Assembly (NCBI RefSeq): GCF_021533195.1
Contig: NZ_JAJNKB010000008.1
Location: forward strand, 124,001-188,000
From: Portibacter marinus
GTDB taxonomy: Bacteria; Bacteroidota; Bacteroidia; Chitinophagales; Saprospiraceae
Direction of reading: 5' to 3'
Length of the DNA stretch: 64,000 nt
Each line of letters opens with the position of its first letter. The stretch's first letter is position 1. Below the pieces are notes generated by a model. The model saw nothing but the letters and a program-made list of their open reading frames with translations. It searched no databases and was not told the DNA's origin. Both the position numbers and the translations under genes were made by a program. Of the stretch, positions 1 to 64,000 are shown one piece after another.

Positions 1-777
1 ACTGGTATGTTGACTAAGTATCTCGAAGGGGATTATGATCTCGCCTCATCTTTTGTGGTAGGAGATCGACTTAGCGACATGAGACTGGCGGACAACCTGG
101 GAGCCCAGGGGATCTTAATAAATAAAGATATTAACATAACTGGTAATTTCCACAAATGTGATACTTGGAAAGAAATTCATGATTTTTTAGTGCTTGAAAA
201 CAGAACCATCGAACATCAAAGAAATACGAAGGAAACAGAAATTAAGATTGTTTTAAATCTGGATGGAAGTGGGCAAGGTCGGTTCAAAACTGGCCTGGGA
301 TTTTTTGATCATATGCTCGAACAAATTTCAAAGCATGGAGCCATGGATTTGCAGGTTGATGTCAGTGGTGATCTGCAAGTAGACGAGCATCACACCATTG
401 AAGATACAGGGATTGCTCTTGGAGAGGCGTTTTTGTTGGCCCTTGGAAATAAACTGGGGATAGAACGGTATGGTTATATGCTTCCGATGGATGATTGTCT
501 GGCTCAAGTGGCTATAGATTTTGGAGGACGACCCTGGATTGTATGGGACGCTGAATTTAATCGGGAAAAAATTGGCGATATGCCGACGGAAATGTTTTTC
601 CATTTTTTCAAATCGTTTTCTGACGCTTCAAAGTGTAATCTCAACATTAAAGCGGAAGGTAATAATGAACATCACAAAATAGAGGCCATCTTCAAGGCTT
701 TTGCGAGAGCCATTCGCAAGGCAGTGAAACGTGACCCTGAATATATGGTTTTGCCCAGCACGAAAGGAAGTTTATAA
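1..777 (+). CDS. hisB: HisB, histidinol-phosphatase / imidazoleglycerol-phosphate dehydratase, 5'-truncated by the window edge
   Basis: Bifunctional enzyme of histidine biosynthesis: the C-terminal domain dehydrates imidazole-glycerol phosphate and the N-terminal HAD domain removes phosphate from histidinol phosphate. The frame is open from base 1, so the start lies outside the window; the ATG at 7 is internal. The first ~60 residues are the tail of the HAD phosphatase ([14 protein letters not shown], the acidic HAD motif). The remainder is a complete dehydratase domain with its metal-binding signatures [18 protein letters not shown] and [17 protein letters not shown]. It ends with TAA directly followed by the hisH ATG, so it sits in the his operon. 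Identification is firm; only the length of the missing part is unknown. Confidence 0.95.
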
Positions 778-1362
778 ATGAGTAAGGTAGTAATCATAGA
801 TTATGGAGCAGGCAATGTCCAATCCGTAAGATTTGCTTTAGAAAGACTAGGCGTCAATGCAGTTCTGACTAACAGAGCAGATGAGATTAGAACAGCCGAC
901 AAAATTATATTTCCGGGTGTTGGTGAAGCTAGAAGTGCTATGGATCAAATTAGCAAGAACAACTTGCATCAAGTGATTCCCACTTTAAAGCAACCTTTTT
1001 TGGGTATTTGTTTAGGTATGCAAATCATATGTTCTTTCTCCGAAGAAAGAAATACCAAATGTCTGGAAATATTTGAAGAAAAAGTAAGGCGTTTTCGGGT
1101 TTCTGGGAAAGTGCCACACATGGGCTGGAACACGGTAAATTTAAAGCCCTCTCTTTTACTTAAGGGAATAACAGACAATGCATACTTTTATTTTGTTCAC
1201 AGTTATTACGCACCGATTTGTGAGCATACCATTGGATCCTGTGATTACGATGTTTCTTTTAGCGCCATATTAGAGAAAGATAATTTCTATGGATGTCAAT
1301 TTCATCCGGAGAAAAGCGCTCAAAATGGTGAAAAGCTCATTCAAAATTTTTTAGAATTATGA
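778..1362 (+). CDS. hisH: HisH, glutaminase subunit of imidazole glycerol phosphate synthase
   Basis: Class I glutamine amidotransferase that releases ammonia from glutamine and feeds it to HisF for the cyclisation step of histidine synthesis. At 194 residues it has family length. The nucleophile Cys78 lies in GICLGMQ, and the other triad residues His176 and Glu178 are in FHPEKS. The oxyanion-region glycines are seen in DYGAGNVQSV near the N terminus. The ATG abuts the hisB stop codon, and the 3' end overlaps hisA by four bases (ATGA), which points to translational coupling. Its partner HisF is two genes downstream. Confidence 0.97.
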   Translation: MSKVVIIDYGAGNVQSVRFALERLGVNAVLTNRADEIRTADKIIFPGVGEARSAMDQISKNNLHQVIPTLKQPFLGICLGMQIICSFSEERNTKCLEIFEEKVRRFRVSGKVPHMGWNTVNLKPSLLLKGITDNAYFYFVHSYYAPICEHTIGSCDYDVSFSAILEKDNFYGCQFHPEKSAQNGEKLIQNFLEL

Positions 1363-2087
1363 GAATTATACCGGCGATCGACATCATCGAAGGCAAAGCA
1401 GTTAGACTTGAAAAAGGGAATTTTCTTAAGAAAAAGGTCTATGCTGATAAGCCATTGGAAGTGGCTAAAAGTTTTGAAGATCATGGTCTACGCTACTTGC
1501 ATTTGGTAGATTTAGATGGTGCTAAAAGTGGACGTGTCATGCATCAAAAAATATTGGAAGAAATAAAATCCGGTACGTCATTAATAGTTGACTATGGAGG
1601 AGGGATCAGAACACTAGAGGACGGAGAATCCCTTAAGGATGCCGGTGCGGATCAAATCAACCTCGGATCAATCGCTGTTAAAAATCTTGTATTGACTGAG
1701 CGTTTTCTTAAGTCTTTCGGACCGGAATTTGTGATATTAAGTCCGGATGTCAAAGGAAAGCAAATTGCAATACATGGCTGGCAAGAAGAATCTGAGGTTC
1801 AAATCTTCGATTTCATAAAAGATTATCACCTCAAAGGCGTCAACTATTTTGTTTGTACAGATATTTCTAAAGATGGTATGTTAGCAGGTAGTTCAGTAGA
1901 TCTCTATAAAGAGATCATTGATAGACAACCCGATATCAAATTGATCGCAAGCGGAGGAGTGACTAAGATACAAGAGCTGGAAGAATTAAAGGAATTAGGG
2001 GTCAATGGAGCCATTATAGGAAAAGCTATCTATGAAGGTAGAATGACCTTGCGAGATCTAGGCCATTTTATAAAAAGCCAGAGTTAA
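1359..2087 (+). CDS. hisA: HisA, ProFAR isomerase
   Basis: Isomerises ProFAR to PRFAR, the fourth step of histidine biosynthesis, in the cytoplasm. The 242-residue protein is a single (beta/alpha)8 barrel. The general-base Asp8 is in the N-terminal RIIPAID strand, and the second acid is in SPDVKG near residue 129. Phosphate-binding glycine loops are visible as DYGGGIRT and ASGGVTK. It overlaps hisH by ATGA at the start and shares the TAATG junction with hisF at the end, so the three genes are tightly coupled. It resembles HisF in fold but lacks the HisF PCLD start, which separates the two paralogues. Confidence 0.96.
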
Positions 2088-2845
2088 TGCTAAGTAAGAG
2101 AATCATACCCTGTCTGGATATTAAAGATGGCAGAACCGTAAAAGGGGTTAATTTTTTAGACCTTGTAGATGCCGGGGATCCAGTAGAACAGGGACGAATT
2201 TACGCTGAACAAGGAGCAGATGAATTGGTTTTCTTAGACATCACTGCCACTGCCGATAAGCGTAAAACAATAGTAGACCTGGTCACCAAGGTGGCCAGGA
2301 ATGTCAATATTCCATTTACCGTTGGTGGTGGAATAAGCAGTGTTGAAGATGCTTACGCAGCCCTCCAGGCTGGAGCTGACAAAGTAAGTATTAATTCCGC
2401 AGCAGTTCGAAGACCAGAGTTGCTAGATGAATGTTCCGCAAATTTTGGCAATCAATGTATCGTATTAGCGGTGGATGCTAAGTTTATAAAAGGGGAGTGG
2501 ATTGTTCATTTAGTAGGTGGCCGCAAAGCGACTGAAGTAAGATTGTATCCATGGATAAAAGAAGCAGTTTCCAGAGGGGCAGGTGAAATATTATTTACGT
2601 CGATGGATCATGATGGGACAAAAAATGGTTTTGCAAATGAAAGTCTGAAAGAGATTTCTATGATGGTCGATGTACCCTTAATTGCCAGTGGGGGCGCAGG
2701 AAGTAAAATTCATTTCAAGGAGGTGTTCGAAAGGGGGCAGGCAGATGCTGCCTTAGCTGCCAGTGTTTTTCACTTTGGTGAAATCAGCATACCAGAATTG
2801 AAAGCCTATCTTGAAAAAGAAAAAATTAATGTTAGAATAAATTAA
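2087..2845 (+). CDS. hisF: HisF, cyclase subunit of imidazole glycerol phosphate synthase
   Basis: Uses ammonia supplied by HisH to convert PRFAR to imidazole-glycerol phosphate and AICAR. The 252-residue (beta/alpha)8 barrel has family length. The catalytic Asp11 lies in [12 protein letters not shown] and the second Asp near residue 130 in LAVDAK. The phosphate loops FTVGGGI and IASGGAGS are intact. The ATG overlaps the hisA stop (TAATG) and hisIE starts one base after the stop codon, so the gene is embedded in the operon. Confidence 0.97.
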
Positions 2846-2846
2846 G

Positions 2847-3455
2847 ATGATCAATTTAAAAAAACAACAGATCGATTTCAATAAAATGGATGGATTAGTT
2901 CCTGCAATCGTGCAGGATAGTCTGACCTCTAAGGTTTTGATGTTGGGATTTATGAATAAAGAAGCTTTTGATAAGACCTTAGAGGATAAAAGGGTGTGTT
3001 TTTACTCCAGAACTAAACAGCGACTCTGGACTAAAGGTGAAGAAAGTGGAAACTATCTATTGGTACAAGAAATGTTGTTGGATTGTGATCAAGACAGTAT
3101 CCTTATCAAGGCCAATCCAAGCGGTCCAGTTTGTCATAAAGGTGATGATACATGTTGGAAGGAGATTAATCAATCAGATCACTTCATTTATGAGCTAGAA
3201 AAGATTGTTGAATCGCGAAAGGACGCCAATCCGCAGAATAGTTATACCGCCTCTCTATTTGCAAGAGGCATCAACAAGGTGGCTCAAAAGGTAGGAGAAG
3301 AGGCTGTCGAATTGGTAATTGAAGCCAAAGATGACAATGATGAACTGTTTCTCAACGAAGCAGCAGACCTCATGTATCACTATCTTGTGCTTTTAAAATA
3401 TAAAGGCCTTGCTCTTTCTGACATTGACAAAAAACTAAAGGAAAGACACAAATAA
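2847..3455 (+). CDS. hisI: HisIE, phosphoribosyl-AMP cyclohydrolase / phosphoribosyl-ATP pyrophosphatase
   Basis: Fusion enzyme carrying out the second and third steps of histidine biosynthesis. Residues ~15-110 are the HisI cyclohydrolase with its zinc cysteines (LDCDQDSILIK and a downstream CHKGDDTCW). Residues ~118-200 are the all-helical HisE pyrophosphohydrolase with the metal-binding helix KVGEEAVELVIEAK and the NEAADLMYHYLVLL helix. The 202-residue length fits the fused form usual in Bacteroidota. It is the last gene of the his operon here. No clear terminator separates it from the next gene, 80 bases downstream. Confidence 0.96.
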   Translation: MINLKKQQIDFNKMDGLVPAIVQDSLTSKVLMLGFMNKEAFDKTLEDKRVCFYSRTKQRLWTKGEESGNYLLVQEMLLDCDQDSILIKANPSGPVCHKGDDTCWKEINQSDHFIYELEKIVESRKDANPQNSYTASLFARGINKVAQKVGEEAVELVIEAKDDNDELFLNEAADLMYHYLVLLKYKGLALSDIDKKLKERHK

Positions 3456-3535
3456 AGATGATTTTTAGGCCTAAATGTTAAATTATTTCGCAGAAAAATA
3501 GAACTTTAAGTCTTATTCTAACTAAAATTTTAATT

Positions 3536-4474
3536 ATGTATAAACTAAGTAAGGGCTTGGCACTGCTTTTAATGCTGGCCACGTTCACATCATCTTGTGT
3601 GAGCAAGAAAAAATTTGTAGATCTTGAAGCTTCAAAATCTGCACTTGAAATGAAATATGAACAACTAAGTGCAGAGAATGAGGAGTGTGAAGATGACAAA
3701 GAAACGCTTGAAACACAACTTGAAAATATGAAAGCGCAGATGCAAATGTCTGAAGCTCAGTATCAGTCTAATCTAAACGCTAAAGACGAGAAGCTTCGAA
3801 TCGTTACGGAAGAATTGGAATATAATAAAAAAACCAATACCAACCTGCTTGACAGACTATCTGATCTTTCCGTAGTAAACAAAGCTGGAGCAGAAAGCAT
3901 TAAAAAGTCTTTGGAGTCTCTCAATCAACAAAGCAGGTACATCCAGGATTTATCTAAAGATGCTCAGCGAAAGGATTCATTGAATCTTGCACTAGTGATG
4001 AACTTAAAGCGGTCTTTAGCTGATGTTAATGATTCTGACATTCAGATCGATGTCAAGAAGGGAGTGGTATTCATCTCTATATCTGATAAGTTATTATTTA
4101 GATCTGGTAGCGCAACTGTTAATAGTGAAGCTAAAAACGTGTTGGCTAAGGTTGCTAAGGTGGTTAATGATCATAGTAATTTTGATATCATTGTAGAAGG
4201 TCATACTGATAATAAAAAAGTGATCGAAGGTGCTACTTTCAGAGACAACTGGGATTTAAGTGTTCAAAGAGCAACTTCCGTTGTAAGAATCCTACAGAAT
4301 GATTATGACGTCAACCCGGCTAGAATGACGGCTGGAGGAAGAAGTGAATATTTGCCTAAAGCCGACAACTCTACGGCAGATGGAAGAGCAACAAATAGAA
4401 GGACAGAAATCATCGTTACTCCTAGACTAGATGAGTTTTTCTCTCTTATGGCTAATTCAGCAGACGGAGAATAA
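3536..4474 (+). CDS. OmpA/MotB-family peptidoglycan-associated lipoprotein with coiled coil
   Basis: Probable outer-membrane lipoprotein that ties the envelope to peptidoglycan. The signal peptide ends in a lipobox (FTSSC, lipidated Cys21). Residues ~28-160 are a charged, heptad-like coiled coil rich in Glu, Lys and Leu. Residues ~175-300 are an OmpA_C domain: LLFRSGSATVNSEAK, the peptidoglycan-binding EGHTDN, and NRRTEIIVTPR. The 312-residue length is usual for this Bacteroidota type. It follows the his operon after 80 bases and is probably transcribed separately. A strong hairpin with a T-tract follows the stop codon. Confidence 0.9.
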   Translation: MYKLSKGLALLLMLATFTSSCVSKKKFVDLEASKSALEMKYEQLSAENEECEDDKETLETQLENMKAQMQMSEAQYQSNLNAKDEKLRIVTEELEYNKKTNTNLLDRLSDLSVVNKAGAESIKKSLESLNQQSRYIQDLSKDAQRKDSLNLALVMNLKRSLADVNDSDIQIDVKKGVVFISISDKLLFRSGSATVNSEAKNVLAKVAKVVNDHSNFDIIVEGHTDNKKVIEGATFRDNWDLSVQRATSVVRILQNDYDVNPARMTAGGRSEYLPKADNSTADGRATNRRTEIIVTPRLDEFFSLMANSADGE

Positions 4475-4489
4475 AAGAAATCAGAGATA

Positions 4490-4533
4490 AAAAAAGGCGA
4501 TTTGATCAAACAAATCGCCTTTTTTCGTTTTTT
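4490..4533. terminator. Intrinsic bidirectional terminator between convergent genes
   Basis: A perfect 15-bp stem (AAAAAAGGCGATTTG, 4490-4504) pairs with 4511-4525 around a six-base loop and is followed by a T-rich run. The A-tract on the left arm gives a U-tract on the other strand too. It sits between the OmpA-type gene and the convergent small lipoprotein gene, whose stop codon lies at its right edge. Confidence 0.9.
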
Positions 4534-4907
4534 TAAATTTTCATGCCTAAAAAGTCGCATTCTTCAGTAACGATTCCGGCCACTTTCTGTTCGTAGTGGA
4601 GGGTTAGCGTTTCATCCAATACAGTCAAACTGCCAGTTGTTCCTGTACCAAGGGCTATATTGTCATCAACTTCCAGCTCGCAACCTTTTATGTCTACAAC
4701 AAGCACATTTCCAAGGAACTCTACTTCAAGTGTTTTATCATCTCTTTTAGAAATGACGACACGAATATCATCTTGATCAGTGAGACCTAACATGCACTCT
4801 GCATCTCCCATATAGGTACCCGTAAAGTCTTCTGCTGGGCATTGTTCCTCTTTTCTACAAGATAGGATGAGCAGTACTGCACAAAGCAGGATTATAAATT
4901 TTTGCAT
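4533..4907 (-). CDS. Small predicted lipoprotein, function unknown
   Basis: A 124-residue protein with a short signal peptide and lipobox (LILSC, Cys17), so it is probably anchored in an outer or periplasmic leaflet. The mature part is a small acidic beta-rich domain (TGTYMGDAECML, VEFLGNVLVVDIKGCEL, LTVLDETLTLHYEQ), resembling the one-domain lipocalin-like lipoproteins common in Bacteroidota. Cysteines at the N- and C-terminal ends of the domain could form disulfides. I do not recognise a specific family. It is monocistronic, and its 3' end shares the bidirectional terminator. Confidence 0.75.
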   Translation of the reverse strand: MQKFIILLCAVLLILSCRKEEQCPAEDFTGTYMGDAECMLGLTDQDDIRVVISKRDDKTLEVEFLGNVLVVDIKGCELEVDDNIALGTGTTGSLTVLDETLTLHYEQKVAGIVTEECDFLGMKI

Positions 4908-5099
4908 AATAATTAAGTTTTCAAATAGTGTAACTGATAATCATAACGTTTTATTTTACAAGTTGTTGACATATAAACCTTAACGTATATTGAGCTCAAC
5001 TTATGTAAAAGACCTATATTTTAAATATTTCAGTATTGAAATACTTAAGGAAGGTTTTATGCTCGACTCAAAGCATTAATGTTTGCAAAACTGGTTTTA

Positions 5100-6410
5100 T
5101 TACCATTTATATTTTTTGAATAGCAAATAAATAGGTATGCCTAACAATGTGAGTCCTATGCCAGCAAAAGATTCAAAGGGTTGGAATATTAGAGTATTCA
5201 ATATAAAAACAGAAGTGATGGATATGAATATCAATGGAATAATGGGATAAAGTGGAACCTTAAAGGGACGCTCTAATTCGGGCTTTCTGACTCTGAGAAC
5301 CAGAACTGCCACGGCTGCAAGTGCCATAAAGGCCACATCCATAAAAGTAGCATAGGTGATAATGCTTTTGAAAGTCTTTCCTGCGATAATAATGATAATA
5401 GCCCATATACCTTGTAGCATAATGGCATTAACAGGTGTGTTAAATCTAGCATGTACTTTACTTAAGGATTGCAGAAATACGCCATCTTTAGCCATCGCGT
5501 AGTATACCCTTGGTGCAGACATGGAATAAATACTGATCGTACCGAAGATCGAAATCAGAACTATTCCAGATACTAACTTACCGCCCATTTCCATGTATTG
5601 TGATACTGCATCTCCAGCGACTCTTCCTGAGGCTGCCATCTCTTCAAGGGGTAAAAAAATCATGTAGGCGCAATTAATCAAAATGTACACTATGGTGACG
5701 ATTAAGGCTCCCAATATCATTGCCTTTGGGACATTGATCGTCGGATTGACTGTTTCAGAAGCCAGGTATGAAGCATGATGCCATCCACCAAATGACCAGA
5801 GCACTCCTATCAAAGCAAGAAAAAAAGCTGAAATTAAATGACCATCAAACGACAAAGCACCCTGCCATTCTGGACTTGGTTGATCACCTAAAAGATAACT
5901 AAAGGAAAATAGAACGATGAGAATCATCGCACTTAACTTTAGTACAGTAAACACATTTGAAAATAGTTGACTGATGTTAACCCCTAAACAATTAACCATA
6001 CTTAAGAGTGCAATCAATATGATGGAAATATATAATTTGTATGCTTCCAGAAGAGGAAAAAAGAATACCAGGTAATCTGAGAAAGCCATTGACAATGCAG
6101 CTAATGCTCCAGTATTTACTGCGAGGAGTATGATCCATCCGTATAGGAATCCAAATATTTCTCCATAAGTCTCGCGAAGGAAAACATAAACTCCTCCAGC
6201 TTTTGGGAACATGCTTCCTAATTCAGCTAGTGACAATGCGCCGGTAAAGGCGATTACACCGCCGCAAACCCATACCATGATGATCCAAAATTGATTTGGA
6301 ATGGCTTGTGCTACAACAGCGGGAGTGACAAAGATGCCGGCACCTATGCATGATCCTACCGCGATCATAGTGAGTCCAAAGAGGGTTATCTTCTTTTGCA
6401 GCTTATCCAT
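5100..6410 (-). CDS. APC-superfamily amino acid permease
   Basis: Inner-membrane transporter, probably a proton-coupled amino acid importer or an antiporter. The 436-residue protein has about twelve hydrophobic segments. The first carries the APC substrate-binding motif GSCIGAGIF, and the conserved stretch PKAGGVYVFLRETYGE follows near residue 70. Segment six has FGGWHHASYLASETVNP, typical of the LAT/AAT-like branch. Substrate specificity cannot be read from the sequence. It is divergent from the aminotransferase gene, with 56 bases between the two starts, which suggests a link in amino acid use. Confidence 0.88.
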   Translation of the reverse strand: MDKLQKKITLFGLTMIAVGSCIGAGIFVTPAVVAQAIPNQFWIIMVWVCGGVIAFTGALSLAELGSMFPKAGGVYVFLRETYGEIFGFLYGWIILLAVNTGALAALSMAFSDYLVFFFPLLEAYKLYISIILIALLSMVNCLGVNISQLFSNVFTVLKLSAMILIVLFSFSYLLGDQPSPEWQGALSFDGHLISAFFLALIGVLWSFGGWHHASYLASETVNPTINVPKAMILGALIVTIVYILINCAYMIFLPLEEMAASGRVAGDAVSQYMEMGGKLVSGIVLISIFGTISIYSMSAPRVYYAMAKDGVFLQSLSKVHARFNTPVNAIMLQGIWAIIIIIAGKTFKSIITYATFMDVAFMALAAVAVLVLRVRKPELERPFKVPLYPIIPLIFISITSVFILNTLIFQPFESFAGIGLTLLGIPIYLLFKKYKW

Positions 6411-6435
6411 TCCGAATCAAAATACAATTTTCTTT

Positions 6436-6443
6436 TATCTTCG
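6436..6443 (+). promoter_or_regulatory. Possible -7 element of the aminotransferase promoter
   Basis: TATCTTCG differs at one position from the Bacteroidota -7 consensus TAnnTTTG. It lies 23 bases upstream of the aminotransferase ATG in the 56-bp divergent gap. I see no clear -33 TTTG at the right distance, so this is a weak call. Confidence 0.35.
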
Positions 6444-6466
6444 CACCTTCCTTAAATACGAATCAC

Positions 6467-7768
6467 ATGAGGCAGGATTTGATTAGCCCGGGAGCTAAAG
6501 AATTACAATATGAAATCAGGGGTATTGTAAAAAAAGCAGAGCAACTGGAACGTCTAGGTTTACAGGTTTTCAATGAAAATATAGGTGATCCGATCGCTAA
6601 AAATCACAAGATGCCTTTGTGGATTAAGGATATTTTGAAAGATCTTTTAGATAGAGACGAAACATACGGTTATTGTCATTCGAAAGGTGTTTTTGAAACA
6701 AGATCTTATTTAGCGAAAAAGAACAATGAGAAAAATGGTGTACAGATAACCCCTGAGGATATTATTTTTTTCAATGGCCTCGGAGACGCGATTTCTAAAG
6801 TATACCAATTTCTTTTGCCTAATTCAAGAGTGATCGGGCCTTCACCTGCTTATTCTACCCATTCCTCAGCTGAAGCCGCTCATGCCAATGATCAACCAGT
6901 GACCTATTACCTCGATCCTGATAATGGCTGGTTACCCGATTTGCAGGATCTGTATTTAAAAGTGAAGTACAATCCTAATATTGTTGGAATACTCATTATC
7001 AATCCAGATAACCCTACCGGGATGGTATATCCTGAAGAAGTTTTGCTTAAAATGATTGCCATTGCAAAAGAGTTTGACTTATTCATCATTGCAGACGAAA
7101 TATATCTTAATATTCTATATAATGGCGCTATTTCTAAGTCAATAGCAGAATTGATTGGTGATCTTCCGGCCATTTCCATGAAAGGCATATCTAAAGAGAT
7201 TCCGTGGCCTGGTGCAAGATGTGGATGGACTGAGTTTTACAATCGAGAGAAAGACCCAGCATTTGCTCGATTGTGCAAAGCGTTGGAGGATGCGAAAATG
7301 ATTGAAGTTTGTTCTACAAAACTTCCGCAAATGGCCATTCCACTAATTATGGAACATCCGAATTATGCAAAGTACCGACAAGAGGTAAATAAAAGAATTG
7401 GGGAGAGGAGCGTCATTATTTCCGAAATTCTTAAGGATGTGAAAGGTATTAGATTTAATCCTACCTATGGGGCCTTTTATAATACCATTATTTTTGACGA
7501 GGGAGTGCTTCATCGTAATCAATCTCTCAAAGTCCAGAACGAACAAATGGCGAAACTTCTGGATATTTGGCTGAAAGATGATATTTCATTGGACAAACGG
7601 TTTGTTTATAATCTGCTGGTTTCCAAGGGAATTTGTGTGGTTCCGGTTTCTTCTTTTTGCTCAGATCTTCTTGGATTCAGAGTAACTCTCTTAGAGGAAG
7701 ACGAACAGAAGCTCAGATATATTTTTAACGAAATAAAGTCAGGAATCGAAGAGTACCTGAAGCTCTGA
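6467..7768 (+). CDS. Class I/II PLP-dependent aminotransferase
   Basis: Cytosolic fold-type I aminotransferase, probably acting on aspartate-, alanine- or aromatic-type amino acids. Signatures are the substrate-loop ETYGYCHSKG, the PLP-contacting INPDNPTG near residue 182, the Asp in IADEIYLNILYNG and the Schiff-base lysine in MKGISKEIPWPGARCGW. A C-terminal region with VPVSSFCSDLLGFRVTLLE closes the small domain. At 433 residues it is slightly longer than typical AspC-like enzymes. It is transcribed away from the APC permease. The exact substrate remains open. Confidence 0.9.
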   Translation: MRQDLISPGAKELQYEIRGIVKKAEQLERLGLQVFNENIGDPIAKNHKMPLWIKDILKDLLDRDETYGYCHSKGVFETRSYLAKKNNEKNGVQITPEDIIFFNGLGDAISKVYQFLLPNSRVIGPSPAYSTHSSAEAAHANDQPVTYYLDPDNGWLPDLQDLYLKVKYNPNIVGILIINPDNPTGMVYPEEVLLKMIAIAKEFDLFIIADEIYLNILYNGAISKSIAELIGDLPAISMKGISKEIPWPGARCGWTEFYNREKDPAFARLCKALEDAKMIEVCSTKLPQMAIPLIMEHPNYAKYRQEVNKRIGERSVIISEILKDVKGIRFNPTYGAFYNTIIFDEGVLHRNQSLKVQNEQMAKLLDIWLKDDISLDKRFVYNLLVSKGICVVPVSSFCSDLLGFRVTLLEEDEQKLRYIFNEIKSGIEEYLKL

Positions 7769-7779
7769 AATGCTGTATT

Positions 7780-9876
7780 TTATTCTATGATTTCTTCTTC
7801 TACCTCTTCTTGCTGGAATATTTCATTCAGTCTCTTCATGTAATAGTAAGTTTCGGTCTGTGATCTGATGGCCAGATCGTCTTTATCTGACTTGTATTCA
7901 TTGTTTTTCTCATGATGTATAAGTCTGGCTTTGACATTGTCAGAGAGTTGAATTCGGATTAGGTCCAATAAAACTTGTCTGATATCTTCATCATAGATGG
8001 GCAGTACAGTTTCAATTCTGTGATCAAGATTACGTACCATCCAGTCCGCAGAAGAAATGTAAATGTCCCTTTTACCTTGATTGTAGAAAATGAAAATTCT
8101 GGCGTGCTCAAGAAAGCGATCCACGATGCTGATCGCCTCAATATTTTCGCTAAGTCCCGGAATTCCCGGTTTAAGGCTACAAATACCTCTGATAATCAAT
8201 TTAATCTGAACTCCTGCCTTAGAAGCTTTGTAAAGTTCATCTATCATCATTGGATCTTGTAAGCTATTCATCTTTAAAACAATCAAGGCTTCTCCACCAT
8301 CTCTTGCAATCCTTATTTCTTTTCTTATCAATTGTATGAGCTGTTCTTTCATACCGAATTTTCCAACCAGTAAATGTTTGAATGGGGTAGTCGGTTTTTT
8401 CTGCATTTCCAGATAAGAAAATAGCCTGGTTACTTCATTGGTAATCCTGGTGTCTTTTGTGAAAATTCCGATATCAGAATAGATCTTAGCGGTGTCTTCA
8501 TGAAAATTGCCTGTACTTAAATAAGCATAGATACTGGGCTTGGTTTCTTCAATTCTTCTGACAATGGCCATTTTAGCGTGTACTTTAATACCCGGAATAC
8601 TGTAGTAGACATTGACGCCAGCAGCTTCCAGTTTCTCTCCCCATTGTAGATTTGCTTCTTCATCAAACCTGGCTTTGACTTCAATAAAAGCTGATACATG
8701 CTTGCCCAAACTAACAGCCTCTAAGAGTGCATTCATGATTCTAGACACACTTGCAACCCTGTATTGTACGATTTTTATGTGCGTGACATTCGGATCGACT
8801 GCGGCCTGTTCGAAAAATTGAATGACTGATTCATAGGATTGGTAAGGCACATGAATAAAGTGATCACGCTCTGAGATACGATTGAAAATATTCTTACCTT
8901 CTAAAGCAGGGTAGGGAAGTGGAGGAAAAGGTATATTGGTCAAATGCTTGTGACCAAAAGACGGGAACTTGAAAAAATCAAAATTGTTGTGGTATCGACC
9001 TTCCGGTAGTAAGTCAAATTCACCTAAATCAAAAACCTTAATCAGATATTTCAAGAAGGGTTTGTCCATTTCCCGATCGTATACCATGCGAGAGGCCGGT
9101 CCTACCTGTCTCTTGTTGAGTGAATGCTTGATTTTAGCGATTAAGTCTCCGGAGTATTCATCGTCGATATACAGTTCAGCATCACGTGTCAATTTGATGG
9201 AATACGTGTCGATAATCTCATAACCGGGAAATATCCATTTGACACAGTGTCTGACGATGTCGTCCAGAAGTATCAACTCATTAAATTTGTCTTCTGATGA
9301 AGGGAGAATGATGAAACGATCCAATTGATCTGAAGGAATTTTAACGATGGCATAATTCACCTTATCGTTAGACCTATCCCTCATGTGAATGGCCAAGTAC
9401 AAAGAAGCGTTATTGAGAAAAGGTTTGATCTTGTCTTCTACAAGGAGTACCGGCTGTACAAATGGCAAAAGATTTTGATTAAAATAGTCTTCTACGAAAG
9501 CTTTTTGTTCCTCATTGAGATCTAGTCTTCTGAGAACTCTGATTCCGTTCTGCTCTAATTCCGGTATAAATTGATTTTCAAAGATAGAGCTGATTTCCTC
9601 CTGCTGCCTGTTAACCTTGTCAAGTATCTGTTTTAATAATGCTTCTGGTGCAAATTCTAATTCTCTTTTCGTTTTTTTACCGGCTCTCATTAGATTACGA
9701 TGATTCGCCACTCTAACTCTAAAAAATTCGTCCAGATTAGAAGAGTATATGGCCATGAACTTTATTCTTTCAAGTAAGGGAAGCGACTTGTCTTTGGCTT
9801 CCTGCAATACCCTGTAATTAAAATCCAGCCAGCTCAGATCTCTGTGGATGTAGTTTTCTAACACTTCTTCAGCCAT
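7780..9876 (-). CDS. ppk1: Polyphosphate kinase 1
   Basis: Reversibly polymerises the gamma-phosphate of ATP into inorganic polyphosphate through a phosphohistidine intermediate. The 698-residue length and all four domains fit PPK1: an N-terminal helical domain (RDLSWLDFNYRVLQEA), a head domain, and two C-terminal PLD-like domains. The phosphohistidine motif is IKVHAKMAIVRR, and the second conserved His is in FLEHARIFIFYN. The acidic C-terminal tail (EVEEEIIE) is extra. It is the last gene of a leftward unit, four bases after the DUF72 gene. The gene ends within 12 bases of the convergent aminotransferase, with no terminator between them. Confidence 0.96.
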   Translation of the reverse strand: MAEEVLENYIHRDLSWLDFNYRVLQEAKDKSLPLLERIKFMAIYSSNLDEFFRVRVANHRNLMRAGKKTKRELEFAPEALLKQILDKVNRQQEEISSIFENQFIPELEQNGIRVLRRLDLNEEQKAFVEDYFNQNLLPFVQPVLLVEDKIKPFLNNASLYLAIHMRDRSNDKVNYAIVKIPSDQLDRFIILPSSEDKFNELILLDDIVRHCVKWIFPGYEIIDTYSIKLTRDAELYIDDEYSGDLIAKIKHSLNKRQVGPASRMVYDREMDKPFLKYLIKVFDLGEFDLLPEGRYHNNFDFFKFPSFGHKHLTNIPFPPLPYPALEGKNIFNRISERDHFIHVPYQSYESVIQFFEQAAVDPNVTHIKIVQYRVASVSRIMNALLEAVSLGKHVSAFIEVKARFDEEANLQWGEKLEAAGVNVYYSIPGIKVHAKMAIVRRIEETKPSIYAYLSTGNFHEDTAKIYSDIGIFTKDTRITNEVTRLFSYLEMQKKPTTPFKHLLVGKFGMKEQLIQLIRKEIRIARDGGEALIVLKMNSLQDPMMIDELYKASKAGVQIKLIIRGICSLKPGIPGLSENIEAISIVDRFLEHARIFIFYNQGKRDIYISSADWMVRNLDHRIETVLPIYDEDIRQVLLDLIRIQLSDNVKARLIHHEKNNEYKSDKDDLAIRSQTETYYYMKRLNEIFQQEEVEEEIIE

Positions 9877-9880
9877 AGTT

Positions 9881-10771
9881 CTAAGAAAATAAATTAGGTT
9901 GTTCTTGAATTAATTTCGGTCCTCGTTGGTCAATATATTGAATATTTTCTAATTCTTTGCTGAAGATTTCAGCTATTTCAGGTGTTTTCAGATTGTCAGG
10001 TTCATGAAGCATAAAATACACTTCCTGAACGCCATATTGCTTCCAAGTTTTAATCCTTTCCTTCCATTCTAATATTCTAGCGTAATCCGATGGGTGAAGC
10101 CCATTACCTACCCACCTTATGAAGACTTTAGGTCCATTCAATGTCATGTGCATGAGGTCTCTGCGTCCGCTTACATCTGTAATCAAAGGGGTACAATGAT
10201 ATTGTGAAAGGATGTCAATATAGGCTTCAAAATAATTCTCATTGTTATGCATCTCCTCATTTCTAAGCTCTATTGCCAATGGTATTTCTTCTGGCCATGA
10301 CTTTAAAAATGATTTTAGATACGGAAGGCTTTCATATTTAAAATAGGGTGGTAATTGTAGAAATGTCTGCCCCATTTTTTTTCCCAACTTCGAAAGTTGG
10401 ACGATAAAATTGTTTACGAGGTTTTCATTGCTTAGCATATTATGACGATGAGAAATCGCTTGTAGAACTTTGGGACAAAAACGGAAATCATCCGGAGTCT
10501 CATTTACCCATGTCTCAATCGTTTGATCACTTGGCGTTCTATAATGCGTGGCATTCAATTCAATAGAATTAAATTGCTTTCCATAGTGTCTGATAAAATC
10601 GGCCTTTTTAGCCTTTTCTGGATACAACACTCCTTTCCATTCGTTCTTATTCCATGAAGTAGCCCCAGTATATATTTTGATACTATCTGAGGGATCTGCC
10701 TCGAATATTACTCGGTCCTCTGGCAAGGTGAAATCTACCTGATCTATATTTTCAAGTTTTCCAAACTTCAT
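9881..10771 (-). CDS. DUF72 (YecE-like) protein
   Basis: Member of the DUF72 TIM-barrel family, whose biochemical role is not established. Family motifs are clear: YTGATSWNKNEWKGVLYP near the start, FNSIELNATHYRTPS, FRFCPKVLQAISH, LAIELRNEEMH, and VFIRWVGNGLHPSDYARI. The 296-residue length fits the family. It lies between a TonB receptor gene and ppk1, with four-base gaps on both sides, so it is very likely co-transcribed with them. The N-terminal 25 residues precede the domain and look disordered. Confidence 0.9.
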   Translation of the reverse strand: MKFGKLENIDQVDFTLPEDRVIFEADPSDSIKIYTGATSWNKNEWKGVLYPEKAKKADFIRHYGKQFNSIELNATHYRTPSDQTIETWVNETPDDFRFCPKVLQAISHRHNMLSNENLVNNFIVQLSKLGKKMGQTFLQLPPYFKYESLPYLKSFLKSWPEEIPLAIELRNEEMHNNENYFEAYIDILSQYHCTPLITDVSGRRDLMHMTLNGPKVFIRWVGNGLHPSDYARILEWKERIKTWKQYGVQEVYFMLHEPDNLKTPEIAEIFSKELENIQYIDQRGPKLIQEQPNLFS

Positions 10772-10775
10772 TTGA

Positions 10776-12590
10776 TCAATACATCTTAAAACTTGTACCT
10801 ATTACTATCCACCTTCCTGGCATCGGAACCAGATTAGTCTCCTTGTATTCTTCATCAAAAACATTGTTGATGTCTACAAATGCTTTAAATCTTTTGAATT
10901 GCTTGCTTAGCCTCACATCTAAAAGTTGATAATCGTTGAGATTCACTCTATCAAGATAGCGATATGTAATATTCGCATAAAAATACTGAGCATTAAAACT
11001 GCCCAGATAAGTCAATTGATGCCTGAGATTCTCTAACAAATAGCGTGATTCTGCGGCATCACTTGATTCAATGACAGCATCTATGTAAGTGTAGTTAATT
11101 TTTTGATAACCCAGAATTGAAAGACCTGATATGTATCCGAGATTTACACTAAGGGAAGCCTCAAACCCATTGACCGGTACCCGATTCAGGTTCACAGGTG
11201 TCCATTTAGGAGAGACAAGAGTATCTCGCGTCCAATCAATTAAGTCATTGCCAATTCTTCTAAAGGCAGCTAATTGCAGATTAAAATTCCTTCCCAACCT
11301 CTTCACACCTATCTCTGAGGTCAAGGCCGTCTCCGGTTTTAAGTCAGCATTCCCTTCATTCGCAGGGTCGGTATAAAATCTATCTGTATAAGAAGGCACC
11401 CGATAGGTCGTTCCCACACTTCCATATAGCATGAAATTGCGACTAAAATTATAAGATGCATCTGCACCGTAAAAGAAATGGGGACCAAAATCAGTAAAAT
11501 ACTGAAACGATATGCCGGGAGTAAGGCTGAACTTTCCGTAATCCAGTCGTTGTTCCACGTAAGCACTGACCAATTGGCGTTTTCTCGTTCCTAAATTCGT
11601 ACTGACCAGATTTTCATTTCTAAACTCGATTCCCAATCCAGTCGTTCCTAAATCATTGATGTAGGACGTATTCACTTCAGCCCCCAGATTATTACCAATA
11701 TGCATATTGCGATATAAACTTGGGTTGCTTCGGACAAAAATATACTCATCCTGATTTCGTCTCCAGTAAACTTTTGGCTTTATAATCCATGCTCCCCTAA
11801 GAATTTTACTTTGCAATCCAACAATGCTGGTTTGTACTTCTTCATATTGATCGCGGAAGTTTGGACTGGCATAGAAACCATTAGCCCCAAATTCCCGCTC
11901 GGTAAATCCGGCAAAAAGTGAAGTTTCGGCCCCACTTACAACAAATTGATTCTGATAAATGAAGTTTGTAATGTCGTAATCTGTATTATATCGATAACCT
12001 TCACTTACATTCCTATTAATGGATAGATATTGGTCTGTTAGCTTGCTGGGTAACGACATTTCTAAACCCATTCCCAATAACTGGTTTTGCCCTCCTTTAA
12101 AATGGATGGTACCCTTCAGTTCGTCAGGAACTTTGGTAATAATGTTCACGACTCCTGCAAATGCGTTCTGTCCGTAAATTCTGGCGGCAGGGCCTTTGAT
12201 GATTTCGATTCTTTCAATGTTCTCCGGAGAAATCGGGAGGTTCATCACATGATGTCCGGTCTGAGGATCGGTCATTTTTAGACCATTGATTAGAATGAGC
12301 GTTTGCTCAAAGCCTCCACCCCTAATTCCTATATCTGCCTGAACACCATGAGGACCTCTTTGACGAATGTCTACACCAGTAGCAAATTGAAGTATACCAG
12401 CTACATCTCTTGCAGGAATCTTGGCAATTTCTTCAGCTCTAATAACTTCTATGGATCGGCTGTCCTCTAAGAATGGCATTGATATGCGATCTGAATAAAG
12501 CATAATGTCATCCAGTACAAGAGTCGTATCTACGCTTTGACTTGATAATAAAGATGGTACAATTAGTAGGATTAATATAAAATTCTTCAT
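10776..12590 (-). CDS. TonB-dependent outer-membrane receptor, BtuB-like size
   Basis: Outer-membrane active importer driven by TonB. After a signal peptide (cleavage near SLLSSQS) comes a plug domain at ~35-150 with RSIEVIRAEEIAKIPARD, GIRGGGFEQTLILING and IEIIKGPAARIYGQNAFAGV. A 22-strand barrel with many aromatic-ended strands fills the rest and ends in a terminal Tyr. At 604 residues, without an N-terminal carboxypeptidase-like domain, it is of the BtuB/siderophore type rather than SusC. No SusD neighbour is present. It heads the leftward unit with DUF72 and ppk1. The substrate cannot be read from the sequence. Confidence 0.9.
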   Translation of the reverse strand: MKNFILILLIVPSLLSSQSVDTTLVLDDIMLYSDRISMPFLEDSRSIEVIRAEEIAKIPARDVAGILQFATGVDIRQRGPHGVQADIGIRGGGFEQTLILINGLKMTDPQTGHHVMNLPISPENIERIEIIKGPAARIYGQNAFAGVVNIITKVPDELKGTIHFKGGQNQLLGMGLEMSLPSKLTDQYLSINRNVSEGYRYNTDYDITNFIYQNQFVVSGAETSLFAGFTEREFGANGFYASPNFRDQYEEVQTSIVGLQSKILRGAWIIKPKVYWRRNQDEYIFVRSNPSLYRNMHIGNNLGAEVNTSYINDLGTTGLGIEFRNENLVSTNLGTRKRQLVSAYVEQRLDYGKFSLTPGISFQYFTDFGPHFFYGADASYNFSRNFMLYGSVGTTYRVPSYTDRFYTDPANEGNADLKPETALTSEIGVKRLGRNFNLQLAAFRRIGNDLIDWTRDTLVSPKWTPVNLNRVPVNGFEASLSVNLGYISGLSILGYQKINYTYIDAVIESSDAAESRYLLENLRHQLTYLGSFNAQYFYANITYRYLDRVNLNDYQLLDVRLSKQFKRFKAFVDINNVFDEEYKETNLVPMPGRWIVIGTSFKMY

Positions 12591-12623
12591 CTCCTTTTCC
12601 GTAAAATTTGCCTCAAAAGTAAG

Positions 12624-12639
12624 CTAATTACTTAATTAG
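12624..12639. promoter_or_regulatory. Short palindrome in the divergent TonB receptor / tpiA gap
   Basis: CTAATTA and TAATTAG are perfect 7-bp inverted arms separated by two bases, inside the 104-bp gap between the divergent TonB-receptor and tpiA genes. It has operator-like geometry, but the region is very AT-rich, so chance is possible. Confidence 0.3.
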
Positions 12640-12694
12640 TTAAACTGATTTCATTTAAAACTATATATTCGAACTCGAAACGAAAAATGTGAAA

Positions 12695-13450
12695 ATGTCT
12701 AGATTGAAAATCGCTGCCGGAAATTGGAAAATGAATAAAACCTTTGAAGACGCAATGCAATTGTCTCGCGCAATAGCTAATGCTTCGAGGGATGAATCGG
12801 TTTTAACCATTTTAGGAGTGCCGTCCATTTACCTTAAAATGATTGTAGATCAAGTACTATATGTTGAAGGGTTAGAGGTAGCAGCACAAAATTGTCACTC
12901 CCAGCCTTCTGGCGCATACACAGGTGAAATCTCAGCACCTATGCTTGCTTCCATTGGTGTGAAATACGTTATTCTGGGTCACTCCGAAAGAAGAGCAGAT
13001 TTTGCAGAAAGCAATAGCGAACTGGCCGAGAAAGTGGATATCGCCCTGGAAAATGATTTGATTCCTATTTTTTGTTGTGGAGAATCACTTCAGATTAGAA
13101 AGAGTGGTAAACACCTCGAGTATGTGACTGACCAATTAAAAGACAGTCTATTTCATCTTACAGAGCAACAATTTTCGAAATTGATTCTTGCTTATGAACC
13201 CATCTGGGCAATAGGAACGGGTGAAACAGCAACTCCAGAGCAAGCACAGGAAATGCATGCTCATCTGCGAAATGCCATCTCCCTTCAGTACTCACAAGAA
13301 ATTGCAGCTCAGGTACCGATTCTATATGGAGGTAGTGTAAAACCTTCTAATGCAGTAGAGATATTCTCACAGCAGGATGTAGACGGTGGCTTAGTCGGAG
13401 GCGCTTCCTTGAAATCAGATGATTTCACAAGGATTATCAATTCATTTTAA
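12695..13450 (+). CDS. tpiA: Triosephosphate isomerase
   Basis: Interconverts dihydroxyacetone phosphate and glyceraldehyde 3-phosphate in glycolysis. All catalytic residues are present: Asn10/Lys12 in AAGNWKMN, His96 in ILGHSERR, Glu168 in LAYEPIWAIGTG, and the phosphate loop LYGGSVKPSN. I chose the ATG at 12695, giving 251 residues. A GTG two codons upstream (12689) is the alternative, but the family normally starts right before this point. The gene is separate from other glycolytic genes in the window (fba lies at 56820) and converges with the DUF6580 gene, six bases apart. Confidence 0.97.
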   Translation: MSRLKIAAGNWKMNKTFEDAMQLSRAIANASRDESVLTILGVPSIYLKMIVDQVLYVEGLEVAAQNCHSQPSGAYTGEISAPMLASIGVKYVILGHSERRADFAESNSELAEKVDIALENDLIPIFCCGESLQIRKSGKHLEYVTDQLKDSLFHLTEQQFSKLILAYEPIWAIGTGETATPEQAQEMHAHLRNAISLQYSQEIAAQVPILYGGSVKPSNAVEIFSQQDVDGGLVGGASLKSDDFTRIINSF

Positions 13451-13456
13451 TGATCC

Positions 13457-14020
13457 TTAACTCAGTCTGGCAAGTACATTAATCTCGCGATGCACGATTA
13501 ATTCATAAGCTCCAAACAAAATAAAGGTGTATACCAGGTTACCGATAAGGTGACCGCTCAAAAATGGCAAACCTGCTACGTAGGAAGCCATAAGACCTCC
13601 AAGATTTTGTGGATATACCGGATTTGCAATCCATGAACCAAAATTGGTAACAAGAAAGAAAATGATGGTGGAAAATAATACACTACCTAGTAAGCGAGGT
13701 GCTGTGATTTTGTGCAATAAACCCATTCCCACCACAACCATTAGGGCTGTACCTAAGTAGGTATAGATCATGAAATCAGAAAATAAAACAAAGCCTTCGT
13801 GATCGGGGAAAAAAGCTCTGTACAAAGTATTGTTGAGCATCACATCTGTCACAAATAGAACGGCAATAGGAACTAATATGGCCAAATATTTCTTTTTAAA
13901 GTAAGCTCCTCCCAGAAGTGCCATGCCCGCTATAGGTGTAAAATTGTATCCGTGAGGTATAAATCTCGATACCGCTGCTATGATAATTAGTAAGGTAAGT
14001 ACGATAATATTTCTCTTCAC
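13457..14020 (-). CDS. DUF6580-type integral membrane protein
   Basis: A 187-residue hydrophobic protein with about five or six membrane segments. Sequence hallmarks of the DUF6580 family are NFTPIAGMALLGGAYFKKKY near residue 27, ILVPIAVLFVTDVMLNN, and FFLVTNFGSWIANPVYPQNLGGL. It resembles the membrane (S-type) subunits of vitamin transporters in layout, but no function is established. It is monocistronic, converging with tpiA and divergent from the M1 peptidase gene. Confidence 0.8.
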   Translation of the reverse strand: MKRNIIVLTLLIIIAAVSRFIPHGYNFTPIAGMALLGGAYFKKKYLAILVPIAVLFVTDVMLNNTLYRAFFPDHEGFVLFSDFMIYTYLGTALMVVVGMGLLHKITAPRLLGSVLFSTIIFFLVTNFGSWIANPVYPQNLGGLMASYVAGLPFLSGHLIGNLVYTFILFGAYELIVHREINVLARLS

Positions 14021-14063
14021 GCTAAGTATTTTTATCTTGCAAAACTAACAAAATAAAGGTTTA

Positions 14064-15908
14064 ATGAAGAATTTAATGATTGTGATTTTGGTGATAACCA
14101 GTCCCATGATCTATACTCAGGACTGTTATTGGCAGCAAGAAGTGGATTATAAGATGGATATTGACTTCAATGTTTCGAAGCATCAATATAGTGGTAAGCA
14201 AATATTAAAATATACCAATAATTCACCCGACACACTACATCGGGTATTTTATCACTTATATTTTAATGCCTTCCAGCCCGGAAGTATGATGGACGAAAGA
14301 TCCAGAACTATTCAAGATCCGGATCCTCGTGTAAGTACACGCATTTCGAAGCTAAAAGAGGATGAGATTGGCTTTCAGAAGGTTCAAAGCCTAAGGCAGG
14401 ATGGTAACGACCTGGAATTCGAAACAGAAGGCACCATTCTAGAGGTAGAACTCAATGAAGCAATATTACCTGGATCATCAACCGTTTTCGAAATGGAGTG
14501 GGAGGCACAGGTTCCATTGCAAATCAGGAGATCCGGCCGGGACAACAAGGAAGGTATATCTTATTCTATGACACAATGGTATCCCAAATTAGCGGAGTAC
14601 GATCATATGGGTTGGCATGCTAATCCTTATATCGGAAGAGAATTCCATGGTGTATGGGGCGACTTTGAGGTCAATATTACCATGGATTCGAAATATAAGA
14701 TGGGTGCAACAGGATTATTGCAGAATGCCAATGACATTGGCTATGGTTACCAGGCCAGTGATCTTGGACAGCCAAAACTAGACAGCAAAGTAACGTGGAA
14801 CTGGAAAGCTGAAAATGTGATAGATTTTGCCTGGGCAGCCGACCCGGACTACCAACATATTAGCAAGGTGGCTCACGATGGGACCATGATGCACTTCATA
14901 TTTCAGCCAGGAGAAGAGACCAGTGAAAACTGGGCGATGTTGCCAGTCATTATGGATGAAGCACTTCGTTATATGAATAAGAATTACGGTCAGTATCAGT
15001 ATCCTCAATATACTTTCATTCAAGGTGGCGATGGCGGTATGGAGTATCCGATGATTACTTTAATAACTGGTGGGAGAAGCCTGACCAGTTTAGTAGGTGT
15101 AAGTGTTCATGAATGGATGCACAGTTGGTATCAGTTTATGTTGGCTACCAATGAAAGTTTGTACCCCTGGATGGATGAGGGTTTCACGAGTTTTGCTTCT
15201 TCTGAAATCATGAATCATTTGAGATCAAAGGGATTAATTCCCGGCGAAGCGGTCGATAATCCGCATGTTAGAAGCACGCAAGGTTATGCCATGTTTTCTC
15301 AATCTGGAATCGAAGAGCCACTGAGCACACACTCTGACCATTACAACACCAATACGGCTTATGGTCAGGGCGCTTATACCAAGGGCAGTGTGTTCTTAAG
15401 TCAATTAGAATACATCATTGGTAATGAACCTTTTCGAAGAGGGTTGTTAAGGTATTTCAATGAGTGGAAGTTTAAGCATCCAACCCCTAATGACATCATC
15501 AGAATCATGGAGAAGGAATCTGGAATAGAATTAGACTGGTACAAAGAATATTTAGTCTACACCACCAAGTATATTGATTATAAAGTGTCCAATGTCATGG
15601 CAGAAAACAATAACACAAAGATTGTTCTGGAGCGAATCGGTGACATGCCAATGCCGATAGAGGTTGAAGTAAAGAAAAAAGATGGTGACATCGTGCTACA
15701 CTATATTCCAATGCGAATTATGCGGGGTGAAAAGAGTTTTAGTCAAAAAAACGTAATCACTCATGAAGATTGGCCATGGACACACAGAACTTATGAATTC
15801 ATGATAGATGTAAAGCCATCTGAAATAGAATCTGTTAAAATAGATCCTTCCGGAAGAATGGCAGATGTCGATCTAAATAATAGCGAGCAGATGTTCCGAG
15901 GGAAGTAA
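14064..15908 (+). CDS. Exported M1-family zinc metallopeptidase
   Basis: Aminopeptidase-like enzyme of the gluzincin M1 family, probably periplasmic or surface-exposed given the N-terminal signal peptide (cleavage near MIYTQD). An N-terminal beta domain covers ~25-260. The exopeptidase motif GMEYP is at 325-329, and the zinc site HEWMH is at 349-353 with the third ligand Glu372 in PWMDEGFTSFASS. The 614-residue length matches the short Bacteroidota M1 type without the long C-terminal helical domain. It stands alone and is followed by a bidirectional terminator. Confidence 0.93.
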   Translation: MKNLMIVILVITSPMIYTQDCYWQQEVDYKMDIDFNVSKHQYSGKQILKYTNNSPDTLHRVFYHLYFNAFQPGSMMDERSRTIQDPDPRVSTRISKLKEDEIGFQKVQSLRQDGNDLEFETEGTILEVELNEAILPGSSTVFEMEWEAQVPLQIRRSGRDNKEGISYSMTQWYPKLAEYDHMGWHANPYIGREFHGVWGDFEVNITMDSKYKMGATGLLQNANDIGYGYQASDLGQPKLDSKVTWNWKAENVIDFAWAADPDYQHISKVAHDGTMMHFIFQPGEETSENWAMLPVIMDEALRYMNKNYGQYQYPQYTFIQGGDGGMEYPMITLITGGRSLTSLVGVSVHEWMHSWYQFMLATNESLYPWMDEGFTSFASSEIMNHLRSKGLIPGEAVDNPHVRSTQGYAMFSQSGIEEPLSTHSDHYNTNTAYGQGAYTKGSVFLSQLEYIIGNEPFRRGLLRYFNEWKFKHPTPNDIIRIMEKESGIELDWYKEYLVYTTKYIDYKVSNVMAENNNTKIVLERIGDMPMPIEVEVKKKDGDIVLHYIPMRIMRGEKSFSQKNVITHEDWPWTHRTYEFMIDVKPSEIESVKIDPSGRMADVDLNNSEQMFRGK

Positions 15909-15960
15909 TTAGATTTTCAACTGATCATCTGGTTTACGAACTCATCGATATAAAATTTAA

Positions 15961-15992
15961 AAAGGCCCTGTGAAGATGATCACAGGGCCTTT
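15961..15992. terminator. Bidirectional intrinsic terminator between M1 peptidase and pdhA
   Basis: The arms AAAGGCCCTGTGA (15961-15973) and TCACAGGGCCTTT (15980-15992) pair perfectly with a six-base loop. On the minus strand the stem is followed by TTTTTAAATTTT, so it mainly ends pdhA transcription, and it can also serve the M1 gene. Confidence 0.88.
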
Positions 15993-16015
15993 CCTTATTA
16001 TTTATTAAGCAATGA

Positions 16016-17044
16016 CTAGTCCTTTATAAAAGGGTAGTCTTTCTGCACGTAATTATCTTCGTAAAGTGCTGAAGCTGGAGGATATTCCGACTCTTCTGCA
16101 AATTTTGTTGCAGCAGCAATTTCCTCTTTAATTTTATTCTTAATCTCTTCTATTTCTTTCTTAGAAGCAATTTTATCATCAAGGATTCTTGCTTCAGTCA
16201 TTTTAACTGGATCCTTCTCTTTGTAACTGTTTAATTCGTCCTTGGTACGATACTTTGCCGGATCAGAAACGGAGTGGCCTTTATATCTGTAAGTCTTGAT
16301 CTCAAGAAAATAGGGACCTTTTCCATCTCTAATATGATCAGCAGCTTTCTTTAAGGCTTCATGTACTGATTCAGGTCTCATTCCATCGACCTGCTCTGAA
16401 GGCATATTAAAGGCCTCACCAATTTTGTAAATGTCTGCTACATTGGATGTTCTGGATACAGAAGTCCCCATAGCATATCCATTGTTTTCACAAATGTAAA
16501 GAACTGGCAAATTCCAGGACATCGCCATATTGAATGATTCATATAAAGCCCCTTGTCTCGCAGCACCGTCTCCGAACATGGTCACACAAAGGTTATCGGT
16601 ACCTTTATACTTCTCAGCAAATCCAATTCCGGTTCCAATAGGTATCTGTGCACCAACAATACCATTACCTCCGAAATAGTAATGTTCTTTAGAAAAGAAG
16701 TGCATAGAGCCACCTTTTCCTTTCACGCACCCTGTTTCTTTACCATAAAGTTCAGCCATACACGATTCAGACGAAACACCTCTGCTGAGGGCAATTCCGT
16801 GCTGTCTGTAAGCAGTGACAATCGGATCTTCCTGTCTGATGGCTGTAACCAAGCCCGCAGCGATGGCTTCCTGACCGATGTACACATGGCAAAAACCCCT
16901 GACTTTCTGCTTTCCATAGGCTTGTAAAGTCGCTTCCTCAAATCTCCTGATTCTCAACATCGTCTCATACCATTTGAGATAAGTTTGCTTATCGTATTTC
17001 TCTGATTTTTTCTTGGAAGGCTTTTTCTCTGCTACTTCTGCCAT
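16016..17044 (-). CDS. pdhA: Pyruvate dehydrogenase E1 component, alpha subunit
   Basis: Thiamine-diphosphate-dependent subunit that decarboxylates pyruvate in the pyruvate dehydrogenase complex. It is 342 residues with a Lys-rich N-terminal extension (KKPSKKKSEK). Seen motifs are RRFEEATLQAYGKQKVRGFCH, GKGGSMHFFS, and the TPP motif from GDGAARQG to ENNGYAMG. The phosphorylation-loop-like YRYKGHSVSDPAKYR is also present. The beta subunit and E2 are not adjacent, as is usual in many Bacteroidota. It could in principle be a branched-chain E1 alpha, but the GHSVSDP region and neighbouring residues favour pyruvate. Confidence 0.92.
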   Translation of the reverse strand: MAEVAEKKPSKKKSEKYDKQTYLKWYETMLRIRRFEEATLQAYGKQKVRGFCHVYIGQEAIAAGLVTAIRQEDPIVTAYRQHGIALSRGVSSESCMAELYGKETGCVKGKGGSMHFFSKEHYYFGGNGIVGAQIPIGTGIGFAEKYKGTDNLCVTMFGDGAARQGALYESFNMAMSWNLPVLYICENNGYAMGTSVSRTSNVADIYKIGEAFNMPSEQVDGMRPESVHEALKKAADHIRDGKGPYFLEIKTYRYKGHSVSDPAKYRTKDELNSYKEKDPVKMTEARILDDKIASKKEIEEIKNKIKEEIAAATKFAEESEYPPASALYEDNYVQKDYPFIKD

Positions 17045-17129
17045 TTCTGTTTATTTTTTGAACTCATAAAGATAAAATATTATTTCTGAACCTGAATATA
17101 TAAGGATTTAATATCCATTATGTTTGTTG

Positions 17130-17137
17130 TACATTTG
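17130..17137 (+). promoter_or_regulatory. Predicted -7 element for recF
   Basis: TACATTTG matches the Bacteroidota -7 consensus TAnnTTTG exactly and ends 27 bases upstream of the recF start. No matching -33 element at about 18 bases upstream is evident. Confidence 0.45.
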
Positions 17138-17164
17138 CATTTTAAAGCATAAATTAACCATTTC

Positions 17165-18277
17165 TTGTATATCCAATCGCTCAGGCTCACCCATTATAAA
17201 AATTACAAAAAGGAGTCTTTTAAATTTAATCCGAAGTACAATGCCGTCGTAGGAAACAATGGTATGGGCAAGACTAATCTACTGGACGCTATCTATTTTT
17301 CCTGTATGACCAAGAGTAACTTTGTTCATGTGGACAAGCATTTGATAAATAGCAAAGAAGATTTTTTGCGAACTGAAGCAATGGTAGATCATTCAAAAAT
17401 TGTATGTAAGTTTGAAAAAGGTAAAAAGAAAATTTTTGAGGTCAACGGCAAGGCATATGAAAAGTTGTCTGATCACATTGGTCGTTTTCCCGTTGTATTT
17501 ATCGTTCCCAATGATCAAAACCTTTTGTTGGATGGAAGTATTGAAAGGAGAAAGCTAATGGATAACACCATTTCTCAGATGGATAACCTTTACCTTGAAA
17601 ACTTACTGACCTATAATTCTTTACTCCGCCAAAGGAATGCATATCTCAAACTTGGTCTCAAATCTGGTGGTTTAGCTGATGAAATGTTGATGACCTACAC
17701 TGAACAAATGGATGAAGCTGCAAACTATATTTATCAATATCGTCAATCTTTTACTTCTGAATTCGAAGAGATATTTATGCGAAAATACAGCATCATTTCT
17801 GGAGGTCAGGAAAAAGGTAGTTGTACTTATAAATCACAGCTAGCGCAAGATTCATTTCTCGATCAAAGCAAGAACAGCTTGCAAAAAGATAGAATATTAG
17901 GTCGAACTACCATTGGCATACATAAAGATGACCTCAATTTTAAGATGGATGGAAAGTCAGTAAAGCAATTTGCATCACAAGGACAAACCAAATCTTTTAT
18001 ACTGGCTATTAAATTGACTCAATTCAAAATACTCGCAACCGAGAAAGGAATTAAGCCTATCTTGTTGCTGGATGATTTATTTGACAAATTAGATCATCAT
18101 CGAGTAGAGCAGTTGATTCAATTATTGGAAGCTGAAGAAGTGGATCAGGTGTTCATCAGTGATACGGATTCAGAAAGGGTGACTAATATTCTTAAAAAGA
18201 TGAATGCATCTTATTTGAAAATTGTTATTGAACAAGGAAAGCAAATAAAAAATACACATGACAGTGAAGAAGAATGA
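17165..18277 (+). CDS. recF: RecF, DNA replication and repair ATPase
   Basis: SMC-like ATPase that helps load RecA at single-strand gaps. Walker A is GNNGMGKT at residues 30-37, the signature-like segment is SQGQTKSFILAIKL, and Walker B is ILLLDDLFDKLD, followed by the D-loop. The 370-residue length is normal. The start is a TTG at 17165: translation from it gives the expected family N terminus (MYIQSLRLTHYKNY), an in-frame TAA lies 13 bases upstream at 17150, and there is no ATG between. It overlaps the DUF721 gene by 20 bases. Confidence 0.95.
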   Translation: MYIQSLRLTHYKNYKKESFKFNPKYNAVVGNNGMGKTNLLDAIYFSCMTKSNFVHVDKHLINSKEDFLRTEAMVDHSKIVCKFEKGKKKIFEVNGKAYEKLSDHIGRFPVVFIVPNDQNLLLDGSIERRKLMDNTISQMDNLYLENLLTYNSLLRQRNAYLKLGLKSGGLADEMLMTYTEQMDEAANYIYQYRQSFTSEFEEIFMRKYSIISGGQEKGSCTYKSQLAQDSFLDQSKNSLQKDRILGRTTIGIHKDDLNFKMDGKSVKQFASQGQTKSFILAIKLTQFKILATEKGIKPILLLDDLFDKLDHHRVEQLIQLLEAEEVDQVFISDTDSERVTNILKKMNASYLKIVIEQGKQIKNTHDSEEE

Positions 18278-18551
18278 CCTGCCGATTAAGGAGGTTCTCG
18301 ATAAATATATAAAGCAAAGTAAGATCAATCCCGGTTTTTACAATGCGAAAATCCAAAAGATCTGGAAAGAAAAGATGGGCAATAGTGTAAATCAACACAC
18401 CTTAAGTATTAAATTGTACGGTAAGGAATTATATATCAAACTAGATTCAGCGCCTCTAAAGAATGAGTTTCATTTGAGCAAGGATAAGCTAAGAAAATTG
18501 TTGAACGAAGAAATAGGTAGTGATGTAGTCGAAAAAATTCATATCACTTAA
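18258..18551 (+). CDS. DUF721 (DciA-like) protein
   Basis: Small protein of the DUF721/DciA family. DciA proteins load the replicative helicase in bacteria without DnaC/DnaI. It is 97 residues with the family core IQKIWKEKMGNSVNQHT and the following KLYGKELYIKLDSAPLKNEF, a KH-like fold. The start overlaps the end of recF by 20 bases, so translation is coupled. The recF-DUF721 pairing is a recurrent Bacteroidota arrangement. The helicase-loading role is inferred from the family. Confidence 0.85.
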   Translation: MTVKKNDLPIKEVLDKYIKQSKINPGFYNAKIQKIWKEKMGNSVNQHTLSIKLYGKELYIKLDSAPLKNEFHLSKDKLRKLLNEEIGSDVVEKIHIT

Positions 18552-18608
18552 GCACAAATTTGATTATTTCAAATTGTACCGATTTTTCCAATCAAAAACA
18601 CAATATTG

Positions 18609-18642
18609 AAAAAAAAGAGCCGCAAGATATTCCTGCAGCTCT
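18609..18642 (-). terminator. Intrinsic terminator of the subtilase gene
   Basis: On the minus strand AGAGC-GCA and TGC-GCTCT arms (18616-18642) form a hairpin with one internal mismatch, followed by a run of eight T residues (18616-18609). It lies directly downstream of the subtilase stop codon. Confidence 0.7.
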
Positions 18643-18650
18643 GTAATATT

Positions 18651-20312
18651 CTAAGCTTTGTCGTTGTTCTTCTTTTTACGCTTGATCCGCTTTTTACCTT
18701 TTGTCTTCATGGCGAGCTTGACAGCTTCTTCCATATTGACAACTCCTCCAGTCACACTTAGATCACTAAAGTTTACCATCTCATCACTTCCGGGTTTCTT
18801 CACTTTGGCGTTTTGCTTTACAGCACTTTCCATAATGATATCTTTAACCTGTCTGGCTGTCAAAGAAGGGAAATAGGATCTGAGTACCGTTGCCACTCCA
18901 GCAACCACCGGTGATGCCATACTGGTTCCTTGTGCGTTTTCATATTCATTATCTGGGACCGTAGAATAGATGGCCATGCCCGGTGCGAAAACATCTACTT
19001 CATTTTTTCCATAATTACTGAATGGGGCAGACATCGATTCTCCCTGTGCATAATTCAGAGCTCCAATTTCCAGCCAATTGTCAGCTGACTTTTTACCAAA
19101 CAATTTCTTCTTAGCATATGTGTTATTTGGGAAGTTGTCTGTGTTGTCATTATCCTGAGAGCTATTGCCTGCAGCGTGGACCAATAAAACATCATTTTTT
19201 CTGGCATATCTTACTGCATCATCAACTACACTTTTATCCCAGGAATATCCTTTTCCAAAACTCATATTTATAATGCTCGCTCCGTTATCAACCGCATATC
19301 TGATGGCATTCGCTACGTCTTTGTCTCGCTCATCCCCATCAGGAACTGTTCTAACGGACATGATTCTGACATTATCGGCAATTCCATTCATTCCCTTATC
19401 ATTATTTCTTACCGCACCGACTATGCCAGCCACATGTGTACCGTGAAATGCATCTGGGCCTTCTACATCGTTGTTGCCATAAAACCTTTCTCTTTGATCA
19501 GCATAGTTGTCCCCAACTATTTTTCTGGAGTCAAAGTCAGGATTATATGCGTAATCCATTTGATTTTTATAATGTTTTTTGGCCGCATCCAATTGACTGG
19601 CGATTTCGTCTTCAATGATGGAGAGGTCTTCAAGGGTATCACCTGCATTAAGGAAGTTTTCTGCAACACTTTTTCCAATCATGACGGACTGCTCACTGGA
19701 TTCAATGGCTCTTATGTTCTCTATCGTAACTTCATTCTCGCCTAAGGCATCCTCTAGTCCATTGATGGCACCCATCAATAATTTTTCATTTTCGAGAATC
19801 TTGTTGTAATTATTTTCAGCTGCAAGACGCTTACTTTCTGTTTCTTCCTTGTACTTTAAAAATTGCTCGTACTCTTCTTTTTGATCCTTATTGAGTTGCT
19901 TTGGATCTGCATCCTCATATCTGTATTTTAATTTTGCATAGAGTCGAGTTACTTCATAAGTGTCTGGACCAACATTCTTTCCATCTGGACCTCCGATGAA
20001 GTTCCAACCATGGACATCGTCTACGTAGCCGTTATTATCATCATCCTTACCATTCGCAGGGATTTCGTCTTCATTGACCCAAACATTCTCACGGAGATCT
20101 TCATGTTCGATATCGACTCCAGAGTCTATAATGGCCACTACTACCGTTTCTGAAGACCTGCCTTTCAAAAGATTGTTGTATGTCTGCTCAGTACTCACAC
20201 CGAGTACGCCGTCTTCCTCAGGGTCGAGGTGAAACCAGTTTTGGGATGGTTGTCCTTGTCCTATTACCGTCTGGGCTAATAAAACGAGAGCAAAAAGTTT
20301 AATGAACTTCAT
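18651..20312 (-). CDS. Exported subtilisin-family (S8) serine protease with a large helical insert
   Basis: Secreted or periplasmic protease. It has a signal peptide (cleavage near TVIGQ), and the triad is Asp63 in AIIDSGVD, His290 in FHGTHVAG and Ser464 in GTSMASP. An acidic Ca-binding-like loop, GKDDDNNGYVDD, follows the Asp. The 227-residue spacing between Asp and His is far longer than in subtilisin. The extra part (~115-250) is charged and helical (PKQLNKDQKEEYEQFLKYKEE) and may be a coiled coil. The C-terminal tail is strongly basic (KKRIKRKKKNN). There is no T9SS signal. The gene is monocistronic with its own terminator. Confidence 0.9.
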   Translation of the reverse strand: MKFIKLFALVLLAQTVIGQGQPSQNWFHLDPEEDGVLGVSTEQTYNNLLKGRSSETVVVAIIDSGVDIEHEDLRENVWVNEDEIPANGKDDDNNGYVDDVHGWNFIGGPDGKNVGPDTYEVTRLYAKLKYRYEDADPKQLNKDQKEEYEQFLKYKEETESKRLAAENNYNKILENEKLLMGAINGLEDALGENEVTIENIRAIESSEQSVMIGKSVAENFLNAGDTLEDLSIIEDEIASQLDAAKKHYKNQMDYAYNPDFDSRKIVGDNYADQRERFYGNNDVEGPDAFHGTHVAGIVGAVRNNDKGMNGIADNVRIMSVRTVPDGDERDKDVANAIRYAVDNGASIINMSFGKGYSWDKSVVDDAVRYARKNDVLLVHAAGNSSQDNDNTDNFPNNTYAKKKLFGKKSADNWLEIGALNYAQGESMSAPFSNYGKNEVDVFAPGMAIYSTVPDNEYENAQGTSMASPVVAGVATVLRSYFPSLTARQVKDIIMESAVKQNAKVKKPGSDEMVNFSDLSVTGGVVNMEEAVKLAMKTKGKKRIKRKKKNNDKA

Positions 20313-20493
20313 CGTTTCTCTATAATTTAGATAGCTTAATAATAAAGGGCGTAAAAGTATTAAATTCCGTTTAAAATTTAATATATATTACATTTCACCT
20401 TCTTTTTCGTTTAAAAGTAAAATAATACCAGAGTGAACGAGTTACTTTAGTAATTTGTTCCACTTTTAAGATTTCGATAACAAAACTTTTTCT

Positions 20494-21378
20494 TTGAAGA
20501 TCTTTAAATTATTATTGTTCAGTTTGTTTTTAGGTCAATGTTGGTCTGGCCTTCACGCACAGTATGGATATTTTGAAGCTGGTGGTGGAATCGGGATTTC
20601 CAATTATAATGGAGACATGTCTTCCGATAAAATAGGTAAGGTCTTAAGCACTTCACTGCCGTCAGCTACGGCATATTTAAGATACAATTTGTCACCGTAC
20701 GTCAATGTTAAGGGAGGACTCACTTATGCAAGATTGGCTGCTGATGATGCCAAATCTGAATCAGAAGGCCGCAGAAACAGAAATCTTTCATTCTTTACTA
20801 ATCTGTATGAAGCGGCTGTCACTGCAGAAATAAACTTTTTTAAGTATGAACCTCTCAACGATGGATCTATTTTTACGCTGTATGCCATGGGTGGTATTGG
20901 AGGATTTTATTACAATCCATTGACCGAATTCGAAGGACAGATATATGAGTTACGGCCATTGGGAACAGAAGGCCAGGGGCTGGAGGCCTATCCAGAAAGA
21001 GAATTCTACTCTTTGTATCAATTGGCTTTACCTTTTGGAGGAGGCATTAAGTTTAAGATCAATGAGGTTTTAAATTTCAACACAGAGTTGAATTGGAGAG
21101 TAACTTTTTCAGACTATTTGGATGATTTAAGTACCACTTATCCGGATTATAATGCGCTTTTGGCAGCTCGTGGAGAAATTGCTGCGCAATTGTCTGATCG
21201 GACTTTAAACGGTGAGCCAGGTACACTCAATGATCGGCAAAGGGGCAACCCTACAGTTAGGGACTACTACTTTTCATTGCACATCGGCGTGTCTTATAAT
21301 CTGGTCGACTTCGGATCAGCAACCGGATACCAAAAATCCAGAAAAAGAATTAATACCTCCAAATGTCCTAAGTTTTAA
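20494..21378 (+). CDS. DUF6089 outer-membrane beta-barrel protein
   Basis: Predicted outer-membrane beta-barrel protein of the DUF6089 family found in Bacteroidota. After a signal peptide (ending near GLHAQ) comes the family start YGYFEAGGGIGISNYNGDM, and repeated amphipathic strands include VKGGLTYARLAADDA, FTLYAMGGIGGFYYNP and FGGGIKFKINEVLNFNTEL. The start is a TTG at 20494, immediately before the signal peptide; no ATG serves. recQ begins 20 bases after its stop codon, so the two may be co-transcribed. Function is unknown. Confidence 0.82.
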   Translation: MKIFKLLLFSLFLGQCWSGLHAQYGYFEAGGGIGISNYNGDMSSDKIGKVLSTSLPSATAYLRYNLSPYVNVKGGLTYARLAADDAKSESEGRRNRNLSFFTNLYEAAVTAEINFFKYEPLNDGSIFTLYAMGGIGGFYYNPLTEFEGQIYELRPLGTEGQGLEAYPEREFYSLYQLALPFGGGIKFKINEVLNFNTELNWRVTFSDYLDDLSTTYPDYNALLAARGEIAAQLSDRTLNGEPGTLNDRQRGNPTVRDYYFSLHIGVSYNLVDFGSATGYQKSRKRINTSKCPKF

Positions 21379-21398
21379 ACTGGTTTCTATCTTGCACT

Positions 21399-23312
21399 AT
21401 GGTTCTGCAGGAAGATATCACTACAGTTTTAAAGAAGTACTGGGCTTATGACCAATTACGTGGTATTCAGGGTGATATCATTACTTCGATACTGAATTGC
21501 AATGATACCATAGGTCTTATGGCCACAGGTGCTGGTAAGTCATTATGCTATCAGCTGCCTGCCTTGATGATGGATGGCATATGCATTGTAGTCTCGCCAC
21601 TCATCGCTCTAATGGAAGATCAAGAGCAGTCTTTGACCTCAAGAGGCATCAAAGCTTGTTCCATTCACTCGGGCAAATCTAAAAAGCGACAAGATGAATT
21701 GCTGGACAATTGTATTTATGGCGATTTCAAGTTCATGTTTCTATCTCCAGAAAAGCTAAATTCTGAAGTGGTTCTGGTTCGGTTGAAACAAATGAAGATC
21801 AACCTTTTTGCTGTGGACGAAGCACATTGTATTTCGCAGTGGGGGCATGATTTTCGGCCATCATATTTGAAGCTTAATATAATCAAAGAAAATTTGGGAG
21901 AAATTCCTGTAATCGCCTTAACTGCGACTGCCACCCAACCAGTCATTGAAGACATAGTCAGCTATCTTGAACTTACGAAGCCAAAAATATTAAAGTCCAG
22001 CTTTTCCAGACCTAATATATCCATATCAGTGGTCAGGTCAAATCGTAAATTGAGAGATGTCTTACACTATATAAGTAGGGTTTCAGGTAGCAAAATCATT
22101 TACGCACGAAATAAAAGGCATTGTCATGAAATCAATTCCATGTTGGTCAAAAATGGAGTTCAATCGGCCGTGTATCATGCTGATATTCCCATCAGCGAAA
22201 GAAAGAAAAGACAACAAAAGTGGTTAAATAGTGAAATAAACTGTATGGTCTGTACCAGTGCATTTGGTATGGGAATAGACAAATCCGATGTTCGGCTTGT
22301 AATCCATCATGACTTGCCTCCATCATTGGAGGAATATATACAGGAAATCGGCAGAGCAGGACGCGATGGAGAGCGTGCTTATGCAGTTTTGATGTATAAT
22401 AACTATGATCTACAAGAATTAGAATTTCATTACGAGAATAGTATTCCAACGATCAAGAGAATTAAAGACATTTACAATGAAATCGGTAAGTTTTTGAATA
22501 TCCCATCAGAAGGCGGTGCAGGTCAATCTTTCAAATTTAATTCAGAGGCTTTTATTCAAAAAACAAATACGAATAAGATCGAACTTAAATCTGCTTTGCA
22601 AACGCTGGAGAAAAATGAATACTTAAGAGTCAATGCCTCTTTTTTGACCAGTGATAGAATTAAGATTGTCGCTAGCAAGTCGGTATTAAATAACTTACTT
22701 CAATTGGATTCAGATGTCGCAAAATTGGTCAAATTCTTATTACGAAATTATGAGGGTCTCCTTTATAGTCACATATCGGTTTCACTTGAATCCATTTGGA
22801 AAAAATTAAGCTGGACCGAGCTGCAACTTAAACAGGTCATGCTGAAAGCAGAAAAAATGGAATTGATAGACTATATGAACAGTGATGGTGACGAATCCTT
22901 GGAATATTTGACAGAAAGACTTCCTGTAGCTAATCTATCTTTCGATGCCCGTGCACTAAAAGCCTTTTATTCTGCAAAGAGAACAAGATTTGAGAAAATG
23001 GTGGACTATGTGGTGAGCATGGAATGCAGAGCAATCCAACTTCTCGAGTATTTTGACGAGATGAATGCCCATAAATGTCAGGTCTGCGATGTGTGTAAAG
23101 GTGCTTTTGATACTGCTTTTAGTAAGAGCGAATTCGCAGAAGGTAAGGATCTGATTCTTTCTGCATTAAGCAAATCATCGATGAAAGTGGATGATTTGTT
23201 GAATTTATGGCCATTGAATAAGCGAAATAAACTAAAATCAATAGCTGAAAATCTAGCTGAGCAGAGCCTTATACAATTCTCCGGTAACAAAGTAAGCATT
23301 CGTAAACAATGA
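21399..23312 (+). CDS. recQ: RecQ-family ATP-dependent DNA helicase
   Basis: Superfamily 2 3'-5' DNA helicase for recombination and fork repair. Walker A is ATGAGKS at 42-48, the DEAH box lies at 140-143 followed by the RecQ aromatic loop CISQWGHDFRPSY, and motif VI is QEIGRAGRDG. The zinc-binding RecQ-Ct domain has its four cysteines (MECRAIQLLEYF and CQVCDVC). The C-terminal ~80 residues are divergent and lack a clear HRDC domain. At 637 residues it is of the short bacterial type. Its stop codon overlaps the start of a glycosyltransferase gene by ATGA. Confidence 0.93.
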   Translation: MVLQEDITTVLKKYWAYDQLRGIQGDIITSILNCNDTIGLMATGAGKSLCYQLPALMMDGICIVVSPLIALMEDQEQSLTSRGIKACSIHSGKSKKRQDELLDNCIYGDFKFMFLSPEKLNSEVVLVRLKQMKINLFAVDEAHCISQWGHDFRPSYLKLNIIKENLGEIPVIALTATATQPVIEDIVSYLELTKPKILKSSFSRPNISISVVRSNRKLRDVLHYISRVSGSKIIYARNKRHCHEINSMLVKNGVQSAVYHADIPISERKKRQQKWLNSEINCMVCTSAFGMGIDKSDVRLVIHHDLPPSLEEYIQEIGRAGRDGERAYAVLMYNNYDLQELEFHYENSIPTIKRIKDIYNEIGKFLNIPSEGGAGQSFKFNSEAFIQKTNTNKIELKSALQTLEKNEYLRVNASFLTSDRIKIVASKSVLNNLLQLDSDVAKLVKFLLRNYEGLLYSHISVSLESIWKKLSWTELQLKQVMLKAEKMELIDYMNSDGDESLEYLTERLPVANLSFDARALKAFYSAKRTRFEKMVDYVVSMECRAIQLLEYFDEMNAHKCQVCDVCKGAFDTAFSKSEFAEGKDLILSALSKSSMKVDDLLNLWPLNKRNKLKSIAENLAEQSLIQFSGNKVSIRKQ

Positions 23313-24379
23313 AGAGTATCATACTTTGTATTACCAATGACTTTAATTACGATCGTAGGATTAAAAGATCAACGGATGCTTTGAGAAAACAATTTAACGT
23401 TCGGGTGTTTGATCGATTGATTCATAGTAGGAGCAGTTCTGACACCATTCGTTGTTGGTTTAGCAGAGGTTTTCTATTTTATGCTGAATTCAATCTGAGA
23501 CTGCTGTTAAAATTACTTTTTAACAAAGTCGATATTATCGGGTCTATAGATTATGATACCTTACCTGCTTGTACATTGGCTGCAAAGATAAAGTCTTGTA
23601 AGCTTGTTTTCGATGCACATGAATTGTATGAAGAGTCCATGGAAATACAGTCCCGAAAGGCTATTGCAAAATTTTGGTTTGGAATTGGGCAAATATGCGT
23701 GCCCAAAGTGAACCGCGCTTATACAGTATCTCATAGCCTTGCGGATTATTACATGCATTTGCACCGCCTTCCTTTTCAAGTGATCCGCAACTTACCATAT
23801 TCAAGTCAGAGCGTGAAAACAGTCGGGAAAGCAGATAAAAAAATCATCATCTATCAAGGTGTGCTCAACAAAGGCAGGATGTTAGAGTTGTTGGTCAAGG
23901 TAACTAATTACTTGCCTCAAAATTTTCAGGTCTGGATTCTAGGTGAAGGCGATTGCGGTATAGATCTCAGAAAAATGGCCGGTGAACGTGTAGTTTTCAA
24001 GTCTTGGGTGACACCTGAAAACTTGATGATGCACACTGCACAGTCGTTTTTAGGTTATAATCTTTTAGACGATTCTTCTCAAAGTTACGAATTTAGCCTA
24101 GCTAATAAGTTCTTCGATTATATGCATGCAGGAATACCAAGCTTAAACAGCCCGTTTCCAGAATATGAGCGATATAACGAAAGGTATAATTGTTGTTATA
24201 CAAAGCATGTTGACGGTGCAGAACAACTGGCGTCCTGGATTCTTGAAATTGATAAGGAACAGACTGTCTATGAAGAAAAGTGTAAGAATGCTCAACTTGC
24301 GGCATTGGATCTGAATTGGCAAAAGGAACAAAATAAACTGATAAGAATTTATGATTTCGATCGTCATACCCATATTTAA
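23309..24379 (+). CDS. Group 1 (GT4-like) glycosyltransferase
   Basis: Predicted GT-B fold glycosyltransferase transferring sugar from a nucleotide donor, probably to a cell-surface glycan. N-terminal features are ITNDFNYDRRIKRS and the acceptor-side FDAHELYEES, both frequent in GT4 enzymes. The C-terminal half has IIIYQGVLNKGRMLELL, VWILGEGD and the donor-binding EFSLANKFFDYMHAGIPSL with its conserved Glu. At 356 residues it has family length. It overlaps recQ by four bases and the following GT2 gene by 29 bases. Confidence 0.85.
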   Translation: MKSIILCITNDFNYDRRIKRSTDALRKQFNVRVFDRLIHSRSSSDTIRCWFSRGFLFYAEFNLRLLLKLLFNKVDIIGSIDYDTLPACTLAAKIKSCKLVFDAHELYEESMEIQSRKAIAKFWFGIGQICVPKVNRAYTVSHSLADYYMHLHRLPFQVIRNLPYSSQSVKTVGKADKKIIIYQGVLNKGRMLELLVKVTNYLPQNFQVWILGEGDCGIDLRKMAGERVVFKSWVTPENLMMHTAQSFLGYNLLDDSSQSYEFSLANKFFDYMHAGIPSLNSPFPEYERYNERYNCCYTKHVDGAEQLASWILEIDKEQTVYEEKCKNAQLAALDLNWQKEQNKLIRIYDFDRHTHI

Positions 24380-25268
24380 TGAGGAATTAATCATTGATCA
24401 ATTATACACACGGACGGTCAATGCACTTGAACCTTTAGGGATGGCATTCGAAATCATCTGTGTGAATGATGGCAGTAGTGACACCAGTTTAGAAAAACTT
24501 ATAAGCATTCATCAAAAGGACAAAAGACTAAAGATTGTTGACCTCTCAAGAAATTTTGGACATCAAGGAGCCATACTTTCAGGCCTCAATCATACCACCG
24601 GTGAATTGATTGGGATCATGGATGGTGATTTACAAGATCCACCAGAAGTTTTTGAAAAGTTCTACAAAAAAATGATCTCCGGAGATTATGATGTCGTCTA
24701 TGCAGTCCGTAAAAAAAGAAAAGAATCCCGTTTTAAGAAGTGGTCTTACTGGTTATACTATCGCTTATTGAGGTACATGTCAGCAGAAGGAATTCCATTA
24801 GATAGTGGAGATTTCTGCCTGATGACAAAAAGGGTTCGGAACCACATTATCCAGAACCCTGAACAGAGTTTGTTCATAAGAGGCATCAGACATTGGGTAG
24901 GATACAAGCAAGTGGGCGTTGAGTATGAAAGGGATAGCAGACTTGCTGGAGAGACCAAGTACAGTTTTTCCAAGCTTGTTCAGCTGGCCTATAATGGAGT
25001 TTTCAGCTTCAGCAATTTTCCCATAAAGTTTCTTGGCAACTTAGGGCTCATAACTATTGGGTTGACAGTTATTTACACGATCTACTTACTGTCGAAAAGG
25101 TTGATTTCAGGAGAAGTCCCGGAAGGTTTTACGACCCTGATCATAGCCATTTTCTTTTTTGGTGGCGTACAATTGGCTTCTATCAGGATATTGGGTGAGT
25201 ACATTACAAGAATCTATGATGAATCAAGGGGTAGACCGCTCTATATCGTCAAAGATTTTTATAATTAG
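24351..25268 (+). CDS. GT2 family glycosyltransferase, DPM1/GtrB-like, membrane-anchored
   Basis: Predicted polyprenyl-phosphate glycosyltransferase. The GT-A domain starts SIVIPIFNEE and has VNDGSSD near residue 40, the metal-binding MDGDLQDPPE near 90, and the late motif IRGIRHWVGYKQVGVEYERDSR split over the acceptor loop. Two C-terminal membrane helices follow (about 230-250 and 262-283), as in GtrB/DPM1-type enzymes. Such proteins make lipid-linked sugars later used for glycan or lipid A modification. The start overlaps the preceding gene by 29 bases. No flippase is adjacent. Confidence 0.9.
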   Translation: MISIVIPIFNEELIIDQLYTRTVNALEPLGMAFEIICVNDGSSDTSLEKLISIHQKDKRLKIVDLSRNFGHQGAILSGLNHTTGELIGIMDGDLQDPPEVFEKFYKKMISGDYDVVYAVRKKRKESRFKKWSYWLYYRLLRYMSAEGIPLDSGDFCLMTKRVRNHIIQNPEQSLFIRGIRHWVGYKQVGVEYERDSRLAGETKYSFSKLVQLAYNGVFSFSNFPIKFLGNLGLITIGLTVIYTIYLLSKRLISGEVPEGFTTLIIAIFFFGGVQLASIRILGEYITRIYDESRGRPLYIVKDFYN

Positions 25269-25288
25269 TTGACCAAGTTCTATCAAAG

Positions 25289-25337
25289 CGTAAATGCCCG
25301 AAGAAAATCTTATGATCCTCCCCGGGCCCTGTTTACG
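25289..25337. terminator. Imperfect hairpin between convergent genes
   Basis: CGTAAA-t-GCCCG (25289-25300) can pair with CGGGC-cctg-TTTACG (25323-25337). There is no T-tract after the stem on the plus strand, so termination is only possible. It lies between the GT2 gene and the convergent lipoprotein gene. Confidence 0.35.
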
Positions 25338-25352
25338 AAATCTTACAACTAA

Positions 25353-26354
25353 CTATTCTAATGATTTGATAACTTCTAAAATTTCATCTAAAGATTTCTC
25401 TTCAGGCTCAATAAATACTCGTAAGTCCTTGGTAACTTTAGTTTCTTCTAATCCAAAATGATAAGTATCCTCTCCCTGATCAGAAATAGAAAATAATGTT
25501 ATGTCATAACCGATGGGTGTCGCTCCATAGGATTCACACCAGTTCATATTGTCAGCATCCGGATACAATCCTAATATCGATGCACGCCCATCGAAATACA
25601 TGAAGACCACCGTATTTTTATTGGTATAAATTTCGGGTAATTCAACGCACACTTCCGTTTTGTCTTCAGGAGCAACATCCGCAAAAATATCGACATTGAT
25701 CCATTTGAATAAATCGCAGGTGAACAAGTAGCCAAACCCTTCCACAAAATCCTGCTCCAGTGAGTCCACCTGAAAAAACCACTCTGTAATTTCAAGCCGT
25801 GGATTGACTCCTGTATTGGATTCATTTACCGGAACCCAATTAAATCGGTCACCGCTTTCATCACCATAGAAAAGTTGCATATCTGACTCAGGTTCATTGT
25901 CCGGTAACCGAACAACGATGCCTTTACCATCTTTAAAGGCAAGGGGTTTGCCATCCTGATAAGCTTCAAACCGAAAAACACCTTCTGTACGTAGTCTAAT
26001 GCCATCAGAAATCGTAGGCAAATTGTAAAAGGCATATTCCGGCGCATTCAGAATTTCAAGGTAGCTAAAGTTCACATCCCCTTGAACCAGATTACCACTT
26101 TGATCTACGAGGCTATTCTCGAAAACCTGAATGACGGTTTGGTTAGGTGTGATGATTTGTATTCCTTCTTCTGCATTGAAGCTGCTACTAATTGGCTGTT
26201 CAGCTACAGCTGAAAAGAAATTTTCTATATTACCTTTAATCTCTAATACAGGTACTTCTATGTCATCAGGTTCAAACATGATGTTATCTTTGTAACACCC
26301 ACTGACTAAAATAATGATCGTAAACAGGAACGTCGTCACTTTAAGATTCTTCAT
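25353..26354 (-). CDS. Predicted lipoprotein of the ECF sigma unit, function unknown
   Basis: Exported lipoprotein: MKNLKVTTFLFTIIILVSGC gives a clean signal with lipobox VSGC. I place the start at 26354; an upstream in-frame start at 26396 would add 14 charged residues before the signal and is less likely. The mature ~315 residues include a beta-rich segment (VIQVFENSLVDQSGN, VNFSYLEILNAPEYAF, GVFRFEAYQDGKPL), reminiscent of surface proteins with carboxypeptidase-regulatory-like folds. No catalytic motif is recognised. It is the third gene of a leftward unit headed by a sigma factor, after a short gap from the PorT-like gene. Confidence 0.72.
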   Translation of the reverse strand: MKNLKVTTFLFTIIILVSGCYKDNIMFEPDDIEVPVLEIKGNIENFFSAVAEQPISSSFNAEEGIQIITPNQTVIQVFENSLVDQSGNLVQGDVNFSYLEILNAPEYAFYNLPTISDGIRLRTEGVFRFEAYQDGKPLAFKDGKGIVVRLPDNEPESDMQLFYGDESGDRFNWVPVNESNTGVNPRLEITEWFFQVDSLEQDFVEGFGYLFTCDLFKWINVDIFADVAPEDKTEVCVELPEIYTNKNTVVFMYFDGRASILGLYPDADNMNWCESYGATPIGYDITLFSISDQGEDTYHFGLEETKVTKDLRVFIEPEEKSLDEILEVIKSLE

Positions 26355-26403
26355 TCCTTTTTTATATTTATTAATTAGACTCATTTCTTTTCTCATTCGT
26401 TGC

Positions 26404-27771
26404 CTAGAAATTAGGATTTCCAGACAAATAATATCTCATCCCTATCGCAATCCCCGAATTAAGGTATCGCTGCGTAAAAGGACTTGAATTTCTACTAATT
26501 GAAGTGGGGTTGTACTTAAAATCAGGTCTTGCAAATACCTGAATATGTTTATTAACTGAATACATGGCGCTCACTGAAAGAGAGAGACTTATGCCTAATC
26601 TATCTTTAAAAACATCATAAGATCCAGACGCTCCCTTTGTGAACCATCTATCCTGGTTGGTCGGATCCAATATTTTCCCTCTGTTGGCATAGTTTATATT
26701 AAAAACCGGTCCGCCGCTAAATTCTATCGCAAAATCTCCAAAGTTCATCTGGTAAAGCATGATAATGGGTATACTGAAAGATTTGTGGTAGTTATGAATA
26801 CGCTGTACTTCTGTACCGCTGACCTGAACTACACTGGTATCTGATGTGGTCTGAAACGTTCCATCACTATTGAAAACTGTGTCTATGGTTATGACCGTTT
26901 GATTTCTAATGGCGTCTGGATCTTCAAACACAAATCTTTCGTTGATCACTTCATATTCCAAACCTGCTTTTAATCCAATGTTATAGGCTGAAACCCAACC
27001 CAAATTGACACCTGCCGACCAGGAATAAAGCGAAAATTCTGTTTCTTTCCTTTGATCAAGGTAATCTTGGCCCACTTCAGAGGAATTTGTACGCAATATA
27101 GCATGTGCGTAACTTGGCTTATAAAAGACTTCACCAAAAATGTTTGCAGTCCTTTTCCTTGCAAATGTGGTACATTTTAATGGGTCAGGAAAGACATGAG
27201 CTGCTTGTTCAATAGTAGTTAAACTGAGCCTTGGAATTTGAGAGGTCATCAAAAGATCTTTCTGTATTTCGGTTTGTGCCAGATCTTTTTTTGTAGAAAC
27301 TTGAGACACTCGCTTTTTAGAAGATTGTACCGCAGGGGTTTCAACAATATTAGATTTTTTTACCTCACCAAGCGATTCAGAATTCAATATCACTACTTCG
27401 TCAATTTTAGCGACTGGTTTACTGCTATTTGGCTTTGGAGGAGGAGTTTGAATATTGATTTCCTGGTGTTCATTGGTCCGGTAAGGCTGTGGCTTGTCTT
27501 GTGTTTTTTGAACAGGTTCCTGGGCTTCTTTTCCCAAAGCAAACTCTGTATCTTGGAGAAATTCTTGATCTCCTTCTGATAACCCATTGGCATAAAACCA
27601 AACGCCCACAGATGTAGCCATAAAAAGAATACCAATTAGCCATAACCATGCAAAACCCTTATCTCTCTTCTTTTCCTCAAGTCCCGATTCGATTCTGGAC
27701 CACATATCGTCCGGCATCGCAGACTCATGTTCGAATAACTTTTTGCGTAATATTCTGTCCATCTCGCTCAT
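26404..27771 (-). CDS. Anti-sigma-like N terminus, one membrane helix and PorT-like outer-membrane domain
   Basis: The 455-residue protein has three parts. Residues 1-38 are a charged cytosolic segment (ILRKKLFEHESAMPDDMW) typical of Bacteroidota sigma-unit partners. Residues ~41-60 form one membrane helix (FAWLWLIGILFMATSVGVWF). A Pro/Lys/Gln-rich linker to ~185 follows, and the last ~260 residues look like PorT-type beta-barrel strands (SLYSWSAGVNLGWVSAYNIGLKAG, FAIEFSGGPVFNINYA, FARPDFKYNPTS). It overlaps the sigma factor gene by ATGA. It probably acts as or with an anti-sigma factor, by inference from context. The topology is puzzling and is discussed in the findings. Confidence 0.75.
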   Translation of the reverse strand: MSEMDRILRKKLFEHESAMPDDMWSRIESGLEEKKRDKGFAWLWLIGILFMATSVGVWFYANGLSEGDQEFLQDTEFALGKEAQEPVQKTQDKPQPYRTNEHQEINIQTPPPKPNSSKPVAKIDEVVILNSESLGEVKKSNIVETPAVQSSKKRVSQVSTKKDLAQTEIQKDLLMTSQIPRLSLTTIEQAAHVFPDPLKCTTFARKRTANIFGEVFYKPSYAHAILRTNSSEVGQDYLDQRKETEFSLYSWSAGVNLGWVSAYNIGLKAGLEYEVINERFVFEDPDAIRNQTVITIDTVFNSDGTFQTTSDTSVVQVSGTEVQRIHNYHKSFSIPIIMLYQMNFGDFAIEFSGGPVFNINYANRGKILDPTNQDRWFTKGASGSYDVFKDRLGISLSLSVSAMYSVNKHIQVFARPDFKYNPTSISRNSSPFTQRYLNSGIAIGMRYYLSGNPNF

Positions 27772-28367
27772 ACTGCTATCTTTTGGAGCTCTACAAATTT
27801 TTCTTGTAACATCCTTCTCGCTTTCAATAGCTGTGACCTGGAAGTACTTTCACCAATGCCGAGTTGTTCTGAAATTTCTCTGTGTGAGTAGCCTTCGATA
27901 GCATATAGGTTAAATACAATTTTATACCCTGCTGGAAGTTCATCAATCAATTTCAAAATATCGTCAGCTGAAAGCTTCGCATAGGTTCCAGGATCAATGT
28001 CTTTGTCATAATGCTCAGAAATTCCAATGGCCTCTTTCTTAAATGCCGACTTGGCCAAATGTTTAAGCGCATTATTAATCATGACTCTACTGATCCAAGT
28101 TCCCAGTGCACTTTCGCCTTTAAATTTGTCAATGTTTTTAAAAACGCGGATAAATCCATCCTGGACAAAGTCTTCAGCCTCCATTTGATGGCGGGCATAG
28201 CGACGACAAACAGTTAGCATAATAGGACCGTATTTCAGAAATAAAGCTTTCTGAGCAATCGGTTTTCCTGCTTTGCAACCATCTATGATCTCCTTCTCCG
28301 TCAATACAATTGGATTTAATGGCATAAAGGCTTGACCCTTTACAATTATTAAACGTTGCCTGTCCAT
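27768..28367 (-). CDS. ECF (sigma-70 family) RNA polymerase sigma factor
   Basis: Extracytoplasmic-function sigma factor. Region 2 is at ~30-100 with MEAEDFVQDGFIRVFKNIDKF and GTWISRVMINNALKHL. Region 4 is at ~130-195 with KLIDELPAGYKIVFNLYAIEGYSHREISEQLGI as its helix-turn-helix, each part seen as shorter motifs such as LPAGYKIVFNLY. An ATG at 28325 would remove 14 residues and is an equally good start. It is the first gene of a three-gene unit and is divergent from an exported amidohydrolase. The target regulon cannot be read from the window. Confidence 0.92.
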   Translation of the reverse strand: MDRQRLIIVKGQAFMPLNPIVLTEKEIIDGCKAGKPIAQKALFLKYGPIMLTVCRRYARHQMEAEDFVQDGFIRVFKNIDKFKGESALGTWISRVMINNALKHLAKSAFKKEAIGISEHYDKDIDPGTYAKLSADDILKLIDELPAGYKIVFNLYAIEGYSHREISEQLGIGESTSRSQLLKARRMLQEKFVELQKIAV

Positions 28368-28438
28368 TTAAACTTTCATAAAAAACTTAGATATATGAAC
28401 ATACACACCCAAATTCCTTTCAATTTCGGCAATCTTTA

Positions 28439-28446
28439 TAACTTTG
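28439..28446 (+). promoter_or_regulatory. Predicted -7 element for the amidohydrolase gene
   Basis: TAACTTTG fits TAnnTTTG and lies 26 bases before the ATG at 28473. The -33 side has only a TTTC-like match, so confidence is moderate. The position supports the internal ATG as the true start. Confidence 0.4.
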
Positions 28447-28472
28447 ACAATCTAATTTTTAAGTCTACCTAT

Positions 28473-29555
28473 ATGAAATATATTTTCTTTTTAAGTTTAA
28501 TTCTGACAACATCCCTGATATTTGGGCAAAATATGGAATTTGAATCCTACGATCCGCCTTCTACTTTGGTGGTACCGGAGAATCCAAAATCTTCTGCCAA
28601 ATATCCATTTGTAGATGTACATTCTCATCATTGGCGAATGGGAGAAATGGATTTGGACAAGCTTATCAATGAAATGGACTCGCTTAACATGCAGGTGATC
28701 GTCAATCTCAGCGGTAGAGGAGGCGAAGAATTGGTGAAGATTATGGATAATGTCAATAGTAGTGATCACAAAAAACGGATCGTTAATTTCACCAATATTG
28801 AGCTAAGAAGTATTGATGAGCCTGACTGGACTGAAGAAACCGTAAAAAAAATAGAGTTTGATTATAAAACCGGGGCTAGGGGCTTGAAAATATACAAGTC
28901 ACAAGGGATGTCAAATACTGACACGGCAGGTAATCGTATCAAGATCGATGATCCTCGGATAGGTCCTGTGTTCGAGAAATGTGGGGAACTGGGAATACCC
29001 GTTTTAATTCATAGCGCTGATCCAAAGTCTTTTTGGGAGCCTCATGATTCACTTAACGAGAGATGGTTAGAATTGAAATTGAGACCTAGAAGAAAAAGAG
29101 GTCCGGATAATCCGGCTCCCTGGGATACCATTATTCAGGAACAGCATAATATTTTCAAAAACCATCCCAATACAAACTTCATAGCCGCTCACATGGGTTG
29201 GTATCCCAATAATCTGGGAAAATTAGCAGAATTACTGGATGAAATGCCCAACATGTACGTGGAAATCGGAGCTGTAATAGCAGAACTAGGTCGGCAACCC
29301 AGAATGGCCAATCGTTTTTTCGAGAAATATCAGGACAGGGTTTTGTTTGGTAAAGACTCATACAGACCTGAAGAATATCCTACTTACTTCAGAGTTTTAG
29401 AAACGGATGACGAATATTTTCCTTATTATAAGAGATATCATGCTTTCTGGAAAATGTATGGCTTAGACTTACCAGATGAGATTTTGAAAAAGCTTTACTA
29501 TAAGAATGCCATTAAGCTCATTCCGGGTATAGATGAGACCATGTTTCCTGAATAA
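28473..29555 (+). CDS. Exported amidohydrolase-family (Amidohydro_2) protein
   Basis: Predicted metal-dependent hydrolase of the amidohydrolase superfamily, exported through a signal peptide (MKYIFFLSLILTTSLIFGQ). The start is set at the ATG at 28473 because the in-frame TTG at 28356 would bury this signal 39 residues inside. The metal-binding HxH-like site is VDVHSHHW, the strand-5 His is in VLIHSADPKSFWEP, another His is in FIAAHMGWYPNN, and the late Asp is in VLFGKDSYRP. It is followed after nine bases by a beta-lactamase-type hydrolase. Substrate is unknown. Confidence 0.85.
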   Translation: MKYIFFLSLILTTSLIFGQNMEFESYDPPSTLVVPENPKSSAKYPFVDVHSHHWRMGEMDLDKLINEMDSLNMQVIVNLSGRGGEELVKIMDNVNSSDHKKRIVNFTNIELRSIDEPDWTEETVKKIEFDYKTGARGLKIYKSQGMSNTDTAGNRIKIDDPRIGPVFEKCGELGIPVLIHSADPKSFWEPHDSLNERWLELKLRPRRKRGPDNPAPWDTIIQEQHNIFKNHPNTNFIAAHMGWYPNNLGKLAELLDEMPNMYVEIGAVIAELGRQPRMANRFFEKYQDRVLFGKDSYRPEEYPTYFRVLETDDEYFPYYKRYHAFWKMYGLDLPDEILKKLYYKNAIKLIPGIDETMFPE

Positions 29556-29564
29556 ATACAAATA

Positions 29565-30716
29565 ATGAAGAAATTTTTACTGCTTCTGACGGTTGCTATC
29601 TGCTATGGTTCTATTGCAACTGCTCAAAGTTCCAACGTGTATTTCCCTGAGCGAGGTCAATGGGAAAGAGTTAATTCTGAGGCCTTTTCCTCTGCTATGC
29701 TGGACAGTGCTGTAAATTTTGCTTTGGGGCATGAATACAGCGGTGATACAGATCTTAAGATTGCGATCTTAAAGGGATTTTCACGTGAACCTTATCATAA
29801 AATACTCGGCCCTGTAAAGGATAGAGGAAGCGCTGCCGGCGTCATCATTCACCGAGGCAAGATCATTAAGGAGTGGGGAGAAGTGGATAGGGTGGACATG
29901 ACTTTTAGTTGTACCAAAAGCTATCTCTCTACAGTGGCCGGACTTGCATTTGACAAAGATTTAATTAAGGTAGATGAAGAGGTCGCACATTACCTGTGGG
30001 ATGGTACATTTGAAGGTCAACAGAATTCAAAAATCACCTGGAGACATCTATTGACACAGTCATCTGACTGGACCGGAGAATTGTGGGATAGTGAAGACTG
30101 GGCTGATAGACCTCCTTCTGAAGGCGGAATTGATGAGTGGAAAAGCAGAAAGTTTGAAGAGCCGGGTGAAATCTTTGAATACAACGATGTCAGAGTAAAT
30201 GTTTTAGCCTATGCTCTTTTAAATGTGCTTAGAAAACCGCTACCTCAAGTATTGAAAGAAGAAATTATGGATAAGATAGGAGCATCTTCAACCTGGAGAT
30301 GGTATGGGTATGATAATTCATGGGTCAACATCGATGGCGTCAAAATGCAATCTGTAAGTGGTGGCGGACATTCTGGTGGTGGAATTTTCATCTCTACCAT
30401 GGATCACGCTCGCTTTGGATACCTTATAAGCAACGATGGAAAATGGAAGAATGATCAACTGTTAAGCAGCGAATGGATGGAAATGGCCGTCTCTCCATCA
30501 AAAGCCAATCCTAGTTATGGATTTATGTGGTGGCTAAATGATAAGGAAGGTAGCCGACATATGGAAGGAATCAATGAAGAAGTCTTTTATGCAGCTGGGT
30601 TTGGGGGAAATTATATCGTTATTGATAAACAAAATGAATTGGTAATTGTAACAAGATGGTTGGAACCCAGATTTCTTAAAGATTTTTTAAAAATGGTGTA
30701 TACAGCCAAGAAATAA
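29565..30716 (+). CDS. Exported serine hydrolase of the beta-lactamase / penicillin-binding class C family
   Basis: Serine hydrolase, probably an esterase or peptidase in the periplasm. The signal peptide ends near SIATAQS. The nucleophile motif SxxK is SCTKS with Ser115 and Lys118, and the second motif Tyr206-Asn207-Asp208 stands where YxN is usual. A glycine-rich segment, GGGHSGGGIF, and the conserved MWWLN region follow. At 383 residues it has the length of the family. It forms a two-gene unit with the upstream amidohydrolase. There is no basis to call it an antibiotic-resistance enzyme. Confidence 0.85.
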   Translation: MKKFLLLLTVAICYGSIATAQSSNVYFPERGQWERVNSEAFSSAMLDSAVNFALGHEYSGDTDLKIAILKGFSREPYHKILGPVKDRGSAAGVIIHRGKIIKEWGEVDRVDMTFSCTKSYLSTVAGLAFDKDLIKVDEEVAHYLWDGTFEGQQNSKITWRHLLTQSSDWTGELWDSEDWADRPPSEGGIDEWKSRKFEEPGEIFEYNDVRVNVLAYALLNVLRKPLPQVLKEEIMDKIGASSTWRWYGYDNSWVNIDGVKMQSVSGGGHSGGGIFISTMDHARFGYLISNDGKWKNDQLLSSEWMEMAVSPSKANPSYGFMWWLNDKEGSRHMEGINEEVFYAAGFGGNYIVIDKQNELVIVTRWLEPRFLKDFLKMVYTAKK

Positions 30717-30767
30717 TCATAAAAATCAACTGAAGTCCGTTCTAGCTTCGTACATCATCCTGGAAAT

Positions 30768-32888
30768 ATGAACAAACTGATACTTTCTCTTTTCTTTACA
30801 ATGGTACTTTGCATAAGTGTCAATGCTCAGTTTGGTGTTCCCTTAAACGATATTTGCCTACAGTCCTTTCGTTTAAATGATTTAGAAAACTTTTGCAGTG
30901 ATGATGTAGATATGTTCTCAAGCGAAGGGGCAACAATCGATACTACGGCAGGCTTAGGATGTCAGTCTTCATTTCAACCTTTAGGAGTCTGGTATAATTT
31001 CACAGCCATCACTAAGTTTGTAAGGATCACTATAGAAGGGCAGGATGCCAATAATGGCTTACTCCTAACCAATCCCATCATCGGTATTTACGAAGGAAGT
31101 TGTGGTAACCTATCAGAACTCAATTGTGTAACAACACCTACTGGGGTCAATATTGGAGAAGTGATTATTCCTACTGTGGTAGGTCGCACTTACTATTTAA
31201 TGATTGGTGGTAAGAATGCTTCTGTAGGTTCGTTCAGGCTTTGTCTGAATAGTTTCAATGTTGATCCAGTGCCATTACAAGATTGTGCCCAGGCAAGGAT
31301 ACTATGTGATAAATCTCCCATCGGCGTAGAAAGTGTTGTCGGATTCGGTAATACAAGAGATAATTTAAACCTTAACTCCAATCCAGCGATCCAATTTCCA
31401 GCCTGTGGGGTGGAAGAGGCTGCAAGTAATTGGTATAAGTGGACTTGCGACGAATCTGGTACCTTGGAATTTACGATCACACCTTTAAAACAATTTGATG
31501 ACATAGACTTCATGGTCTATGAATTTCCTGACGGACTGGAAAACTGCAATTCTAAAGTTCTACTAAGAAATATGATTTCCGGTGAGAATCAGGGCCAACC
31601 CATGAGTCAATGGCAAGTTTGTGTGGGCCCAACTGGTTTGATGGCTGGCGATGGTGATGATGGAGAAACTTGTGGATGTCAAAATGGTGATAATAACTTC
31701 GCCAATGCTATTCAAATGGAATCGGGAAAATCATACGGGCTGGTCGTTATGAATTTCTCACAAAGTGGGGTAGGATATAATCTCGAATTTGGAGGTACCG
31801 GTACTTTCTTAGGCCCAATTCCTGAATTTAGTATTGACCCTATAGTAGGACTGAGATGTGATCAGTCCTTTACGATCGAAGATAGAAGTAGAGATAATGG
31901 GAATCCCCTGGAGTATAATTGGTACTTCGGAGAGGATGCGACACCGCAAACAAGCACAGAAGCCGGTCCTTTTCAAGTAGATTATTCGTCTTTTGGTACT
32001 AAATACATTGTATTAAGTGTGGTAGATCCGGTCAACGGCTGCGAGGTTACTGAAATTTTTGACATATATGCAGAACCCTGTTGTGAGGATATAGAGCCTT
32101 TGATACCGAATCTCGTCCAGGCTACAGATCCCACTTGTCCCAATTTTGGAGATGGTTCATTAGAAGTCGCGGCCTCTGGTGGCTCAAACTCAGGATACAG
32201 CTTTTCTATTAATGGCAGTCCTTTTGTTATGGGATCGGAATTTAATAATCTGCCGGACGGAACTTACCAGATAGATGTAGTCGATAGCAAAGGTTGTGAA
32301 GGTAGTATCGATATAAACTTGGAAGACCCTGATTCTATTATTGTTGATGCCGGAATTGACTCAATTGTAGATCTGGGAGATATGATAAATTTGGAAGGAC
32401 AGATTATTAGTGACAATGGGAGAGATTTCGATATCGTATGGACGTGGAACTCCGATGGAACGACCGTCAGTTGTGTCAATTGTTTGGATCCCAATGTATT
32501 TCCTTTTGGCGCGACTGAATTTACATTAACAGCAATTGATGAGTTTGGCTGTACCTTTTCTGATCGAGTCACCATCGATGTGGATTTAGATTATCCTTTA
32601 TACATCCCCAATATATTTTCTCCAAATGAAGATGGTATAAATGACAGGTTTACAGCTTATAGTGGCATTTCAGTTCAAGAAATAGTTTTATTAAGAATTT
32701 TTGACAGGTGGGGAAACCAGGTCTACGAAGAGCGAAACTTCCCACACAATGATCCGACAAGAGGTTGGGACGGAAGTTTTGGAAGTGCTTTAGCTGAACA
32801 AGGAGTCTATTCCTTTATATTTGAAGTTCAATTTATAGATAACTTGCCTCCCCGACAATATTCTGGTGACATCACCTTGATCCGATGA
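30768..32888 (+). CDS. T9SS-exported surface protein with PKD domain and gliding-motility-type C terminus
   Basis: A 706-residue secreted protein with a signal peptide (cleavage near SVNAQF). The N-terminal half has two Cys-containing beta domains of the kind found in Bacteroidota adhesin-like proteins (GVWYNFTAITKFVRITIEG, ASNWYKWTCDESGTLEFTI). A PKD-like domain follows at ~355-435 (LEYNWYFGEDATPQ) and a SprB-repeat-like segment at ~450-520 (GSLEVAASGGS). The last ~90 residues are the gliding-associated type B sorting domain (IPNIFSPNEDGINDRF, LLRIFDRWGNQVYEE). Its stop codon overlaps the UbiA start by ATGA. Confidence 0.88.
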   Translation: MNKLILSLFFTMVLCISVNAQFGVPLNDICLQSFRLNDLENFCSDDVDMFSSEGATIDTTAGLGCQSSFQPLGVWYNFTAITKFVRITIEGQDANNGLLLTNPIIGIYEGSCGNLSELNCVTTPTGVNIGEVIIPTVVGRTYYLMIGGKNASVGSFRLCLNSFNVDPVPLQDCAQARILCDKSPIGVESVVGFGNTRDNLNLNSNPAIQFPACGVEEAASNWYKWTCDESGTLEFTITPLKQFDDIDFMVYEFPDGLENCNSKVLLRNMISGENQGQPMSQWQVCVGPTGLMAGDGDDGETCGCQNGDNNFANAIQMESGKSYGLVVMNFSQSGVGYNLEFGGTGTFLGPIPEFSIDPIVGLRCDQSFTIEDRSRDNGNPLEYNWYFGEDATPQTSTEAGPFQVDYSSFGTKYIVLSVVDPVNGCEVTEIFDIYAEPCCEDIEPLIPNLVQATDPTCPNFGDGSLEVAASGGSNSGYSFSINGSPFVMGSEFNNLPDGTYQIDVVDSKGCEGSIDINLEDPDSIIVDAGIDSIVDLGDMINLEGQIISDNGRDFDIVWTWNSDGTTVSCVNCLDPNVFPFGATEFTLTAIDEFGCTFSDRVTIDVDLDYPLYIPNIFSPNEDGINDRFTAYSGISVQEIVLLRIFDRWGNQVYEERNFPHNDPTRGWDGSFGSALAEQGVYSFIFEVQFIDNLPPRQYSGDITLIR

Positions 32889-33754
32889 CCATTTATAAGA
32901 GCACGCTTAAGTTATTGCGATTACCTTTTTCCATCAACTTATTACCCATCTTTCTTTTTGCTGTTTATTCTGCTATTGGAGGACTGATACCATGGAAAAC
33001 AGCGCTTGTTTTCTTTGTCATTCACTTTATTTTTTATCCAGCCAGTAATGCCTACAATAGCTACATGGATCGCGATTCTGGCAGTATTGCAGGACTCAAA
33101 ACACCTCCAAAACCTACAAGGCAACTTTTTCAGGTGTCCGTTTTTCTTGACATTGCAGGAATTTTGCTAAGTCTTCTGGTGGGATGGCAATTCACCCTCA
33201 TAAATATTCTATTAGTAGCTTTATCCAGAGCCTATAGTTGGAGAAAAATACGTATTAAAAAATATGCTGTTCCGGGCTTTTTGATGGTTTCGTTAGCACA
33301 GGGAGGAATGAGCTATTACAATATGTATATGGGCATTCAGGGCCTTAATTATTTTCCTGCTATGGAAGGTGACCTGGCGATTGGATTCATCATTTGCTCA
33401 TTATTTGTAGGTACCATTTATCCTATTACACAGATATATCAACACGCGGATGATCGCAGCGATGGTATTCGCTCTATGAGTATGTTATTGGGGATAAAAG
33501 GTACATTTATTTTTTCAGGAGTGCTATTTATTGTTGCCAATGGGCTTTTGTATAAAATCCTTGAATTCAATGAGTTTCTGATTTTTATAGGCTTTATGAT
33601 TTTACCTGCGGTATATTTTATGTATTGGATGATTATTTCCTGGCAACAACCGGAATACGCCGATTTTCGAAGAACCATGATAATGGCCTTGGGAGCCTCA
33701 ATTGCCATGATATTGGGTTTTGCGATCATATTGATCTCTTTGTTTTCTTCATAA
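32885..33754 (+). CDS. UbiA-superfamily membrane prenyltransferase
   Basis: Predicted membrane aromatic prenyltransferase with about eight or nine helices in 289 residues. The first acidic motif is the variant NSYMDRD (Asn58, Asp62, Asp64) and the second is DDRSDG (Asp189, Asp190, Asp193). In UbiA enzymes these bind Mg-diphosphate of the prenyl donor. The first motif is shortened relative to NDxxDxxxD. It overlaps the T9SS protein gene by ATGA and is followed after 76 bases by a type III polyketide synthase. That context suggests prenylation of a polyketide phenol rather than menaquinone or heme synthesis. Confidence 0.85.
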   Translation: MTIYKSTLKLLRLPFSINLLPIFLFAVYSAIGGLIPWKTALVFFVIHFIFYPASNAYNSYMDRDSGSIAGLKTPPKPTRQLFQVSVFLDIAGILLSLLVGWQFTLINILLVALSRAYSWRKIRIKKYAVPGFLMVSLAQGGMSYYNMYMGIQGLNYFPAMEGDLAIGFIICSLFVGTIYPITQIYQHADDRSDGIRSMSMLLGIKGTFIFSGVLFIVANGLLYKILEFNEFLIFIGFMILPAVYFMYWMIISWQQPEYADFRRTMIMALGASIAMILGFAIILISLFSS

Positions 33755-33781
33755 GAAACCTAATTGTGAGCAATTGCCGTA

Positions 33782-33808
33782 TTTGTAAAAAATAATCCCT
33801 TATTTTGC
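33782..33808 (+). promoter_or_regulatory. Possible promoter of the type III polyketide synthase gene
   Basis: TTTG at 33782-33785 and TATTTTGC at 33801-33808 resemble the Bacteroidota -33 and -7 elements, with a slightly short 15-bp spacer. It lies in the 76-bp gap before the polyketide synthase ATG at 33831. Speculative. Confidence 0.25.
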
Positions 33809-33830
33809 TATTTCGTGATAAATTGACTAG

Positions 33831-34919
33831 ATGAGCTTTATTAATTCAATTGGAATTGCAAATCCCGCTTATAAATCTGAGCAAATGCAGATTTACGAGT
33901 ATATGATAGGAGCTATTCCTTTCAATGAAAGAGAGCGAAAAATATTAAAGTATCTATATAAGAAAAGTGGTATCAATAGCAGATATTCCGTTCTGCCTGA
34001 TTTTTCTAATTCCAATGGAACTGAGCGTTTCTATAACGAAAAAAATAACTTCAATCCTAGAGTAGAAAATCGATTATCTAAATATGACGATGCCTCACTT
34101 CCATTGGCCACTAAAGCCATAAGTAATTGTCTTCTAGATTCTAATGTGAGGAGTGAAGAAATAACTCATCTCATAACGATTTCTTGTACAGGAATGTCCG
34201 CACCTGGAATGGATACAGAAATCATCAGAGATCTAAAGCTGAACACGAATTTGCAGAGATTCAACATTACCTTTATGGGGTGCTTTGCAGCGATCAATGG
34301 CCTTAAACTAGCACATACCATTTGCAAGGCTGAACCCAATGCAAAAGTATTGGTTGTATCCGTTGAACTTTGCACTTTGCATTTTCAAAATGAAATTTCT
34401 GAGGACTATAATCTTTCCAATATGTTATTTGCTGACGGTGCTGCTGCGACAATTGTGACTAGTCAACCTTTGAATGGAAGAGCCTTATCAATCCACGGAT
34501 TTCATTCTGAAATTAATGATGATGGCGTGAAGGATATGAGTTGGAACATCAGTTCTTCAGGCTTTTTGATGAAACTGAGTTCTTATGTACCCGCTCTTCT
34601 GAAAACAGGCTTTAAGGGTGTCATTGACAAGGTTTTAGAACATTACCAACTAAAATACGATGATCTTCAGTACTGGGCCATCCATCCGGGTGGTAAACGA
34701 ATTCTTGACAATATTGAAAAAGAATTTCATTTAGAAGTGAAGAAACTAGAAGCAAGTCGAGAAGTACTAAGAGAATTTGGCAACATGTCATCCCCTACGA
34801 TTCTTTTCGTACTTAAAAATTTGTTGGAGAATGGCCATATACAAAAAGGACAGTATATTTTTACTGCTGCCTTTGGGCCTGGATTAACCACTGAAACGGC
34901 TTTGCTGAGTTATGCCTGA
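33831..34919 (+). CDS. Type III polyketide synthase (chalcone/stilbene synthase family)
   Basis: Homodimeric ketosynthase that extends a CoA- or ACP-bound acyl starter with malonyl-CoA and cyclises it to a resorcinol, phloroglucinol or pyrone. The complete catalytic triad is visible: Cys151 in TFMGCFAAING, His285 in WAIHPGGKR and Asn318 in EFGNMSSPT. The C-terminal AFGPGLTTE corresponds to the family GFGPG loop. It is 362 residues, normal for bacterial members. FabH is excluded by the length and the GNMSSPT motif. It precedes a methyltransferase (8-base overlap) and an FAD enzyme, a layout like bacterial alkylresorcinol/quinone operons such as srs. Confidence 0.93.
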   Translation: MSFINSIGIANPAYKSEQMQIYEYMIGAIPFNERERKILKYLYKKSGINSRYSVLPDFSNSNGTERFYNEKNNFNPRVENRLSKYDDASLPLATKAISNCLLDSNVRSEEITHLITISCTGMSAPGMDTEIIRDLKLNTNLQRFNITFMGCFAAINGLKLAHTICKAEPNAKVLVVSVELCTLHFQNEISEDYNLSNMLFADGAAATIVTSQPLNGRALSIHGFHSEINDDGVKDMSWNISSSGFLMKLSSYVPALLKTGFKGVIDKVLEHYQLKYDDLQYWAIHPGGKRILDNIEKEFHLEVKKLEASREVLREFGNMSSPTILFVLKNLLENGHIQKGQYIFTAAFGPGLTTETALLSYA

Positions 34920-35586
34920 TTTTTCAACACGTTCTTACGAGAAGGAATTATTGGATCAGGAGAATATTCCGTTTGCTGATATTGCTGTAACCCTGGATGA
35001 GTTGCATTTTATAAATACTTATTTGGGTGGCTACAACGCAACTAGATATGGTCTTAACAAACTGATCAAAGGTCAGAAAAAATTAAAGATTGCAGATATC
35101 GGTTGCGGAGGAGGACATCACTTGATTCAAATTGATCAATGGTGTACTGCGAATCAAATCAGTTGTGATCTGGTAGGTATAGACATGAAAAAAGAGTGCA
35201 CGGACTACGCTGCTGAGCAAACTGCAGATTTGCCGAATGTAAGGTATATTACCAGTGATTACCGATTGGTCGATGAAGAATTTGACCTGATCAACAGCTG
35301 CCTGTTTACACATCATCTTAATGAAAAGGAGTTAGATGAATACATCATTTGGGCAAGGAATCACAGTAGAGTAGGGGTGATCATCAATGACTTACACAGA
35401 CATCCATTGGCCTACCACGCTATAAGAATTTTGACCCAACTATTTTCCAGATCTTATCTGGTAAAAAACGACGCAAGCTTGTCTGTTCTGCGATCTTTCA
35501 AGGCTAAGGAGTGGAAAAAAAGAGTGCCAGGTTGTGAGGTGCACTGGAACTGGGCTTTCAGATATACAACCATCATCAGGCCATGA
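34912..35586 (+). CDS. Class I SAM-dependent methyltransferase
   Basis: Predicted cytosolic methyltransferase of 224 residues. Motif I is KIADIGCGGGHHL near residues 59-71, motif II is LVGIDMKKECTDYA, and the motif-IV region is FDLINSCLFTHHL. The start overlaps the polyketide synthase stop region by eight bases and the end overlaps the FAD enzyme by four, so it is coupled to both. It probably methylates a hydroxyl or ring carbon of the polyketide product (inference from context). It is unlike SrsB of Streptomyces, which is a membrane methyltransferase. Confidence 0.85.
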   Translation: MPDFSTRSYEKELLDQENIPFADIAVTLDELHFINTYLGGYNATRYGLNKLIKGQKKLKIADIGCGGGHHLIQIDQWCTANQISCDLVGIDMKKECTDYAAEQTADLPNVRYITSDYRLVDEEFDLINSCLFTHHLNEKELDEYIIWARNHSRVGVIINDLHRHPLAYHAIRILTQLFSRSYLVKNDASLSVLRSFKAKEWKKRVPGCEVHWNWAFRYTTIIRP

Positions 35587-36707
35587 AGACAAATTATGAC
35601 CTGGGAATCATAGGAGGTGGACTGGCCGGATTAACTCTGGCTATTCAGCTATCGATAAACGGACAACACGTAATACTCTTTGAAAAAAACGAATTTCCAT
35701 TTCACAAGTTATGTGGTGAATACTTGTCCAACGAATCTATCCCTTTTTTGGAATATTTGGGATTAGATGTTACCTCGTTACAACCAGCAAAAATTAATAG
35801 ACTGGAATTGACCAATGCCAGTGGTAAGAACCTGACTTCTGATCTGCCTCTGGGTGGAATAGGCCTCTCACGCTGGACGTTAGACCATAAATTATATGAT
35901 TTAGCAAAATCACAGGGCGTGACGATGAAGGAGGGGACTTTTGTCAAATCATACTCAGGATCTCCCGGTGCGTTTGAAATTAAAACGAGTGAAGAAGTGA
36001 TCACTTGCGACCATCTGGTATCCTGTTTTGGTAAAAAATCAAATCTTAAGGGAATCAATCAATCAGGTGTTGAGCATAAAAATGAGTATGTCGGCGTAAA
36101 GTATCACGTTCGATATCCAAATCAACCCGCTGATCTGGTAAGCTTGCACAATTTTAAAGAGGGCTATTGCGGCGTTTGTAGACTAGAAAAAGATTGGGTT
36201 TCTGTTTGCTACTTATCACATACCAGTAATCTTACGCAGGGACTTGCGAAAATGGAAGAGCAGGTCCTGTTTCAGAATGCGCGAATAAAGGAAGTTTTTC
36301 AAAATTGTGATTTTGTATATGAAAAACCCATCACCGTTTCTAATATACATTTCAGGAAGAAAAGATTGATCAAAGATGGGGTCTTTTACGCCGGTGATGC
36401 TGCAGGATTGATCACTCCACTTTCCGGTAATGGAATGTCAATGGCCATGCAGGCTTCATATATTTTAGGTCAATTGTTGATCAAACATTTCCAAGGTGAC
36501 ATTTCCCGTCAACAAGTCTATTCGCAGTATCAAACCAAGTGGAATAATGCCTTCAAATTTAGAATGGCTACAGGAAGAACCATCCAGAAACTATTGAGAA
36601 AAGAAAAAAATGCAGATAGATTGATCTCAGCAGTCAATGCTTTTCCTTTTCTTAAAAAATCGATGATCAGTTTGACGCATGGGAAACCATTTTGTTCTAA
36701 TGATTAA
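35583..36707 (+). CDS. FAD-dependent oxidoreductase, geranylgeranyl-reductase / aromatic-hydroxylase type
   Basis: Flavoprotein of the PHBH-like fold. The dinucleotide-binding motif is LGIIGGGLAGLTLA at 8-21, the CGE motif is at Cys44-Glu46 in HKLCGEYLSNE, and the second FAD motif is YAGDAAGLITPLSGNGMSM, near residue 280. CGE-containing members include geranylgeranyl reductases and ring hydroxylases, so it may hydroxylate the polyketide ring or saturate the prenyl chain; sequence alone does not decide. At 374 residues it is typical. It is the last gene of the coupled polyketide unit. Confidence 0.85.
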   Translation: MKTNYDLGIIGGGLAGLTLAIQLSINGQHVILFEKNEFPFHKLCGEYLSNESIPFLEYLGLDVTSLQPAKINRLELTNASGKNLTSDLPLGGIGLSRWTLDHKLYDLAKSQGVTMKEGTFVKSYSGSPGAFEIKTSEEVITCDHLVSCFGKKSNLKGINQSGVEHKNEYVGVKYHVRYPNQPADLVSLHNFKEGYCGVCRLEKDWVSVCYLSHTSNLTQGLAKMEEQVLFQNARIKEVFQNCDFVYEKPITVSNIHFRKKRLIKDGVFYAGDAAGLITPLSGNGMSMAMQASYILGQLLIKHFQGDISRQQVYSQYQTKWNNAFKFRMATGRTIQKLLRKEKNADRLISAVNAFPFLKKSMISLTHGKPFCSND

Positions 36708-36763
36708 TTCCAGCTTTCTTAAAGGATAGTTCTTTATATTTAAGGTAATTAAAGTTCTAACCT

Positions 36764-37801
36764 ATGAGATACTTTTACATGCTTTTGCTCCTGGTCGTAT
36801 TTTTTTCTTGTGAAAATGGCTCTAATACTTCAGGGAACCAAAGTTGTGTGGACTATTTGAGTTATAACGAGGATGATCAATTTCTTGGGGGCATTAAAAT
36901 GATCCCAATACAAACGCCTTCGGGCGACTATAATGTGTGGACAAAGAGGGTAGGGAACAATCCCGATAAAAAGGTACTTCTACTACATGGCGGCCCTGGA
37001 ATGACACACGAAATTTATGAATGTTTTGATGGTTATTTCCCTAATGAACAGATAGAATATTATTACTATGATCAATTGGGTTCCTATTATAGCGATCAAC
37101 CTAAAGACCTGAACTTGTGGGACTTGCCTAGATTTGTAGAAGAAGTTGAGCAGGTGAGAAAAGCTCTTGAGCTGGATCAAAGTAACTTTTATCTTTTCGG
37201 CCAATCATGGGGAGGGATCCTGGCAGCTGAGTATGCTCTAAAATATCAAGATAATCTAAAGGGATTGATCATATCGAATATGGTCATGTCCATCTCCGAT
37301 TATAATGCCTATTCTGCCAATGTATTGGCACCAAAACTACCAAGTGACGTTCTGGATACCATACTTTCGTATGAGGAGGTTGGTGATTTCAGTAATCAAA
37401 AATACCTGGATTTAATCACCGAACATTACTACACCCGACACGTTATTAGAATGCCAGTGGGAGAGTGGCCAGATCCAGTACTAAGAGGTTTCAAGCATTT
37501 GAATCCCGATGTTTATGTCACGATGCAAGGGCCATCAGAATTCGGGATAAAAGGGAATGCCACATTGCTAAATTGGGATATAAAAGATCGTTTAAACGAA
37601 ATCAAAGTTCCAACATTGTCTATTGGCGCAACCTACGATACTATGGATCCAGAGCATATGAAATGGATTGCCAGTGAAGTGCAAAATGGAAGATATCTTC
37701 ACTGTCCAAATGGAAGTCATCTCTGCCAATTTGACGATCAAAAGAATTTTTTTGAAGGCCTGATTGCTTTCATCCACGATGTAGATCAGGGAAAAATATA
37801 A
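36764..37801 (+). CDS. Alpha/beta-hydrolase lipoprotein, proline iminopeptidase-like
   Basis: Predicted S33-family peptidase or esterase. The signal peptide has a lipobox (FFSC, Cys16). The oxyanion motif HGGPG is at 75-79, the nucleophile Ser148 is in GQSWGG, and the late acid and His are in ATYDTMDPEH and PNGSHLCQFDD. HGGPG is typical of proline iminopeptidases. At 345 residues it has family length. The stop codon directly precedes the aldo-keto reductase ATG. Whether it belongs with the polyketide unit 56 bases upstream is unclear. Confidence 0.88.
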   Translation: MRYFYMLLLLVVFFSCENGSNTSGNQSCVDYLSYNEDDQFLGGIKMIPIQTPSGDYNVWTKRVGNNPDKKVLLLHGGPGMTHEIYECFDGYFPNEQIEYYYYDQLGSYYSDQPKDLNLWDLPRFVEEVEQVRKALELDQSNFYLFGQSWGGILAAEYALKYQDNLKGLIISNMVMSISDYNAYSANVLAPKLPSDVLDTILSYEEVGDFSNQKYLDLITEHYYTRHVIRMPVGEWPDPVLRGFKHLNPDVYVTMQGPSEFGIKGNATLLNWDIKDRLNEIKVPTLSIGATYDTMDPEHMKWIASEVQNGRYLHCPNGSHLCQFDDQKNFFEGLIAFIHDVDQGKI

Positions 37802-38647
37802 ATGAAAATGAAGAAAAGAATTACAGATATTCAAGGAAGCTTTACACTACATAATGGAGTGGAGATGCCTTATTTGGGCTTAGGTACGTATCAAGCCGAC
37901 AATGATGAGGAAGTGATAGACGCGGTGAAATATGCATTGGAAATTGGATATCGTCACATTGATACCGCCTCGGTTTACAGAAATGAAGAAGGCGTAGGCA
38001 AAGGAATCAGAAGCAGCAGTGTGGAACGTGAAAAAGTATTTCTGACCACAAAAGTTTGGAACTCAGATCAGGGATATGATTCAACGCTGAAAGCTTTTGA
38101 AAAGAGTTTAGAGAGATTAGAGATGGACTTTGTTGATCTTTATTTGATTCATTGGCCAGTTGCTGGAAAATATAAGGAGACCTGGAAAGCTCTTGAAAGA
38201 TTGTATCAGGAGGGCCAGATTAAATCGATTGGAGTAAGTAATTTTATGAAACATCATTTAGAAGATCTCATGGCAGAATGTGAGATCGTTCCAATGGTCA
38301 ATCAGATGGAATTTCATCCGCATTTAGTTCAGCAGGACCTCGTGGATTTTTGTGAAAAGCATCAAATTCAGTATGAGGCTTGGTCACCATTTATGCAGGG
38401 CAAATTGTTTGAACTGGATTTCATGGAAGAACTTTGCAAGAAATACGACAAATCTGCTGCTCAAATAGTTTTAAGATGGAATTTGCAAAAAGGTGTTGTG
38501 ACGATTCCTAAATCAGTACATCGCTCCAGAATTAAGTCGAATGCAGATCTTTTCGATTTTGAGTTAAGTGATCAAGATATGCAGTTTCTTGATGACCAGG
38601 ATGAGGATTCGAGAATTGGCCCTGACCCTGACAACTTTGATTTCTAG
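37802..38647 (+). CDS. Aldo/keto reductase
   Basis: NADPH-dependent reductase of the AKR superfamily with a TIM-barrel fold and cytosolic location. The catalytic tetrad is complete: Asp54 and Tyr59 in DTASVYRNE, Lys84 in LTTKVWNSD and His117 in LIHWPV. The cofactor-binding IPKSVHRSRIKSN lies near the C terminus. At 281 residues it is like the 2,5-diketo-gluconate reductase group. A second ATG two codons downstream is an alternative start. It follows the iminopeptidase-like gene without a gap and is probably co-transcribed with it. Substrate unknown. Confidence 0.92.
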   Translation: MKMKKRITDIQGSFTLHNGVEMPYLGLGTYQADNDEEVIDAVKYALEIGYRHIDTASVYRNEEGVGKGIRSSSVEREKVFLTTKVWNSDQGYDSTLKAFEKSLERLEMDFVDLYLIHWPVAGKYKETWKALERLYQEGQIKSIGVSNFMKHHLEDLMAECEIVPMVNQMEFHPHLVQQDLVDFCEKHQIQYEAWSPFMQGKLFELDFMEELCKKYDKSAAQIVLRWNLQKGVVTIPKSVHRSRIKSNADLFDFELSDQDMQFLDDQDEDSRIGPDPDNFDF

Positions 38648-38728
38648 AATTGATGTCCTGTGAATAACATGCTTTATAATTCCAATGTAAGTTTCCTATA
38701 ATTAATATTATGTTAAATAGAGTCTTGC

Positions 38729-38758
38729 AACTGGCAAATTCCACTTGTCAGTTTTCTT
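38729..38758 (+). terminator. Probable intrinsic terminator after the aldo/keto reductase
   Basis: AACTGGCAA (38729-38737) and TTGTCAGTT (38745-38753) form a nine-pair stem including one G-U, with a seven-base loop and a TTCTT tail. It lies 82 bases after the reductase stop codon, before the convergent phosphoesterase gene. Confidence 0.55.
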
Positions 38759-38762
38759 AGAA

Positions 38763-39485
38763 CTAGAACAAATACTTCACAAACGTGCGAAGCGATCGAC
38801 CATTGTCCTCTATGATTCTGTAGCCTACATAATCATGATACATTTTAAAGTTAGTATCTCTCTCATCAACCTGTGCGATACAGGAAGGCGTGATAAACAC
38901 GGACAAATTCTTATATTGAATCAGTCTCTCTGAATGACAATGACCGCAAAAGATATTCAGTCTTTTGCCGACACCTGTCAAAATATCGAGTAGTTTTTCA
39001 GGTTCCTTAAATTCATGCTTGGCATCGATATATGCTATTCCTGAATCCATAGGCGGATAGTGCATCACAATAAACGGCTCCTCCGGTTTTTGTAACTGTA
39101 ATTCCAACCATTCACATTGCTGGTCAGAAATTGTACCTTCATTGGTGTCTAGAAAAATGTAGGACCTATCCCCTACTCTCTTTGTAAAATAAACCTCACC
39201 TCCTTGCATTTCATATCCAAAAACCTCAGAAATATCCAAAGCATTATCATGATTCCCACGGATAACATCGTAAGGAACTCCCAGATCATCCAGTTCAGTC
39301 TTTACCATTATACAATCCTCCCTCAATGCCTCTTTCGCGCTTAGATCTCCGGCACATATGATATGATCTAATTCCCAACCCTTAAGCTCAGCTACCAAAT
39401 CATAAAAGTTATTTTCAGTATCTGTTCTGTAGGCTAGTCCATTTTGCTTGATATGTAAGTCGGTAATAATCGCTACTCTATTCAT
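38763..39485 (-). CDS. Calcineurin-like metallophosphoesterase
   Basis: Dinuclear-metal phosphoesterase of the cpdA-like branch. All five metal-binding blocks are visible: DLH in IITDLHIKQ, GDL in ICAGDLSAKE, GNHD in VIRGNHDNA, HYPP in VMHYPPMDS, and GHCH in FCGHCHSERLI. The 240-residue single domain has no signal peptide, so it is cytosolic. It could be a 3',5'-cyclic nucleotide phosphodiesterase or a broader phosphoesterase. It is a single gene on the minus strand, convergent with the aldo/keto reductase. Confidence 0.88.
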   Translation of the reverse strand: MNRVAIITDLHIKQNGLAYRTDTENNFYDLVAELKGWELDHIICAGDLSAKEALREDCIMVKTELDDLGVPYDVIRGNHDNALDISEVFGYEMQGGEVYFTKRVGDRSYIFLDTNEGTISDQQCEWLELQLQKPEEPFIVMHYPPMDSGIAYIDAKHEFKEPEKLLDILTGVGKRLNIFCGHCHSERLIQYKNLSVFITPSCIAQVDERDTNFKMYHDYVGYRIIEDNGRSLRTFVKYLF

Positions 39486-39511
39486 TGGTTATCTTTCTAT
39501 CATTTTCCTAA

Positions 39512-39547
39512 AATTAAAAAGAGGATACCCATTACTGAGCATCCTCT
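39512..39547 (-). terminator. Intrinsic terminator of the DUF4412 gene
   Basis: On the minus strand AGAGGATGC pairs with GTATCCTCT (nine pairs, one G-U) around a ten-base loop, followed by TTTTTAATTTT. It lies just downstream of the DUF4412 stop codon. Confidence 0.75.
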
Positions 39548-39570
39548 CTATTTATTATATATGAAATTTA

Positions 39571-40284
39571 TTAGAAGCCCATTCCTCCCATGCCACCCAT
39601 GGCACTTTGGAATTCTTCCATTGTCATTTCTTTAAATCCTTTAGTATCTAAATTGAAAACTTCGGGATCCACTTTGTCTTGTACTTCAAGTGCAGTAAAT
39701 ACCATGGCAAATTGACCTCCTTGGCTTACCACATATTCTAATGGAAATCCTTTTAATTTACCGGCATCGATTCCCTGCATTACTTCAGCTCCAGCTTTTA
39801 TATCAGGGGTTATGTATGCGCTCATCTCCATACCTTCCATCTTCGGGCTTTTGATGGTTACTTTATAAGTATCATAACCAGCAATGGTTTTGGTATCGTT
39901 TTCATCGTAAATAAACTCAACATCTCCCATCGCTTCCTCTGTTTTTTCCTTATTCATCTGCTTATCCTCAGCAGTGATAGGAATCATATACTTCTGGCCC
40001 ATGGCATCAAAAAGCATTGTGCCTGTTTCATCCTTTTTCGTTAGCATGGTCATTTTCATCATTCCTCCCATCATGTTCATCTTAGAAACGGATTGTCCAT
40101 CCTTGAAATAAACATCATTGGTGGTTCCCTTCATCATGCCTAACTGTGCTGCCATTTGTGGATCATCAGATTTTACATCTGTCACCTCAAATTTGATAAC
40201 ACCTTCTTTCAGTTCCTTCTGCGCAGTCAAAGCTGAAGTAGCAAAAAATGACATTGCCAGTAATAATAAGCTAAATCTTTTCAT
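39571..40284 (-). CDS. Met-rich exported DUF4412-type protein
   Basis: Exported protein of the DUF4412-like type common in Bacteroidota; function unknown. Its signal peptide is MKRFSLLLLAMSFFATSALTAQ, which sets the start at 40284. An upstream ATG at 40311 would add nine polar residues. The mature part is beta-rich with an unusually methionine- and glycine-rich composition (MNMMGGMMKMTM, EFQSAMGGMGGMGF at the C terminus). Met clusters can bind copper, but that is only a suggestion. The gene is monocistronic with a clear terminator. Confidence 0.78.
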   Translation of the reverse strand: MKRFSLLLLAMSFFATSALTAQKELKEGVIKFEVTDVKSDDPQMAAQLGMMKGTTNDVYFKDGQSVSKMNMMGGMMKMTMLTKKDETGTMLFDAMGQKYMIPITAEDKQMNKEKTEEAMGDVEFIYDENDTKTIAGYDTYKVTIKSPKMEGMEMSAYITPDIKAGAEVMQGIDAGKLKGFPLEYVVSQGGQFAMVFTALEVQDKVDPEVFNLDTKGFKEMTMEEFQSAMGGMGGMGF

Positions 40285-40374
40285 GTAATTATTTTTATTT
40301 GATTTGTTCATTCCTAATAATGTTATTCTTCAAAGAAAAGTTCTGCTTTTCGATGAACGTATGTTAAATTTCGG

Positions 40375-40917
40375 TTAATATTGCCATATATCAATATACC
40401 GCGTAAAAAGCTTACCCGTATTCTCAGCATCACTTATAGCTCGATGCTCCACCCCATCAAAATCTAATCCCTCCATTCTCAATGATTTTTTCAGGCCATA
40501 TTCATTTTTCGACCCTTTATAACGGTGATATTGCTTCTTAATATCAATGTGACTTTCTAGCCAATCTGTTTCTACTTTATGCAGTATGCAATCATTTCTC
40601 AAAAGTGTTTTGTCGAACTTCCCCCAGGAACATAGTAAGTAATCATCTTCATAGATGTCTACCCAATCCATGAATTCTTCAATTACACGTTCAAAAGTAT
40701 GAGATCTATCAACATTTTCCTGAGAAATGGAGGTAAGCTTTTTGCAGAAGGGCGATAAAACTGGATTAACTGTCGGCCTGATGAATTTGCTAAACTTTCC
40801 AAGCTGCTCACCATAGCCGTTGTATTTGACAGCACCAATTTCGATGATCTCTGTAATTCCTTGCGGTGGACGCCCTAACCAGCAGGTAGCCTCTAAATCA
40901 AAAACTATAAAATCCAA
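40375..40917 (-). CDS. DnaQ-like 3'-5' exonuclease (ERI-1/KapD-like)
   Basis: DEDDh-family exonuclease of 180 residues. ExoI is VFDLEATCW (Asp7, Glu9), ExoII lies in CSWGKFDKTLLRND, and ExoIII has His and Asp in VEHRAISDAEN. The DLEATC start is typical of the ERI-1/KapD/RNase group rather than DnaQ proper, so RNA or RNA/DNA substrates are possible. It is the last gene of a leftward unit after engB and an acyltransferase, with a six-base gap. No partner polymerase is adjacent. Confidence 0.88.
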   Translation of the reverse strand: MDFIVFDLEATCWLGRPPQGITEIIEIGAVKYNGYGEQLGKFSKFIRPTVNPVLSPFCKKLTSISQENVDRSHTFERVIEEFMDWVDIYEDDYLLCSWGKFDKTLLRNDCILHKVETDWLESHIDIKKQYHRYKGSKNEYGLKKSLRMEGLDFDGVEHRAISDAENTGKLFTRYIDIWQY

Positions 40918-40923
40918 ATTCTT

Positions 40924-42615
40924 CTAATCTAATATTAATTCTTGTGAAGGCTCCTTTTCCTGTTTTATGTCAATGTTGTAGTGCGTCATACGATTGTGGT
41001 AATAGTACAATAATTTATACTCCTGACTCCTGACTACACCATCTTCCATAATCAATGGTTTCTTATTGTGATAAACACCCAGATTGGCAATTCCCTCTTT
41101 CGCAATTTCTTCTGTAGTCATATTACTATATTTATCCAATGTAGATGCTTTCCCTTTTTCTACCAAAGCCTTGATCCTTCCCCAAACTAAATCTAATGCA
41201 GCTACAAAATCATCCATTGGAATTTTGAAGGCTCCTTCTCCCAGATTGACCAGATCCCATAAGTCCAGATCTTTGTATTTGTTTTTAAAGAGTCGGAACG
41301 CAGTAAAAGCCACCATGTGACTGGCCAAAACAATATTGGTTTTTCGGAAACTTTCCAGAATCTTATCCGCAAGTTTTTTGGTGTACACGGATTCTCTTTG
41401 AGAATTAGTAAGCAGGCTACCATTCATCATAAAGTATTCCTTTAGATCTAATTCTTGCCCTAACTGGTTGTAACTATTACCTTCATGATCTACTTCATGA
41501 CCAAAAACATCCATGGGTTCTGCAAATGAAAGATAAATTTCAGATGATGCAGAAAATAGCTTCCAAAAGAAACTGATGAAGTTTCGGTAGCTTTTGGCCT
41601 GGTCTTTTGATTTAATATACTTTTCTCGTCCGGTATAACGAAGATGATTTTCAATTAAAAACTTGGCCTCCAAAACAAAATTATAGCTCATCGTCAAAGG
41701 CACAAGAAAGATTTTTTCGTCTTTACCGTCTTGATAAAGTGATCTCTGAGCTTCTATGATGGTTCCCAATAAACCCATTTTTAGATTTCGCTCCAATTCT
41801 CCACTCCTAGATCTGGTACCTCCCGGAAAAAACAAAGAATTGACACCTCTCTCAATGCTGAGCTTAGACATGTTTTTAAGTGTCTCCAGATAAATAGGAT
41901 TCTTTTTCCTGCGGTCAACTTTATATGCACCTAATCGATCCATAAAATAAGCTACCAATTCTAAATCGTACAGATTTAAACCGGCTCCATACGAAAATGC
42001 CGGCAAACCAGCAACACCGTCCATCGCATAACCCAGTAGTATGGAATCAATGTTACTAAGGTGGGTAGGAACAATAACGACCGTCCCTTTGGTCATTAAA
42101 GACCGCACTTTCTCAATGGCACCTGCTACAGATATTTTTTTATAGAGTTTTTTTCTGGATCCCCACAACAGATGTCTGCGATCTGCAGCTGCGGTTAGCA
42201 GTCTTTTGAATAGTGAAGTAAGAAATCTTCTGGCAAATTTGAATGTCTTAATCTTAAAATCCCCAAGAATTTCTTCGCAATAGCGGTTTGTGATTTTTTT
42301 TAGAAGTTGGCGATTTTTAACGTCCGGATTTTCTGAAGATTTGTTGTTTTGAAACTCTTTACCCAGGGCACTCCAATATTTGATCTCGTTTGCAGGATCA
42401 ATTTTCCAGGGATTTTCCTTGCATCTTTTCTTTTCCAGATAGATGGTCTTAGCAATTATTTTTTCAAGATCATCGCCATATTTCTCTGTAAACTTGTCCA
42501 TCACTTCTTCTTCAAGCAAAGCAATGAACTCCTGCCTGTCTCTGGCTAGCTTGTAAATCGGCCAATCAGAAATATTAGGAAGCACATGTGGATATACACT
42601 ATGAAATTTACTCAT
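40924..42615 (-). CDS. Glycerol-phosphate acyltransferase (PlsB/LPLAT-type)
   Basis: Membrane-associated acyltransferase for phospholipid synthesis. The catalytic HX4D is His185-Asp190 in PTHLSNID, and the substrate-binding block is FFPGGTRSRSG at 262-272. Block III-like VPLTMSYNF follows. The 563-residue length with long N- and C-terminal extensions resembles glycerol-3-phosphate acyltransferase-like proteins of Bacteroidota rather than the short PlsC. There is no clear transmembrane helix. It starts three bases after engB and ends six before the exonuclease gene, so the three are co-transcribed. Confidence 0.85.
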   Translation of the reverse strand: MSKFHSVYPHVLPNISDWPIYKLARDRQEFIALLEEEVMDKFTEKYGDDLEKIIAKTIYLEKKRCKENPWKIDPANEIKYWSALGKEFQNNKSSENPDVKNRQLLKKITNRYCEEILGDFKIKTFKFARRFLTSLFKRLLTAAADRRHLLWGSRKKLYKKISVAGAIEKVRSLMTKGTVVIVPTHLSNIDSILLGYAMDGVAGLPAFSYGAGLNLYDLELVAYFMDRLGAYKVDRRKKNPIYLETLKNMSKLSIERGVNSLFFPGGTRSRSGELERNLKMGLLGTIIEAQRSLYQDGKDEKIFLVPLTMSYNFVLEAKFLIENHLRYTGREKYIKSKDQAKSYRNFISFFWKLFSASSEIYLSFAEPMDVFGHEVDHEGNSYNQLGQELDLKEYFMMNGSLLTNSQRESVYTKKLADKILESFRKTNIVLASHMVAFTAFRLFKNKYKDLDLWDLVNLGEGAFKIPMDDFVAALDLVWGRIKALVEKGKASTLDKYSNMTTEEIAKEGIANLGVYHNKKPLIMEDGVVRSQEYKLLYYYHNRMTHYNIDIKQEKEPSQELILD

Positions 42616-42618
42616 AAT

Positions 42619-43221
42619 TTACTTGTTCGGTGTATTGATGATCCCATCAATAAAAGAGAGTATTTCTTCCCTACCCTCTTTTTTAGTAGATGAAGTTATA
42701 AAAGTTTGTGGTAACTCCGTCCATTCCTCCAAAAGCTTTTCTTCTATACTCTTGATGTTATTAGCCCTTTTCATTGGCTTAACACCATCTATTTTAGTAT
42801 AGACGATAACAAACGGAATCATGGATTCTCCAAGTTTACTAATAAATTGGTGGTCGTTTTCTTGCAAAGGTATACGTGCATCAATCAATACAAAAGCACA
42901 TTGCAATTGCGATCTGGTCTCCAGATATCTACTGATCATCTTCTCGAACCGCTCCCGACTTTTTTTAGAAACCTTTGCATATCCATAACCTGGAAGATCT
43001 ACCAGATGCCAGGATTCATTTACTAAAAAAAAATTTAATAACTGCGTCTTTCCGGGCGTTGAGGATACCTTGGCAATTTCTTTCCTTCCGGTAAGCATAT
43101 TGATCAATGATGATTTGCCAACATTAGATCTGCCTATAAAAGCAAATTCTGGTAGGTCGGAAGGAGGACAAGTCTGTTCCGATGGAAAACTACCTATGAA
43201 TTCCAGTGATTTGATTACCAT
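42619..43221 (-). CDS. engB: EngB/YsxC GTPase, ribosome biogenesis
   Basis: Essential GTPase for 50S subunit assembly in most bacteria. G1 is GRSNVGKSS at 30-38, the G2-like segment is SSTPGKTQLLNFF, G3 is DLPGYG near 75-80, and G4 is TKID near 141. At 200 residues it matches the YihA/YsxC family. It is the first gene of the leftward unit with the acyltransferase and exonuclease. The 159-bp gap to the divergent outer-membrane protein gene holds a palindrome near 43339. Confidence 0.95.
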   Translation of the reverse strand: MVIKSLEFIGSFPSEQTCPPSDLPEFAFIGRSNVGKSSLINMLTGRKEIAKVSSTPGKTQLLNFFLVNESWHLVDLPGYGYAKVSKKSRERFEKMISRYLETRSQLQCAFVLIDARIPLQENDHQFISKLGESMIPFVIVYTKIDGVKPMKRANNIKSIEEKLLEEWTELPQTFITSSTKKEGREEILSFIDGIINTPNK

Positions 43222-43338
43222 TTGTATCGTTTATTCATCCGCCAGGACATATTACTAATTCTTCTAATATATCTGGCATATATGTTGCAAAGTTAAAAAA
43301 GGGTTAAAGCATTAATAGTTAATATATAATTAAATACG

Positions 43339-43352
43339 AAATCGTTCGATTT
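43339..43352. promoter_or_regulatory. Small inverted repeat upstream of an outer-membrane protein gene
   Basis: AAATCG-TT-CGATTT is a perfect 6-bp inverted repeat, 28 bases before the ATG at 43381. It could be an operator for the PorT-like protein. The CG core makes it less likely to be AT-rich noise than most palindromes here. Confidence 0.3.
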
Positions 43353-43380
43353 TAAATCAAATCACCAAAAGCAATTCATT

Positions 43381-44016
43381 ATGATAAGGAACATTCTAGT
43401 TTTAGCGATTATACTACTTAGCACTACTTTTTTAGCAGCTCAATTTGATTTTGGATTAAGAGCTGGAGTCAGCACTCAAGCGGTCAATAGCGATGAATTG
43501 GAACTCAACAATGGCACCAGCAGTATTCGGGTGAACCTGGCCAATGCGTCGTATGGCTACCACTTCGGCTTATATGGTCAATTTAAAGCCGGACTGATCA
43601 CCATTACACCGGAAATCCTTTTTAATTCCAATTCTTATTCCTATAGAATCCAGGAATTCAGTGAAGCCGGTGCGGTTGATAAGATCATTGATGATAAATA
43701 TCAATTTGTAGATATTCCTGTATTGGTGGGTCTAAAGTTAGGCCCGTTGAGAGCTTACGCCGGACCTGAAGTTCATTATTTTGTGAATAGTTATGGAAAA
43801 CTTGCACATGAAAATGGCTTCGAGGAGCAAGTAAATAAGATCAATTACGGCGGAATTGCTGGTGCAGGCTTGAATATTGGGAAGCTTCGCCTTGATCTCA
43901 GATATGAACTGAATTTTAGTGATTTTGAAGATCATATCATGTTTGACGATGGCAAAGTTGATTTCAATACGGATGATTCCAGGCTCATCTTTAGTTTAGG
44001 CTACAGGCTTAATTAG
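43381..44016 (+). CDS. Outer-membrane beta-barrel (PorT-like) protein
   Basis: A 211-residue protein with a signal peptide (cleavage near TTFLAAQ) and a run of amphipathic strands ending in aromatic residues (FDFGLRAGVSTQAV, YGYHFGLYGQFKAGLITITPEIL, PVLVGLKLGPLRAYAGPEVHYF, LIFSLGYRLN). This is the PorT/OMP_b-brl_2 type, about eight strands. Its job is unknown; such proteins are often small porins or T9SS accessories. It is a single gene followed by the long gene-free stretch starting at 44017. Confidence 0.82.
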   Translation: MIRNILVLAIILLSTTFLAAQFDFGLRAGVSTQAVNSDELELNNGTSSIRVNLANASYGYHFGLYGQFKAGLITITPEILFNSNSYSYRIQEFSEAGAVDKIIDDKYQFVDIPVLVGLKLGPLRAYAGPEVHYFVNSYGKLAHENGFEEQVNKINYGGIAGAGLNIGKLRLDLRYELNFSDFEDHIMFDDGKVDFNTDDSRLIFSLGYRLN

Positions 44017-44564
44017 TGGTAGAATAAGTTTGATCTATTGTAGTGGTTTTCGCTTAAATTCAAGCATATTGATTTAGTTGCTGGCCGATGGAATTTGCCA
44101 GTCCCAAGGAAGATTACCTGTACCGAAATTGATCGCTAACTAAGGATTTTTATCGAGTTTAAATCTGCTTTGGGACCTGTCACTTAAGTGGCAAGGTTTG
44201 CGAATCAATAAAGCATGTTGATCCATTGCAGTCTGACGGCTTTCGCAAATTTAAAGTCCTGTAAAATCATTTCGTTTAAACCTGAATATAAAATTTACAC
44301 TAGTCGAAATGGGGGTGAAATGTAAGCCAGGTGTCATTTAATTAGTGAATTTTTTGGAAAGTAACATAATTTAATTTTTTAGTGAGAGTTTTAACCTGGA
44401 AAGAACCCGAGTCTTGATGTCTCGGGTTCTTAATTTTTGTAGGTTTTCGGACAACTGACCCCTTTGCTTTGAAAAACATAAGAATTTTTAAAACCTATAC
44501 AAACCCTCACCGTTTACCTATACTTTATATCTTGCACACCTTAATGTAGCAAAACGAAGATTAA
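44017..44564 (+). other. Gene-free stretch with nested inverted repeats, diverged direct repeats and a terminator
   Basis: No convincing coding frame. I see paired arms CTGGC/GCCAG (44081-44085/44097-44101), GTCCCAA/TTGGGAC (44101-44107/44171-44177), an imperfect CCTGTCAC/GTGGCAAGG hairpin near 44176-44196, and TTTGCGAA/TTCGCAAA (44197-44204/44242-44249). Two diverged direct repeats begin TTGATCTATTGTAGT (44030) and TTGATCCATTGCAGT (44218). A strong intrinsic terminator follows at 44401. With no gene before the terminator for 385 bases, a noncoding RNA on the plus strand is plausible. From 44440 to bshC nothing further stands out. Confidence 0.45.
44401..44438 (+). terminator. Strong intrinsic terminator in the gene-free stretch
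   Basis: AAGAACCCGAG (44401-44411) pairs perfectly with CTCGGGTTCTT (44421-44431) around a nine-base loop and is followed by AATTTTTG. No coding gene lies within 385 bases upstream, so it may end a noncoding transcript or the long 3' UTR of the outer-membrane protein gene. Confidence 0.85.
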
Positions 44565-46154
44565 ATGCAACTTGATTTTTTTCCATTTTCCAAAGTCGAC
44601 CAACTTTCAAAAAGAGATATTAGTTTTCAGACCGAGCCTGACAAGTATAAAGACTTTCTTGAATTGCCTTTTAGCCTAGAAGCTTTTGAAAAAAAGATCG
44701 ATCAAAGAAAGCAATTTCCTGTCGATAGAAAAACCCTGGTTGAAGTCATTAAAGAACAGTATAAGAAAGCTGGGATTGATCATCCTCCTACTGATAACAT
44801 TGAACTTCTAAAAAAAGAGGACACTTTTACTGTAATTACTGCACACCAACCAAGCCTTCTGACAGGACCTTTGTACTACATCTACAAGATTGTCAGTGTG
44901 ATCAACCTGGCTGAAAAACTTAATCAAACTTACAAGGAAAACATCATCCCAGTATTTATCATCGGGAGTGAAGACCATGATTTTGAGGAAGTAAATCACC
45001 TCAACCTTTTCGGAAAAGAGATCGTTTGGGAAAACGAACAAGGCGGAGCAGTGGGAAGAATGGACACGAAGTCGCTTGATCCGGTTCTGGAAAGGGTTTA
45101 CGAAATTTTGGGTTCCTCTAACTTTGCAGATGAACTAAGAAAAATCATATCGACCTCTTTTGATGGCATTGAAAACTACAATCAAGCAGTCTTTAGAATG
45201 GTTCATCAATTGTTCAAAAGCTATGATTTGGTTCTTATCGTCACCGACCATAAAATGCTCAAATCACAATTCATTCCTTTCATTAAAAGAGAGATTTTCG
45301 AAAGACCATCACAGGATTTGATAGTAGCAACCCAAAATAAACTGGAAGCTTTGGACCTTAAAGGTCAGGCACATGCCAGAGCCATCAACTTTTTTTATTT
45401 ACAGGAGGGCAGAAGAGATCGTATTGAGTTAGAGGGCGATAAATTTGTGGTTCTTGATACAGATCTCACTTTCACAGAAGATGAACTCCGTGAAGAAATT
45501 GAAAACCATCCGGAAAGATTTTCTCCGAATGTGGTCATGCGCCCCGTTTATCAGGAAGTCATTTTACCCAATCTTGCCTATCTGGGAGGTGGTGGTGAGA
45601 TCGCTTACTGGACTGAGCGCAAATCCCAATTTGAAGCATTCAATGTCAGTTTTCCTATACTTGTGAGAAGAAACTCCGTGCTTTGGATTGGTAAAGGCGA
45701 GCAAAAACAAATGGAAAAATATGGTATTGGCTTGAATGAACTTTTTCTGACAGAAGATGACTGGATCAGGTCTTTCGTTAAGGCCAATGCTTCAGCAGAG
45801 CTGGAATTTTCTGAGGAATTCAGTCATTTTCAAAAAGCTTATGATCTTTTGAGTTCTAAAGCCAAACCCATTGACCCCAACCTTGCAAAATCTATTGAAG
45901 CCAGTGGGGTCAAAGCTTTTAAATCATTTGAACAGCTTAGTTCCAGATTGATCAGGACCGAAAAAGATCGACATGAAAATGATCTCAACAAAATCAGAAA
46001 ATTACACGATAAGATTTTTCCGTCTGGGGGCTTACAAGAAAGGAAAGACAACTTTATTCCCTATTACTTGAAGCACGGCGGCGAATTTATAAAAAGTTTA
46101 AAATCTGCATTAGATCCTTTTAACCCGAATTTTGTGGTGATCAGAGAAGAATAG
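44565..46154 (+). CDS. bshC: BshC, bacillithiol synthase (cysteine-adding enzyme)
   Basis: Final enzyme of bacillithiol synthesis, joining cysteine to glucosaminyl-malate. The 529-residue protein has the BshC signatures: FTVITAHQPSLLTGPLYYIYKI near residue 88 seen as AHQPSLLTGP, FIIGSEDHDFEEVNHL, the MRPVYQEVILPNLAYLGGGGE block as shorter motifs such as LAYLGGGGEIAYW, and a C-terminal coiled coil. The usual length is about 530-540. bshA and bshB are not adjacent. It is a single gene, convergent with a lipoprotein gene nine bases away. Confidence 0.93.
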   Translation: MQLDFFPFSKVDQLSKRDISFQTEPDKYKDFLELPFSLEAFEKKIDQRKQFPVDRKTLVEVIKEQYKKAGIDHPPTDNIELLKKEDTFTVITAHQPSLLTGPLYYIYKIVSVINLAEKLNQTYKENIIPVFIIGSEDHDFEEVNHLNLFGKEIVWENEQGGAVGRMDTKSLDPVLERVYEILGSSNFADELRKIISTSFDGIENYNQAVFRMVHQLFKSYDLVLIVTDHKMLKSQFIPFIKREIFERPSQDLIVATQNKLEALDLKGQAHARAINFFYLQEGRRDRIELEGDKFVVLDTDLTFTEDELREEIENHPERFSPNVVMRPVYQEVILPNLAYLGGGGEIAYWTERKSQFEAFNVSFPILVRRNSVLWIGKGEQKQMEKYGIGLNELFLTEDDWIRSFVKANASAELEFSEEFSHFQKAYDLLSSKAKPIDPNLAKSIEASGVKAFKSFEQLSSRLIRTEKDRHENDLNKIRKLHDKIFPSGGLQERKDNFIPYYLKHGGEFIKSLKSALDPFNPNFVVIREE

Positions 46155-46163
46155 CTTTGTTTT

Positions 46164-46781
46164 CTAGTCAATGATTCCTTTGAAACTACCTTCGCTAATC
46201 ATATAGTAAGGCGAATGCATTCCTTGTTGGTCATAGGCTCCATATGAAAAGCCATTCATCTTAAATTCGATATAGGGCAATTCTCGATCACCCACTATTG
46301 CGGTGGCTGCTTTATCTATTTGGAGATTTGCGAATGATTGATCTTTAAAAAGATAAGTGTTATTAGTCGACATTAGTATTTGATCGCAATTCAAATAAAA
46401 GCGATCCAGTTCATCATTGATGGAAATATATTCCCAGGTGTCCGTTCCTCGACCTGATCTAAGAATAAGTAAATCATCATTCCGTTCCAGTTTTCTAAAG
46501 CTCAAACTCATATTTACTTCCTCTCCGTTTTCCAATGTAAGTAGATATGACATTTCTTTTCGAAGATTTACTGTCCCATCATCATACTTATTCCATCTTT
46601 CCTCTTTGTAAATCAAGCTATGTTTAGCTACACGAGAAACATAATTAGAATCCGAATTCAGTCTTTCTATCTGAAAATATACTTCACCTTGCAGAAGTGC
46701 ATCTTTGTCAATTTGATCTTTTGTACAAGACCACATTTGAAATATTGCAAAAATGAAAATGATGTGTCTAAAGTTTGACAT
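46164..46781 (-). CDS. Predicted lipoprotein, function unknown
   Basis: A 205-residue protein with a signal peptide and lipobox (MWSC, Cys19). The mature region is beta-rich with alternating polar and aromatic residues (GEVYFQIERLNSDSNYV, VNMSLSFRKLERNDDLLIL, LDRFYLNCDQILMSTNNTYLF). I recognise no family. It is a single gene between convergent bshC and accD, separated from accD by 62 bases. Confidence 0.7.
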   Translation of the reverse strand: MSNFRHIIFIFAIFQMWSCTKDQIDKDALLQGEVYFQIERLNSDSNYVSRVAKHSLIYKEERWNKYDDGTVNLRKEMSYLLTLENGEEVNMSLSFRKLERNDDLLILRSGRGTDTWEYISINDELDRFYLNCDQILMSTNNTYLFKDQSFANLQIDKAATAIVGDRELPYIEFKMNGFSYGAYDQQGMHSPYYMISEGSFKGIID

Positions 46782-46843
46782 ACAACAATTTAACGATAAT
46801 AGATCATTTACCAGGTAAAATCGAGTCTTCTATATCAGATGAT

Positions 46844-47740
46844 TTAACGCTTCTCAACCACTTCCTTCTCCTCTTCCAATTCCTCTTCGCCCTCGTATGT
46901 TTTGTCAAGCAATAGCAGCAACTCAGCAATTCTCTCTTTTAAATCTGCACGATCTACAATGAAATCCAGAAATCCGTGGTCAAGCAAAAATTCAGAGGTT
47001 TGAAAACCTTCTGGCAACTCTTGTTTGATGGTCTCTTTAATGACTCTCGGGCCCGCGAATCCGATCAATGCTTTCGGCTCAGAGAAATTGATGTCACCTA
47101 ACATAGCATATGAAGCTGTAACGCCCCCTGTGGTAGGGTCTGTCATAAAGCTTAAGTATGGAACACCTGCTTTGGCCATAAGACTCAGCTTAGCAGCTGT
47201 CTTGGCCATTTGCATGAGTGAAAAGGCAGACTCCATCATTCGAGCGCCACCTGATTTAGAGATAATCATTAAGGGTACCCTTTCATCAAGACAATAATCA
47301 ATAGCCCTTGATATTCGCTCACCGACCACTGTACCCATAGATCCACCTATAAAAGTAAAGTCCATTGCTGCAATAACCAATGGCTTTTTATTGACTTTCC
47401 CTGACGCAACTGAAATAGCATCAGTCAGATCCGTTTTACTTAAAGCTGCACTTAAACGATCCGTATATTTTTTAACATCCTGGAAATTTAAAACATCTTT
47501 CGAGATAATATCGGAAAACATTTCTGTGTAGTTACCGTCGAATATGATGTCAAAATAATCATGGGACCCTATCCTAACGTGATAGTTACAATGTGGACAT
47601 TTGAATACATTCTCTTTTAATTCTTTTCGGGTGGTGGTTTCATTGCAATCTTTACATTTATACCACAGACCGTCAGGTGCTTCCTTCTTAAATTTGGTCG
47701 CTGTCTGTATTCCTGTCTTAAGTCTTTTAAACCAACCCAT
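46844..47740 (-). CDS. accD: Acetyl-CoA carboxylase carboxyltransferase subunit beta
   Basis: Transfers the carboxyl group from biotin to acetyl-CoA, the first step of fatty-acid synthesis, together with AccA. The zinc ribbon has Cys29, Cys32, Cys48 and Cys51 (WYKCKDC and FKCPHC). The crotonase-like core has SGGARMMES, DPTTGGVTASYAMLGD, and FAGPRVIKETI. I set the start at the ATG of MGWFKRLK at 47740; the upstream in-frame TTG at 47764 is unlikely. An acidic C-terminal tail (EGEEELEEEKEVVEKR) is present. It is divergent from dapB. Confidence 0.95.
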   Translation of the reverse strand: MGWFKRLKTGIQTATKFKKEAPDGLWYKCKDCNETTTRKELKENVFKCPHCNYHVRIGSHDYFDIIFDGNYTEMFSDIISKDVLNFQDVKKYTDRLSAALSKTDLTDAISVASGKVNKKPLVIAAMDFTFIGGSMGTVVGERISRAIDYCLDERVPLMIISKSGGARMMESAFSLMQMAKTAAKLSLMAKAGVPYLSFMTDPTTGGVTASYAMLGDINFSEPKALIGFAGPRVIKETIKQELPEGFQTSEFLLDHGFLDFIVDRADLKERIAELLLLLDKTYEGEEELEEEKEVVEKR

Positions 47741-47761
47741 AATATATAGTTTCGTGCAAGG

Positions 47762-47769
47762 CAAAAATA
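47762..47769 (-). promoter_or_regulatory. Predicted -7 element for accD
   Basis: On the minus strand TATTTTTG fits TAnnTTTG, 21 bases before the accD ATG at 47740. It lies in the divergent gap shared with the dapB promoter. No clear -33 match. Confidence 0.4.
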
Positions 47770-47778
47770 TATAATTTA

Positions 47779-47807
47779 TTGGATATTAAAAGAGGGTGTT
47801 ATCTTTG
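47779..47807 (+). promoter_or_regulatory. Bacteroidota-type promoter of dapB-dnaG
   Basis: TTGG at 47779 (-33) and TATCTTTG at 47800-47807 (-7) with 18 bases between TTG and the -7 box. This is the best promoter match in the window. The ATG of dapB follows 18 bases after it, giving a very short leader. Confidence 0.65.
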
Positions 47808-47825
47808 TATGCAAATGGCATATAG

Positions 47826-48524
47826 ATGAAAATCGCTTTAATAGGATACGGCAAGATGGGTAAAACGATACACGAACTCGCAGAACAGCATGGTGATGGG
47901 GTGGTTTTTATCATAGATAGAAACAGCAGTGACCAATTGAATCATATGAACCGTGAAAACGTCGACGTGGCCATTGAATTTACCAACCCAGAAAGTGCCT
48001 TTGAAAATCTCAAGTACTGCGTGGTCAATCAAATACCCGTCATATCAGGCACAACAGGATGGTTACACAGATATGACGAATTGGTACGTATTTGCCACAA
48101 AAACGATGGAACTTTTATGTATGCCTCAAATTTCAGTATTGGTGTGAACATTTTTTTTGAAGTTAATAAGTTCTTGGCTGAAAAGATGAGTGGTTATCAA
48201 GAGTACAGGGTAAGCATGGAAGAAATTCACCACACTGAAAAACTGGACGCGCCTTCAGGAACAGCCATCACATTAGCTGAAGGTATCGTTGAAAAAAATA
48301 GCCGATTTGAATCCGTAAAGGAAATTGACATCCATTCGAAAAGAATAGGCAAGACGCCTGGTACTCATACTATTGAATATCATTCCCCGATAGACAGCAT
48401 TGAAATTAAGCATACCGCGCATTCTAGAAGAGGATTTGCGAAAGGGGCCTATGAAGCTGCGGTATGGATTAAGAATAAAAAAGGTGTATTTTCCATACAG
48501 GATATGTTATTTGGAGATCAATGA
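47826..48524 (+). CDS. dapB: 4-hydroxy-tetrahydrodipicolinate reductase
   Basis: NAD(P)H-dependent enzyme of the lysine and diaminopimelate pathway. The Rossmann motif is GYGKMGK at 7-13, and the catalytic region is EIHHTEKLDAPSGTA near residue 131, with the conserved HH and K. The strand SGTTGW and SNFSIGVN are also present. At 232 residues it is slightly shorter than the E. coli enzyme, as usual in Bacteroidota. The stop codon overlaps dnaG by ATGA, so the two are coupled. Confidence 0.95.
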   Translation: MKIALIGYGKMGKTIHELAEQHGDGVVFIIDRNSSDQLNHMNRENVDVAIEFTNPESAFENLKYCVVNQIPVISGTTGWLHRYDELVRICHKNDGTFMYASNFSIGVNIFFEVNKFLAEKMSGYQEYRVSMEEIHHTEKLDAPSGTAITLAEGIVEKNSRFESVKEIDIHSKRIGKTPGTHTIEYHSPIDSIEIKHTAHSRRGFAKGAYEAAVWIKNKKGVFSIQDMLFGDQ

Positions 48525-50458
48525 TTAAACAAGAATCCGTACAGAAAGTAATTGACACTGCTCAGATTGAGGAGGTGGTAGATGAGTTTGTCCATCTGAA
48601 AAAAGCTGGGGTCAATTATAAAGGGAATTGCCCTTTCCATAATGAAAAGACGCCCTCCTTTGTGGTATCACCTGCTAAGGGCATCTTTAAATGTTTTGGT
48701 TGTGGCCGTGGAGGCAATTCAGTGCAATTCATGATGGAGCATGAAAAACTAAGCTTTATCGAAGCCATTCGTTGGTTAGCAGCTAAATATAACATAGAAC
48801 TGGAGGAAACAGAACGTACGGAGGAAGAATTAGCGAAAAGAGATGAGCGCGAAACGCTGTTTATTGTCAATGAATTTGCCAAATCTTTCTTTTCGGGCAG
48901 TTTGTTTGAAACGGAAGAAGGAAGAAGTATTGGGGTGAGCTATTTTAAAGAAAGAGGATATAACGAATCGACCATTAAGAAATTTGGATTAGGTTATGCC
49001 GTCAAGGACAGAACAGCACTATATCAAGCCTTGAAGGACGGTCAATACAATCTGGAAACGGCTGCCAAACTCGGTTTAATCAAGGAGGAAAGAGATTTTT
49101 TTAATGCAAGGGTCATGTTCTCTATCCATAACCTTAGTGGGAAAGTCATTGGATTTGGCGGAAGGACATTGAGCAGTGACAAAAAGATTCCCAAGTATAT
49201 CAATTCAACGGAATCTGAAATTTACAATAAACGAAAAACGCTATATGGCCTGTATCATGCGAAAAATGAAATCAGGAAAAGGGATGAATGTATATTGGTT
49301 GAAGGCTACACAGATGTCATTACCCTCAATCAGGGTGGAATCGAAAATGTAGTAGCAGCATCAGGCACCTCATTGACTGAAGATCAGGTGCGTTTGATTA
49401 AAAGATATTCTCCAAATATTAAAGTCTTATTTGACGGTGATAGTGCTGGTATCAAAGCTGCTTTGCGGGGAATGGACATGATTCTTGCGCAAGACATGAA
49501 CGTGAAGTTAGTCTTGCTGCCTGAGGGAGAGGATCCTGATTCCTTTTTAAAAAAGCAAGGGACAGATGCCTTTAGGTCATTCATTGAGGAAAATGCCAAA
49601 GATTTCATTCTTTTTAAGACGGAATTGTTAATGGAAGAAACAGCGAATGATCCGATTCAGAAATCCATTGCTGTTAAAAGTATTATAGAATCCATATCGA
49701 AGATACCTGATACGCTTAGGAGATCATTATACATTAAGCAGTACGCTACCCTACTGGAACTAGACGAAAGCATATTGCACAGAGAGTCTAATGAACTCAT
49801 TCGTAGTGAACAAAAAAAACAGAGATTTAATACTTACAAGGAAGAACGCTACGAAGAACCTCCATTTCCCAGTGAGCAAGGAGGTCAAAGTCAGTACAAA
49901 CCTATCAAAGAGAGAGACTATAACTCTGATGAGCACCAGGAAAAAGCTTTAATTAGAGTTTTGGTCAATTTTGCCGATAAACCTTTAAATTCTGAAACTG
50001 AAACGACAGTATTAGATTTTATTATTGAAAATGTATCAGATATCCTGGATAAGTTTGACAATGAATACTACGCTAAAATGGTTAGGCTTAGCAGAGAGGA
50101 AAAGGAAAAAGGTGGCATCGTCAATGAACAGTTTTTCATCAACCACATGGACACTTCCATCGCCAAATTGGCTGTAGATTTAAGCTCAACGCAATATTCT
50201 TATGCGAATTGGAGTGGAAAAGGACTCGAACTGCAAACACAAAAACCACCTGACGAAAATCACGAATTGGATTGCGAACAAGTAGTGATGCGTTTAAGAG
50301 AAAGAAAATTGCGAAAGTTGGTTAAAGAAACCAGAAACTATATCAGTGAAATGGATCGATCAGATGGAAAGCAATTCCTGCTGTATCTAAAGGCTTTTAA
50401 CAAGTTGGAACAGGAGCACAAAGAATTACTCAGGGAGCTGGGTACCGTTGTCATATAA
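48521..50458 (+). CDS. dnaG: DNA primase
   Basis: Makes RNA primers at the replication fork. The N-terminal CHC2 zinc domain has Cys37, His40, Cys58 and Cys61 (GNCPFH and FKCFGCGRGG). The TOPRIM domain follows with ILVEGYTDVI near 258 and LFDGDSAGIKAALRG near 304. The C-terminal ~200 residues, the DnaB-interacting part, are divergent and polar. At 645 residues it has normal length. It overlaps dapB by four bases and shares its terminator region with the convergent TonB receptor gene. Confidence 0.95.
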   Translation: MIKQESVQKVIDTAQIEEVVDEFVHLKKAGVNYKGNCPFHNEKTPSFVVSPAKGIFKCFGCGRGGNSVQFMMEHEKLSFIEAIRWLAAKYNIELEETERTEEELAKRDERETLFIVNEFAKSFFSGSLFETEEGRSIGVSYFKERGYNESTIKKFGLGYAVKDRTALYQALKDGQYNLETAAKLGLIKEERDFFNARVMFSIHNLSGKVIGFGGRTLSSDKKIPKYINSTESEIYNKRKTLYGLYHAKNEIRKRDECILVEGYTDVITLNQGGIENVVAASGTSLTEDQVRLIKRYSPNIKVLFDGDSAGIKAALRGMDMILAQDMNVKLVLLPEGEDPDSFLKKQGTDAFRSFIEENAKDFILFKTELLMEETANDPIQKSIAVKSIIESISKIPDTLRRSLYIKQYATLLELDESILHRESNELIRSEQKKQRFNTYKEERYEEPPFPSEQGGQSQYKPIKERDYNSDEHQEKALIRVLVNFADKPLNSETETTVLDFIIENVSDILDKFDNEYYAKMVRLSREEKEKGGIVNEQFFINHMDTSIAKLAVDLSSTQYSYANWSGKGLELQTQKPPDENHELDCEQVVMRLRERKLRKLVKETRNYISEMDRSDGKQFLLYLKAFNKLEQEHKELLRELGTVVI

Positions 50459-50488
50459 AAAAAGAGGCTACCCTGTGGATAGCCTCTT
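50456..50488 (-). terminator. Intrinsic terminator between dnaG and the TonB receptor gene
   Basis: AAGAGGCTA-CC (50462-50472) and GG-TAGCCTCTT (to 50488) form a long stem with one bulged A. On the minus strand it is followed by a T-run (TTTTTTTATATGA), so it ends the TonB-receptor transcript. A second small palindrome, GGAAC/GTTCC, lies at 50489-50503. Confidence 0.8.
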
Positions 50489-50521
50489 GGAACTTCAAGT
50501 TCCTAAATACTAGTGCTTCTT

Positions 50522-53371
50522 CTACAAGTTGTAGGAAATCGTTAATCCTACATCCTGTCCAAGTCTATAACTTCTATAGATGTATTCATTGCCGAAGAAC
50601 TCCATAGATCTTGTGTAATCGTCATTCAATATGTTCTTTACGGATAATGCCAATGAAATTCTATCAAATTTCTTAGCCAGTGTAAAGTCCAATTGGTGTC
50701 TGGCTCTCTGATATACATCAGGTGTTCCATTTCTACTGATGTTAGAAAGCTTATCTGCTGTATAGTTGTAGGCTAAAACTGCATCAAAATTCGACTCAGG
50801 CAAGGAGTAATTGATGCTGGCATTAAGGAGCAAAGGAGCTTGACCAACAAATGGTCTCTGTGCCGGATCTAAACCTTCGCCAGTCTGATCTTCTACAATT
50901 GTAGAAGACTTGATCAACGCTACATTAGAACTGAATTTATAGTTCTTTAATACAGGTGTAATGAAATCAAGATTTTTCCTAAACTCAAATTCAAGTCCGT
51001 AAATATTTCCTTTATCCACGTTTGAAAACTGAAGCTCGGGATTCGTTGAGTTTCTATAAATAGATACGATAGGATTTGTAAAGCTTTTATAGAAAACCCC
51101 TGCTGAAACAATTTCACCTGGCTGTAGGAACAATTCCCATCTCAGGTCCGCATTAACAATATTTGTTTTCTTAAGCCCAGGATTGCCGATGATGAACTCT
51201 GTTGTGATCGGATCGAACTGTGAAAAAGGAGCAATTTCTCTCAAATTAGGTCTGGCCAATGTATGATTGTAACTACCTCGGAGATTCATGTTTTCCGATA
51301 AACTATAAATCATATTTACAGATGGCAACAAGTCTCCACCCAGGATATTACCAAATCTCACAGAATCTGCTGCCATGGTATCTTTACTGGCAACTGAAAT
51401 ATCCGTATACTCATATCTCGCACCAGCTACTATCTTAAATTGATCTGTAAGCTGAAAGTTGCCCATGAGGTAAGCCGCCGTTATATTTTCTGTGCCAACA
51501 TATGCGTTTCCGAGGCTAGAATTATTAAGCAAGTAATTGCCTATGATGTACCTGGTCTTATTGCTGGTCTCTTCTTTGTCCAGAATTCCTACATTATCAT
51601 CACCGAGAAAAGCTTCAAAATCTCCATCAAATCGATTACCGTTAGGTGGAGAAAAGAAAATATATCGGAATTCGTCAAAATTTCGGTCTTTTGCTGAATA
51701 TAATCCACCAAACTTGATCTTTGATGGAGCGCTCAAACCTAGATTTACAGGGAATTCAAAATCAATCTTTCCATTACAGATCTCGTCATCCAAATTTCTC
51801 CAAAACATTAATGGATCGTCGACATTTGAAAGAGGTATAGAGCTTTTGCCGGTTTCCAGATTAAATTGGTTTGAAAAGTATCTCAGGTTTGGAGCATTTA
51901 GGCCTGCATTGACATAACTTCCACTCCAGTTGATCTCCAGATTATTGGCAGCAGGTATCACGTGATTTCCAGTCAACTGATAATTGATCATTTCCCTTTC
52001 TCTGAAGAGATTGGACCTGCCTTCAAAAATAAACTCGTTTTCAATATTTGGAGGGCGTGGTCCTCTGAAGTATTCACTTTCTTTTTCGGAATTGTGATTG
52101 TATACCAAATTGAAATTGATACTATTCAGGTTGTTGAATTTGTAGGCCAATCCAAATAAACCATTCAGCACCGGATTAATGGTACTTTCCGGTCCTTGAT
52201 ATTGACCTAAATTAATCAGTTCTTTAGCATCTATGGAAAACAGGAACCACCTTTCTTCCTTTAAATCCGGAATGTGTTGGAAACTTGTTTGATAAGATGC
52301 AGCTGCGAGAATACCCAATTTCCCTTCGCCCGAAACAGACCAGCTATTCCCATAAGAAACTGAAACTCCGCGGTCAAGGAATTGAGTGGTTTGATGAGGA
52401 ACAAAGTTTCTATCCACAGCATTCACGACCTTGTCAATGGTATTGGCAGCTTCTTCATTGCCTTGAATTCGGGCAAAAAGTTCTGCGTTTTTGGTCATGT
52501 ATTGCTTTACTTGAGGGTCATCAAAGATATCCGGTCTGGCTCTAGCTGCTGATCCATATCCGAGCCAATCCAGATTCCCTCCATCGTGTGTTAAAAAGTC
52601 GTTACGCAAATGTGTTTGTGGATTATAACCGGTAGATAGAGAAACTGAAAATGTCCTGGCTTCCGGAAAACTTTTTGTTTTGATGTTCAGATTCCCTCCG
52701 GCAAAATTACCCGGTTGGTCTGGAGAAAATGTCTTAGAAGTAATGATATTGTCCAGTAAATTAGTAGGAATCAAATCCAATTGTGCACTGTTTCTATATG
52801 GATCGATACTAGGAAGTGCCAGTCCATTCAACTGTGAAATGGAATATCGATCTCCCAATCCCCGAATATTAACATATTTACCGTCTTCGACACTTACCGC
52901 AGTAACTTTAGTGACTGCTGATGCCACGCTGCCCACAGCAAATTTTCTCATTTCCTGAGAAGATAATCCATCTTGAATCTGGTCAGACTTCTTTCTAAGT
53001 AATAAAACTGAATTTTCAGTTTTGTCAATGATTCTGGCCGTGACCACCACTTCATCAAGTTGTTCAGATCCTTCGTCCATTGCCACATCCAGATAAGTGA
53101 CTTCACCATCTTTCACAACTACTTCATTGACCAACTTGTCTCCAAATCCAATGTACGTATACTTTAGTGTATAGGTTCCAGGATCAAGTTCGATCGAATA
53201 CTTGCCGTCGAAGTCAGAAGCTTCCACGATATCGGTACCTTCTACATATATATAGGCACTGATAAGGGTCTCACCTGAATTTTTATCAGTGAGTGTTCCA
53301 GCCACTTTGCCCTTTTGACCCATCACAGGGATGGTCAAAAGCAAGGCCAGAATAAATTGAATAAGTTTCAT
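50522..53371 (-). CDS. TonB-dependent receptor with N-terminal carboxypeptidase-like domain
   Basis: Large outer-membrane importer. The start is the ATG of MKLIQFILALLLTIPVMGQ at 53371; an ATG 57 bases upstream would read through a hairpin. After the signal comes a CarboxypepD_reg-like domain (~20-105, GKVAGTLTDKNSGETL), then a plug (~110-250, DEVVVTARI, YVNIRGLGDRYS) and a 22-strand barrel that ends in SYNL. It has SusC-like domain order, but its partner here is a T9SS beta-helix-like protein, not SusD. It is the second gene of the unit headed at 56396. Substrate unknown. Confidence 0.9.
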   Translation of the reverse strand: MKLIQFILALLLTIPVMGQKGKVAGTLTDKNSGETLISAYIYVEGTDIVEASDFDGKYSIELDPGTYTLKYTYIGFGDKLVNEVVVKDGEVTYLDVAMDEGSEQLDEVVVTARIIDKTENSVLLLRKKSDQIQDGLSSQEMRKFAVGSVASAVTKVTAVSVEDGKYVNIRGLGDRYSISQLNGLALPSIDPYRNSAQLDLIPTNLLDNIITSKTFSPDQPGNFAGGNLNIKTKSFPEARTFSVSLSTGYNPQTHLRNDFLTHDGGNLDWLGYGSAARARPDIFDDPQVKQYMTKNAELFARIQGNEEAANTIDKVVNAVDRNFVPHQTTQFLDRGVSVSYGNSWSVSGEGKLGILAAASYQTSFQHIPDLKEERWFLFSIDAKELINLGQYQGPESTINPVLNGLFGLAYKFNNLNSINFNLVYNHNSEKESEYFRGPRPPNIENEFIFEGRSNLFREREMINYQLTGNHVIPAANNLEINWSGSYVNAGLNAPNLRYFSNQFNLETGKSSIPLSNVDDPLMFWRNLDDEICNGKIDFEFPVNLGLSAPSKIKFGGLYSAKDRNFDEFRYIFFSPPNGNRFDGDFEAFLGDDNVGILDKEETSNKTRYIIGNYLLNNSSLGNAYVGTENITAAYLMGNFQLTDQFKIVAGARYEYTDISVASKDTMAADSVRFGNILGGDLLPSVNMIYSLSENMNLRGSYNHTLARPNLREIAPFSQFDPITTEFIIGNPGLKKTNIVNADLRWELFLQPGEIVSAGVFYKSFTNPIVSIYRNSTNPELQFSNVDKGNIYGLEFEFRKNLDFITPVLKNYKFSSNVALIKSSTIVEDQTGEGLDPAQRPFVGQAPLLLNASINYSLPESNFDAVLAYNYTADKLSNISRNGTPDVYQRARHQLDFTLAKKFDRISLALSVKNILNDDYTRSMEFFGNEYIYRSYRLGQDVGLTISYNL

Positions 53372-53399
53372 CTTTAGCACTAGATTTATTAAATGAATA

Positions 53400-53431
53400 A
53401 AGATGAATCCCACAATAGCAGGATTCATCTT
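53400..53431 (-). terminator. Perfect intergenic hairpin, possible attenuator between surface protein and TonB receptor
   Basis: On the minus strand AAGATGAATCC and GGATTCATCTT form an 11-bp perfect stem with a ten-base loop, followed by the moderately T-rich TTATTCATTTAAT. It sits between the two genes of the unit. It could partially terminate or stabilise the upstream mRNA. Confidence 0.55.
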
Positions 53432-53441
53432 CAGTATTTGA

Positions 53442-56396
53442 CTATTTTGTAATTATTATTTTATTGGAAAATATTCCTTTTGCCGAGATGACATTGACCA
53501 TATAAAAGCCGTTGCTTAAATTATGGACATCTACCTCGAGTTGATACTTTCCTGCTACATAATGCTCTGCTGACGAGACTGACTTAACAAGTCTGCCGTT
53601 CATATCTGTGATGTTGACTGCAATATTCTTGGTTTCATCAAGATCTAAAACTATGCTAAGGTGGCCGTTAGAAACCGGGTTAGGAAAAACATGTAAACTT
53701 TTTCCTGTGATAAAGTCATCAACATCGTCCACGTCTGAAATCAGGTTTCCGAAGAAACCATTGGCAGATAAAGCAGTCCACCCTTCTGCCCAGTTAGTAG
53801 TAAAAAAAGCTCCTGAATATCCAGTTGCCTGAAAATAGTCATCCGCCAACGTCGTTGCAGCACCCCATGCAGCACCTGCACCGTTAATTCTTGGATCGAG
53901 ACCACCATCATTATTGCGGGAAATTCCTGCAATTCCGGGATCAGCATAGATATTGGAATTCGTCGTTAAGTGTGTGACCAACAGAGCATCCTCACCACCA
54001 TCAGTTGTAACGATCGCAGAAAAATCTGATTCACCACCTATATTGAAAAATACATTATGGCTAAAAACAATGTCACCTGCGAGAAATCTTTGATAGCTAT
54101 CATTCAAAAGATCGGCACTGACATCATTATCTAATCTGATCGCGTCGTTCGCGAATTCAGTGAAAACCGAGTTGTATACTTGGGCTGCTCCGTCGTCTCT
54201 TAACTTGATGGCATTGTTTTCATCGTTGCTCTCAGTTCCTGCACCAATAAAGGTCAAATTAGCAAGAACTGGTGAAGCCTTTGGAGTAAGGTCTGTGGCC
54301 TCTGATCCATCCCATTCACCTCCTGTGTCACTATTCTCATCCTGAATAGAAAACCAAAATTGGCCTTTTCCATCCCATGATTGATCATAATCATAAGAAT
54401 CATCGCCACAAAAGGCTACAATGGCATGATTGACATTGACTGTTCCACCAAACCACTCGATCCCATCATCCAAATTCGCATAAACTTCGATGTAATCAAT
54501 AATGGTTTCTGATCCGACACCTGCCAATGTTAGTCCGTTGATTTCATTATTGGCCTCTAACTTATCTCCTCCATGTCTGATGGAAACGTATTTTAAGATG
54601 CCAGAATCATCATCGTCCTCATCTCCTCCGTATTGAGCTCTATTTTCAGTAGAAGGAATTCCTTCCACATTGGTCACCCCACTATTGACACCGACAGTGG
54701 CTTTTCCCAATATGACGATACCACCCCAAAGTCCTTTATCATCTTTGGTTAAAGAAGTATTTCCTGGTTCGTCAAATTCAGCTGTGAAAATGATCGGTGC
54801 ATCTGCGGTTCCGATGGCTTCAATTCTTCCTCCTTGAGAGATGATCAAAGCAGATGATTTTTCACCTCCAGATGGCAGTCCTTTACCCTTTATGATGGTA
54901 CCAGCTTCAATAATTAAAGTTGCACCAGCTTCTACAAATACATAACCATCAAGAATGTAAGTATTGTTTGCAGTCATATAATAGGTCTCTCCTGCATTTA
55001 TATCCTCGTCTTTCACGATGATGACATCATTAGCAACAGGTATCACCAAGTCACCTAAAAAGCCTCTTTGGGACAGAGCAGTCCAACCTGCAGCCCAATT
55101 ATCATCATTTCCAAAAGCACCTTTGTAAACAACGGGATCAAAAAACGGATCATTCAGTAATGTGGCTCCAATAAGGGCAGTAGAATTGGCATTTAGCCTG
55201 GGGTCTAAGCCGTTGTCAGACATTCGTGAAACCCCGGCTAACATAGGATCCAGTATTACATTATTGTTATTTTCTAAATGAGCAACGAGTAAATCATCAT
55301 CACCTCCATCTGTATCTATCAGATCAATTAAGGAGGAACCATCTCCGAAATTGAAAAATATATTATTCACAAATTCAATATCTCCTGCAACGAAACGCTG
55401 GTAAGAGTCATTCGCCAGGTCGTCACTTACGTCATTGTCCAATTGAATGGCTCCGTCAGCAAAATCTGTAAAAATAGAATTGTAGACTTTTGCTGCTCCG
55501 TCATCTCTTATTTGCATAGCATTATTCCCATCCTCATTTTCGCTGTCCACACCTGCTCCGATGAAAGTAAGATTAGAGAGCAAAGGTGAAGTTTTCGGTG
55601 TTAAATCTGTTGCTTCAGAACCGTCCCACTCTCCTGCCCTATTGCTTACACCATTTTGAATGGTGAACCAAAATTGACCTTTTCCATCCCAGGACTGATC
55701 AAAATCATATGAATCATCTCCACAATAGGAGACCACAGCATGCTTAACATTAACCGCACCCCCAAAAAGTTCTATCCCATCATCAAGATTTGCAAAAACC
55801 TCTATGTAATCTATTTCTGTTCCTGAACCAACACCAGCTAGTGTCAGGCCATTGATTTCATTGTTGGCCTCTAATTTAGAACCACCATGTCTAATCGATA
55901 CGTATCTTAAAATACCAGAATCATCTGCATTATCGAAGCCACCATAAAGCAAACCTTCAGTCGAAGCAATACCTTCTACGCTGGTTTCACCACCATTCAC
56001 TCCAACTATACCATGGCCAAGAATAATGATGCCGCCCCAAAGGCCCTTATCATCAGGAGTCAGAGAGCCATCATCTAACTCTGCAGTAAAGACTATTGGA
56101 TCTTGAGCTGTCCCCATTGCTTCAATGCGAGCTCCTCTGTCTATGATTAATGCACTGGTCACTTCACCGCTTGAGGGCGTGTTGATCCCTTTTATAGTGG
56201 TACCTGCCTCAATTTCCAAAAGCCCGCCGGTCTCCAAAATAACGTAACCATCTAGCAAGTATTCCTTATCTGAAGTCCACTTATAGCTCCCGTTGGTGAT
56301 ATCTGCATTGGTGATGATCACCTGTTCCTGAGCGTCTAATTTGTTAAGAATTAGAAGGATGGCAAGAAGTAATATGGTGTATATATTTTGTTTCAT
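53442..56396 (-). CDS. T9SS-exported protein with two tandem ~430-residue beta-helix-like repeats
   Basis: A 984-residue secreted protein. The signal peptide ends near NKLDAQE. Residues ~26-453 and ~458-884 are two copies of one module that share long stretches: LDGYV..EAG, IKG, DDKGLWGG, SIRHGG.KLEANNEI, NGLTLAGVGS, GDDSYD.DQSWDGKGQFWF and GEWDGSEATDLTPK. The repetitive short strands suggest a right-handed beta-helix. The C terminus is a type A T9SS sorting domain (LHVFPNPVSNGHLSI to SNKIIITK). No catalytic motif is seen; many acidic turns could bind calcium. It precedes a TonB receptor gene. Confidence 0.85.
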   Translation of the reverse strand: MKQNIYTILLLAILLILNKLDAQEQVIITNADITNGSYKWTSDKEYLLDGYVILETGGLLEIEAGTTIKGINTPSSGEVTSALIIDRGARIEAMGTAQDPIVFTAELDDGSLTPDDKGLWGGIIILGHGIVGVNGGETSVEGIASTEGLLYGGFDNADDSGILRYVSIRHGGSKLEANNEINGLTLAGVGSGTEIDYIEVFANLDDGIELFGGAVNVKHAVVSYCGDDSYDFDQSWDGKGQFWFTIQNGVSNRAGEWDGSEATDLTPKTSPLLSNLTFIGAGVDSENEDGNNAMQIRDDGAAKVYNSIFTDFADGAIQLDNDVSDDLANDSYQRFVAGDIEFVNNIFFNFGDGSSLIDLIDTDGGDDDLLVAHLENNNNVILDPMLAGVSRMSDNGLDPRLNANSTALIGATLLNDPFFDPVVYKGAFGNDDNWAAGWTALSQRGFLGDLVIPVANDVIIVKDEDINAGETYYMTANNTYILDGYVFVEAGATLIIEAGTIIKGKGLPSGGEKSSALIISQGGRIEAIGTADAPIIFTAEFDEPGNTSLTKDDKGLWGGIVILGKATVGVNSGVTNVEGIPSTENRAQYGGDEDDDDSGILKYVSIRHGGDKLEANNEINGLTLAGVGSETIIDYIEVYANLDDGIEWFGGTVNVNHAIVAFCGDDSYDYDQSWDGKGQFWFSIQDENSDTGGEWDGSEATDLTPKASPVLANLTFIGAGTESNDENNAIKLRDDGAAQVYNSVFTEFANDAIRLDNDVSADLLNDSYQRFLAGDIVFSHNVFFNIGGESDFSAIVTTDGGEDALLVTHLTTNSNIYADPGIAGISRNNDGGLDPRINGAGAAWGAATTLADDYFQATGYSGAFFTTNWAEGWTALSANGFFGNLISDVDDVDDFITGKSLHVFPNPVSNGHLSIVLDLDETKNIAVNITDMNGRLVKSVSSAEHYVAGKYQLEVDVHNLSNGFYMVNVISAKGIFSNKIIITK

Positions 56397-56431
56397 ATTC
56401 GTTTAAAATGTTTTTGTGTTGTAATACAATG

Positions 56432-56439
56432 CAAATATA
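56432..56439 (-). promoter_or_regulatory. Predicted -7 element for the T9SS beta-helix-like protein gene
   Basis: On the minus strand TATATTTG fits TAnnTTTG exactly, 35 bases before the ATG at 56396. The -33 side is weak, which would fit an activator-dependent promoter. Confidence 0.5.
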
Positions 56440-56470
56440 GATTCGGGATATTACCTGGACATTACTGCAT

Positions 56471-56488
56471 TGTTAAGTTTTGGTTAAG
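56471..56488 (-). promoter_or_regulatory. Pho-box-like direct repeat upstream of the surface protein / TonB receptor unit
   Basis: On the minus strand CTTAACC-AAAA-CTTAACA: two 7-bp direct repeats that match at six positions, with a 4-bp AT spacer, 11-bp periodicity. This is the architecture of PhoB/PhoP boxes in other phyla (TTAACA repeats in Bacillus). It ends 31 bases upstream of the -7 element. That it binds PhoB in this organism is inference. Confidence 0.45.
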
Positions 56489-56786
56489 AAAAACCCTGAT
56501 TTAGAACGAATATTAACGGTATGTTATCAAATTATTTCTGATGTATAACTGATTGTATGTCAATGCCTAATATCTTGTTTGTTTTAAGATTGTATTTGAA
56601 AAAGAGGGGAAACACCGCCATTTTACATTTTGGGGGCGGAATAAATCAAGAAATGAATGAATTTTAGGTAATTGCAGGAGCAAATTTACTTGACATATTT
56701 ATACCTGGAGATGATGGTTATCTAAATTATTCTACCAGTGATGTAAAAGTTATACACAATTAACAGCGTATAAATGATATGTTAAT

Positions 56787-56817
56787 TAAAAAAGGCTCCA
56801 TTTGACTGGAGCCTTTT
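56787..56817 (-). terminator. Intrinsic terminator of fba
   Basis: On the minus strand AAAAGGCTCCA and TGGAGCCTTTT (11 pairs, six-base loop) are followed by TTAATT. It lies directly after the fba stop codon. Confidence 0.88.
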
Positions 56818-56819
56818 CT

Positions 56820-57896
56820 TTATTTATTTCTACCTACGCAATTCAGGTCCTCGAATGCCTGAACCAATCTTTTGCTAAAGGATTCCTCGGCTGCGCGCAA
56901 CCATTTCCGGGGATCATAGTACTTTTTGTTCGGTACATCTTCTCCCTGAGGGTTTCCAATCTGTGCTTGCAAATAGTCTTTATTTTTCTTGTAATAATCA
57001 TGGACACCATCCCAAGTTGCCCATTGTAGGTCGGTGTCAATATTCATTTTGACTGCTCCGTATTCTATAGCAGCTCTTATGTCTTCTCTTGATGAGCCAG
57101 ATCCTCCGTGAAAAACGAAGTTTATAGGATTATGTCCAGTGTTATGCTTCTCTTGGATATATTCCTGCGTATTCTTTAGAATGATAGGTCTTAATTCTAC
57201 GTTGCCGGGCTTATACACACCATGTACATTCCCGAACGCAGCGGCGACAGTAAATTTGTCATTTACTTTTGTCAATTCCTCATAGGCATAATCCACTTCT
57301 TCCGGCTGAGTGTACAGTTTAGAACTGTCTACATCACTATTATCTACACCATCTTCTTCACCTCCCGTTACACCAAGCTCAATCTCCAGGGTCATGCCCA
57401 TTTTGTCCATCCTCTCCAGGTATTTTTTGGAGATTTCAATATTCTCTTCCAATGGCTCTTCTGAAAGATCCAGCATATGAGAGCTGAATAAGGAGTGACC
57501 ATATTGCTCAAAATGTCTTTCATTAGCCTCAAGCATACCATCCATCCACGGCAAAAGATTTTTCGCACAATGGTCGGTATGCAATATAACGGTAACACCA
57601 TAGTATTTTGCGACCTGTTCAACATGCATTGCACCTGAAACGGCACCGATAATGGAAGCTTGCTGATTGTCGTTAGACATTCCCTTGCCTGCATAGAATG
57701 AGGCACCCCCATTAGAAAACTGTACGATTACGGGAGATTCCACCTCTCTAGCCGCCTCTAATACAGCATTTACAGAATTCGTACCTACAACATTAGCTGC
57801 GGGCATTGCAAAGTCATTTTCGTTTGCATAGTTCAATAGTTCAGTGACCTCATCACCATGAAGTACACCAGGTCTAAATTTCGTTTTGTTAGCCAT
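56820..57896 (-). CDS. fba: Class II fructose-bisphosphate aldolase
   Basis: Zinc-dependent aldolase of glycolysis and gluconeogenesis, cleaving fructose 1,6-bisphosphate. Zinc ligands are in ILHTDHC (His106, His109) with Asp108 next to them, and the later FVFHGGSGS holds a further His ligand. The phosphate-binding VKMNIDTDLQWAT closes the barrel. At 358 residues it is the FbaA (class IIA, E. coli) type. It starts 11 bases after trxB and is probably read in the same transcript. It ends in a strong terminator. Confidence 0.95.
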   Translation of the reverse strand: MANKTKFRPGVLHGDEVTELLNYANENDFAMPAANVVGTNSVNAVLEAAREVESPVIVQFSNGGASFYAGKGMSNDNQQASIIGAVSGAMHVEQVAKYYGVTVILHTDHCAKNLLPWMDGMLEANERHFEQYGHSLFSSHMLDLSEEPLEENIEISKKYLERMDKMGMTLEIELGVTGGEEDGVDNSDVDSSKLYTQPEEVDYAYEELTKVNDKFTVAAAFGNVHGVYKPGNVELRPIILKNTQEYIQEKHNTGHNPINFVFHGGSGSSREDIRAAIEYGAVKMNIDTDLQWATWDGVHDYYKKNKDYLQAQIGNPQGEDVPNKKYYDPRKWLRAAEESFSKRLVQAFEDLNCVGRNK

Positions 57897-57907
57897 TTTA
57901 TTTTTTT

Positions 57908-58852
57908 TTAGATAATACCTTTTTCTGCAAGAAGACGTTCTGCCTCAAGTGCTGCCATACAACCAGTTCCTGCTGCTGTAACAGCCTGACGGTAAATACG
58001 ATCCTGAGCATCACCACTGGCAAAGACTCCCTCTATGTTGGTTTTAGTACTATCTGGTTTAGTAATTAAGTATCCAAGATCATCCATATGTAGAATTCCT
58101 TTGAATATCGATGTATTTGGCTTGTGTCCTATTGCTACAAAAAATCCGGTTGCATCAATAGTACTCGTTTCTCCTGTTTTATTATTGACCACTTTAGCGC
58201 CAATGACGCTATCCTCACCTAAAATTTCCTCGGTACTGGTATTCCAGTGTACGATGATATTATCTTGCTTTATTACCCTTTCCTGCATTATTTTAGAGGC
58301 TCTCATTTCATCTCTTCTGACCAGCAAATGGACTTTCGTACAAAGCTTTGCCAGATATGTAGCTTCTTCAGCTGCTGTATCCCCTCCACCCACAACGATC
58401 ACGTCCTGGCCTTTAAAAAAGAAACCATCACAAACTGCACAGGCAGAAACACCCTTGTTCATTAATTTCTCCTCAGAGGGTAACCCTAACCACTTTGCAG
58501 ATGCACCTGTTGCAATCACTACGGTATGTGCGTGTATTTCCTCTCCAGCTTCCGTTCTGATTTTTTTGACCTCGTCATTGAAATCAACGTCTGTGATCAT
58601 CTCGTATCGAACCTCCGTACCGAATCGTTCAGCTTGTTTTCGGAACTCCTCCATCATTTGAGGACCCATTATTCCGTCAGGATAGCCAGGATAATTCTCC
58701 ACATCTGTGGTAATCATCAATTGACCTCCGGGTTCAGAGCCTGTGAATAAAATGGGATTCATTCCAGCTCTGGCAGCATAAATAGCGGCAGTATAACCGG
58801 CAGGTCCTGAGCCTATTATCACATTTTCATGAATTTTCTTCTCTTCTGACAT
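57908..58852 (-). CDS. trxB: Thioredoxin reductase
   Basis: NADPH-dependent flavoprotein that keeps thioredoxin reduced. The FAD motif is IIGSGPAGYTAAIYAARAG at 12-30, the redox-active Cys138-Ala-Val-Cys141 lies in ACAVCDGFFF, the NADPH motif is VVGGGDTAAEEA, and the C-terminal FAD loop is ASGDAQD. At 314 residues it has normal low-molecular-weight length. It is upstream of fba and divergent from the membrane subtilase gene. A TATTTTTG -7 element precedes it. Confidence 0.96.
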   Translation of the reverse strand: MSEEKKIHENVIIGSGPAGYTAAIYAARAGMNPILFTGSEPGGQLMITTDVENYPGYPDGIMGPQMMEEFRKQAERFGTEVRYEMITDVDFNDEVKKIRTEAGEEIHAHTVVIATGASAKWLGLPSEEKLMNKGVSACAVCDGFFFKGQDVIVVGGGDTAAEEATYLAKLCTKVHLLVRRDEMRASKIMQERVIKQDNIIVHWNTSTEEILGEDSVIGAKVVNNKTGETSTIDATGFFVAIGHKPNTSIFKGILHMDDLGYLITKPDSTKTNIEGVFASGDAQDRIYRQAVTAAGTGCMAALEAERLLAEKGII

Positions 58853-58871
58853 CTGATCTCTTTTGTGATCG

Positions 58872-58879
58872 CAAAAATA
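58872..58879 (-). promoter_or_regulatory. Predicted -7 element for trxB-fba
   Basis: On the minus strand TATTTTTG fits TAnnTTTG, 19 bases upstream of the trxB ATG at 58852. No clear -33 element is seen. Confidence 0.42.
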
Positions 58880-59027
58880 ATAATTCTTTACTCCTACCCT
58901 ATTTTAACCAGTATAATTATGCGCTATTCATCGGATATATATGGGTCTCCTTCTAATAAATACATAAAAAAAGATGGAATCTTTTATTTTTAAGCGATGT
59001 TTATTAATTCGATAAAGAGAATAAAAC

Positions 59028-60551
59028 ATGCACGAATTCTATTTGTTTAGCTTCATCAGCGCTTTGGCCTTACTTGTCTTATGGCAAACACTTGGGAAGA
59101 CAAAATTCTTCAGAAGGTTTTTTGGTACGCTTTTCATCATAGCGATGATCACTTATGCATTCGCGCTGTTTGATCTTCATCTCCGAGACTTTTCGAGTAT
59201 GAAAATACTCTTTCGAGACTTGATCATCCTCACCTTTGCATCTTTCGTTAGTGTATTAGCCCGGAAGTCTAAAACTGGAATGATTTCGTGGATCTTGATT
59301 GCAGGTTTTTCGATTTTTACGGTTTATCAAAACAGGAGTATTCTTAGTCCTAAAGATTTTAAGCTAGATGAAGATGCTGAACTACTCATTAAACTAACTT
59401 CTCCTAGTGATCTCAATCCTGAAGGTGCATTAGCTAAATATCTGAGTCAAGAAGGCATCTCTTACCAAATTGCATTTCGACCCGAGGATGCAGAAAAAAC
59501 AGAGCTGGATAATTATCTCCAGTTGAATATTCCCCAAAGTAACGCGATTACCTTAAACGAAATCAAGAAGAGACTGGCGAAGTTTGATGAAGTATCTTAC
59601 ATTGAAGAAAACGAAGTGATTCAAATTTCACCTGTGGTTTCGGACCTAGATGTTAAAGAGATTGCTACTGAATTCAATGATCCACTTTCTTCAGAGCAAT
59701 GGGCATTGGAGGCTTTGAATGTAGGTGCATTGCAAGATTTATTGATTGATAGAGGAGCGCAAAAGCAAGCTCGTTTATTCATACTTGATACAGGGGTGGA
59801 TGCTAATCATGAGGATATAAAAGTCAATTACAGATCTCATAGAAGTAAATATGATACTGATGTCCAAAGTCATGGAACGCACTGTGCAGGGATTGCCGGT
59901 GCAGTAAGTAACAATGGCAAGGGTGTAGCTTCCATGTTGATTAATCCAGACTTTTTTACCATTTCGTCTATCAAAGTTTTGAATGATATGGGTATGGGTA
60001 CACAAAAGAAGATAGTAGATGGTATCATTGAAGCTGCAGATAACGGAGCAGATGTTATTTCGCTTTCGTTAGGTGGAAGAAGCACGGATAAAAGACAAAA
60101 AGTGTACGGAGAGACCGTCGAATATGCTAACTCAAAGGGCGCAATTGTAGTTGTTGCAGCTGGTAATTCCGGGATGAATGCGAAAGGCTATTCTCCTGCT
60201 AATACGAAAGGTGTGATTACCGTAGCCGCGATTGATCAAAACAAAAATTTAGCAACATTCTCAAATACAGTTGAAGATATAGCGATGGGAATTGCTGCAC
60301 CTGGTGTTGGAATACTTTCTACCATTCCTGGAAATGATTATAAAGCCTATAATGGTACGTCAATGGCGACTCCATATGTAGCCGGATTGGTTGCTTTAAT
60401 GAAAAGTATCAATCCATCTCTTCAGACAGAGGAAGTTTATGAGTTGCTCAATGATAATGGCCAATATACAACCGCTAGTAGCAAAAGTGGCAATTTGATA
60501 GATCCCGCCAAAACAATCAAGAATCTAGTTGGCGCACGATCATTTCAGTGA
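59028..60551 (+). CDS. Multi-pass membrane subtilisin-family (S8) protease
   Basis: The 507-residue protein has four hydrophobic segments at ~5-22, 31-48, 60-77 and 85-100, then a propeptide-like domain at ~115-205 (inhibitor I9-like, ending FDEVSYIEENEVIQI), then a full S8 domain. Catalytic residues are Asp254 in FILDTGVDANHED, His282 in SHGTHCAG and Ser445 in GTSMATP. The enzyme is therefore likely tethered in the inner membrane with its protease domain in the periplasm or cytosol, depending on helix count. Its 3' end overlaps convergent aroK by 35 bases. The role is unknown. Confidence 0.88.
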   Translation: MHEFYLFSFISALALLVLWQTLGKTKFFRRFFGTLFIIAMITYAFALFDLHLRDFSSMKILFRDLIILTFASFVSVLARKSKTGMISWILIAGFSIFTVYQNRSILSPKDFKLDEDAELLIKLTSPSDLNPEGALAKYLSQEGISYQIAFRPEDAEKTELDNYLQLNIPQSNAITLNEIKKRLAKFDEVSYIEENEVIQISPVVSDLDVKEIATEFNDPLSSEQWALEALNVGALQDLLIDRGAQKQARLFILDTGVDANHEDIKVNYRSHRSKYDTDVQSHGTHCAGIAGAVSNNGKGVASMLINPDFFTISSIKVLNDMGMGTQKKIVDGIIEAADNGADVISLSLGGRSTDKRQKVYGETVEYANSKGAIVVVAAGNSGMNAKGYSPANTKGVITVAAIDQNKNLATFSNTVEDIAMGIAAPGVGILSTIPGNDYKAYNGTSMATPYVAGLVALMKSINPSLQTEEVYELLNDNGQYTTASSKSGNLIDPAKTIKNLVGARSFQ

Positions 60552-61044
60552 TTTTTTCAGGAGATTGCGCTCCATCAATGATATGATGTGCCTTTTCGTA
60601 ATAAGATAGTCTACTTTGTAGTTTTGAATCAATTAACTGCTTTAAGTCACTCTTAGTTTGAGCTGATGAAATTAAGGGGCGATGTTCTTTTTGTTCCAGT
60701 AATCGATCTGTAAGGGCTTGTGGACTTAGTTTTAGATAAAAACTTGTTCCAGTATGATTAATTAAAGTCATGTTGTCATTGTGACATGGGGTGCCTCCTC
60801 CTAATGCGACGATCAAAGGACTTTTGTAAAGTAATTCATGTAAACTTTCCGCTTCCAACTGTCGAAAGTAGACCTCCCCTTTTTCCTCAAATATTCTTTT
60901 TACTGATAAATTCTCCTTGTTGATAATATAATCGTCCAGATCTACAAAATCAATATCTAATCTAACACTAAGTTCCCGTGCAATAGTAGACTTACCAGAT
61001 CCCATGAACCCCAGAAGGTAGATTCGCTTTTGAACAGTATACAT
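60517..61044 (-). CDS. aroK: Shikimate kinase
   Basis: Phosphorylates shikimate in the aromatic amino acid pathway. Walker A is GFMGSGKST at 12-20, the shikimate-binding Asp is in DLDDYI, and the conserved FRQLEAESLHEL, ALGGGTPCH and HRPLI (lid) are in order. The start is the ATG at 61044, giving 175 residues; upstream in-frame ATGs would add up to 33 residues before the kinase start and would overlap the divergent lipoprotein gene. The 3' end overlaps the subtilase gene by 35 bases. Confidence 0.94.
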   Translation of the reverse strand: MYTVQKRIYLLGFMGSGKSTIARELSVRLDIDFVDLDDYIINKENLSVKRIFEEKGEVYFRQLEAESLHELLYKSPLIVALGGGTPCHNDNMTLINHTGTSFYLKLSPQALTDRLLEQKEHRPLISSAQTKSDLKQLIDSKLQSRLSYYEKAHHIIDGAQSPEKITEMIVRQLDS

Positions 61045-61049
61045 AAGGA

Positions 61050-61057
61050 CCAAGATA
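61050..61057 (-). promoter_or_regulatory. Possible -7 element of aroK
   Basis: On the minus strand TATCTTGG differs from TAnnTTTG at one position and ends only five bases before the aroK ATG, which would give a nearly leaderless transcript. Confidence 0.3.
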
Positions 61058-61070
61058 TGGGAAAATTTGA

Positions 61071-61078
61071 TATTTTTG
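61071..61078 (+). promoter_or_regulatory. Predicted -7 element of the DUF1573-yajC unit
   Basis: TATTTTTG fits TAnnTTTG and ends six bases before the ATG at 61085, which suggests a leaderless or nearly leaderless mRNA. Confidence 0.4.
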
Positions 61079-61084
61079 CGCGCA

Positions 61085-61570
61085 ATGAAAAAGCTCATAT
61101 GTTTTCCAATCATTGTGCTTCTGCTATCATGTAAAGCTGACAAAGGGCGTACCGTTGAATCCGCTGGAAAAGCAGGCTATGGTATGACAGATTATTCAGA
61201 GATCATACGCCATCCTGTGAGTTTGACAAGTGTGCTTGATAGCAACGAAATATCATCCATTGAATTTATAGAAGATACCCTTTCTTTTGATACCATTCAA
61301 GCCGGTGCAGTGATTCAACGGTCATTTGAATTCAGGAATATAGGAGCCAAACCTTTGTATATACTGGATACTAAAGTATCTTGTGGCTGTACGGTTACCG
61401 ATTACTCAAATAAAGCAATAGCTCCAGGAGATACAGGATCTATAAAAGTTAAATTTGATTCAGAGGGTAAATCCGGTTACCAAAATAAATCAATTTTAGT
61501 ATTATCTAACAGCTATCCCAATGAAGATCGACTTTATCTTCAGGGATATGTAAAAAATGAAATAAAATGA
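61085..61570 (+). CDS. DUF1573 lipoprotein
   Basis: Exported lipoprotein with a signal peptide and lipobox (LLLSC, Cys16). The start is set at the ATG at 61085 because the in-frame TTG at 61067 would add six residues before the signal. The mature part carries a DUF1573 domain, an Ig-like fold, with the family core IQRSFEFRNIGAKPLYI, the KVSCGCT motif and PGDTGSIKVKFDSEGKSG. It is 161 residues. It overlaps yajC by four bases, a frequent Bacteroidota pairing. The molecular role of DUF1573 is unknown. Confidence 0.9.
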   Translation: MKKLICFPIIVLLLSCKADKGRTVESAGKAGYGMTDYSEIIRHPVSLTSVLDSNEISSIEFIEDTLSFDTIQAGAVIQRSFEFRNIGAKPLYILDTKVSCGCTVTDYSNKAIAPGDTGSIKVKFDSEGKSGYQNKSILVLSNSYPNEDRLYLQGYVKNEIK

Positions 61571-61878
61571 TATTCTTACAAACAGGAGGTGGAGGAGGAA
61601 TTTTCCAGTTGGTTATCTTTGGTGCCATTTTTCTTGTCTTTTGGTTATTTTTTATACGGCCACAAGCTAAGAAGCAAAAGGAACAGGGAAACTTCGTCAC
61701 TAATTTGGAAAAAGGAAAAGAGGTCGTTACAGGTTCCGGAATCGTCGGAAAAATTAATAAAATTGAGGACAAGGTGGTTCATCTTCAAGTTGATCAGAAG
61801 ACTTTTTTGAAAGTAATGAAATCTTCTATTTCGAAGGAGTTAACAGATGCTTATCAGTCTAAACCTGAAGAAAAATAG
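61567..61878 (+). CDS. yajC: YajC, Sec translocase auxiliary subunit
   Basis: Small inner-membrane protein associated with SecDF. It has one membrane helix at ~12-30 (FQLVIFGAIFLVFWLFFI) followed by the conserved RPQAKKQKE and the cytosolic VVTGSGIVGKINKI. At 103 residues it has family length. A glycine-rich N-terminal segment (TGGGGGIF) is typical of Bacteroidota members. It overlaps the DUF1573 gene by ATGA and ends in a strong terminator. SecD and SecF are not in the window. Confidence 0.93.
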   Translation: MIFLQTGGGGGIFQLVIFGAIFLVFWLFFIRPQAKKQKEQGNFVTNLEKGKEVVTGSGIVGKINKIEDKVVHLQVDQKTFLKVMKSSISKELTDAYQSKPEEK

Positions 61879-61884
61879 GCAAAA

Positions 61885-61918
61885 AAAAAGCTTCCAGAAA
61901 TGATTCTGGAAGCTTTTT
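61885..61918. terminator. Bidirectional intrinsic terminator after yajC
   Basis: AAAAAGCTTCCAGAA-like arm (61885-61899) pairs with 61904-61918 around the four-base loop ATGA. A-tract and T-tract flank the stem on both strands, so it serves yajC and the convergent surface-protein gene. Confidence 0.9.
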
Positions 61919-61936
61919 ACCTTTCTAAAGGTATTT

Positions 61937-64000
61937 TTATCTTAACAGTGTGATATTTCCTTGTAACATGTAATCTAAATTATTTGGACAAGTAACCATC
62001 AAGATATAGGCATAAACATCCGGAGGAAGGTCAACATCATTAAAGGTTCCATTCCATCCATTTTCTACGTCCGTAGATTCAAAGACCAATTCTCCCCATC
62101 TGTCATAAATCCTTAGTCTCATTGATTTTACAAAATTACTCTCTACTTTCAATACATCATTCATGCCATCTCCATTGGGAGTAAAAGCATTAGGAAAAAA
62201 TACATCGGTCTCATCACATTGAGCTTGCACAACATTGACAGTCAGACTAGCCTCCGCAGTACATCCGTTTTCATCTGTTACAGTTACAGAGAATGTAGTC
62301 GTTTCCAGCAATGTATCTGTTGTGAAAGAAGGAGTTGTTGCCCCGGTATTCCACTCGTAAGTCCAATCCGGATCTTCCTCGACAACACCTATTTCCGTCA
62401 CATTACATTGAAACACCTCTGCTGGATCAGCCTCTATTTCTGCACTAACGGAAGAAATCATGAGTATGAAACTGGTATCTAGCGTACAACCGGAATCTTC
62501 ATTGGTCACCGTAACCATAAATTCTGTATCCTCGGTAACATTCACAGTGATTTCAGCTCCAGTGTTACTGCCAACGATGCCACTTTCCGGGCTCCATACA
62601 AAGGACAGGTTGTCTCCTGAGTTGTCTACTATACTGATAACAGCTTCTTCGCCAGCACAAGCCACTTCAGGCCCTTCAATATTGATGTCAAAATTGTCTT
62701 CAATCAATTGTACCGTTGCCGTATCGAAACATCCGCCGGCATTGAAACCGATGACCGTGATTAATTCGTCGCCATCAGGCATATAGACAAGATCAGTATT
62801 ATTTCCTATGATATTTTCATCTTCATCCAACCATTCTATCACTGTGCCTTCGGTTTCTACATTTACCGTAAGATTGACTTCTTCTCCCGTACAATAGCGA
62901 ACGGTATCTTGATCTAAATTGATGGATACATCTTCAGGAACAATTATGGTTTTTGAGAAAGTATTGTCTCCACATCCACTTTCTGTCATAATGGTAACAG
63001 AATACAATCCAAAATCAGGGAAATTATAGCATAGCATTCCGTTCATGGAGTCAACTTGCATTCCATCGTCTGTTCCGAAATCAAATGTAACGTCCAAATT
63101 ACTCGGAGTTGAGGTATTCGTAAAACAAACAATGGTGGTTCCGCACATTGGCAAAATGCTAAAGTTTAATTCGGCACCTCCTGTCATATCTTCAAGTATC
63201 ACAACTTTACCAGCATCTCTGCTACACATCAAAGTATCACTGACTACCAGCTCAAACATAGCCATGGTTTCACCTTCAGCAAATGCAAATCGAGGATTAG
63301 AGGTGTCATCTCCATCGAAAATTAATCCTTCCGTAGGAGTCCAGGTATAGGTCAGATCCGCATTAGGATTAGCCAGTAGAAAAGTGGTATCGCCTGGACA
63401 AACTCTAATGGTGTCACTGATAAACTCAATATCTTCATCACTGATTGTCTGCGAATCAATGAATCCGGTAACAGTATCTCCACAACCATTATCAGAGCCC
63501 ACAGTTAGTGTTACTTTAATACTATCCTCTCTTGGAACGGTAATGATGACTGTATCACCTGTGGCAGACTCAGAAAATTCACCAAACTCAAAAAGCCAGT
63601 CGATCGTCGTAAACGGGAAATCTGGGTTTGTGGTAGTGCTGGTGTTAATAATCTGTATGGTTGCAAATTCATCCTCACATGAAATTATACTAATGTTAGG
63701 ATCAAAAGAAGCTGTAATTCCATCCTCATTCGTATTGATGACTTGTGTGATTTCATCAGTACATCCGGTTTCAGAAGTAACTAAAAGTGTGACACTGATA
63801 GAATCTCGCCTGGGCAGTACAATTCTTAGTGTCTCACCATTTCGAGTTGTATCCACTCCTTCGCCGATTAAAGTCCACTCATAACTTTCAATTTCAAAAT
63901 CCGGATTGGGCTCTACAGAAGTACTCACTAATGAAATATCAATGAAGTCTTCAAAACAGGCATTTCCAATGAAATTAGGATCAAAATTAGCTTCGATCTC
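61937..64000 (-). CDS. PKD-repeat surface protein with gliding-type T9SS C terminus, 5'-truncated by the window edge
   Basis: Secreted adhesin-like protein. The frame is open to the right edge on the minus strand, so the N terminus is outside the window; the GTG at 63928 is internal. Within the window are at least two ~87-residue PKD-like repeats that share FDPN, TxxNPDF, LPRRDSISVTLLV / VPREDSIKVTLTV and the following GCxD. These are followed by several Ig/PKD-like domains (YTWTPTEGLIF, FVWSPESGIVG, YEWNTGATTPSF). The last ~90 residues are the type B sorting domain (FFPNAFTPNGDGMND, RLRIYDRWGELVFE). Strongly acidic. Function unknown, adhesion or gliding likely. Confidence 0.88.
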   Translation of the reverse strand, partial: EIEANFDPNFIGNACFEDFIDISLVSTSVEPNPDFEIESYEWTLIGEGVDTTRNGETLRIVLPRRDSISVTLLVTSETGCTDEITQVINTNEDGITASFDPNISIISCEDEFATIQIINTSTTTNPDFPFTTIDWLFEFGEFSESATGDTVIITVPREDSIKVTLTVGSDNGCGDTVTGFIDSQTISDEDIEFISDTIRVCPGDTTFLLANPNADLTYTWTPTEGLIFDGDDTSNPRFAFAEGETMAMFELVVSDTLMCSRDAGKVVILEDMTGGAELNFSILPMCGTTIVCFTNTSTPSNLDVTFDFGTDDGMQVDSMNGMLCYNFPDFGLYSVTIMTESGCGDNTFSKTIIVPEDVSINLDQDTVRYCTGEEVNLTVNVETEGTVIEWLDEDENIIGNNTDLVYMPDGDELITVIGFNAGGCFDTATVQLIEDNFDINIEGPEVACAGEEAVISIVDNSGDNLSFVWSPESGIVGSNTGAEITVNVTEDTEFMVTVTNEDSGCTLDTSFILMISSVSAEIEADPAEVFQCNVTEIGVVEEDPDWTYEWNTGATTPSFTTDTLLETTTFSVTVTDENGCTAEASLTVNVVQAQCDETDVFFPNAFTPNGDGMNDVLKVESNFVKSMRLRIYDRWGELVFESTDVENGWNGTFNDVDLPPDVYAYILMVTCPNNLDYMLQGNITLLR

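Follow-up and report, generated by a model that had tools for sequence, protein, structure and literature searches.

A divergent UbiA-family gene accompanies a type III polyketide synthase clade across Bacteroidota

In the srs phenolic-lipid operon of Streptomyces griseus, a polyketide synthase works with a methyltransferase and a flavoprotein hydroxylase; the operon is not known to have a UbiA gene, and its methyltransferase, SrsB, is a membrane enzyme. In plants, the cannabinoids are made by prenylation of a type III polyketide synthase product by a UbiA-type enzyme. In Mycobacterium smegmatis and in Streptomyces sp. MNU77, a pkq operon is reported to produce polyketide quinones that act as an alternative electron carrier (PMC9927152). 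Planctomycete synthases yielded pentadecyl- and heptadecylresorcinols in Corynebacterium, according to excerpts of two papers (PMC8086630, PMC10896814), and a passage of the first calls a hierridin-like cluster of Raphidiopsis, which includes a prenyltransferase, unique (PMC8086630). Ubi-297, a member of the UbiA superfamily, preferentially farnesylates quinoline derivatives, as stated in the portion available of PMC9235831. Among papers judged by title or by the start of the abstract, in a search outside which most subscription papers fall, no description of the present UbiA–synthase pairing in Bacteroidota was recognised.

The window analysed here is a 64,000-nucleotide stretch of the Portibacter marinus genome. 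It contains four intact open reading frames, all on the forward strand, at the coordinates given in the original prediction:

32885-33754, + strand: UbiA-superfamily membrane prenyltransferase, divergent subfamily (289 aa; Pfam UbiA, fold model)
33831-34919, + strand: type III polyketide synthase (PKS; 362 aa; Pfam Chal_sti_synt N and C, triad)
34912-35586, + strand: class I SAM-dependent methyltransferase (MT; 224 aa; Pfam Methyltransf_25)
35583-36707, + strand: FAD-dependent oxidoreductase of the group A monooxygenase/geranylgeranyl reductase superfamily (374 aa; Pfam FAD_binding_3)

The PKS and MT genes overlap by 8 bases (34912-34919) and the MT and FAD genes by 4 bases (35583-35586), in agreement with the earlier claim; since a gap of 76 bases separates UbiA from PKS, that claim was rightly limited to the last three genes. 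The UbiA start codon (ATG) overlaps the stop of the upstream gene (30768-32888) by 4 bases. Open reading frame calls and Pfam matches show the PKS, MT and oxidoreductase genes to be adjacent and co-oriented, as required of a pkq-type operon. Pfam scans of five neighbours outside the set identified beta-lactamase-like, CHU_C, alpha/beta hydrolase, aldo-keto reductase and Amidohydro_2 proteins; neither TatD nor dehydroquinate synthase was among the matches. The hydrolase, aldo-keto reductase and CHU_C-type genes were dropped as operon members because a blastp comparison of 11 regions (E 1e-5) did not find them beside the set; within these regions the hydrolase gave a single weak match, ∼7 kb away. 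In two Hymenobacteraceae loci a conserved gene lies ∼500 bases past the MT gene; in the one scanned it belongs to the histone-deacetylase family, and it was not counted in the set.

The PKS matched both Pfam Chal_sti_synt domains above their curated cut-offs (N, 84.1 bits; C, 87.3 bits), and the Cys151-His285-Asn318 triad, correctly predicted to be intact, is identical in all 64 aligned synthases (window included). With chalcone synthase fold domains and a Cys-His-Asn triad, the protein is, as judged from its sequence, a type III polyketide synthase. Its nearest solved chain by sequence is 4b0n (E 1.6e-47), and its nearest named relative is the synthase of Portibacter lacus (70% identity). It was rejected as a 3,5-dihydroxyphenylacetyl-CoA synthase (DpgA), scoring 178.5 bits against an NCBIfam equivalog cut-off of 425. 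A reading of W282, three residues before the catalytic His, as the cyclisation switch of ArsB (Trp281) and ArsC (Gly284) was dropped because Trp is also found at this position in several chalcone synthases, CylI and PKS18 (alignments), and because the ArsB/ArsC column could not be placed. The MT scored above the curated cut-off of Pfam Methyltransf_25 (39.5 bits) and below that of NCBIfam PRK06202 (124.3 bits; cut-off 243). The oxidoreductase scored above the curated cut-off of Pfam FAD_binding_3 (70.1 bits), and the CGE motif attributed to it earlier was located at residues 44-46, invariant in 28/28 aligned sequences including that of the window.

When the 80 nearest named Bacteroidota loci were compared, UbiA, PKS, MT and FAD genes were found in the same order and on the same strand in 29; in a further four the full set is present, with UbiA lying between FAD and PKS in the reverse orientation. 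The four-gene arrangement is thus conserved beyond chance. Relatives of the MT and the FAD enzyme were present in 71 and 70 of the 80 loci, respectively, and UbiA lay inside the fetched stretch in 38; in 41 of the 42 loci with no nearby UbiA, the genome held exactly one match elsewhere, at E 4e-91 or better. In ten such unlinked UbiA regions, a search at E 1e-10 found none of PKS, MT and FAD; several other neighbouring genes are shared by five of the regions, each from Hymenobacteraceae. In a sample of 198 genomes of the order, where the synthase clade was counted at 200 bits or more, the synthase was found in 35 genomes, UbiA in 35, and both in 32. In a phylum-wide sample of 296 genomes UbiA was found in 46, every one of which also had the synthase; a synthase score of at least 378 bits, a cut chosen after the scores were seen, was reached by 57 genomes, 11 of them with no UbiA at E 1e-20. 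In the samples searched, therefore, this UbiA subfamily is almost confined to genomes with the window's synthase clade. A lack of co-occurrence in other genomes, named in the original prediction as a refuting result, was not what the search showed: throughout Bacteroidota the synthase clade and the UbiA subfamily go together whether or not their genes are linked, which bears out the proposal that the genes belong together.

As a unit of four, the set held for the UbiA–synthase pair, and not for MT and FAD as constant companions of that pair. Three loci (L097, L120 and L034) have UbiA and PKS paired with neither MT nor FAD at the locus. Of 12 genomes whose set is incomplete, nine contain FAD (E 1e-40) and seven MT (E 1e-10); in one of the 12, that of Microscilla, neither was found at these thresholds, though UbiA was present. 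MT and FAD are thus less strictly tied to the synthase than UbiA is. The co-occurrence counts are raw, with no correction for shared ancestry, and five changes of UbiA state suffice on the synthase tree; both points favour the view that neighbourhood and co-occurrence only reflect the shared inheritance of genes that have nothing to do with one another. In that tree the window falls in a clade of 32 rows (SH-aLRT 98), of which 29 are UbiA-positive, one unknown and two negative (genome G174 and Pontibacter harenae, both synthase-bearing genomes from which UbiA is absent). However, the UbiA–synthase pair has been kept through different gene orders and unlinked arrangements; five genomes of the window's own family that carry the other synthase group have no UbiA at E 1e-5, and in family f20 the six genomes for which no synthase is listed have no UbiA listed either. 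Common descent by itself is accordingly a very improbable explanation.

A deep second group of synthases has MT and FAD at 8 of its 11 loci, and none of the genomes that hold the 11 loci yielded a UbiA match. The FAD enzymes of this group score 436-478 bits, in the low part of the range (418-614) of the named loci used to build the profile. Plasmids of Psychrobacter, Deinococcus, Roseomonas and Methylobacterium also carry a PKS–MT–FAD trio; the three families therefore occur together without UbiA, both inside Bacteroidota and on plasmids of other phyla. This bears on the role of the FAD enzyme, which might, like geranylgeranyl reductases, saturate a prenyl chain added by UbiA instead of hydroxylating the ring. 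Among NCBIfam models it matches GG-red-SF, for geranylgeranyl reductases, best (92.9 bits, below the cut-off of 158.8), and a geranylgeranyl reductase-like protein appears among the Foldseek matches of its model (pLDDT 89), together with hydroxylases/monooxygenases and halogenases. The halogenases rank above the reductase-like protein, but with all these classes ranking together the fold does not separate reductase from hydroxylase. Against a prenyl reductase, the same FAD subfamily accompanies MT and synthase at the eight loci in genomes where no UbiA of this family was found, a point limited by the other prenyltransferases that those genomes may hold. Prenyl saturation is, on balance, improbable.

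The window UbiA scored 66.5 bits with Pfam UbiA (cut-off 34.2), and its model (pLDDT 96.4) had UbiA homologs as its best structural matches (4tq4: Z 22.6, 266 residues, rmsd 3.4); profile and fold both place it in the superfamily. N58, D62, D64, Q186, H187 and D190 are invariant in the 38 aligned orthologs (window included). Compared with 4od4, motif 1 keeps N58, D62 and D64, while its last Asp is kept in 0/38; in motif 2 the first Asp is replaced by the invariant Gln186, the second is variable, and D190 is kept. The two Asp-rich metal motifs of a canonical aromatic UbiA prenyltransferase such as 4od4 are thus both altered in the window protein, which belongs to a divergent subfamily with an invariant Gln-His in the second motif. 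Given these altered motifs, donor or chemistry may differ from standard polyprenyl diphosphate transfer, and the unusual metal site is of enzymological interest by itself. The protein had no menA match at E 0.01 (NCBIfam) and was rejected as MenA; since the genome has a separate MenA gene (280.5 bits; NCBIfam cut-off 102.15) and a separate heme O synthase gene, a menaquinone role is unlikely. It was likewise rejected as CtaB, heme O synthase being encoded by that other gene. The genome gave two polyprenyl synthase matches, both on contigs other than that of the set, which counts against the pathway favoured below.

UbiA might also belong to the pathway without prenylating the polyketide ring, by supplying a separate isoprenoid partner, using another donor or acceptor, or serving in binding or as a scaffold. 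Its active-site residues are altered yet invariant (Q186, H187 and D190 in 38/38), it is unlinked from the synthase in many genomes, and its top two Foldseek matches are archaeal digeranylgeranylglyceryl phosphate synthases, whose acceptor is non-aromatic. However, the best matches also include 4od4, whose chain bears the name 4-hydroxybenzoate octaprenyltransferase, so that the fold ranking is neutral on the acceptor, and UbiA adjoins the synthase in the same direction in the 29 loci with the full order. We regard such a role as unlikely, though it is the strongest of the alternatives.

Prenylation of the polyketide is the reading we favour, with some reserve: the four genes would form one pathway, in which UbiA prenylates a polyketide lipid that the trio has produced, methylated and oxidised. 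From its family, the synthase is expected to extend an acyl starter with malonyl-CoA and to cyclise the chain into a small aromatic (or pyrone) ring with an alkyl tail. MT and the FAD enzyme would then methylate and hydroxylate or oxidise the ring, by analogy with proposals for the pkq and hid trios, and UbiA, given its family and strict co-occurrence, would move a prenyl chain onto the polyketide in the membrane, giving a prenylated polyketide lipid or quinone. In many soil and water Bacteroidota, then, the four-gene set probably builds a fatty aromatic molecule. The route is kept across several families, with carriers that include the genera Hymenobacter, Pontibacter and Rufibacter and members of Chitinophagaceae, which implies a widespread lipid; because the gene predicted to add a terpene tail nearly always accompanies the polyketide gene, there may be a new lipid or quinone still to be found. 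A large part of the Bacteroidota is not known to respire on any quinone other than menaquinone. It is conceivable, if rather doubtful, that these bacteria have a second membrane quinone, a polyketide-derived benzoquinone with a prenyl tail, assembled by the trio together with a UbiA whose metal site has changed; a molecule resembling ubiquinone or plastoquinone would then have been reached by a convergent route. A quinone product would bear on the respiration of these bacteria.

The srs operon, which the set was said in the original prediction to resemble in logic, gives way to a closer analogue in gene content, the PKS–MT–oxidoreductase trio of pkq, hid and a Planctomycetota operon. The pkq trio resembles that of the window in gene content, as far as the available part of its report describes it (PMC9927152); the window set has UbiA, whereas no word starting with 'prenyl' occurs in the text of PMC9927152. 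The cyanobacterial hidABC and the Planctomycetota trio likewise combine a methyltransferase, an oxidoreductase and a type III PKS, but in another gene order and with no UbiA in the sections seen of PMC8086630 and PMC10896814. Among hierridin-like clusters the prenyltransferase is unique to Raphidiopsis, in the wording of the extract of PMC8086630, while UbiA is the rule in a large Bacteroidota clade. EboC/Ubi-297 are also UbiA-superfamily enzymes in Bacteroidota; Ubi-297 sits in an ebo cluster, according to the accessible portion of PMC9235831, whereas the window protein had no NCBIfam EboC match at E 0.01 and no TatD or dehydroquinate synthase among the five neighbours scanned, and was rejected as a member of that group. 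Homology to the plant cannabinoid route is claimed at the superfamily level only, and the tailoring enzymes differ, but labour is divided between synthase and membrane prenyltransferase in the same way. That a type III PKS is paired, almost without exception, with a single subfamily of membrane prenyltransferases suggests that the prenylated phenolics have a counterpart in bacteria.

The four genes under study were recovered as open reading frames at the positions and in the single direction originally predicted, and the overlaps of 8 bases (synthase/methyltransferase) and 4 bases (methyltransferase/FAD oxidoreductase) were borne out; 76 bases separate the UbiA and synthase genes:

30768-32888, large protein upstream of UbiA; Pfam gives a type IX secretion domain (CHU_C) and a weak match to SprB-like repeats
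32885-33754, + strand, UbiA membrane prenyltransferase
33831-34919, + strand, type III polyketide synthase (PKS)
34912-35586, + strand, class I methyltransferase (MT)
35583-36707, + strand, FAD oxidoreductase (FAD)

All four families of the set score above their Pfam cut-offs. The intact Cys151, His285 and Asn318 triad claimed for the synthase was confirmed and is kept in 64 of 64 aligned synthases, as was the CGE motif of the FAD enzyme (unchanged in all 28 sequences aligned). Portibacter lacus is the closest named relative among the matches listed (synthase identity 70%). The stop of the CHU_C-type gene overlaps the UbiA start by 4 bases, which could couple the set to the upstream transcript; none of the 11 regions compared contained a match to that gene.

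To describe gene order, the best 80 of 564 confirmed synthase relatives from a scan of genome contigs were used, these being the nearest loci and not a random sample. The complete set was present in 33 of these 80; the order and strand of the window were kept in 29, and four showed the arrangement FAD, reversed UbiA, PKS, MT. Another 34 had FAD-PKS-MT without a nearby UbiA gene (33 of them Hymenobacter, Pontibacter or Rufibacter), and the remaining 13 had other or partial arrangements, a contig end lying at most 1.4 kb from the synthase in six (L056, L059, L061, L069, L074 and L089). UbiA lay within the examined stretch in 38 of the 80. For 41 of the 42 loci without it, one match was found elsewhere in the genome (E 4e-91 or better, with a single stop codon in each of three matched stretches); the sole exception was Pontibacter harenae, with no UbiA even at E 1e-5.

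The co-occurrence expected across Bacteroidota was found. In the phylum-wide sample of 296 genomes, 46 carried UbiA (E 1e-20 or better), all of them with the synthase (E 1e-50 or better), counts that ignore shared ancestry; Fisher p values have the same limitation and carry no weight here. The synthase was present in 132, of which 57 scored at least 378 bits, a cut drawn post hoc from the observed scores; UbiA (E 1e-20) was missing from 11 of these 57. The UbiA carriers comprised 20 close relatives (at least 322 bits) and 26 distant ones (101-142 bits), all in family f43; the four distant proteins read share an NSxxDxDxGPIGGLK signature and lack a His following the Gln of the second motif. In the f43 genomes, which belong to another class, the distant UbiA lies away from the synthase (e.g. 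L148, L150, L152, L154), and the MT adjoining the synthase has diverged, scoring 82-104 bits in three loci. In a sample of 198 genomes of the order (synthase clade, at least 200 bits; UbiA, E 1e-12 or better), each was present in 35 and both in 32, again ignoring shared ancestry. The synthase occurred without UbiA in G153 and G158 (72 and 74% complete) and in G174 (100% complete; no UbiA at E 1e-5), and UbiA without the synthase in G116, G198 and G142, the last with a partial synthase match (149 bits).

UbiA and the synthase are the tightest pair, MT and FAD being usual but not constant partners, since the latter are absent from some UbiA-PKS loci and genomes. Three loci (L097, L120, L034) have UbiA adjoining PKS with no MT or FAD within about 20 kb. 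Of 12 genomes in which the set is incomplete, nine had FAD relatives (E 1e-40) and seven had MT (E 1e-10); at these thresholds the Microscilla genome (L064) and G222 yielded neither, and those carrying L097, L120 and L047 yielded FAD but no MT. Paralogs may account for some of these FAD hits. Searching genomes for the missing genes loosened the MT/FAD tie but not that between UbiA and the synthase, and left the weighing of the readings as it was. FAD homologs also occur outside the pathway, so that membership of this family is no marker for it on its own: on Hymenobacter swuensis plasmid pHsw1 (L160), for example, one sits close to an isonitrile synthase gene and next to a gene for a TauD-like dioxygenase, apparently in a different pathway.

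A quick tree of 64 synthases, which carried long-branch and composition warnings, placed that of the window in a 32-row clade (SH-aLRT 98). Of these rows, 29 come from UbiA-positive genomes (L037 on the strength of a gene truncated by the contig end), two from negative ones (G174 and P. harenae) and one, a Psychrobacter plasmid, is of unknown state; among the other rows UbiA occurs only in f43, and its state changes five times on the tree. A deep second group of 11 synthases has no UbiA (five genomes at E 1e-5, six at E 1e-20), and MT and FAD of the same subfamilies accompany eight of the 11, with FAD at 436-478 bits against 418-614 in the named loci used to build the profile. Another 14 Bacteroidota loci that fall outside the clade and are UbiA-negative (4.9-8.5 kb examined) held both MT and FAD (E 1e-10) in five cases, three of them strong (FAD 225-242 bits), MT only in five and neither in four. 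PKS, MT and FAD-type genes are also grouped on plasmids from Psychrobacter, Deinococcus, Roseomonas and Methylobacterium; their FAD proteins are distant (at most 150 bits; the Deinococcus one without a match at E 1e-10), and a search of the plasmid collection gave no UbiA match. Since this trio occurs without UbiA, its three genes seem to form the older core, to which UbiA was apparently added as a fourth member in particular lineages.

Some carriers of the synthase merit separate mention. On Psychrobacter urativorans plasmid 5 (L144, NZ_CP012711.1), gammaproteobacterial, PKS lies with FAD and MT within a few kb of IS630-related and recombinase genes; the synthase falls within the Bacteroidota UbiA clade (support of 80 for the join to its nearest rows), a placement that suggests horizontal transfer. 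On Deinococcus radiodurans DRR11 plasmid 3 (L145, a megaplasmid), PKS, MT and FAD-type oxidoreductase genes stand in a row, followed by glycosyltransferase and phospholipase D-like genes. The record of Streptomyces phage ZL12 (GQ919031.1, 80235-80957) includes a gene annotated as type III polyketide synthase, whose product is 29% identical to the synthase of the window over 68% of the latter.

Since the trio looks like the older part, the FAD enzyme more probably acts on the polyketide than on the prenyl chain. The enzyme scored 92.9 bits against GG-red-SF (NCBIfam; cut-off 158.8), and its fold search returned halogenases, monooxygenases and a GG-reductase-like protein. Genomes with the trio and no UbiA may use other prenyltransferases, which would still allow action on the prenyl chain; the polyketide is nevertheless the favoured target. 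The best NCBIfam match of the class I MT, PRK06202 (hypothetical protein), was under its cut-off.

Six proteins of the P. marinus genome match the UbiA superfamily, five of them above the family cut-off; NCBIfam cut-offs assign one as MenA and one as heme O synthase. The UbiA protein of the window reached no NCBIfam cut-off; nor did two others (L128, L129). An identity as EboC was rejected, there being no match to the EboC model at E 0.01. The predicted structure (pLDDT 96.4) matched UbiA homologs (Z 22.6, 22.0 and 21.6 for 4tq4, 4tq3 and 4od4, the last named 4-hydroxybenzoate octaprenyltransferase). N58, D62, D64, Q183, Q186, H187 and D190 are invariant in 38 orthologs; aligned to 4od4, motif 1 has lost its last Asp. 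Of the three Asp positions of motif 2, the first is occupied by Gln186, the second varies (Ala188 in the protein of the window) and the third keeps its Asp (Asp190). Conservation of such an altered site suggests that the enzyme is active and that its donor site has changed. The two polyprenyl synthase matches in the genome lie on contigs other than that of UbiA.

The literature consulted covers the three-gene pkq machinery and its quinone (PMC9927152), a planctomycete operon with resorcinol products and probable C-methylation (PMC10896814), hierridin-like clusters with a prenyltransferase in one unique case (PMC8086630), Ubi-297/EboC (PMC9235831), the ArsB/ArsC residue (PMC6274091) and antiSMASH type III PKS calls in Reichenbachiella (PMC10752948); the portions read describe no conserved UbiA-synthase pairing. 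In the boldest reading, which is improbable, the end product would be a prenylated polyketide quinone. The most likely pathway is one in which the synthase would make an alkylated aromatic or pyrone, MT and FAD would add methyl groups and oxidise it, in line with what is reported or proposed for the pkq and hid (hierridin) trios, and UbiA would prenylate the polyketide.
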